A stretch of 28,363 nt of DNA from a virus: positions 1-28,363 of the IMG/VR virus record IMGVR_UViG_3300046002_002810; one strand, 5' to 3'. The translations under genes were made by a program, and so were the position numbers. Below the pieces are notes generated by a model. It ran no database searches, was not told the DNA's origin, and worked only from the letters and a program-made list of their open reading frames with translations. Below, in pieces: positions 1-28,363 of this stretch (within the stretch, counting starts at the first letter, position 1; each line of letters opens with the position of its first letter).

Positions 1-727
1 CAGACAATACCAAATCAATGAAGTACCGGTGTCCTCCAGGAGCAGCATAGTTATAACTTCCTTGAGCATTATCAAGTAAACTTTCATATCCAGCATCATC
101 AGATGTAACAGTAGATTCTAATACATCAAAACCTATACGATATGTTGGAGAAAATGTATATTTATCTAGAACTATAGTTTGTGTGTCACATAATACAAAA
201 TAACCATTTATGTAATATACACCTTTTTTAACAGAACAAGTGGAACCAAATCCAATGGCTGCAACATCTGAAGAAACTGTAATACCAGTATAAATTCCAT
301 CTAATGATTCTAGTTCGGCAGATATAGCAAATTTATTTGTTACTGTATCAGATGCCGTTTTTGTATAATTAACAAACAATGTGGCTAGGTCTGTATCAGT
401 TGCAGCGGTAGCATGAGCAACCTGTGCTTCAATACCAGTTCCAGTCTTAATGGTCAATCCAATTAAAACCGCAACATCATTAAGATTACCTATATCAGCT
501 AATTTTACATAATCAACCTTAGAATTAATAGAAAATTCACCTGGAATTACAACTGTACCATTTTTAAAAATATGGTCGCCTTGTTTTTTAATTTGATCTT
601 GAAGAATCGTTTGAAATTGATTTAATTCTCTAGCTTGAACTGCAACAGAAGGTCTAAACAAAATAGAATAAAATTTGTTGTTTTCATCGAAGTCGTTGAA
701 ATATGGTTCAGTGTTAAAATCAAGCAT
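1..727 (-). CDS. DUF4815-type virion structural protein (partial, C-terminus off window)
   Basis: An open frame runs from an ATG at 727 to the left edge without a stop, giving about 242 residues of the N-terminal part. It opens MLDFNTEPYFNDFDENNKFY and continues with a segment like FRPSVAVQARELNQFQTILQ. I recognise this opening as the DUF4815 domain of T4-like cyanophage and pelagiphage structural proteins; the exact role in the virion is not known to me. An AGGA ribosome binding site lies about 10 bases upstream, and a late promoter box (759-766) sits at the end of the preceding gene. It is the last visible gene of the leftward baseplate/tail module. The true length and stop are outside the window. 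Confidence 0.75.
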   Translation of the reverse strand, partial: MLDFNTEPYFNDFDENNKFYSILFRPSVAVQARELNQFQTILQDQIKKQGDHIFKNGTVVIPGEFSINSKVDYVKLADIGNLNDVAVLIGLTIKTGTGIEAQVAHATAATDTDLATLFVNYTKTASDTVTNKFAISAELESLDGIYTGITVSSDVAAIGFGSTCSVKKGVYYINGYFVLCDTQTIVLDKYTFSPTYRIGFDVLESTVTSDDAGYESLLDNAQGSYNYAAPGGHRYFIDLVLS

Positions 728-758
728 TTTTATTTTATCCTAAAATATGTTATTTGAT

Positions 759-766
759 TATTTATT
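759..766 (-). promoter_or_regulatory. T4-type late promoter box AATAAATA
   Basis: On the minus strand the sequence reads AATAAATA and overlaps the TAA stop (765-767) of the upstream 704-residue gene. It matches the NATAAATA late motif of T4-like phages (TATAAATA in T4). A start site about 6 bases downstream would give a leader of roughly 25 bases holding the ribosome binding site of the DUF4815-type gene. Inferred from motif and position only. Confidence 0.55.
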
Positions 767-2879
767 AAAAATTTATTACGGTTCTTAAAATTGCAGCTGC
801 TCCGCTAGTAGCAACAAACGATGATTCATTATCGATGAACAATAAATCTCCAGAATATTTATCCACAGTTGGAGGTGTTATTGTAGATGCTATAAAATAA
901 ATACCAGAACTTTTAATAAATTGCATACCCGAAGAAGGTATGCCATTGTCTAGTGGTATAAGCAAAATATCTGCTGATGTAATGGAAACCACCCTAAATC
1001 TATATGTAATAGAATTTGAATTTGTTGTTATAATATCATCTGCAGATATGCTTGGATTAATAATTGCTGTCGCTGTAATCTTCCAACAAGTTGATGAAAA
1101 ATTAGATGTTAAATGTGTTGAATCTTTATATCTTACAGGATCTTTTATTATTCCTACTTGTCTATAATCATTTGATACAGATAACCCTTGATTCTTATTA
1201 TCAGACAATTTAGAATAAAACATTAATGAACGAGAATATAATTGGTTAATAGAATCCTTACCGAGTCCACCAAAAGGAGATGTTATAACTCTTGCCACTG
1301 CTCCAGCACCCGTTGTATCTGTAATTACAACATTTGCCCAATTATAATTAGAGCCTCTATTAACAATATTGATATTAGTGATATGGCCACTAACAACAGT
1401 AGCAGTAGCTGTGGCACCAACGCCATCGCCCATAATTAATATAGATGGAGATGCGTAGTTGTATCCACCAGATACTATTTTTACACTGCAAATATTACCA
1501 GATACTGTTGACACCTCAATTTGTGCTTGGTTAGAATATTGTTGAATTCCAGTAAATATTGTTGCTGATATATTTGCACCAGCGCCAGCGCCAATTATAG
1601 TAAAGTTTGCATATGAATATCCAGTTCCAGCACCATTAACCTGAACACCTGTCAGTTTTCCTCCTGTAATTAATGGCGTTAATGAAGCATTTATACCATC
1701 ACCATTTACAGCGATAGTTGTTTCTAAGTTACAAACTACAGAAGCAGTTCCTAGAACATAGGTTGAACCTACAGTTGTTCCTGGATACGTTCCACCAGTA
1801 GTTCCGCTAACAGTTACTGTGTATATAAAACCATTATAATAGTAGGTTTGTCCAGTAGCAATTGCAGTATTAAGAGGCAATTCTTGCGAAGAAGAAAGAT
1901 ATCCATCTCCGGCATTATCAATAAACACACCGATAATACTACCATTTGCGCTGTACTGATTTTGGTTAGCAGTATATACTGGCATATAATTAGAAGTAAG
2001 AAATTTACTACTTGCAGGTATACTTGCCATATATTTCCAAGTATAACCATCTGCTGTAGAAAGATATCCAGAAGATATTCCAGTCGGTGCTATAGTTGAT
2101 AATGCACCATCATTATTATCAACACAAACATAGATATTATATCCATAATGAACATAATAATTAGTATCTTCTAATTTTTGGGCACCGTTCACGCCATTTG
2201 TAATTACTGCAATGGCTCCTGCGGCACCAGAAGAAAAAGTAACACTAGGAACAGTTGTATAACCATATCCTTTATTAACCATTGTGGTTGAGATGATCTT
2301 TTGGTTGTTTACACCAGAAGTTCCTACTAAACAAGTAGCAGTTGCTTGTATACCAACACAAGTTAAAACTGCGCCACCATGAACGTAATCTGTTCCTATT
2401 ACCCCTAGTAATACGGAGTTACTTGAACCAGTAGTCCCACCAGTTTTAACTGTATATAAACTACCACTATAGAAATACTGATAATTTGCTATAATAGCTA
2501 AAGATGTAGGAACTATAATACCAATTGTAATTGTAGGAGCGGATGGATATAATGATCCACCAGATACTAAATCTAATCCATGAATTTCCGAAGAATATTC
2601 GTCATCATATAAATCATAAGTAATTCCAGATATCCAATTTACCCTAGGAACAACATAAGATATATCAGATGGTGCAATTTCTTTAAATGCTATAATTTCA
2701 TTTCGGCAATCTTTTTCATATGCTCTTGAATCAATTACTATTGATGGATTTGGCTCACTTAACCAATTTAAAGTTTGGCCAACAAAATAATAATACCTAG
2801 TAGAACGAGATAATATTTCTTTATAGATACCATCAGCAAATGAATTGTGTGCAGCAGTTTTTAGTAATGAATTTGCCAT
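765..2879 (-). CDS. Large baseplate/tail structural protein with glycine-rich beta repeats
   Basis: 704 residues, start ATG at 2879. The N-terminal ~100 residues form a distinct domain (SRSTRYYYFVGQTLNWL, then an IVIDSRAYEKDCRNEIIAFK segment) that I associate with baseplate-linked structural proteins of marine T4-like phages. The middle (~110-530) holds repeated glycine-rich beta units of the type GxGYxxxPxVxIxGxGxGAxAxA, for example GGYNYASPSILIMGDGVGA and GYGYTTVPSVTF, as found in trimeric phage fibres and baseplate appendages. The C-terminal ~150 residues are non-repetitive. No enzymatic motif is visible. It follows the 154-residue virion gene by 10 bases and precedes the DUF4815-type gene. 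Its place suggests a peripheral baseplate or short-fibre part, but no T4 gene number can be assigned safely. Confidence 0.7.
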   Translation of the reverse strand: MANSLLKTAAHNSFADGIYKEILSRSTRYYYFVGQTLNWLSEPNPSIVIDSRAYEKDCRNEIIAFKEIAPSDISYVVPRVNWISGITYDLYDDEYSSEIHGLDLVSGGSLYPSAPTITIGIIVPTSLAIIANYQYFYSGSLYTVKTGGTTGSSNSVLLGVIGTDYVHGGAVLTCVGIQATATCLVGTSGVNNQKIISTTMVNKGYGYTTVPSVTFSSGAAGAIAVITNGVNGAQKLEDTNYYVHYGYNIYVCVDNNDGALSTIAPTGISSGYLSTADGYTWKYMASIPASSKFLTSNYMPVYTANQNQYSANGSIIGVFIDNAGDGYLSSSQELPLNTAIATGQTYYYNGFIYTVTVSGTTGGTYPGTTVGSTYVLGTASVVCNLETTIAVNGDGINASLTPLITGGKLTGVQVNGAGTGYSYANFTIIGAGAGANISATIFTGIQQYSNQAQIEVSTVSGNICSVKIVSGGYNYASPSILIMGDGVGATATATVVSGHITNINIVNRGSNYNWANVVITDTTGAGAVARVITSPFGGLGKDSINQLYSRSLMFYSKLSDNKNQGLSVSNDYRQVGIIKDPVRYKDSTHLTSNFSSTCWKITATAIINPSISADDIITTNSNSITYRFRVVSITSADILLIPLDNGIPSSGMQFIKSSGIYFIASTITPPTVDKYSGDLLFIDNESSFVATSGAAAILRTVINF

Positions 2880-2889
2880 TTGTATTCCA

Positions 2890-3354
2890 TTAATTTATTG
2901 TAAGAGTCCAGATAATTGCTAATCCATCAGTTGATAACAGAGGTATAGAACTAAATGTCGTTCTACAAACCATTGTACCACCAGTCAATTCAGTAAACAT
3001 ACCTGCTTCTGTAACATTACCCGCAGTTCCTGTAAACGAGGCGGATACAGTAATAATATTTGTTCCTGCTGAATGAGTAATACCAGATACTGGAACTCTA
3101 ACACCCAAACCAGACGCTAAATCTGTATCTGCTATAGTTGGTGTTGTAGTTGATGTACCAAATCCAACATGAGAAATGAGTTTTCCTTCTTGGGTTGAAC
3201 CAGATAGCAACCCAGCAACTCTTGCAGCAATGTGATTTTTACCTGTAGTTACAACTAGATTTTTGATATTTGTTTCGTATTTAAAGTTACCATCTTTATC
3301 AGTAGCTCTAAGTATTACGTCACCAGTTATTCCTATATTATCATTTAGAATCAT
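2890..3354 (-). CDS. Small virion structural protein, baseplate/fibre associated
   Basis: 154 residues, start ATG at 3354 with AAGGA upstream. It is Thr/Gly/Ser rich and probably all beta. Recognisable phage-structural phrases are HVGFGTSTTTPTIADTDLA near residue 63 and an EAGMFTELTGGTMVCRTTFS segment near the C-terminus, ending in alternating hydrophobics (IIWTLTIN). Proteins with the pattern 'GFGTGTTTPxxxDT...EAGxF...GGTLxxRTxF' are common small virion proteins near baseplate or fibre genes; the function is not established. It lies 17 bases after the gene ending at 3372 and 10 bases before the 704-residue gene, so the two are probably co-transcribed. Confidence 0.65.
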   Translation of the reverse strand: MILNDNIGITGDVILRATDKDGNFKYETNIKNLVVTTGKNHIAARVAGLLSGSTQEGKLISHVGFGTSTTTPTIADTDLASGLGVRVPVSGITHSAGTNIITVSASFTGTAGNVTEAGMFTELTGGTMVCRTTFSSIPLLSTDGLAIIWTLTIN

Positions 3355-3368
3355 TATCGTTCCTTTAT

Positions 3369-3376
3369 TATTTATA
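3369..3376 (-). promoter_or_regulatory. T4-type late promoter box TATAAATA
   Basis: The minus strand reads TATAAATA, the exact T4 late -10 consensus, overlapping the TAA stop (3372-3374) of the upstream gene. The ATG of the next gene at 3354 is close, so the leader would be only about 9-12 bases and would barely include the AAGGA. The motif is perfect, but its use as a promoter is uncertain because of this spacing. Confidence 0.45.
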
Positions 3377-4781
3377 CTACTGTGACTAAAGTATTTCCGT
3401 CTTCGGTTATTATTTGGTCAGAGCTTTGAGTTATTACGTTATATATACGGTCTAATGATGAAACGCTAATAGTTCCTATAGTAGAATTAATATCAAATAT
3501 ATTATCTATATTATATTCACCAAATAATTCAGTTCCTGTCGGATGCACCAAGTTCTTAATAATAGATTTATAAGATTCAAATATCTTATCTAATTGTATA
3601 ACATAGGAGAATGCTTGATAATATTTACTGTCCTGAACGTAAATTGTATCATCTAAGAATCCGTCGCTGTTTTTATAATATCCAGGATATTTTGCAATTG
3701 AACCCAATTGAATAGAAATAATAGCATAATCAGTAGGATCTACTATCGCTTTTGATGGTGCATTAGCAAAAGAACGAACAATACTTCCAACATATGTACC
3801 ATCAACATACAAACCACTACCAGGTGTAGATGCATAGTTATAAAAACTCAACAAACCCTGATCGGTTAATTGGTCTATAGAATCTGATATAGTAGCACTT
3901 AATGATGGACTTGAACCAGTAATTGTAAAATAGTTCTGAATTAATGCTGATAAATTTGTTGTTGCTAATATACTTGTAGTAAATGATGTAGGATATCCTA
4001 TACCAAAATTAATAAATTTAGCAACTTTGATACCACCTTGGCTATCTACAGATTCTATTTTTATAACAGAACCAGAACCAGAACCAACAATATCATATGT
4101 CTGTCCTACTTTAAAGTTCTTTCCTGGTTGATCTATTCTTAATGTAGATGTGGTTGCAATAATCACACCAGTGAATATTGTAGAATAGTTTAATAAATCA
4201 CCAATATTAAATGTACCTGTAAATCCACTTAATAGGAAAAATTCATAAATTCCAGCAACGGCTGTTGGTTCATAGCTATCAATGAATACTTGTATTTTCT
4301 TTAGGTTATTTCTATCTGTTGAAACAATATTAATAGTCTTGCCTAAAACATTCTCTGGTAATCCAACATTAACTTGAGCAAATACCGAAATCCGCTGTAT
4401 CCATTTACCATCAGATACTCTAAGCATTTGTGTAGCGGGATACAGAACCTCAATTTCTTTATTGTATAATAATCTAAACAATAATTTATAAGAGGCTTCC
4501 GTACCCTTTGAAATATATAATTCTTTTATTTTTGGGAGAAGAAACCTATCATCTACTAAAGTGGTAGGAAAGTTTAATGCCAACTCACTTTTAAAATATC
4601 GAATAAATGAATCTAGTGTATTGTCAATATCGCCTAGTTTTTGAAAGTCGGTAATAACTTGCGTTTCCAAATACTCATAATATGCTTCTACAAAAGAAAC
4701 AAACGTCTGGTAATCTTCCCGAACGAATTCGGGAAATTGTGCAGATACTAACGAAGATATTTTTGGTTTATTAGAAGCCAT
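3372..4781 (-). CDS. Baseplate wedge-like structural protein downstream of gp6
   Basis: 469 residues. The start ATG at 4781 overlaps the gp6 stop in TAATG, so translation is probably coupled. The N-terminus (KISSLVSAQFPEFVREDYQT, then FVSFVEAYYEYLETQ) matches a conserved opening of proteins next to gp6 in cyanophage-type T4 relatives. Residues ~50-125 are helical with a segment LFRLLYNKEIEVLYPATQML. The rest is mostly beta, with a glycine-rich repeat around FKVGQTYDIVGSGSGSVIKI. In T4 the gene after gp6 is gp7, a wedge protein of over 1000 residues. This protein holds the corresponding position but is much shorter, and I cannot show homology. A structural role in the wedge is inferred from context and coupling. 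Confidence 0.65.
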   Translation of the reverse strand: MASNKPKISSLVSAQFPEFVREDYQTFVSFVEAYYEYLETQVITDFQKLGDIDNTLDSFIRYFKSELALNFPTTLVDDRFLLPKIKELYISKGTEASYKLLFRLLYNKEIEVLYPATQMLRVSDGKWIQRISVFAQVNVGLPENVLGKTINIVSTDRNNLKKIQVFIDSYEPTAVAGIYEFFLLSGFTGTFNIGDLLNYSTIFTGVIIATTSTLRIDQPGKNFKVGQTYDIVGSGSGSVIKIESVDSQGGIKVAKFINFGIGYPTSFTTSILATTNLSALIQNYFTITGSSPSLSATISDSIDQLTDQGLLSFYNYASTPGSGLYVDGTYVGSIVRSFANAPSKAIVDPTDYAIISIQLGSIAKYPGYYKNSDGFLDDTIYVQDSKYYQAFSYVIQLDKIFESYKSIIKNLVHPTGTELFGEYNIDNIFDINSTIGTISVSSLDRIYNVITQSSDQIITEDGNTLVTVV

Positions 4782-6610
4782 TATATTCTACTTGTAGTAA
4801 AGGTGTAATTTTTACCGCCTCTTAAATCTCCAGAAGCTGACTTATCAGAAATAACATTAACCACCAAATCATCGTTAGATATTTGTACAATTTGGGTTAA
4901 TGCAGAAACTACATCATTTGAACTTGGTTTAACATACAAATAGAGAGTATCACCAATAATAGAGGTTATTCTCAAATTCTTAAATTTAATAATTCCTTTA
5001 GCATAATCAACAGTACCAATATTTGTATTGATAGTTACTCTAATATTGCTATTATCAATATAGAACAATTGCATAGTTCCCAAACCATCATCAGTTAGAT
5101 AGTTTATATACGAGTTTTCTGCAATGTAGAAACCAGAACTCAATACAACATCTTCTTTTGCTCCAGAGTAATATATTGGATTTATCAAGTTGACACTATA
5201 TTCAGCAATAATATTGTATTTTGGGTCTACTGATATTTTTAATGTAACTGTTGTAATGTTACTAACAATTGACTCTTCTGAATTATCAATCAATTTACTA
5301 ACTTTTGAATATCTAAAAACACCATCAAATCGTTGTAGTTCGGTATAGTCATAATTTAATATAGTATCTGTTACTATATTTTTTATATCATTGCTTGTAT
5401 GAATTGTGTTTAATTCATTATAATAAACTGTTGTTTTTACAACAACATCAATATATGTTGCATCTACTATTTCTGGTATTACAGTAAGAACATTTTTATT
5501 TGGAAGAATTGTATTTAAAATGTAATCTTTTTGATAAGATGTTAATAATTCACCTGATTGAGGTTTTATAGATATAAAGGTTTTACCATATACAGGAGGA
5601 GTATTATCTTCGCCACCCCAAACAGATACTGAATGGGCTTCAGGAAAATTAGAGTAAATCAGAGCAACATAGTCATTAGCAGTCACGCCTCTATTTTGGG
5701 CTTGATAAGCTCTAGGTGCATTAAACCTAATTGATTCAATATCTTCTGAATTAGCACCACCAGAGGCTTTAGAAGTAGTAACTATTATAGGTGGTGCTGT
5801 CACTCCTACAGGTAATGTACCAGAATATGAGAATAGTTTAGCACCGTTCGGAGCATCTAAACTTGATACGCTATAGTTTATAATAACAATATTTCCATTT
5901 GATAATGCGGTACCTATAATACCATTTCCAAAAGTTAATTCGTATAAACCATTATCAATTTCTTTTACCCAATATACATTAGATGTACTATCAACATTTA
6001 CAATATTATCGGCTAAAGTGTAAGTTGTTATATTAGATGATCCAATACTTTCTTGTACTTTTACTGTTACAGTAGATAAATCAGCAAATTGGTTTGGTAT
6101 AATATATTGTACACCAGAAGCAACTGTATATTTGCTAACCAATTGATTAGTTTTTTCAATTAACTCTACACCTGTAAACGTATGAGTTAATGCAGTGCCA
6201 ACATAATATAATGCTGAACTATTATAAAAAGTATATGATACACCATTCACACTAGTTGTAAATGGAGACCCAACTGCAACTGCCATAGGAGCAGTACCAG
6301 TTCTAGTAAAAGTTATATTAACCGTTGCTTTTGCGCAAGCAGCAGATTTTGGCATATAGCCAAGTTCTTTTGAAATTGATACAACACTGTTCCTTTTTCT
6401 AGCAGAATCAAGGAACATTTCATTGATTGATAGATTATTATAAATTGCATTATAATGAGTATTATAAGTTAATATATCTAACAATACAGATAAACCAGAT
6501 CCATCAAAGTCGTAATCTGAAAATACGGACTGTCCCTGCAAGAATTCTTTGAGTCCTGATTTCTGAGAATCAAAATCTAATGCAGTATAATTAATTTTTT
6601 TAGATGCCAT
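4781..6610 (-). CDS. 6: Baseplate wedge subunit gp6
   Basis: 609 residues, close to T4 gp6 (660). The start at 6610 overlaps the gp25 stop (TAATG). The N-terminal part carries the gp6/gpJ-like signature: YTALDFDSQKSGLKEFLQGQ, then SGLSVLLDILTYNTHYNAIY and the NEMFLDSARKRNSVVSISKELGYMPKSA region at ~65-95. Further on, a RGVTANDYVALIYSNFPEAHSV segment (~310-330) is typical of the gp6/gpJ-like baseplate fold. In T4, gp6 forms the dimer ring that joins the six wedges around the hub and drives the hexagon-to-star change. The gp25-gp6 adjacency matches the T4-like core order. Confidence is high from both sequence and synteny. Confidence 0.92.
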   Translation of the reverse strand: MASKKINYTALDFDSQKSGLKEFLQGQSVFSDYDFDGSGLSVLLDILTYNTHYNAIYNNLSINEMFLDSARKRNSVVSISKELGYMPKSAACAKATVNITFTRTGTAPMAVAVGSPFTTSVNGVSYTFYNSSALYYVGTALTHTFTGVELIEKTNQLVSKYTVASGVQYIIPNQFADLSTVTVKVQESIGSSNITTYTLADNIVNVDSTSNVYWVKEIDNGLYELTFGNGIIGTALSNGNIVIINYSVSSLDAPNGAKLFSYSGTLPVGVTAPPIIVTTSKASGGANSEDIESIRFNAPRAYQAQNRGVTANDYVALIYSNFPEAHSVSVWGGEDNTPPVYGKTFISIKPQSGELLTSYQKDYILNTILPNKNVLTVIPEIVDATYIDVVVKTTVYYNELNTIHTSNDIKNIVTDTILNYDYTELQRFDGVFRYSKVSKLIDNSEESIVSNITTVTLKISVDPKYNIIAEYSVNLINPIYYSGAKEDVVLSSGFYIAENSYINYLTDDGLGTMQLFYIDNSNIRVTINTNIGTVDYAKGIIKFKNLRITSIIGDTLYLYVKPSSNDVVSALTQIVQISNDDLVVNVISDKSASGDLRGGKNYTFTTSRI

Positions 6611-7002
6611 TAGCGAGTTCTCTCTAATATTAGATCAAGTGTTATAGGGTTTAATGTATTTAAAATAGTAAAGTAAATTGAAACATATACCGAATTATTA
6701 TCTGGCGAAACATTGATAACCACATCATTTAAGAAAACTCTTGGTTCGTGGTTATTAATTAAATCAGTAATAGTTCGTTGCAGGGTAATTGTCAATAGTG
6801 GAGTTGCTAAATCAAACAATAAACCATTAATAGGAGAACCTATTTCAGAATGGAACGGTCTTTCGTAGTTTTGAGTTAGTACCAAATTTTTAACAGATGC
6901 CTTAATAGCATCTGCATCATATCTAATATTAATATCGCCAGTAACTGGATGTGCAGTAAAGTTTAAATCCAAATCCGAAAAGGTTCTAGTAGTTCTTGCC
7001 AT
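6610..7002 (-). CDS. 25: Baseplate wedge subunit gp25
   Basis: 130 residues (T4 gp25 is 132), start ATG at 7002 with GGAATATTAAG just upstream. It carries the gp25/gpW signature: DLDLNFTAHPVTGDINIRYD, then VKNLVLTQNYERPFHSEIGS with NGLLFDLATP, and the conserved EPR triplet in INNHEPRVFLNDVVINV (~84-100). gp25 is a core wedge protein that links gp6 and gp53 to the sheath start and is shared by contractile injection systems. It is first in the gp25-gp6-(3372-4781) set, joined by one-base TAATG overlaps. A late promoter box lies at 7027-7034. Confidence 0.95.
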   Translation of the reverse strand: MARTTRTFSDLDLNFTAHPVTGDINIRYDADAIKASVKNLVLTQNYERPFHSEIGSPINGLLFDLATPLLTITLQRTITDLINNHEPRVFLNDVVINVSPDNNSVYVSIYFTILNTLNPITLDLILERTR

Positions 7003-7026
7003 CTTAATATTCCATTTATATTCTAT

Positions 7027-7034
7027 TATTTATT
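7027..7034 (-). promoter_or_regulatory. T4-type late promoter box AATAAATA before gp25
   Basis: The minus strand reads AATAAATA, sharing bases with the TAA stop (7033-7035) of the preceding 120-residue gene. The predicted start site near 7020 leaves a leader of about 18 bases that includes the gp25 ribosome binding region. It matches NATAAATA; motif and position only. Confidence 0.55.
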
Positions 7035-7395
7035 ACCCATATACCCACGCTGTACCATTATAAAATACTGGTGCTGTAACTGCACCTGTTGTTGATACTG
7101 CCCCTAGATAGGTAGGTGATGTTTGACCATTAGTAACATAAGCTCTCATACCTACTACACCAGTTGGTAATGTGGCTATTGTGTATCCTAGAGTTTTTAT
7201 AGGGCCAGCAACATCTAGTTTAACAGCAGGACTAGCGGTTCCTATACCAACAGAAGTTGCAGTATTTAATACAGAATTAACTACTTGAGTCGGAGTTGCA
7301 CTTTTTGTTGAACCACCAGATACTAAAGGCAATACATCTGTCGAAGGTGTTATAGATACAACTGCTGTTAAATCTGATATTTTTACATTTGCCAT
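7033..7395 (-). CDS. Small fibre-like virion protein
   Basis: 120 residues, start ATG at 7395, two bases after the upstream gene. The N-terminus (KISDLTAVVSITPSTDVLPLVSGG in outline, followed by TKSATPTQVVNSVL) is a motif widely found at the start of phage fibre and virion proteins. Residues ~48-65 (VGIGTASPAVKLDVAGPI) are the 'GIGT.SPxxKLdVxG' motif common in tail fibre shafts. The C-terminus ends in AVTAPVFYNGTAWVYG, also a fibre-end type phrase. At 120 residues it is far shorter than a whole fibre, so it may be a fibre tip, a baseplate decoration or a reduced fibre. Late expression as part of the gp48-to-7033 set is inferred. Confidence 0.6.
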   Translation of the reverse strand: MANVKISDLTAVVSITPSTDVLPLVSGGSTKSATPTQVVNSVLNTATSVGIGTASPAVKLDVAGPIKTLGYTIATLPTGVVGMRAYVTNGQTSPTYLGAVSTTGAVTAPVFYNGTAWVYG

Positions 7396-7397
7396 TT

Positions 7398-7580
7398 TTA
7401 TTCCTTGATTTTATTTAATTCTTGGTCTATTAACTGTTCTAATAATGTTTCAAAAGTGAAACCTGATGTAAGTGTCAAGTATCCATTATCAGACAAAAAT
7501 GATGCTTTTTGCATAGCATTTTCATATGTTCTTTCATCTGGAACTGGTTTATAGTAAAATTTGTTGTCATGTGTCTCCAT
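7398..7580 (-). CDS. Small conserved-context protein, function unknown
   Basis: 60 residues, acidic and helical, start ATG at 7580, two bases downstream of the PAAR gene stop and two bases before the next gene. Sequence features: an N-terminal DNKFYYKPVPDERTYENAMQ stretch, a short central LSDNGYLTLTSGFTF, and an amphipathic helix FETLLEQLIDQELNKIKE at the C-terminus. No membrane segment, cysteine or known motif. Tight packing between PAAR and the fibre-like gene on the coding strand supports a real gene. It may be a small baseplate or chaperone protein, but nothing in the sequence proves this. Confidence 0.55.
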   Translation of the reverse strand: METHDNKFYYKPVPDERTYENAMQKASFLSDNGYLTLTSGFTFETLLEQLIDQELNKIKE

Positions 7581-7582
7581 AA

Positions 7583-7888
7583 TTATCCACCTGCAAATAC
7601 CGTACTAGATCCTGAAGTAATAGCACCAGAATCTGCTGAATCTCCTAACCTAGCAATAGCAATTCCATCTACAAATACTGAAGAAGAACCAGCATTTATA
7701 CTCACAGAATGAGGTACACATGAATCGCCAACCTTTGTGGTGTGTATAGTAATAGCATCGCCTTTTCTACAAGCCCCAATTCCATCTACAAATACTGTAG
7801 AAGAACCTGCAGATGTAGTAGTTGTCGTGTCACATAAATGTCCTGTACTTACTGTATCAGTTCCAGATTTTCTTGCTACTGCTGCCAT
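7583..7888 (-). CDS. 5.4: PAAR-repeat spike-tip protein (T4 gp5.4-like)
   Basis: 101 residues (T4 gp5.4 is 97), start ATG at 7888. It shows the PAAR pattern: an N-terminal VARKSGTDTVSTGHLCD, then GSSTVFVDGIGACRKGDAIT, a central PHSVSINAGSSSVFVDGIAI with ARLGDS, and a final SGAITSGSSTVFAGG. The three 'S(S)TVFVDG' repeats build the small cone, and the H and C residues (GHLCD, CVPH) are in place to hold a metal. PAAR proteins cap the beta-helical spike of contractile machines and sharpen it for outer-membrane piercing. It lies 7 bases after the needle gene, matching T4, where 5.4 caps gp5. Confidence 0.92.
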   Translation of the reverse strand: MAAVARKSGTDTVSTGHLCDTTTTTSAGSSTVFVDGIGACRKGDAITIHTTKVGDSCVPHSVSINAGSSSVFVDGIAIARLGDSADSGAITSGSSTVFAGG

Positions 7889-7895
7889 ATATCAC

Positions 7896-10778
7896 CTATA
7901 CATAAAAAGTGTGTAATCCATTTGAACCTGAAGCGGGTTTGCCTGATGCATTTACATTTGCGTCATCAATATAGGTTGTACAAAGTTTCATACTTCCTTT
8001 CATTGAGTAAGACAAATGAATCCATACACTATTACCACCATTTCTATATTCTAATATAACCTGATTGTAAGGTAATATTTTTTCTAGTTTAACTGCTAAA
8101 TCATAATGTTCCATTATATCTCTAGTTACTAATTGAATGTCACATGCCTCACCTTTATTATGGAAAGACCCACCAGTTTCATTTCTTAATGCAGAATTGA
8201 TATTCCATATTCCTTTAGGATCTTGTTGCCTACAAGGCCCAAGCTCATTATAAACTTTCTCTAATACATTTATACATAACGCAGAAAGGTTTGCTACTAA
8301 CTGCTGTTTAGAATATGTTCCGCCTGGTAAAGAAGCACTTTTTAATATTTTACCTTGAGCTTGACTCAACATACCTAATGTAAAATTAGTACTAAGTTTA
8401 TAACTATACGGAAAATCAGTCATATTATTGATTTCAGCAATTTTTTCTGCTGAAAGTTGAGTTCCAGTTCCTGTGCCTCCAGTGGCAGGAGAAGAATCTT
8501 CCGCAACTCCAGCTCCATTTCCATTGTTTTCATATTCACTAGTGCCATATATTGAGTTTTTAGCTTTTAGCCCTTGAGGAGCATTCCAATCATCATCGGT
8601 TTCATATTTGAATACTGCATCAGTGTGTCTGGCGGGAGGCTGAAGGTTTGGAGAACCCTCAAGGTGAGAATCGTCTACTGGTGGTACTACTAAAGCAGTT
8701 GTATCGGTAACACCTGCTGTAGAAAGATTTGTTTTCCTTTCTACAGGTCCATTCCATTTAGTATCATATATGTCAGGAGCATCTGTAATACCAATATTAT
8801 TTAGCACACTATCTATAACATTTTTATTTAATGTGTTTGGATTATATGTTCCTGCAGGCGTTAAAACAGTATCAACTAATACTTGTTCTTTTTCTCTATC
8901 TTTAATTTCATTACCAGCAAAATCAACAGGAACTTTTGGTGCGCCTAATAATGCTAATGGCTCAACCTTATCCGTTATAGGAGGAATTACTACAGGAGGA
9001 ATTGCACCACTATTTAGGTTTATTATTGGAGCGGTGTTGGATATCAATCCAACCGCATTAATAACAGCAGTCCCCATGGAATTTAGTTGTAATGCTCCTA
9101 ATTTTGTAGTAGTATTGAACATACCCGTAAGAATATTTGTCTCGTTGGTTGTATCTAATTGAAATGATTTTGTTTTAATTTTAGTTGTTTCTTCAACCTC
9201 AACCAACAATGTCTTTGTCTTTATTTTAGTATCCGTTTCGATATCCAACGTAAATGTTTTTGCTTTAATCTGAAAGTCCGCGGGTGTTTCTAATTTAAAA
9301 CTACTTGACATTTTCATTAGTGTTTCGGCAGTAGAAGAAGTATCCCCGCCCTCTAAACTAATAGATTTTGCAGTTTTTAGTTTTAAAGCATCCGTAGATT
9401 CTAACGACATTGTGCCAATAGTACGAATGTTAGAAGTCTTTCCAACTTCAACATTATAATTACCTTCAACTAATATATTATAGTCTCCACCAACAGCAAC
9501 ATTTAAATCTAATGCAACCCCCATATTAACATTATTGTGGAATACAGCATCAACCTGTCCACATACTTCAAGATTTGCATCACCTTGACAAAGGATATTC
9601 ATTGGACCTGAAACAGTTAAATTGCAAGTTCCATTAATGAATATGTTACCGTTATTTTCTGTTATATAATATCCATCACCAACAATATAATTTACTTGAG
9701 AACCATTTGGATCTATTTCTATGAAAGTACCCTTTTTATGATATAGATTAACACGTTCTCCAAGAGGACTATCATCAAACTCTAATACATGACCAGATTC
9801 AGATTCAAATACTTTGTTATATGGATAAACTGTATTATATGCGGATTCTGGTTGATCATATGTACCACCATTTGCTATGGGTATCTTTTTCCTTCGAGAC
9901 GAATCTTTAAAATTTACATGCGTGCCTTCAATAGTACCTCTAGCTAACCTATTTGTATCTGGTTCATTCATGAAATCTCGTAAAGGATACTTTCCTTCAG
10001 GATCACAAAACCCTTGCGTTGTAAAGTTGGCCGATCTATCTTCTAAATATGATTCTCTCTTAGAAGCAGATAATGCATTTATCTCAGCTGCAGTTTTATC
10101 AATACCAGTAGTTGAAGCATCTTTATTGGTTGGCGCAGGCGCAGCTTTACCTCCAAGAAAATACTCGTAATATTGTCTTTTAAGTGGGTGACCAGCTGGT
10201 GCGCCACCAACTTTGCTCATTAAATATTCAAAAAAACCAGGATCCCATTGAGCCTTTTCCCAATCTTTTATTTTCCATTTAACGTATTCTACCATGACTT
10301 TACCACCAAATTCAGGTGATTGTATTACCAAATCGGGTGTAGCGACTAAATCGACCCCCAATTTATCACCTATGGTTTTGTAAGCCTCTGGGAAGGTAAC
10401 TTGAATAAATCCTCTGCCGTGATAATTTCCTATAGAAGCATTCTTTCCTTTACTAGTACCATAAATAAAACCAAAGAATTCTACCCTAGAATATCTATTT
10501 GGTTTATTATTCCATTTTATTGCATCAGCCTCTTTAATCCTTGGCCATGTACCCATTATACCCCTAGTTGAATATGTAGGATCTTCAGAAGCTGTATGTA
10601 ACCATCTACTTTCTACACCAGCAATCCCAAGTAAAGCACATTTAGCATATTTTGATGTCATTCCTGCAGCATCACACGCAGCAATAATTGCAGCAATACC
10701 AGCAACTGCGCCTTGTTTTGCTTTTGCATTAGCAGGAGGCGTAGGTGGTATAGGAGTTTTTTCTATTGCATCAGCCAT
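7896..10778 (-). CDS. 5: Baseplate needle: GH19-like glycosidase, gp5-type beta-helix, M15-like peptidase domain
   Basis: 960 residues, start ATG at 10778. Domain 1 (~20-215) looks like a GH19/chitinase-type lysozyme fold: ALLGIAGVESRW with a likely catalytic Glu56, then a FFGFIYG segment and YHGRGFIQVTFPEAY near 119-133. The middle (~330-600) matches the T4 gp5 C-terminal triple beta-helix, entered by IDPNGSQVNYIVGDGYYIT and continuing with short repeated strands (KTKTLLVEVEETTKIKTKSF). The C-terminal domain (~810-960) has SFHNKGEACDIQ (SxHxxGxAxD) and YNQVILEYRNGG followed by WIHLSY, the layout of M15 D-Ala-D-Ala peptidase-like phage domains. By analogy with gp5 it would breach peptidoglycan during injection. 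T4 gp5 (575 aa) has its OB domain in the same chain and uses a T4-type lysozyme. Here the OB domain is the adjacent upstream gene. Confidence 0.85.
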   Translation of the reverse strand: MADAIEKTPIPPTPPANAKAKQGAVAGIAAIIAACDAAGMTSKYAKCALLGIAGVESRWLHTASEDPTYSTRGIMGTWPRIKEADAIKWNNKPNRYSRVEFFGFIYGTSKGKNASIGNYHGRGFIQVTFPEAYKTIGDKLGVDLVATPDLVIQSPEFGGKVMVEYVKWKIKDWEKAQWDPGFFEYLMSKVGGAPAGHPLKRQYYEYFLGGKAAPAPTNKDASTTGIDKTAAEINALSASKRESYLEDRSANFTTQGFCDPEGKYPLRDFMNEPDTNRLARGTIEGTHVNFKDSSRRKKIPIANGGTYDQPESAYNTVYPYNKVFESESGHVLEFDDSPLGERVNLYHKKGTFIEIDPNGSQVNYIVGDGYYITENNGNIFINGTCNLTVSGPMNILCQGDANLEVCGQVDAVFHNNVNMGVALDLNVAVGGDYNILVEGNYNVEVGKTSNIRTIGTMSLESTDALKLKTAKSISLEGGDTSSTAETLMKMSSSFKLETPADFQIKAKTFTLDIETDTKIKTKTLLVEVEETTKIKTKSFQLDTTNETNILTGMFNTTTKLGALQLNSMGTAVINAVGLISNTAPIINLNSGAIPPVVIPPITDKVEPLALLGAPKVPVDFAGNEIKDREKEQVLVDTVLTPAGTYNPNTLNKNVIDSVLNNIGITDAPDIYDTKWNGPVERKTNLSTAGVTDTTALVVPPVDDSHLEGSPNLQPPARHTDAVFKYETDDDWNAPQGLKAKNSIYGTSEYENNGNGAGVAEDSSPATGGTGTGTQLSAEKIAEINNMTDFPYSYKLSTNFTLGMLSQAQGKILKSASLPGGTYSKQQLVANLSALCINVLEKVYNELGPCRQQDPKGIWNINSALRNETGGSFHNKGEACDIQLVTRDIMEHYDLAVKLEKILPYNQVILEYRNGGNSVWIHLSYSMKGSMKLCTTYIDDANVNASGKPASGSNGLHTFYV

Positions 10779-10786
10779 AATATATC

Positions 10787-11464
10787 CTAAAAGTTTTTAT
10801 CGAAATATTTTAATATTTCTTCTGTTGTTTGGAAAGATTTTGTAGAACCATTAAAAGGCGTATACTGCGATTCTTCATATGATTCAGGATTTAACAATGT
10901 AACTTGATATAAACTATCAACTTCTTCATATGTTGCTGTACTTATTGTTACCTCGTTTTCGTTACTAATTATATTATATGTAATAAGATTACCAGTAGAA
11001 AGTTCAGTAGTAACAGAATTTATATGATATTTACTAGATGTTTCTTGTAATACCCCAGTAGGTTCACCTTGAGCAATATTATCTACTAAATCAGTAATAA
11101 CATTTCCAGAAGAATTAGTTAGTTCTCCATCATCACCCGTAGTAACTATATCACCCATTGATTCTCCCATAGATGTAGCAGTTTTGGTTTGAGGAATACC
11201 TCCAATAGTACCTATCATAATAGGTTGTTGTTGGTCTTCATCTAAAAATATAACCACAACCCAAGATCCTGGGACTACTCCTGTAGGCGACCATCCTAAT
11301 CCAGACATAGAAGCAGAATTAATAGGCATCATAGGATATGCCCAAGGTAAATCTGTTGTTGGCAAATCTATCTTATTTTCTGTGTGTAATCCAAGTATCC
11401 TTACCTGGCATCTTCCCAATTTTAGTGGATCTAATCTATTTTCGCAAACGCCTGTATAAAACAT
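10787..11464 (-). CDS. gp5 N-terminal OB-fold hub protein, encoded separately
   Basis: 225 residues. The start ATG at 11464 overlaps the stop of the hub gene in TAATG. Residues ~1-105 match the gp5/VgrG OB domain: GVCENRLDPLKLGRCQVRIL, then DLPWAYPMMPINSASMSGLG, the SPTGVVPGSWVVVIFLDEDQ strand pair and QQPIMIGTIGGIP. In T4 this domain fixes the needle to the gp27 hub trimer and leads directly into the lysozyme. Here it ends in an acidic, Thr/Ser-rich tail, and the rest of gp5 is the next gene, 8 bases on. The gene order gp27-like, OB, needle, PAAR supports joint assembly. Confidence 0.82.
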   Translation of the reverse strand: MFYTGVCENRLDPLKLGRCQVRILGLHTENKIDLPTTDLPWAYPMMPINSASMSGLGWSPTGVVPGSWVVVIFLDEDQQQPIMIGTIGGIPQTKTATSMGESMGDIVTTGDDGELTNSSGNVITDLVDNIAQGEPTGVLQETSSKYHINSVTTELSTGNLITYNIISNENEVTISTATYEEVDSLYQVTLLNPESYEESQYTPFNGSTKSFQTTEEILKYFDKNF

Positions 11465-12747
11465 TATTTTTTCCTATCCAAATCAACCAACAGACTTTCT
11501 TTTATTAGTTCAAAAGTACATTGATGCATATTTTTATTGATATAGTGATTAATAGCAGATATAAGGTACGAACCAGATAACATTTCATCTTTGATTTTTG
11601 TATCAGACTTATTGCTAGGTTCAATTTTATATAGTGTTAAATTAACTCTTAATCCTACGGTATAATCTAAACGTCCAGGTACAATAACCTCAATTTTATT
11701 TCCATTAATTTGAGCCATTAATGATATTCTATTTTGAATAGAATTAGCATTAGTTGAATCACCAAAATCAGCAAAGTTATTATGATACTTTGGCATTTTT
11801 ATCATCATAGCATTATATGAATATACTGCCTTATTAGATGCTAAAGGATATTTGTTAAGATGCTTCTGATCAGCAAACTTATCTAACATATTATATGTCT
11901 TGTTTGCATACAACTTAGATGTAAGATCGTGTGTGTACATCCTAGATCCATACATACCACTTTGAACTCTTTCAATATAATCATATGCGGTTGGTATATT
12001 GATTTCCCGTATTCTCTTGTAATCTTCAGTTACATTTCGAATAGTTTGATATTGATTATTATTAGACTTATCTCGAATATAGGTATCATATACGAACTCT
12101 TGAAATATTGGCGCAGTATATAATGTTTCCAATGATACAAAATTAAAACCGTATCTGTTTTCATAAAATACATAAGAACTTTGATTATTCAAATTAATAG
12201 ATTTTTCAACAACATTATTGAGATTCTTTATTGGAGACCAAAAATTAGAAATATACTTTGTAGAATTTTTTGTTTCTTCTATAACATATTTTTTTGTTGA
12301 ATTCAAACCATGAGTTTTATCTGTAAATAATCGTTGTGCTATATCAGAACATTTACCTGTAAATGTTTTACTAATTTTTGTATTAAGGTCCGTTAATGCC
12401 TCTACAGATATAAAATGTAATGTATACACGGTTGATCTATCGCCAGTCATTACTCTGTTTGTCATTTTATAAATGTAAAACTTAGCATCAACATTACCTT
12501 TCTCCATTGTAGGAGTTAGTATTTTCATTTCAAGGTATTCTTCTCCATTAAATGGAAATACATTCATTAAGTCTAATGTATCGACTATTTCCAAAGTTCC
12601 AGTTAGGAACGGAGAAAACAAATCCTCAAACAGTTGTAGACCCATTACTTGGTCAGTAACATTTTGATAGAATCCTTGTGCCGTTGTAATTTGAATGATA
12701 TCAATATTGACATCACCTGCTTTAATGATTCTTTGAGAAGATTGCAT
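11464..12747 (-). CDS. 27: Baseplate hub protein, gp27-like
   Basis: 427 residues (T4 gp27 is 391). The start ATG at 12747 overlaps the gp53 stop (TAATG). The N-terminal half has features of hub proteins: VTDQVMGLQLFEDLFSPFLT followed by GTLEIVDTLDLM, an FYIYKMTNRVMTGDRSTVYT region, then LHFISVEALTDLNTKISKTF with FTGKCSDIAQRLF, a layout shared by gp27, Mu gp44 and the VgrG N-terminus. The C-terminal part carries GNKIEVIVPGRLDYTVGLRV and a GSYLISAINHYINKNMHQCT end typical of this fold. It would form the trimeric hub linking tail tube and spike. Assignment rests on these patterns and on being directly upstream of the gp5 OB gene. Confidence 0.75.
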   Translation of the reverse strand: MQSSQRIIKAGDVNIDIIQITTAQGFYQNVTDQVMGLQLFEDLFSPFLTGTLEIVDTLDLMNVFPFNGEEYLEMKILTPTMEKGNVDAKFYIYKMTNRVMTGDRSTVYTLHFISVEALTDLNTKISKTFTGKCSDIAQRLFTDKTHGLNSTKKYVIEETKNSTKYISNFWSPIKNLNNVVEKSINLNNQSSYVFYENRYGFNFVSLETLYTAPIFQEFVYDTYIRDKSNNNQYQTIRNVTEDYKRIREINIPTAYDYIERVQSGMYGSRMYTHDLTSKLYANKTYNMLDKFADQKHLNKYPLASNKAVYSYNAMMIKMPKYHNNFADFGDSTNANSIQNRISLMAQINGNKIEVIVPGRLDYTVGLRVNLTLYKIEPSNKSDTKIKDEMLSGSYLISAINHYINKNMHQCTFELIKESLLVDLDRKK

Positions 12748-13235
12748 TATAGTATATTGTTAAATTCGTTTATGATTTTATTAATATAAACTTGTGGTAT
12801 TATTTTAATACGTCTTTTTGCTTCATTCAACGTATACTCATAATCAGAATTTGATACTGGATAAGCACCAGCAGCATCTGAATCTACCACAAACCCGATA
12901 CTATTTACATAATGGTGAGTTCCATAAGGATTGGTATAATTATCGTTTATATATTTTTCTAATGCATATTGTGATAAAGGAAAGTCAGATTTGTAATCAT
13001 ATCTTTCATTAGCCAACATAACTACCCAATGGTACTGAGCATTACCGTATATCTTTTCAGCAATATGTTCAGGTGTTTCATCACCTTGAATATCATATTC
13101 ATCAAATACGGTTATATTAGCAAATACATCTCTTCTAAATCTAATATTCTTGGTAATGTCCTTCATTAATATGGCAACATCTTTGCCATTAATATTAAAT
13201 TCGTATATAAAATCGTCAAAGTTACTAAAATACAT
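12747..13235 (-). CDS. 53: Baseplate wedge subunit gp53
   Basis: 162 residues (T4 gp53 is 196), start ATG at 13235, two bases after the gp48 stop. The N-terminus (YFSNFDDFIYEFNINGKDVA, then ILMKDITKNIRFR) and the central LysM-like segment GDETPEHIAEKIYGNAQYHW with VVMLANERYDY (~51-80) are typical of gp53. The C-terminal ~40 residues, with LNEAKRRIKIIPQVYINKII, match the end of the family. gp53 joins the wedge to the sheath and tube side of the baseplate next to gp25 and gp6. Context (gp48, gp53, hub) agrees. Confidence 0.88.
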   Translation of the reverse strand: MYFSNFDDFIYEFNINGKDVAILMKDITKNIRFRRDVFANITVFDEYDIQGDETPEHIAEKIYGNAQYHWVVMLANERYDYKSDFPLSQYALEKYINDNYTNPYGTHHYVNSIGFVVDSDAAGAYPVSNSDYEYTLNEAKRRIKIIPQVYINKIINEFNNIL

Positions 13236-13237
13236 GA

Positions 13238-14356
13238 TTATAGTCCTCTGTCTGACCCAATAGGATCTTTAATAGTTTCTTTTGTTGGAACCATAAGTTC
13301 TTTGAATGATAATGTTATATTAATTTCTGTAGGCATACCATTTGAAAAAACTGTAAAATTTCCTTGTGAACCATATGATATTGCCATTTCAGTTAATACA
13401 CAAGAAGTGTGTTTATGAACATGAGTGTTTATTCCTTGTATACCATTTACAGAAGTATAATATGAAATATCAAACTCTGATGGGTATACATAAAGATAGC
13501 TGTCTTTGTCCTTAAACTCTGGATGCATATGAAATTTAAATGTGTTGATAATTCGTTCAACATTTTTTGCTTCATCGTCGCTTCTAGGAAAGAATTTGTA
13601 TTCAAAAGAAAATGTTCTAAAATCAACTCCCTTAAATACCATTTCTTTTCTAGGGTTAGGAGCTAACCCTGTTCTGGCTGACACATAAGCACCACCAGGA
13701 GCATTAGTCAATCCTTGATTAACAACTCCAGCCCCCAAAGCTGAATTAACAATTTTCTTTACTGAATCTCCAGCTTCATTTGCAGATTTTGGCGTACTAT
13801 CTATCAAAGTAGATGTGTTAATTTCAGAAAGAGATTTCATAGCAGCCATACCACTTTCTCCTAACTGAGACGCCATCTCAGCAGATGCCATATCTTCAGT
13901 TTCCCAATTTGCTGTATATCGTATAGACAAACCATTAGGCATATGTAAAGCAATAGCCGAATTTAATCGTTTTTGTTCTCTAGTAGTTGTTCCAGCAATT
14001 TCAGCACCTGCCCATAATGCAGCAGTTCCAATTGCACCTCCGGCGCCTATAACACTTCCAAACCCAGATGCAGAACCAGCAATAAGAGCTGGTAGTATTG
14101 CTGCAGAAACACCTGCTGCAGCAGCGTTTAATGCATCTATCTTTCTACCTACAGTTAATCCTCTTATACGAGGTACATCTAACGTAGACATATCGTAATT
14201 AGCCATAACCCTAGAAAGAAACTTAGATTCTGAAGATATATTTATAAAAAACACTGCCATATTCCCACCATAGATAGGATCTAACAAATCGTTTGGATAC
14301 ATTAGTTGGCTAATGCCATACTTATTGTTTCCTGTGCTAAATAAATCTTCTGCCAT
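13238..14356 (-). CDS. 48: Baseplate tail-tube cap protein gp48
   Basis: 372 residues (T4 gp48 is 364), start ATG at 14356 with AAAGGATATACA upstream. The second half carries the recognisable block: NPRKEMVFKGVDFRTFSFEY followed by KFFPRSDDEAKNVERIINTF and KFHMHPEF (~235-280), then VLTEMAISYGSQGNFTVFSN near the end. These belong to the tube-like fold of gp48/gp54 proteins that cap the hub and start tube polymerisation. Residues ~78-125 form an Ala/Gly-rich hydrophobic stretch (ALNAAAAGVSAAILPALIAG onward), unusual for a soluble ring protein. It is first in the leftward set, with a perfect late box at 14394-14401, about 38 bases upstream. Confidence 0.8.
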   Translation of the reverse strand: MAEDLFSTGNNKYGISQLMYPNDLLDPIYGGNMAVFFINISSESKFLSRVMANYDMSTLDVPRIRGLTVGRKIDALNAAAAGVSAAILPALIAGSASGFGSVIGAGGAIGTAALWAGAEIAGTTTREQKRLNSAIALHMPNGLSIRYTANWETEDMASAEMASQLGESGMAAMKSLSEINTSTLIDSTPKSANEAGDSVKKIVNSALGAGVVNQGLTNAPGGAYVSARTGLAPNPRKEMVFKGVDFRTFSFEYKFFPRSDDEAKNVERIINTFKFHMHPEFKDKDSYLYVYPSEFDISYYTSVNGIQGINTHVHKHTSCVLTEMAISYGSQGNFTVFSNGMPTEINITLSFKELMVPTKETIKDPIGSDRGL

Positions 14357-14368
14357 TGTATATCCTTT

Positions 14369-14376
14369 GATAAATA
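14369..14376 (+). promoter_or_regulatory. Late promoter box GATAAATA, rightward
   Basis: The plus strand reads GATAAATA, matching NATAAATA with one difference from the T4 octamer. It points toward gp4, whose ATG is at 14407, giving a leader of roughly 24 bases. It lies inside the 50-base divergent gap and faces the leftward box at 14394-14401. No clear Shine-Dalgarno precedes the gp4 ATG, which lowers confidence. Confidence 0.5.
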
Positions 14377-14393
14377 CATATATTAATACTATT

Positions 14394-14401
14394 TATTTAT
14401 A
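14394..14401 (-). promoter_or_regulatory. T4-type late promoter box TATAAATA before gp48
   Basis: The minus strand reads TATAAATA exactly. A start about 6 bases downstream gives a leader of about 31 bases with the AAAGGA site before the gp48 ATG at 14356. It is the best placed late box in the window and would serve the gp48-gp53-hub-needle-PAAR set. Confidence 0.7.
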
Positions 14402-14406
14402 ATAAA

Positions 14407-14853
14407 ATGGCAAGAAAATTTCCTCAACCTAGAGCATGGTATCCTAGATATCCTGAAAAATATGAAGGAAATCCAACAACAATAATAGCAAGAAGTTCTT
14501 GGGAAATTAGGTTTGCTAATTGGTGTGATATAAATTCTAGTGTTATTAAGTGGTCAAGTGAAGAAACTGTTGTTCCATATAGATGTGGTACAGATAATAA
14601 ACTTCATAGATATTTTTTGGACTTTAAGATACAAGTTAAGAATAAAGACGGATTAACAAAAACATATCTTGTAGAAATTAAACCCGAATATCAAGTACTT
14701 CCCCCCATATATAAAGGTAGACAATCTAAAGCATATATAAATGAAAGTATGACGTATATAAAGAATCAATCAAAATGGGAAGCGGCAACTAGGTATGCAA
14801 AAGATAGAGGTTGGCAGTTTATGATACTTACTGAAAAACACTTGGGAATTTAA
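14407..14853 (+). CDS. 4: Head completion protein gp4
   Basis: 148 residues (T4 gp4 is 150), start ATG at 14407. The sequence matches the gp4/gp50 family: PQPRAWYPRYPEKYEGNPTT, then IIARSSWEIRFANWCDINSS with VIKWSSEETVVPY, a YFLDFKIQVKN strand and TYLVEIKPEYQVLPP. The layout E (SSWE) ... D (LDFKI) ... ExK (VEIKP) is the PD-(D/E)XK nuclease fold seen in TnsA-like proteins. In T4, gp4 acts on the head late in packaging so that tails can join. It opens the rightward operon and ends directly at the next ATG (TAAATG). Confidence 0.88.
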   Translation: MARKFPQPRAWYPRYPEKYEGNPTTIIARSSWEIRFANWCDINSSVIKWSSEETVVPYRCGTDNKLHRYFLDFKIQVKNKDGLTKTYLVEIKPEYQVLPPIYKGRQSKAYINESMTYIKNQSKWEAATRYAKDRGWQFMILTEKHLGI

Positions 14854-15462
14854 ATGGCAGATTCTAAACCAGCCACATATTATGATGTATTTTCACTTAA
14901 CAAGTACAAGTTACCTGAAATTACACAGAAGTCATATTCTTGGTATACACAACAAGCATTATTATTAAGTAGACAGGGGTTTACTGCTAAACGTGTAATT
15001 AATAATCCTAGTGGAATACATCCTGGAAAAGTTATTCCAGGGAAGTTGTATATGTTTGCATATGATGCTAAACACAAAGCAACATTGCCTTATTGGGACA
15101 CATTTCCTATGGTGTTTCCATTTAGTGTTGTTAAAGGTGGATTTCTAGGACTGAATATGCACTATCTTCCTGTACCTTTTAGAATAAAGTTACTTGATAG
15201 ATTGACTGAAATAGATGGAAGTAAAAAGTATACGAAACGAGTTAAATTACAACTATCTTGGGAGTTGATATCAAACTCATCAAGATTAAAAATGCTTGAG
15301 CCTTGCGTTCATATGTATCTTAATGGGCACGTTGTTTCACAATTTCGTGAGATAGAAAGGGAAGATTGGGCAACTGCTATGATGCTACCAACTCAACAAT
15401 TTAATGGCGCTAATAGTTCACAAGTTTGGAAGGATTCAATGAAAAAGGCAGGGTACATGTAA
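14854..15462 (+). CDS. Conserved T4-like protein, possibly DNA end protector (gp2-like)
   Basis: 202 residues. The ATG follows the gp4 stop with no gap, and its own stop overlaps the gp54 start (TAATG). The best conserved part is the middle: GKVIPGKLYMFAYDAKHKAT, then LPYWDTFPMVFPF and GGFLGLNMHYLPVPFRIKLL (~60-115). I know this 'LPYxDxFPxVxPF...GFLGLNxHYLP' pattern from T4-like phages, where some homologues are, I believe, labelled DNA end protector (gp2), but I cannot confirm that from sequence. It is basic, has no membrane segment, and sits between gp4 (head completion) and gp54 (tube initiator), so a role at the portal/neck or on the packaged DNA end is a reasonable inference. Confidence 0.7.
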   Translation: MADSKPATYYDVFSLNKYKLPEITQKSYSWYTQQALLLSRQGFTAKRVINNPSGIHPGKVIPGKLYMFAYDAKHKATLPYWDTFPMVFPFSVVKGGFLGLNMHYLPVPFRIKLLDRLTEIDGSKKYTKRVKLQLSWELISNSSRLKMLEPCVHMYLNGHVVSQFREIEREDWATAMMLPTQQFNGANSSQVWKDSMKKAGYM

Positions 15463-16163
15463 TGGCAAAGTTACAAGATTTCATATCAACAGTAAAAAAG
15501 ACAGGATTAATGCGAACAGCAAGATATTCTGTTATTTTCCCTACATTTGCTCCTAATGTAATGGATAATCTTATTGGAATGTATTGCGACCAGATTCAAT
15601 TACCTGGATACAATATAAACACCACTCCTAGTAATACATATGGCGAAACGAGAGAAATGCCATATGGAAGAATGTTTGATCCAATATCAGTATCATTTTA
15701 TGTCGATAATGATATGAAGGTGAAAAATTATTTTGATGATTGGATTTTTAAAATACAAAATCCACATGATAGAACATTCAACTATTATAATAAATATACC
15801 GTTGATTTACAAGTTAATGTTGAAGATTTAGAAAATAATATTAAATATTCCTATGTGTTATATGAATGTTATCCTAAAACGATTGGTGCTATTCAATTGG
15901 ATTATGCATCAAAGGATATAATGAAGTTACCCATAACATTATTATATAAATATTGGAAACCTAGACCATTAAATAATGAATATTTACACCCTGTTTATTT
16001 GAATAGTAGTATAAATAATATCAATACTCAATCTGAACCTGTAGGTGTATTTACAGGAAAAACTAATCCATTAACTATACAATATGATGCGTTAGAAATA
16101 GCAAATAAGCAAATAGCAGCAAGTAGTAACAAAGGTGTTAAAATAAATCAAACAGGATGGTAA
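15462..16163 (+). CDS. 54: Baseplate tail-tube initiator gp54 (tube-fold protein)
   Basis: 233 residues starting MAKLQDFISTVKKTG. I chose the ATG at 15462 (TAATG overlap with the previous stop) over one at 15426, because the 12 extra residues would lie in another gene and do not resemble the family. The motifs are those of the tail-tube fold: KTGLMRTARYSVIFPTFAP, then CDQIQLPGYNINTTPSNTYG, GRMFDPISVSFYVDNDMKVK with FDDWIFKIQN, and YECYPKTIGAIQLDYASKDI. This fold is shared by gp19 (tube), gp48 and gp54. With gp48 just across the divergent gap, gp54 is the likelier name. T4 gp54 is longer (320), and a gp19-like protein is the alternative. Confidence 0.72.
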   Translation: MAKLQDFISTVKKTGLMRTARYSVIFPTFAPNVMDNLIGMYCDQIQLPGYNINTTPSNTYGETREMPYGRMFDPISVSFYVDNDMKVKNYFDDWIFKIQNPHDRTFNYYNKYTVDLQVNVEDLENNIKYSYVLYECYPKTIGAIQLDYASKDIMKLPITLLYKYWKPRPLNNEYLHPVYLNSSINNINTQSEPVGVFTGKTNPLTIQYDALEIANKQIAASSNKGVKINQTGW

Positions 16164-16175
16164 TGAAATAATATT

Positions 16176-16598
16176 ATGAAAATTGATGAAAATTTAGCAA
16201 GTATATTTGACCTTGAACCAATTAATTATAAAGAAGTAAAGGAGATTAAACCAGCTCTTATTGTTTCTAATAATTCAGAAAAGGTTATAGACAATGATTA
16301 TCAGAATGTAAGGGATAACCTTTACGATTTACTCGAAACTGGAAAAGAAGCATTGCTTGATATGCTTGAAGTTGCTAAACAATCTGAGAATCCCAGAGCA
16401 TATGAAGTAACAGGCAATTTGATAAAACAGCTTGCTGATATGAACCAACAGTTACTTGATATTCATCAGCAGAAACAAAAGTTAGATGCTCCAAATAAGA
16501 AAGAACAAACAGGGAATGTTACGACAAATAATGCAATCTTTGTAGGATCTACAAATGATTTATCGAAATTTTTAAATAATATGAACAGCGAGAAATAA
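16176..16598 (+). CDS. 16: Small terminase subunit gp16
   Basis: 140 residues (T4 gp16 is 164), start ATG at 16176, 12 bases after gp54. It follows the T4 gp16 pattern: an acidic N-terminus with NDYQNVRDNLYDLLETGKEA, then the central LLDMLEVAKQSENPRAYEVT helix with LIKQLADMNQQLLDIHQQKQ (coiled coil ~50-105), and the C-terminal NNAIFVGSTNDLSKFL, which lines up with the NATVFMGSPTEL end of T4 gp16. The protein forms the ring that recognises DNA and regulates the large terminase. The large subunit is not in this window, so the two are not adjacent here. Confidence 0.85.
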   Translation: MKIDENLASIFDLEPINYKEVKEIKPALIVSNNSEKVIDNDYQNVRDNLYDLLETGKEALLDMLEVAKQSENPRAYEVTGNLIKQLADMNQQLLDIHQQKQKLDAPNKKEQTGNVTTNNAIFVGSTNDLSKFLNNMNSEK

Positions 16599-16600
16599 TA

Positions 16601-17314
16601 ATGGCATTACCTAAAAATAGTACACCAATATACAATCTAACAATACCTTCTAATAACAAAACTGTAAAGTTTAGACCTTTTTTGGTCAAGGAAGAAAAGG
16701 CATTATTATTAGCTCAACAAAGTGAAGATGCTACTGTAATGATTAACACTCTTCAAAGTGTTATAAAAGATTGTATAGTAGAAAAAATTGACGTCTCATC
16801 ATTAGCAGTATTTGACCTTGAATATATCTTTACTCAGATAAGAGCAAAATCTGTAGGTGAAGAAGTTGAATTAATATTCAAATGTGGACACTGTGACGAT
16901 GAAAAAGCAAAAGTAAAATTAACTTTTGATTTGTCTAAACTTGAAGTATATAAAGACCCAGAACATACTAATAAGATTTCATTATTTGATAATGTAGGTA
17001 TAGTATTGAAGTACCCTAGCATCGATGTTATTAAGAAGTTGGACGTTTTAACTCAGGGTAATTATGATGATATATTCAGTGTTATTATAGAGTGTATTGA
17101 TTATATTTTTGACGATCAAGAAATATACTATGCAAAAGAGACACCAAAACAAGAATTAGAAACTTTTTTAAATGATTTAAATTCAGCACAATTTTCAAAG
17201 ATACAAAAGTTTTTTGAAACCATGCCTAAAATAAAACAAGATATAGATTTTACTTGTCCAGTTTGTAATACGGAAAATCATACAACATTGAGTGGGCTAT
17301 CTGCTTTTTTTTAG
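16601..17314 (+). CDS. 26: Baseplate hub assembly protein gp26 (T4_baseplate family)
   Basis: 237 residues (T4 gp26 is 208), start ATG at 16601, 2 bases after gp16. N-terminal KFRPFLVKEEKALLLAQQSE is the family opening. Two Cys pairs, CGHC (~95-98) and CPVC (~223-226), could form a zinc site. The frame ends in SGLSAFF then TAG at 17312-17314. The final codons are TTT TTT TAG within a run of eight T (17305-17312), a site on which the ribosome could slip by -1 into the ORF that continues to 17499. gp26 takes part in hub assembly in T4. The Pfam name (PF12322) is from memory of the family, not from a search. Confidence 0.8.
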   Translation: MALPKNSTPIYNLTIPSNNKTVKFRPFLVKEEKALLLAQQSEDATVMINTLQSVIKDCIVEKIDVSSLAVFDLEYIFTQIRAKSVGEEVELIFKCGHCDDEKAKVKLTFDLSKLEVYKDPEHTNKISLFDNVGIVLKYPSIDVIKKLDVLTQGNYDDIFSVIIECIDYIFDDQEIYYAKETPKQELETFLNDLNSAQFSKIQKFFETMPKIKQDIDFTCPVCNTENHTTLSGLSAFF

Positions 17315-17327
17315 TATGCCTGAGCCA
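17305..17327 (+). promoter_or_regulatory. Candidate -1 frameshift site at the end of gp26
   Basis: Eight T at 17305-17312 contain a T TTT TTT heptamer in the gp26 frame, followed directly by TAG. A slip of -1 enters a frame open to 17499. After a 6-base spacer, GCCTGAGCCA (17318-17327) can pair with TGGCTGAGGT (17390-17399) at 9 of 10 positions, including one G-U, with a 62-base loop. The slippery site, the short spacer and the stem are the standard parts of programmed -1 shifting. A miscounted homopolymer in the assembly would look the same. Confidence 0.5.
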
Positions 17328-17352
17328 CGAGAGTTTATCCAATTACTATAAG

Positions 17353-17499
17353 ATGAACTTTGCTTTAATGCAATACCACAAGTATTCGTTGGCTGAGGTA
17401 GAAAATATGATTCCATTTGAAAAAGAAATCTATGTCAGTATGTTAGTAAATTATCTCGAAGAAGAGAAACAGAGACTACAGAGTAAACAAAATGGATAA
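17353..17499 (+). CDS. Short ORF in -1 frame after gp26; likely C-terminal extension of gp26 or small hub protein
   Basis: From the ATG at 17353 it encodes 48 residues (MNFALMQYHKYSLAEVENMI, then PFEKEIYVSMLVNYLEEEKQ and a short basic tail). Its stop overlaps the next ATG by 8 bases. No Shine-Dalgarno precedes the ATG, and the same frame stays open upstream to gp26, giving LVCLSHESLSNYYK just before the M. The phrase 'SLxNYYxxNFAxMQxHKYSLxELENMIPxE' is one I associate with gp26-region proteins of T4-like phages, which suggests coding starts upstream of the ATG. With the frameshift the fusion would be 299 residues (237+14+48). As a free product it would be a very small hub factor; gp51 is the hub assembly protein nearby in T4, but homology cannot be shown. 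Confidence 0.6.
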   Translation: MNFALMQYHKYSLAEVENMIPFEKEIYVSMLVNYLEEEKQRLQSKQNG

Positions 17500-20194
17500 A
17501 GAAGGTAATAAATCAATAGAAGCTATTTTAGAGAAGCAACAATTAGATGGTGCAGCTCAATTAGAGGTTTTAAAAAACATAGAATCAGATGCAAAAATAG
17601 ATAGAATTTTGCAAGTGGCTCAAGTTGTTGAAGAAAAGCATATACAAGATGACGAAAATGATATGCTTAATGAAACAAAAATCTTTAATGGAATTATTAC
17701 TGAAATTAAAGATTCTATTGATGATACATATCTTCTTCAGGTTGAACAACTTGACAAACTGACTAATATAGAAAAACTTATAGACACCGTTGCATTTGGC
17801 GGAACTAGTTATACTTCCGAAGAAAAATTAGAAAATATAAAGAGAGAAGAAAGATCTATTTCCTTACTAGAAGAAATTGCTAAAAATATTGGTTTGTTAA
17901 AAGAACCAGAAAAAGAAGAAAAGAAACCCGAATCTGAGGGATTTGGGTTAGGAAAGTTTTTAACTGGGTTAGCAATTGCATTAGGCGCATTAGCAGGAAT
18001 TGTTGGCGCATATGTTAAACAATTTAAATTTTTCTTAAAGGGATTTACATATTTTGTAGAAGAATTCAAAAAAGCATTTAAGTTTTTAAACCCTAAACTA
18101 TATGAAGATATAGCAAAAGATATAGAAATGGGTCTTTCAAAAATAAGAAAGGTGTTTTCTAGTATAGGCGAGTGGGTAGAAACTACCATTAGCAAATTTA
18201 AGAAGATATTTACATTTGGAGAAGATTCTAAAATAGGCAAAATTATTACTGGATTTAAACAATCTATATCTAATTTTTTCGAACCCTTTGTAGAAATGTT
18301 CAAAGGTGAATCTAAATTAGGAAAAGTTGTTAGTAGTTTGAAGACTGCTGCAACTATGTTCTTTGAACCTTTTCTTATAGCATTTGAAGAACTAAAAGGA
18401 TTTTTTACTTCAGGTCCTGTAGGTACAATACTCAAAACCCTAAAAAATACGTTTGGATTTATAGGCGAAGGACTTGCTAAATTTGGATCTTTATTTGGTA
18501 AAGTAGCAGGTATAGTTGGAAAACTATTTCTTCCACTAACAATCATAATGACAGCTTGGGATACTATTAAAGGTGCTATTGAGGGGTTTGAGAAAGGTGG
18601 TATCATAGGAGGTATTACTGGAGCAATAAAAGGTCTAGTTGACTCTGTTATTATGGCTCCATTAGATGCACTAAAAAGTATAGTTTCTTGGATAGCAGAA
18701 AAATTTGGATTTGATAGTATATCGAAAGCATTAGATTCATTTTCTTTTGCGAGTATGTTTGATAGTCTATTTGATACAATACCAGAAGCAAAGAAAGCAT
18801 TTTTCGATAATATCAATAATGCACTTCAAACTGTAGTTACTGACATAGGTGAATGGTTTTCGTCTATTGGAGATGATTTACTATCTATGTTAGCGGGAAT
18901 AGGTATTCCAGAATTTACTATACCCGTACCTGAATGGATGGGTGGTCCAATAACACTTGGACCTTGGTATCCATTCAAAGATGAAAGTGTTCCAGAAAAT
19001 GCTCCTAAAAAATCTAATACAGATACAAATAAACAGACTGCTCCTGAAAATGTGTCTAAAGAGGAAATAAAAGATGAAAAATCTAAAGTTTCTGTTATGG
19101 GTGCTAATAAGGTCGCCACAGAAGAACCAACTAAACCAGGTACCAAATATATTCCTTATAAAGAACCAACTAAACCAGGAGAACCAGTTAAAGTTGAATC
19201 AGTTGAATCAATTAAAGCAGAAGAACCAACTAAACCAGGAGAACCAGTTAAAGTTGAATCAGTTGAATCAATTAAAGCAGAAGAACCAACTAAACCAGGT
19301 ACCAAATATATTCCTTATAAAGAACCAACTAAACCAGGAGAACCAGTTAAAGTTGAATCAATTAAAGCAGAAGAACCAACTAAACCAGGAGAACCAGTTA
19401 AAGTTGAATCAGTTAAAGCAGAAGAACCAACTGTAGAAAATAAACCTCAACAAGTAATAAGAACCTTAGATAAAGTTGAACCAACTAAACCAAAAATAGA
19501 AAAACCATGGTGGGCATCTTCTTTAGGTGATGATGAATTTAAACCTGTTGCTCCTACTAAAACCAAACCAGAAGTACAAAGAAAATCTACTTCTGATTAT
19601 GTATTAGCTGAACAGTCTACACAAGTTGAACCAGTTAAAGTTCAATCTGTTAATGTAAAAAATTCAGAATTAATGGGGGATGATCCGAGTAAAAATGCTG
19701 AAATAGTTAAACGAGGTGTTGCACAACAAAGAGAATCAGAACAATTAATTCCAACAGATAATGGTTGGATGAATCCGCAAGTTGAAACTACTCCTAGACC
19801 ATCAATTGAACAACAATTGAACAATCTAGATGCACAACAATTGAACAATCTAGATGCACAACAATCAAAATTTGTAAAACCAGAACAATTAAAACCAGAA
19901 CAATTAATTCCAACAGATAATGGTTGGATGAATCCGCAAGTTGAAACTACTCCTAGACCATCAATTGAACAACAATTGAACAATCTAGATGCACAACAAG
20001 TATATCAGAAATCAGCAGAGAATGTAGATAAGAAAGAAGATATGTCAACTAAATCAGGAGGAAGTACTGTAGTTTCAGCACCAACTGTTAATACATCTAA
20101 TAAGACAGTTAATCAACAAAGTATCAAATTGCCTACTAGGAATTCAGATAGTACATCATCTAGGTATATTTCAAGCAGATACGCTATACAATAA
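17492..20194 (+). CDS. Tape-measure-like tail protein (gp29 position) with in-frame repeats
   Basis: 900 residues, start ATG at 17492. Residues 1-145 are acidic and coiled-coil prone (SIEAILEKQQLDGAAQLEVL). A hydrophobic glycine-rich helix follows (~150-175, LTGLAIALGALAGIVGAYV). Residues ~175-430 are amphipathic helices with a second hydrophobic region (KLFLPLTIIMTAWDTIKGAI, GGIIGGITGAIKGLVDSVIM). This build is typical of tape-measure proteins. The part from ~500 on is low-complexity: an EPTKPGEPVKVESVESIKAE repeat block (~544-648) and a duplicated EQLIPTDNGWMNPQVETTPR block (~749-836). In T4, gp29 (590 aa) sets tail length and belongs to the hub. Position after gp26 agrees, but no direct gp29 similarity is visible. 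Other tail-lumen or structural roles are possible. Confidence 0.62.
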   Translation: MDKEGNKSIEAILEKQQLDGAAQLEVLKNIESDAKIDRILQVAQVVEEKHIQDDENDMLNETKIFNGIITEIKDSIDDTYLLQVEQLDKLTNIEKLIDTVAFGGTSYTSEEKLENIKREERSISLLEEIAKNIGLLKEPEKEEKKPESEGFGLGKFLTGLAIALGALAGIVGAYVKQFKFFLKGFTYFVEEFKKAFKFLNPKLYEDIAKDIEMGLSKIRKVFSSIGEWVETTISKFKKIFTFGEDSKIGKIITGFKQSISNFFEPFVEMFKGESKLGKVVSSLKTAATMFFEPFLIAFEELKGFFTSGPVGTILKTLKNTFGFIGEGLAKFGSLFGKVAGIVGKLFLPLTIIMTAWDTIKGAIEGFEKGGIIGGITGAIKGLVDSVIMAPLDALKSIVSWIAEKFGFDSISKALDSFSFASMFDSLFDTIPEAKKAFFDNINNALQTVVTDIGEWFSSIGDDLLSMLAGIGIPEFTIPVPEWMGGPITLGPWYPFKDESVPENAPKKSNTDTNKQTAPENVSKEEIKDEKSKVSVMGANKVATEEPTKPGTKYIPYKEPTKPGEPVKVESVESIKAEEPTKPGEPVKVESVESIKAEEPTKPGTKYIPYKEPTKPGEPVKVESIKAEEPTKPGEPVKVESVKAEEPTVENKPQQVIRTLDKVEPTKPKIEKPWWASSLGDDEFKPVAPTKTKPEVQRKSTSDYVLAEQSTQVEPVKVQSVNVKNSELMGDDPSKNAEIVKRGVAQQRESEQLIPTDNGWMNPQVETTPRPSIEQQLNNLDAQQLNNLDAQQSKFVKPEQLKPEQLIPTDNGWMNPQVETTPRPSIEQQLNNLDAQQVYQKSAENVDKKEDMSTKSGGSTVVSAPTVNTSNKTVNQQSIKLPTRNSDSTSSRYISSRYAIQ
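19121..19435 (+). repeat. In-frame tandem repeat block, 60-base unit (EPTKPGEPVKVESVESIKAE)
   Basis: A 60-base unit encoding about 20 residues is repeated, sometimes shortened (loss of VES or VESVES) and twice preceded by a GTKYIPYK spacer. The two spacer-containing blocks begin at 19121 and 19280, 159 bases (53 codons) apart. All unit lengths are multiples of three, so the reading frame is kept. Low divergence between copies points to recent slippage or recombination. Confidence 0.9.
19737..19999 (+). repeat. Identical 104-base direct repeat in the tape-measure-like gene
   Basis: Bases 19737-19840 recur without visible change at 19896-19999 (offset 159 bases, 53 codons), each encoding EQLIPTDNGWMNPQVETTPR and the following RPSIEQQLNNLDAQQ. 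The end of the first copy is followed by a further 24-base tandem copy (19817-19840 and 19841-19864, LNNLDAQQ). This is a recent in-frame duplication in the C-terminal third of the protein. Confidence 0.92.
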
Positions 20195-20195
20195 A

Positions 20196-20215
20196 AAGGG
20201 AGCCGAAGCTCCCTT
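20196..20215. terminator. Bidirectional rho-independent terminator between convergent genes
   Basis: AAGGGAGC, loop CGAA, GCTCCCTT form an 8-base-pair stem with a 4-base loop, between the tape-measure-like gene (stop 20194) and gp32 (stop 20235). On the minus strand the loop is the stable TTCG and the stem runs straight into a T tract (CCCTTTTTAT), a classic terminator for the gp33-gp59-gp32 transcript. On the plus strand it is followed by TTAGTTT, a weaker tail. Confidence 0.88.
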
Positions 20216-20234
20216 AGTTTCATAAGATTAGATA

Positions 20235-21146
20235 TTAATCTTCTTGTGCTAACTTACTGAAATATGCTAAAGTATCATCATCATCATCAGAAGCGGACTT
20301 ACTTGCTATAGGTTTAGCAACTGCTTCTTTTAATGCTGGTTTAGAAAAACTAGGCATATCATTTTCAAAAGATAATTCCTCTGCAGTTTGATTACTAAAA
20401 CTATCACCAGATAATACTGCTTCTAATTTCTTCTTTAGTTCATCATATGATTTAAACCCTTCAGGTTTAATGAATTCTTGGATGTTGTGACGTTGCTTCA
20501 TTACCTCAACAATTTTATCATCATCACCTACAGAACATACATCAGAAAAAGTAGAATCATCATAATTTGCTCTACCGTCTTTCTTACGCATTCTAAATTT
20601 AAAATTAACACCTTCCCACAAATCAAAAGGATTTACTGGAACATCATCTTCAAAAGTAGGTTTTAGTTTACTCATCAATTTATTAAAAATTGCTGGACCA
20701 TACTTGAAAATCATTACCTTACCTTCGTTCTCAGGATGTTTAATATCTGATACAATTAAGATATTAGAAACATATTGAGTACGTTGACCTCTGGTTCTTG
20801 CCAATGTTTCATTAGTTGGAATCTTGGTTGCCCACAATGAATTAACATGATTCAAAGCTGGGTCTTCTTGTCCTAAAGTTTTAAGACTATTTTCAATATA
20901 CCATTTACCTGTAGGACCTTGAAATCCAAAGTTCAATATCTTTACCCAAGGTGCTGAATATTCATCGCCTTCAATATTAGGAAGAAATCTGATAACTGCG
21001 GAACCGTTACCTAGCTTATCGCCTTCTAAACGCCACAAGCGTTCATCTACATTATTAGTCCGAACTGTTTTATTTTCAAACTTTTCAACCATCGATGAAA
21101 AATCTGTAGTTCTTGATTTACGAAGCGATCCAATATCTAATGTCAT
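20235..21146 (-). CDS. 32: Single-stranded DNA-binding protein gp32
   Basis: 303 residues (T4 gp32 is 301), start ATG at 21146 with AGGAAAAACAA upstream. The N-terminus LRKSRTTDFSS fits the basic 'LAST' motif used for cooperative binding. The core has GNGSAVIRFLPNIEGDEYSA, then WVKILNFGFQGPTGKWYIEN and LSGDSFSN near 250. The C-terminus is acidic (SDDDDDTLAYFSKLAQED), the tail used to recruit replication partners. The zinc ligands of T4 gp32 (His-Cys-Cys-Cys, ~64-90) are absent: the matching region ENSLKTLGQEDPALNHVNSL has no Cys. The protein coats ssDNA in replication, recombination and repair. A pseudoknot-like element (21185-21226) precedes the gene and may serve autoregulation as in T4. 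Confidence 0.93.
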   Translation of the reverse strand: MTLDIGSLRKSRTTDFSSMVEKFENKTVRTNNVDERLWRLEGDKLGNGSAVIRFLPNIEGDEYSAPWVKILNFGFQGPTGKWYIENSLKTLGQEDPALNHVNSLWATKIPTNETLARTRGQRTQYVSNILIVSDIKHPENEGKVMIFKYGPAIFNKLMSKLKPTFEDDVPVNPFDLWEGVNFKFRMRKKDGRANYDDSTFSDVCSVGDDDKIVEVMKQRHNIQEFIKPEGFKSYDELKKKLEAVLSGDSFSNQTAEELSFENDMPSFSKPALKEAVAKPIASKSASDDDDDTLAYFSKLAQED

Positions 21147-21184
21147 TTGTTTTTCCTATACGAGTTTTACGGGCTTAGTTTAGT

Positions 21185-21226
21185 TGTCTGATTAATAATT
21201 ATAGGGTTACAGACATAACCTATAAT
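21185..21226 (-). promoter_or_regulatory. Candidate H-type pseudoknot in the gp32 mRNA leader (autoregulatory operator)
   Basis: Read on the minus strand: arm ATTATAGGTTA (21226-21216), loop TGTCTG (21215-21210), arm TAACCCTATAAT (21209-21198), linker TATTAAT, then CAGACA (21190-21185). The two arms pair over about 11 base pairs with one bulged base. The six-base loop is the exact complement of CAGACA, so loop and tail can form the second stem. The element begins at the gp59 stop and ends 38 bases before the gp32 ATG, with an unstructured-looking A-rich stretch between. T4 gene 32 mRNA has a pseudoknot at a comparable place that nucleates gp32 binding and translational repression. Confidence 0.65.
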
Positions 21227-21831
21227 TCATTCAATTCCTCTTCAAAGGAATCTATGATCGGTTTGATACGATTTTTATCGTACCTTACAAACTTTTTGAG
21301 CTTAGATACTCTACATATATCCTTATCCCAAAATGAAGTAGCGAATTCAGCATTTTTCCATCCATCTATCATATTCAGGTAATCATCTATTATTCGTACA
21401 GACTCAATAGAAATGTGTTTGCCTAGATATAGAGATAGTATAGCTGATGGAGTGCTAAAAGTAAAGTCTAATACCTCTTTTTTTGTTAATTTATTTTTCT
21501 GTGCAATTTGAATAATCTTATCAATATCATCAGAAAATACTTTTGTTATGCTTTCCTTTCTTTTTACCCATTCAAAGTAACAAGAGGTTGATTCTTCTTC
21601 ATTGTATACAAAATTAGTATTACCATAGGCAAAATTAGCAACATAAAACTGAATCAATTCTCTATCTACAGGATGTTTCTTAGCTAATTTCTCAAATAAA
21701 AATCTATCATTCCTTTTTTCGAACGACTTCTGACTACAGTTTATCTTTGGGTTTTTAAACACATCAAATGAATCTTTTGAAAAGTGTAACTTTAGAGCCA
21801 TATAATATCGATATGCTTGAATACCATCCAT
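21220..21831 (-). CDS. 59: Helicase loader gp59
   Basis: 203 residues (T4 gp59 is 217), start ATG at 21831, one base after the gp33 stop. The N-terminus MDGIQAYRYYMALKLHFSKD is close to the family opening, followed by FEKRNDRFLFEKLAKKHP (~38-55) and RELIQFYVANFAYGNTNFVY (~57-76). The rest is helical and basic, ending in a short acidic tail. gp59 binds fork DNA and gp32 and loads the gp41 helicase. Order gp33-gp59-gp32 in the direction of transcription is the T4 arrangement. The gene stop lies inside the first arm of the gp32-leader pseudoknot. Confidence 0.9.
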   Translation of the reverse strand: MDGIQAYRYYMALKLHFSKDSFDVFKNPKINCSQKSFEKRNDRFLFEKLAKKHPVDRELIQFYVANFAYGNTNFVYNEEESTSCYFEWVKRKESITKVFSDDIDKIIQIAQKNKLTKKEVLDFTFSTPSAILSLYLGKHISIESVRIIDDYLNMIDGWKNAEFATSFWDKDICRVSKLKKFVRYDKNRIKPIIDSFEEELNEL

Positions 21832-21832
21832 A

Positions 21833-22051
21833 TTAAAATTCTATTGTTGCTGTTTTTGGTAACCAATTCTGCGATTGAAATTCAACCTCAATCTTATCTC
21901 TTAAAGATTTATTAATCAGATTTGTTATATCCTCAGGTTCAATAAAATTAGTTTCGCAATATGATAAAATAGTAGAAATCAGATCCATTTCTTTATCATC
22001 TGCTAGTGATTCTATATGGTAAGAAAACTCAGACGCATTCTCAAACAGCAT
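21833..22051 (-). CDS. 33: Late transcription coactivator gp33
   Basis: 72 residues, shorter than T4 gp33 (112), start ATG at 22051, overlapping the end of the upstream gene by 11 bases. It is acidic and helical: FENASEFSYHIESLADDKEM, then ISTILSYCETNFIEPEDITN and LINKSLRDKIEVEFQSQNWL, ending LPKTATIEF. This matches the small gp33 proteins of cyanophage-type T4 relatives, including the 'EPEDIxxLINKSLxDKIEVE' core. In T4, gp33 bridges RNA polymerase and the gp45 sliding clamp on late promoters. The NATAAATA boxes in this window are its expected targets. Its position next to gp59 supports the call. Confidence 0.8.
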   Translation of the reverse strand: MLFENASEFSYHIESLADDKEMDLISTILSYCETNFIEPEDITNLINKSLRDKIEVEFQSQNWLPKTATIEF

Positions 22052-22307
22052 TTCTACCTCTTAGATAAAATTCAGCAGTTTTAATGTTAGTCTCTACTTC
22101 AGAATATTCAGCAAACTTTTTATCGTATGTAATCCAACTTGGAGATGTCTTGGGTAGCTTGGTTAAATTAATCTTAGATAAGAATAAATCAAAGAACTCA
22201 TTCATATTATCGCGTTCAACCAACAGTTGTGAATACAGTTCTTGTAGCACTTGTGTTTGATATAATGTAGCGGCAGTCGTAATTCTGTTGTACGTGGATT
22301 TATTCAT
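22041..22307 (-). CDS. Small helical protein upstream of gp33, function unknown
   Basis: 88 residues from the ATG at 22307. A GTG two codons upstream (22313) could also start it, but GAGG (22316-22319) lies 8 bases from the ATG and only 2 from the GTG, so the ATG is preferred. The protein is helical: STYNRITTAATLYQTQVLQE, LLVERDNMNEFFDLFLSKIN, a motif LPKTSPSWITYDKKF, and a C-terminal AEFYLRGRNAV. No known motif. It overlaps gp33 by 11 bases, so it belongs to the gp33-gp59-gp32 operon. T4 has dsbA (89 aa, dsDNA binding at late promoters) at this place, but I see no sequence likeness; a shared role would be guesswork. Confidence 0.7.
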   Translation of the reverse strand: MNKSTYNRITTAATLYQTQVLQELYSQLLVERDNMNEFFDLFLSKINLTKLPKTSPSWITYDKKFAEYSEVETNIKTAEFYLRGRNAV

Positions 22308-22574
22308 ATTCACATCCTCAAGTTAAAAAATTATAATTCATTATACTAAAATTTCTATCAAAAGTAAAGGTTTATTTTAATTTATTTTGTCTTTGTAATC
22401 AGTAAGTTATAATTTAACATCATTTAAACGTCATTTTAATAAAAATAAGACGTATATTCTATAGTCTTAAATCTCTATATTATGAAATCTCTTTAAAAAT
22501 CAATAACTTATCAATATAAAACTATTTATCAATATTGTTATAAATCAATAAGTTACAGATTAAAAATAAAAGTC
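22308..22574. other. AT-rich intergenic control region upstream of the gp33-gp59-gp32 operon
   Basis: About 260 bases with no gene. It holds a sigma-70-like promoter (22340-22368), a GATAAATA box on the minus strand (22523-22530), an ACGTC/GACGT inverted repeat (22428-22453), and a repeated heptamer TAAGTTA/TAACTTA at 22403, 22504 and 22549, the last two forming an inverted pair (TAACTTAT and ATAAGTTA). Such AT-rich iterated sequence beside replication genes could serve as a control region or a replication origin, but nothing here proves this. Confidence 0.5.
22340..22368 (-). promoter_or_regulatory. Sigma-70-like promoter for the gp33-gp59-gp32 operon
   Basis: On the minus strand TTTACT (22368-22363), 17 bases, TATAAT (22345-22340). 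The -10 is perfect and the -35 matches TTGACA at 4 of 6. It lies about 33 bases upstream of the ATG at 22307, pointing to it, with GAGG in between. Confidence 0.55.
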
Positions 22575-23051
22575 CTATACTTTTTGCGATTTCAGAGCTT
22601 TATAAAAATAATGCTTTCCTATTTTAACAGTTCTCTTGGGTCTTTTTGAATATCTGTATTTAAACGAATCAAACGAATCAAAATTACCTATAGGATTTTT
22701 TACATTACCATATAAAATGTTTTCAGCCAACTTTATGTACTCAGCACGATCTTCTTTTGGAATACGTTTTTGGGTATATTGCTGTTTCACTACTTTACAA
22801 GCTGGTTTGTGGAATATATGCTTAGACCTAGTGACAATCGTTGCTCCTACAGCAAGTTGTCCAGTCAATGGCTCACCTCTCGCCTCTGAGTATATGGTCT
22901 CGGCGACACATTGTATATCTCTTTTTGAAATATGACTATCCACAATGGTAGTCTTTGTTTTTGATATAACATTCTTTTTATAAGTAATAGTCTGAGCATA
23001 CGAAGATGCAGACATAATACTTAGACATAAGAGCAGTATTGTTGCTCGCAT
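22575..23051 (-). CDS. Secreted SleB-type cell wall hydrolase (endolysin candidate)
   Basis: 158 residues, start ATG at 23051 with GGAGAACCAC upstream. Residues 1-20 (MRATILLLCLSIMSASSYAQ) form a clear Sec signal peptide with an AYAQ-type cleavage end. The mature part carries the Hydrolase_2/SleB motif: RDIQCVAETIYSEARGEPLT (~44-63), then GQLAVGATIVTRSKH, and ends with KIGKHYFYKALKSQ, the usual 'GxHxFYK' close. The Glu residues in the AETIYSEARGE stretch include the presumed catalytic acid. SleB-type enzymes cut peptidoglycan glycan chains. With a signal peptide it could be exported by the host without a holin. No other complete lysis enzyme is in the window. Its leader has a strong hairpin (23075-23099). 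Confidence 0.85.
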   Translation of the reverse strand: MRATILLLCLSIMSASSYAQTITYKKNVISKTKTTIVDSHISKRDIQCVAETIYSEARGEPLTGQLAVGATIVTRSKHIFHKPACKVVKQQYTQKRIPKEDRAEYIKLAENILYGNVKNPIGNFDSFDSFKYRYSKRPKRTVKIGKHYFYKALKSQKV

Positions 23052-23074
23052 GTGGTTCTCCTATTCTTTAGTGA

Positions 23075-23099
23075 CAATATTAGAAGATGCCTAATATTG
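23075..23099 (-). promoter_or_regulatory. Perfect hairpin in the leader of the SleB-type hydrolase gene
   Basis: CAATATTAG and CTAATATTG form a perfect 9-base-pair stem with a 7-base loop. It lies 24 bases upstream of the hydrolase ATG and is not followed by a T tract on the minus strand, so it is unlikely to be a terminator. It may affect mRNA stability or translation. T4 lysozyme gene e also has a leader hairpin that limits early translation, which makes the parallel worth noting. Confidence 0.6.
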
Positions 23100-23187
23100 C
23101 TTCCCTAGTTCTTCGGTGGACTCATTGCCTATTTGAAAATTTGAACTTTTTGGGATTTGTACTTCAGTTTATCGTATACACAACTCC

Positions 23188-23466
23188 TTATAAAACATAT
23201 TTGTCGTTAGAATAGCGTGGATGAGCAGTTTCCTCAATCAAGGATCGAGCTAAGTCAATTGCGTACAACTTAGCACTACTCAGTAAATTAAATCTGTATC
23301 TTCCATAATCAACAACGGGTTTATAAAATTCTTCAGGTTGTCCAGAACATACACTCCATTCTCCCCATTGATTTCTACGAATATCAACTGCCTCAGTAGT
23401 ACAATCCCACTTATTTAATTTAGTTGAAATTCTGTACCAATCTTTATTCACTTTTCTTGCTTTCAT
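23188..23466 (-). CDS. Small protein of unknown function
   Basis: 92 residues, start ATG at 23466, with AGAG about 9 bases upstream. Tryptophan rich (DWYRISTKLNKWDCTTEAVD, then IRRNQWGEWSVCSG) with a C-terminal helix LLSSAKLYAIDLARSLIEET. No signal peptide or membrane segment. The pattern of short strands followed by one helix suggests a compact alpha/beta fold, but I recognise no family. It is the first gene after the early-type promoter at 23497-23524 and precedes the hydrolase gene by about 136 bases that hold no coding frame, only the hairpin. Co-transcription with the hydrolase is plausible. Confidence 0.65.
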   Translation of the reverse strand: MKARKVNKDWYRISTKLNKWDCTTEAVDIRRNQWGEWSVCSGQPEEFYKPVVDYGRYRFNLLSSAKLYAIDLARSLIEETAHPRYSNDKYVL

Positions 23467-23496
23467 GATATAATCTCTTTATTTAATTTATAAGTT

Positions 23497-23524
23497 ATTA
23501 TACTATATCTACAGAAGAAGTCAA
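23497..23524 (-). promoter_or_regulatory. Sigma-70-type early promoter
   Basis: On the minus strand TTGACT (23524-23519), 16 bases, TATAAT (23502-23497). Five of six and six of six consensus bases. It lies right after the stop of the P-loop gene and 31 bases before the ATG of the 92-residue gene. A late-like TATAAATT (one mismatch) lies at 23485-23492, just downstream, so the site might be used twice. Confidence 0.75.
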
Positions 23525-23527
23525 GTT

Positions 23528-24760
23528 TTATTTTTCCCAAGAACCAGTATCTGGCACATAAGAAGATATCTTTGCTGCTAATTCTTTCTCGGGTATTTGT
23601 ATTGCTTGCCCTTGTTTCTTAACCTTTACATATTGAGCGCCCTTAGCAATAAAAGATCCTCCAGCAACAGATTTCTTTACATCAGAATCAACACCAGAAG
23701 AATTAAATGCAATCCACATATCACCATTCATATACTTTGATAGATTAGCATCTACTGAATAAATCAAACTGTGTAGAGTCATTGCAGCACCCTTATGAGT
23801 AGCGATAAGGATTTCATCACTTACCATTCTACCTTCAGGTTTACTAGCACCTCTAGCAATATTTTGTTGTCTTGCTTTCTCAACTGGAGTTACAATCCAA
23901 ACAATGTGTATGTTATCTTTCTCATAACCCAATGGCATTACATTCCGACTAATTCTATCTAACTTGTCAAGGTCTTTTAATGTAACATCAAATATCAGAT
24001 TAGGTTTTCTATCAGGAGCAGATGTAGCAATAGACTTAAACAGACTTGCTTCTACCTTATCTGTGATACCCATTTGATTGGAAATTATATCGTGTAGGAT
24101 AGAAGTATTCTTCGAATCAGATAATGGAAGTGCCTCATAACTGATATCAACACCAGTTTTGGCTTTTATCAATCCGACTAACTGAACAGATTTACCAACC
24201 CATTTCTTAACATCATCAACATTGATAACTTTTCCTTCAATACCAAGAAGTTTAGATTGAATGAATCCTTTACCAGAACCTGCGCCACCAGCTTGGATAA
24301 CAACTTGCCCAAACTTTGGATATGCTTTACCGCCAAAGGTAATGAGTGCTTCTTCTAATTCTTCTTGTTTGTTAATGTAGGTCTTAAATGATTCAACAGC
24401 CAATACAGGCGAAGATGATTTGAATCCCTTTTTTCTCATAATGGTTTTTGCAACCATTTCTAATTTATTATCCTTCCTGTTGAATGATAAATTAATTGGA
24501 ATATTAATATCTGTGCTTAATGATTTAATTAACTCCTCAACCTCTTTAGATGTCTTAGATAACTTAACACCAAACTTATCGTATAAGCTGTGATAGATAT
24601 TAATTAATTCGCTGATGGTAATCTGGTCTACATTTCTAGGATCATTAATTCTATCAAAGAAATGTTTGCTGAACTCTACATCAATTCCAACTTTATTAAA
24701 CAATTTGTCGAGTGATTTCTCTATGACATTTAACTGTATTTTAGATATTACGTCAGCCAC
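23528..24760 (-). CDS. P-loop NTPase/kinase-like protein with conserved N-terminal domain
   Basis: 410 residues, start ATG at 24760 with AAGGAACGG upstream. The N-terminal ~70 residues contain FSKHFFDRINDPRNVDQITI then SELINIYHSLYDKFGVKL, a phrase I have seen in uncharacterised T4-like phage proteins. The second half is a P-loop domain: VVIQAGGAGSGKGFIQSKLL with Walker A GGAGSGKG (~158-165), VINVDDVKKW shortly after, LIFDVTLKD as a likely Walker B-type strand, and HIVWIVTPVEKARQQNIARG, typical of kinase/zeta-toxin-like folds. The C-terminal ~80 residues are Lys/Ser rich. Phosphorylation of a small molecule or protein is possible; the substrate is not indicated. Confidence 0.72.
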   Translation of the reverse strand: MADVISKIQLNVIEKSLDKLFNKVGIDVEFSKHFFDRINDPRNVDQITISELINIYHSLYDKFGVKLSKTSKEVEELIKSLSTDINIPINLSFNRKDNKLEMVAKTIMRKKGFKSSSPVLAVESFKTYINKQEELEEALITFGGKAYPKFGQVVIQAGGAGSGKGFIQSKLLGIEGKVINVDDVKKWVGKSVQLVGLIKAKTGVDISYEALPLSDSKNTSILHDIISNQMGITDKVEASLFKSIATSAPDRKPNLIFDVTLKDLDKLDRISRNVMPLGYEKDNIHIVWIVTPVEKARQQNIARGASKPEGRMVSDEILIATHKGAAMTLHSLIYSVDANLSKYMNGDMWIAFNSSGVDSDVKKSVAGGSFIAKGAQYVKVKKQGQAIQIPEKELAAKISSYVPDTGSWEK

Positions 24761-24779
24761 ATCCGTTCCTTTTTGAAAA

Positions 24780-25430
24780 TTATATAGTATTTAGCAAATA
24801 ATATTCTAGCCGTAATTTTTTAAATTCTTTTAACCACATATCTACTGGTTGATGAAACACGACAGGATCATCGTCATCTACGCCCATTATGATAAAAGTG
24901 TCCTTTATCATAATTCCTGTCAATTCAAAGAAGCATTGAGCATAAGCAGCACACTGCATAAAGTATCCAGGTACGTCTGATTCTGACTTTCTTCTTCTAG
25001 ATGTCTTAAAATCAATAACAGATAATACACCGTTGTATTCAGCAATACAATCGACAGTACCTGCAACCTTCATCTTTGTCGAAAATAGAGGCGTTTCTAA
25101 ACAATGGATATTATCTATGTTATCTAAACAAGGTATGAGGGAATTAAACATAGATCGATTGAATATATCAACTTTATAAGGCTCGTCTTTTAGATAATGT
25201 TCGCATAGTTCATGTATTTCTGTACCTCTTCTTGATGCTCGTTTTGATATCCTATCTGATTCATATTTTCCTACTCTTTCTTTCCACGCATTAATAGCAT
25301 CATTGCTTAATATAGAAGTAACAGTGGTTACAGACGGATAATTACCTGAAGGAGTTTGATATAACCTAGATCCTGATGGATCAGTAATACGTTTTATATT
25401 TGAGATATCTGTTTGGATAAAATTTTTCAT
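24780..25430 (-). CDS. PD-(D/E)XK exonuclease, MGME1/RecB-like
   Basis: 216 residues, start ATG at 25430, three bases after the lipoprotein stop. It shows the motifs of the MGME1-like phage exonuclease group: YPSVTTVTSILSNDAINAWK (~31-50), RRGTEIHELCEHYL with His73, VAGTVDCIAEYNGVLSVIDF then KTSRRRK, giving Asp127, Asp140 and Lys142 as metal/catalytic residues, and GYFMQCAAYAQCFFELTG with the conserved Gln159. These enzymes degrade single-stranded ends. In a T4-like phage it may process ends in recombination-dependent replication or break down host DNA. The Shine-Dalgarno is weak, so coupling to the upstream gene is likely. Confidence 0.85.
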   Translation of the reverse strand: MKNFIQTDISNIKRITDPSGSRLYQTPSGNYPSVTTVTSILSNDAINAWKERVGKYESDRISKRASRRGTEIHELCEHYLKDEPYKVDIFNRSMFNSLIPCLDNIDNIHCLETPLFSTKMKVAGTVDCIAEYNGVLSVIDFKTSRRRKSESDVPGYFMQCAAYAQCFFELTGIMIKDTFIIMGVDDDDPVVFHQPVDMWLKEFKKLRLEYYLLNTI

Positions 25431-25433
25431 GAA

Positions 25434-25727
25434 TTAATTAGGAACTATTACAGTTCTATAACTACCAATATAACCATCATATATCGTTTCATAGTGGTAT
25501 CCTCGAGGAATGCCAGGGTAAGTAGGAGGATATATTATAGTTGGTGGCATATACACAGGCTGAGGTTGTCTGTACATATTACCTATAACAGTTCCTATAG
25601 CAACTCCTCCAATCAGAGGAACGACCCATTCATTATTTTGATAGTAGTAATTACCGCCATAGTAACCATTAGCATTGGCGCAACCAGTTAATACAGCAAA
25701 TAGTATAACAGTTATTATTTTTTTCAT
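25434..25727 (-). CDS. Small outer-membrane-type lipoprotein
   Basis: 97 residues, start ATG at 25727, overlapping the stop of the upstream 34-residue gene in ATGA. Residues 1-16 are a lipoprotein signal (KKIITVILFAVLTGC) with lipobox LTGC, so Cys16 would be the first mature residue. The mature part is Tyr/Gly/Asn rich, then has a short hydrophobic glycine segment (VVPLIGGVAIGTVIGNMY), followed by a proline/tyrosine-rich stretch (PVYMPPTIIYPPTYPGIP) and GYHYETIYDG. A role in the envelope (lysis, superinfection exclusion, surface change) is inferred. It does not look like a standard o-spanin, but a two-gene membrane/lipoprotein pair is the form spanins take. Confidence 0.78.
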   Translation of the reverse strand: MKKIITVILFAVLTGCANANGYYGGNYYYQNNEWVVPLIGGVAIGTVIGNMYRQPQPVYMPPTIIYPPTYPGIPRGYHYETIYDGYIGSYRTVIVPN

Positions 25728-25828
25728 TTTGATTTTTCTGAAATATAATCATAAACAATCATTGACCCATATACGACTGGTCCAACTGTACCTGCGATAA
25801 CAACAAAATATTGTATAAATTCTAGCAT
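25724..25828 (-). CDS. 34-residue membrane protein coupled to the lipoprotein gene
   Basis: The ATG at 25828 follows GAGG at good spacing. The product is MLEFIQYFVVIAGTVGPVVY then GSMIVYDYISEKSK, a single membrane helix (~4-26) with a charged C-terminal end. The TGA stop overlaps the lipoprotein ATG (ATGA), a sign of translational coupling. A perfect sigma-70 promoter (25861-25889) stands just upstream, so this gene heads the transcript. It could be a small holin-like or envelope-targeting protein; nothing more can be said. Confidence 0.75.
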   Translation of the reverse strand: MLEFIQYFVVIAGTVGPVVYGSMIVYDYISEKSK

Positions 25829-25860
25829 AATATATTTCCTCTTCAATTAATTTAAGACTT

Positions 25861-25889
25861 ATTATAATATTAATGAAGAGGAATGTCAA
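25861..25889 (-). promoter_or_regulatory. Perfect consensus sigma-70 promoter
   Basis: On the minus strand TTGACA (25889-25884), 17-base spacer, TATAAT (25866-25861): all twelve consensus bases and the ideal spacing. It points to the 34-residue membrane gene 33 bases on. It is expected to be a strong early promoter read by unmodified host RNA polymerase. Confidence 0.88.
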
Positions 25890-25922
25890 CAGTTATTTTA
25901 GAATCCTCGAAATATTGTTTTA

Positions 25923-25930
25923 TATAAATA
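25923..25930 (+). promoter_or_regulatory. Late promoter box TATAAATA, rightward, facing phoH
   Basis: The plus strand reads TATAAATA, the exact T4 late octamer, in a non-coding gap of about 170 bases. Transcription would run toward the 3' end of phoH and be antisense to it. The only following ORF is a 13-residue one at 25966-26007. Confidence 0.5.
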
Positions 25931-25965
25931 GGTATAGGTCACGATGTTCAAGCAAAGGAAGTAAT

Positions 25966-26007
25966 ATGACAAGATGGCATTTTGAAAACTGTAAATTAAA
26001 ACCCTAA
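25966..26007 (+). CDS. Possible 13-residue peptide ORF antisense to the phoH end
   Basis: ATG at 25966 preceded by AAGGAAGTAAT, a good ribosome binding site, encoding MTRWHFENCKLKP, then TAA. It overlaps the last bases of phoH on the other strand (phoH ends at 25996). A six-residue ORF (25944, MFKQRK) ends just before it. With a late promoter box 35 bases upstream, it may be a tiny real gene, the leader of a small RNA, or a remnant of a lost gene. Low confidence. Confidence 0.3.
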   Translation: MTRWHFENCKLKP

Positions 26008-26769
26008 GTTCTCGCATGCAATTATCCACGATTTAACCAAACTCGATCTAACGATATCTTCTGGTGTAAAATGTATCCTACAGAATTCAGGCATACTATT
26101 TGCTACTGTTAAGAAATCTGGCATTCCAGATACCTCAGAAGATTTTTTTGTTAAATCGTTTTGTTTAGTATCACCCACAAATATAATTTTAGATTGATGG
26201 CCAATTCTTGTTATAACTGTGGAAAGTTCGCCCCACGTCATATTTTGACATTCATCCACAATTACGATTGAATTATCTATTGATAATCCCCTTAAAGCTG
26301 TTGTTGTTGTAAATTCAATATAGCCCTGTTCTTTCAATCTTTGATATGCATCTTTTTTACCAAACAAAGTATCTGCTATTTGCTCATATGGCAATTCATA
26401 TATGGAAGTCTTTTCATCTAAACTACCTTTAAGGAATCCTACATCTCTAGTTTGAACAGCAGAACGAACAATTAATACTCGATTAAAAGAGTTGCTTTTG
26501 TCCATAACTTCTTCAAGCGCCTTGTATAAAGCAATAAATGACTTTCCAGTTCCTGCAGAACCGCTTAACATCATAAAATATTCACCTACTTTATATGAAT
26601 CAAAGAACAAACCTTGATTCTCTGTAAGTGGCTTAAAGGTTCTTAAATCTTCTATCCGCATCTTTAGTCGATTTGACTGTGCTCCTTGAATAACTTTATC
26701 GTTTGCTGGAGCATTATATTTTGCAGTATCTTCAAAATGTGTATCGACTATCTTGGGTCGGCGAGCCAT
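25996..26769 (-). CDS. phoH: PhoH-like P-loop ATPase
   Basis: 257 residues, start ATG at 26769 with AAGGAACTTT upstream. Walker A GSAGTGKS at ~70-77 and Walker B IVIVDECQN at ~168-176, with LSGSAGTGKSFIALYKALEE and the later TRIGHQSKIIFVGDTKQNDL, the PhoH family helicase-type core. Typical motifs RSAVQTRDVGFLKGSLDEK and LRGLSIDNSIVIVDE are present. PhoH is common in marine T4-like phages; its job is uncertain (RNA-linked ATPase/helicase, phosphate-stress link in hosts). It follows the FmdB-like gene by 10 bases in the leftward set. Confidence 0.93.
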   Translation of the reverse strand: MARRPKIVDTHFEDTAKYNAPANDKVIQGAQSNRLKMRIEDLRTFKPLTENQGLFFDSYKVGEYFMMLSGSAGTGKSFIALYKALEEVMDKSNSFNRVLIVRSAVQTRDVGFLKGSLDEKTSIYELPYEQIADTLFGKKDAYQRLKEQGYIEFTTTTALRGLSIDNSIVIVDECQNMTWGELSTVITRIGHQSKIIFVGDTKQNDLTKKSSEVSGMPDFLTVANSMPEFCRIHFTPEDIVRSSLVKSWIIACENLGF

Positions 26770-26779
26770 AAAGTTCCTT

Positions 26780-27031
26780 TTAAAGTTGAGAAGAAAGTGT
26801 ATTTAACTCAGAGCCTGGGGTCTTTTCATGTATACGATTTAGCACCTCAGTAAAACCAGAATCAAATTTTCTAGTAGCAGTTAGTTTAGTTGGATCTCCT
26901 AATGATGGTGCATTTAAAAATATAGATTCAATATGAGGGTTTTCTTCTAAATATTGAATCTTGGTGTTATAACTAATAGTTCTTTCAGTTATCTCTCCTG
27001 TTTCTTTATTACGAAAATCGTAAACTGGCAT
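26780..27031 (-). CDS. Small conserved protein with FmdB-like N-terminus but no zinc cysteines
   Basis: 83 residues, start ATG at 27031 with AAGGAACTAT upstream. MPVYDFRNKETGEITERTIS resembles the beginning of FmdB-type zinc ribbon proteins, but no cysteine is present. The middle (IQYLEENPHIESIFLNAPSL) and the end (KFDSGFTEVLNRIHEKTPGS) are conserved in cyanophage-type T4 relatives as I recall them, usually next to phoH or mazG. It may be a small regulatory or adaptor protein. It lies between the MazG-like gene and phoH. Confidence 0.7.
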   Translation of the reverse strand: MPVYDFRNKETGEITERTISYNTKIQYLEENPHIESIFLNAPSLGDPTKLTATRKFDSGFTEVLNRIHEKTPGSELNTLSSQL

Positions 27032-27062
27032 AATAGTTCCTTGTTATTAATATAAGTATGTA

Positions 27063-27452
27063 TTATCCGTTTAAGAACTCCTCTAATTCTGGAGGGCTAT
27101 ATGATGCTGGCTTCATTACTTTACCATCATCACGTTTTAATAATTTACCTGATGATGGATCCACCTTTGACATATTAGACCTAGCAACCTCATTAAAGGC
27201 GCCATTTAAATCCCAGCCTTTGCTGTGAGCGTATCCAACTAACACCCAAATAGTGTCGGCAATGCCATCAAGGGTTTCTAAATCATTATTAGTAGCAATG
27301 CCATCCCAAAATTCTTGGCTCTCTTCTCTTACTAATTCAGCATATAATTTACATTGTTCTTTATTACAACCGTCAACACTATGGTCTCCAGCAATCATAA
27401 ATTCTTTTACTTGGTCAAACGGGTGTTCATTAATTAATAATTTATATGTCAT
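27063..27452 (-). CDS. mazG: MazG-like nucleoside triphosphate pyrophosphohydrolase
   Basis: 129 residues, start ATG at 27452 with GAGGAAACAAA upstream. All-alpha NTP pyrophosphohydrolase fold: FDQVKEFMIAGDHSVDG at the start, LYAELVREESQEFWDGIATN giving the metal-binding EExxE (~43-47), then LETLDGIADTIWVLVGYAHS supplying the second acidic pair (E..D). The C-terminal ANSNMSKVDPSSGKLL-type segment (here ARSNMSKVDPSSGKLLKRDD) is typical of the phage PRA-PH/MazG-like branch. Such enzymes hydrolyse (d)NTPs to monophosphates, and in cyanophages have been linked to nucleotide pool control. It is a single-domain form, half the size of cellular MazG. Confidence 0.88.
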   Translation of the reverse strand: MTYKLLINEHPFDQVKEFMIAGDHSVDGCNKEQCKLYAELVREESQEFWDGIATNNDLETLDGIADTIWVLVGYAHSKGWDLNGAFNEVARSNMSKVDPSSGKLLKRDDGKVMKPASYSPPELEEFLNG

Positions 27453-27468
27453 TTTGTTTCCTCATTAT

Positions 27469-28257
27469 TTAAATATCAACATATTTAATTTCAAAATTGT
27501 CAGCAATTGCTTCATAACCAGCATATCCTCTTGGATTACAAATAACTCTAGTTTCACCAATCATATAGTCGTGAGCAGAATGTGTATGTCCGTGAATCCA
27601 GAGTTTAATCTGAGGTCTATTGGTAATGAACTCCTCAAGATTAGAATGAAATCCACCATTCATTAATTTGTCTTTCTCAAATTCCTTTGAAACACTTCTA
27701 AAACTAGGAGAATGATGACCAACTACAACATAATCTCCTTCACCTACTATATCATCAATAAACTTAACCATTCTCTGATGTTCAACTATAGCATCATTTG
27801 GACTAAATCGTACCATTCCATTCTTAATAATTCTAAAGTCATTCATCCGTATAAGCATAAATCCTTTAGTAGCAGGGTCTTCGTTATTCATATCAGACCA
27901 AAGAGTTCCACAGATAAAGGTAGTTCCATCGATAGTAATTGCTTCTCTATCAAGTATATGTAGATTAGGAAGATAACCTAGATTTGTCTTTAATCTACCT
28001 ATTGTGTCGTAGAACTGATGGTGATAATGTTCGTGGTTACCCATAATATAGATAACTTTTTCGAACTTATCGCAGCAATCCTTGAAGAAGTTATGAATTC
28101 GCTGACTTCTAAAGTATCCAATATCGTTTAATGGATCTAAATCGGTAACAGTACAGATATCACCAGCCAATACTAATACCTTAGCATCTTCTGTATTGTT
28201 AATTTCAAGGGTTCTGATTTCTAAATGAAGATCCGAACCGTAAGCAATTAAAGTCAT
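27469..28257 (-). CDS. Calcineurin-like metallophosphoesterase
   Basis: 262 residues starting MTLIAYGSDLHLEIRTLEIN. I chose the ATG at 28257 over one at 28314, because the longer form adds 19 residues that read the upstream gene in another frame, and 28257 gives the usual short strand before SDLHLE. Metal-site motifs in order: SDLH (~8-11), LAGDI (~31-35), GNHEHY (~73-78), GHHSPS, and HGHTHSAHDY, followed by NPRGYAGYE. The upstream membrane gene's TGA overlaps this ATG (ATGA). The protein is soluble and probably cleaves a phosphoester of nucleotide or nucleic acid type; the substrate is unknown. Phages of this group often carry such a phosphoesterase near mazG and phoH. Confidence 0.88.
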   Translation of the reverse strand: MTLIAYGSDLHLEIRTLEINNTEDAKVLVLAGDICTVTDLDPLNDIGYFRSQRIHNFFKDCCDKFEKVIYIMGNHEHYHHQFYDTIGRLKTNLGYLPNLHILDREAITIDGTTFICGTLWSDMNNEDPATKGFMLIRMNDFRIIKNGMVRFSPNDAIVEHQRMVKFIDDIVGEGDYVVVGHHSPSFRSVSKEFEKDKLMNGGFHSNLEEFITNRPQIKLWIHGHTHSAHDYMIGETRVICNPRGYAGYEAIADNFEIKYVDI

Positions 28258-28363
28258 AATACTCCTAATCCAAACAATACAGATATCAATAGGAATACAG
28301 TAGTCATAGACCATATAAAAGTTGATAACACGAATGCACCTTTCAATACTTTTTCAATTTCCA
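28254..28363 (-). CDS. C-terminal end of a small membrane protein (partial)
   Basis: The frame runs in from the right edge and ends in TGA at 28254-28256, overlapping the phosphoesterase ATG. The 35 visible residues read EIEKVLKGAFVLSTFIWSMT followed by TVFLLISVLFGLGVL, an amphipathic start and one or two membrane helices. The start is outside the window. The ATGA overlap supports that the frame is coding. Function unknown. Confidence 0.65.
   Translation of the reverse strand, partial: EIEKVLKGAFVLSTFIWSMTTVFLLISVLFGLGVL

Follow-up and report, generated by a model that had tools for sequence, protein, structure and literature searches.

The gene 32 leader in this viral DNA raises the question of whether it folds into a pseudoknot through which gp32 could repress its own translation, as in T4. 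A 2010 review called the T4 gp32 operator possibly the sole viral pseudoknot used for translational autoregulation, and how gp32 distinguishes its own message from other nucleic acid was called unclear (PMC3014915). The window, the whole stretch of DNA that was analyzed, is an IMG/VR virus record of 28,363 bases.

The gp59-gp32 junction and the predicted fold of its leader

On the minus strand, gp59 (21220..21831), a 203-aa helicase loader (Pfam PF08993, E 2.4e-9; PHROG 269, E 1.6e-37), lies upstream of gp32 (20235..21146), a 303-aa single-strand DNA binding protein that is the presumed repressor as well as the product (Pfam PF08804, E 4.9e-36; PHROG 224, E 3.5e-89). The DNA-binding domain of gp32 is present, as judged by PF08804 and the PDB gp32 entries 8gme, 2atq, 2a1k, and 1gpc, all solved structures matched with E values of 5e-32 to 3e-31. 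A LAST-like basic/Ser-Thr motif (LRKSRTT, residues 8-14) at the N terminus and an acidic C terminus (DDDDDTLAYFSKLAQED) were recognized by eye. The zinc site of T4 gp32 is made of His64 or His81, Cys77, Cys87, and Cys90, and the window protein lacks these ligands. A 53-protein alignment places F, S, L, a gap, and L at T4 positions 64, 77, 81, 87, and 90, and the T4 zinc site is therefore absent from the window gp32. The other marine-clade rows of the alignment likewise lack the full ligand set.

A gp33-like late-transcription coactivator (21833-22051, minus strand; PF16805, E 3.6e-17) is located directly before gp59. The same strand encodes a cell wall hydrolase that, judged by eye, probably carries a signal peptide (22575-23051; PF07486, E 3.4e-9) and a 410-aa protein with a Zeta-toxin-type kinase domain (23528-24760; PF06414, E 2.4e-9) that also matches PHROG 5268, a family of unknown function (E 1.3e-92). 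The open reading frame at 17492-20194 encodes a 900-aa protein with a weak match to tape measure families (PHROG 58, E 1.2e-10); within it, on the plus strand at 19161-19432, are tandem repeats of 51-60 bases with EEPTKPGEPVKVESVESIKA units.

Two stems, a 9-bp stem 1 and a 6-bp stem 2, can form between 21227 and 21185 of the minus strand; together they make an interlocked H-type pseudoknot that covers the gp59 stop codon. In stem 1, the 5' arm AATTATAGG (21219..21227) takes in the tail of the final gp59 codons together with the TAG stop (21222-21220), and the 3' arm is CCTATAATT (21197..21205). Loop 1, TTA (21216..21218), leads into the 5' arm of stem 2, TGTCTG (21210..21215), which pairs with CAGACA (21185..21190) by six Watson-Crick pairs out of six. 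These arms and loop 1 come from both the sequence and the scanner described below. Four nucleotides, TAAC (21206..21209), separate the 5' arm of stem 2 from the 3' arm of stem 1 in the sequence, and loop 3, ATTAAT (21191..21196), crosses stem 1. By a length estimate from ideal A-form geometry these 6 nt must cover 36.9 Å over 9 bp, which is reachable but tight. The loops are thus 3, 4, and 6 nt with a 9-bp stem 1, and the last loop is 7 nt with an 8-bp stem 1, the form with loops of 3, 4, and 7 that an earlier note on this DNA had described. That note's H-type layout, with the loop TGTCTG complementary to the downstream CAGACA, held up, as did its placement at the gp59 stop and 38 bases before the gp32 ATG; the knot ends 38 nt from the ATG at 21146. 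Its hairpin of about 11 bp with one bulge exists, but the count is 12 bp: when the knot is open the TAA of TAAC can pair with TTA, which extends stem 1 beyond a bulged C. The 9-bp stem 1 with an open loop 1 is favored over the 12-bp hairpin because the relative L082 lacks one base of the TTA and keeps both stems.

The 38 nt between the knot and the start codon (21147..21184) are A-rich and nearly unstructured (MFE -0.4 kcal/mol, 66% A+U) and include the Shine-Dalgarno sequence AGGA. They contain ACUAAACUAA and GUAAAAC, which are two UAAA units; UUAAA repeats are absent. By analogy with T4 (PMC535899), this spacer is the proposed site of cooperative gp32 binding.

The strength of the fold was evaluated with a purpose-written H-type pseudoknot scanner that sums the nearest-neighbor stacks of both stems with small loop penalties, and its output is a rough score rather than a free energy. 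The scanner selected this knot in the window leader with a score of -21.0, compared to a mean of -3.2 for shuffled leaders, and none of 1000 dinucleotide shuffles scored as well. When stem 1 was fixed and the loop and downstream sequence were shuffled, an equally strong stem 2 arose in 59 of 5000 trials (p ~0.012). Real sequence is a more demanding yardstick. The 1132 tiles of 100 nt cut from the two strands of the window include four, at three other sites, that outscored the knot, and about 0.4-0.6% of the tiles scored at least as well. The energy is only suggestive against real tiles, and the comparison with relatives therefore carries the argument. The top pseudoknot-like tile of the window (7764-7863, minus strand, score -26.0) reads as coding and is probably a chance structure.

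The leader in related and known phages

Searches with gp59 and gp32 gave >150 loci, the majority of which have an extra small open reading frame between the two genes. The direct gp59-gp32 order with a gap of 72-94 nt is found in the window and in L082/L085, L083, L084, L003/L093/L094, L095, and L096. Their gp32 proteins are 94% (L082/L085), 81% (L083), 75% (L084), about 55-59% (L003/L093/L094), 56% (L095), and 55% (L096) identical to that of the window. With the exception of L096, every one of these loci has a pseudoknot where gp59 stops: the start of stem 1 ranges from 5 nt upstream to 4 nt downstream of the first stop-codon base. The letters differ. Stem 1 and stem 2 are ATAGTTTG/CAAACTAT and GGCGG/CCGTC in L083, TTATAGG/CCTATAA and GGCTATT/AATAGTC in L084, ATTTCCG/CGGGAAT and TGGCGTT/AACGTCA in L003, and CTAG/CTAG and GACGTA/TACGTC in L095. 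Loop 1 is 3 nt in the window, 2 nt in L082, and 1 nt in L083, L084, L003, L095, and T4. In L084, L003, and L095 the 1-nt loop 1 is combined with 0-1 bases between the stems, which is the shape of the T4 knot, the values being exactly 1 and 0 in L084 and L095. The distance from knot to ATG is 38, 32, 36, 53, and 59 nt across the window and four relatives, and the sequence 3' of the knots is unstructured with 66-85% A+U. The downstream stretch of L084 has TTTAAATTAAATTAAAT, which resembles the UUAAA repeats of T4.

The conditional p values for stem 2 are 0.012 in the window, 0.025 in L083, 0.011 in L084, 0.005 in L003, and 0.0002 in L095. Their Fisher combination is about 8e-8, a value that is approximate because the phages are related, although their stem 2 letters nonetheless differ. 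MAFFT alignment of the leaders put the 5' arms in the wrong place, and the pairs were therefore lined up from two fixed points, the gp59 stop codon and a conserved flank; the 3' arm of stem 2 in L003 and L095 was anchored by the common flank ACGTCAATACTAAAA. Between these two leaders, one stem 2 pair changes on both sides, from U-A to A-U, and another changes from G-U to A-U. The stem 1 pair that follows the stop codon also varies: the window and L084 have G-C, and L083 has U-A. The predicted pseudoknot is a real feature of the leader, and it is conservation in relatives, not energy alone, that proves it.

Several loci gave no such structure. L096, which falls on the same side of the gp32 tree as L003/L095 and has the same gene order, has no convincing stem 2 (p 0.05-0.11) and retains a weak stem 1 of seven pairs, three of them G-U, when paired by hand. 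The scanner found no clear knot in L181 and L219, which have the direct order and a 101-nt gap, and no pseudoknot was found in L002, L005, or L128. It also found no such pseudoknot in the ~75 relatives with an inserted reading frame. Five of 75 unique intervening-ORF loci (L046, L014, L058, L223, and L236) reached p < 0.01 for some structure after the gp59 stop; the stretch is mostly the inserted frame, and these scores are provisionally attributed to chance or to coding signal. In L010 (1104-1886) the gp59-gp32 gap is 781 bases, and a long hairpin, GGTAGTGGGAA...TTCCGTGACTACC, lies upstream of gp32. No near-identical DNA was found among phage records, a gp32 search of genome contigs gave no match, and an Rfam search of the leader gave none. 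An exact-pattern scan with ATTATAGGTTATGTCTG matched four contigs that had no such leader around the match.

Known phages served as controls for the scanner. Its best answer reproduced the published knots of T4 (p 0.004) and RB69 (0/500). It did not reach p 0.05 with the RB49-like Krischvirus LF73P4, Citrobacter CF1, Serratia PS2, the Pelagibacter phages HTVC008M and Mosig, the Methylophilales phage Melnitz, or most of the cyanophages tested. Aeromonas Riv-10 was borderline (p 0.036), with a structure more distant from the start codon. The scanner also returned a candidate gp32 leader knot like those of T4 and RB69 in Klebsiella phage Roth79 (L206, 360-429; 0/500) and a strong candidate of another shape in Acinetobacter phage Konradin (L209, 310-420; p 0.002). 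We know of no description of gp32 leader pseudoknots in Konradin or Roth79.

A maximum-likelihood gp32 tree was built from the 53-protein alignment. The knot carriers fall into the T4 clade and a marine clade, and the gp32 of the window is far removed from the former. It groups with L082, L083, and L084 with good support, and L093 and L095 form another pair. The distribution of the knot requires four changes on the tree, at least three of which are forced by well supported branches. The tree is compatible both with one ancient origin followed by repeated losses and with several separate gains by convergence. We tentatively raise a more specific idea, which we rate as rather less than even: marine T4-like phages may have evolved a gp32 knot operator independently of the coliphages, with a zinc-less gp32 that reads shape rather than sequence and a knot placed around the gp59 stop so that gp59 translation times the repression.

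The proposed operator function and its alternatives

We favor, with fair confidence, the interpretation that the element is a gp32 translational operator that acts as in T4. The arms can pair, the element sits ahead of gp32, relatives retain it with other letters, and the stretch downstream is unstructured; from these features we infer folding in the cell, gp32 binding, repression, and coupling to gp59 termination. The leader of the gp59-gp32 transcript would fold into the H-type pseudoknot. Once there is more gp32 than the single-stranded DNA can take up, one gp32 molecule would bind the pseudoknot, and further monomers would align cooperatively on the A-rich unstructured stretch toward the start codon until the ribosome binding site is covered and gp32 halts its own synthesis. 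Since the gp59 stop codon lies in stem 1, a ribosome finishing gp59 would have to open the knot, and repression may be lifted for a short time by gp59 translation. The earlier note had proposed a T4-like operator; its structural part is supported by four diverged relatives and by the scanner's detection of the T4 and RB69 knots, and its gp32 binding and repression go as far as fitting the anatomy and precedent (PMC535899; PMC3014915). Counting against an operator are the tight 6-nt loop 3 over 9 bp, the 4 nt between the stems, the equal scores at about 0.4% of tiles, the lack of a convincing knot in L096, L181, and L219, and the absence of zinc ligands. The ligand of the knot could be another protein.

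The absence of the T4 zinc site also fits an unlikely but appreciable alternative in which the knot is real and has another role without gp32 binding, either in stabilizing the gp32 message at its 5' end or marking where that message is processed, or as a device that couples gp32 translation to ribosomes ending gp59. The knot encloses the gp59 stop codon, and RNase E cuts T4 gene 32 messages, which are unusually stable, at -71, a short way 5' of the knot (PMC3014915). The nearby gp32 start, the A-rich unstructured stretch, and the T4/RB69-like spacing are nevertheless what a gp32 operator needs, and the two roles are not mutually exclusive. It is distinctly improbable that only the stem 1 hairpin functions, as a barrier to decay or translation, and that stem 2 is a chance match. 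Stem 2 of the window alone reaches only p 0.012 and equal-scoring knots occur at ~0.4% of tiles, but a stem 2 partner is present in four of four relatives with different loops (combined p 8e-8), and L003 and L095 differ by a two-sided change.

Transcription signals were also considered. A -10-like hexamer, TATAAT, lies in the 3' arm of stem 1 inside CCTATAAT, but no promoter-like match had its hexamers in the hairpin, and TATAAT is not conserved in L083 (TATGAT), L003, and L095. There is no T run and no terminator-like match at the site, and we consider an intrinsic terminator or a promoter very unlikely. A late promoter (TATAAATA) was tested along with these and rejected. L096, L181, and L219 share the gene order without the knot, as a chance structure in an AT-rich leader would allow; the outcome of the shuffling and the reappearance of the knot at the same spot with other letters make chance the least credible of these explanations, with almost no weight. 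Returning to the gp32 operator, T4-style self-control of gp32 probably extends to marine phages whose gp32 has no zinc site.

Comparison with known operators

This kind of element is already known; the present case stands apart by its sequence, its clade, the zinc-less gp32, and the overlap with a stop codon. Five knots that share a position but not their stem sequences, next to a zinc-less gp32, are a natural test of whether shape or sequence is read, and the marine knots also test whether the gp32 zinc finger is needed. They bear on whether gp32 autoregulation is ancestral with repeated loss or had more than one origin. Our literature search, which mostly lay outside subscription journals, found no gp32 pseudoknot beyond the T4/RB69 group.

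Two other arrangements are instructive. The RB49-type phages (Krischvirus) are also T4-like, with gp32 after gp59, but lack the knot according to the scanner (LF73P4), and RB49 has no gp32 leader pseudoknot (PMC3014915; PMC535899). The operator of gp43, the DNA polymerase of T4 and RB69, is likewise a structured leader through which a replication protein represses its own message (PMC3014915), but it belongs to a different gene and is a hairpin without a pseudoknot.

The closest precedent is the gene 32 operator of T4, T2, and RB69, in which an H-type knot also lies in the gp32 leader with gp59 upstream. In T4, gp32 binding is nucleated at the knot and extends from there along UUAAA repeats as far as the ribosome binding site (PMC535899). 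Between T4 and RB69 the operators are ~70% alike (PMC535899), whereas the window leader has no sequence likeness to either; the earlier note's remark that the sequence is not that of T4 is borne out by the lack of an Rfam match and by different stems. Stem 1 is 9 bp compared to 4-5 bp in the T4 type, and stem 2 is 6 bp compared to 7 bp. Loop 1 is 3 nt compared to 1 nt in T4, and the 4 nt between the stems, compared to 0 in T4, hinder the coaxial stacking seen in T2. The spacer is without the T4-type UUAAA repeats, which L084 has. The upstream reading frame whose 3' end overlaps the knot is gp59 in the window and segG in T4 (PMC535899), and a gp59 stop codon inside stem 1 is a feature of the window, unlike the T4-type operators. 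The placement is nonetheless that of T4: an unstructured A+U-rich stretch runs up to the Shine-Dalgarno sequence as in T4 and RB69, and the distance from knot to ATG is 38 nt in the window, 39 nt in T4, and 45 nt in RB69 by the same scanner.
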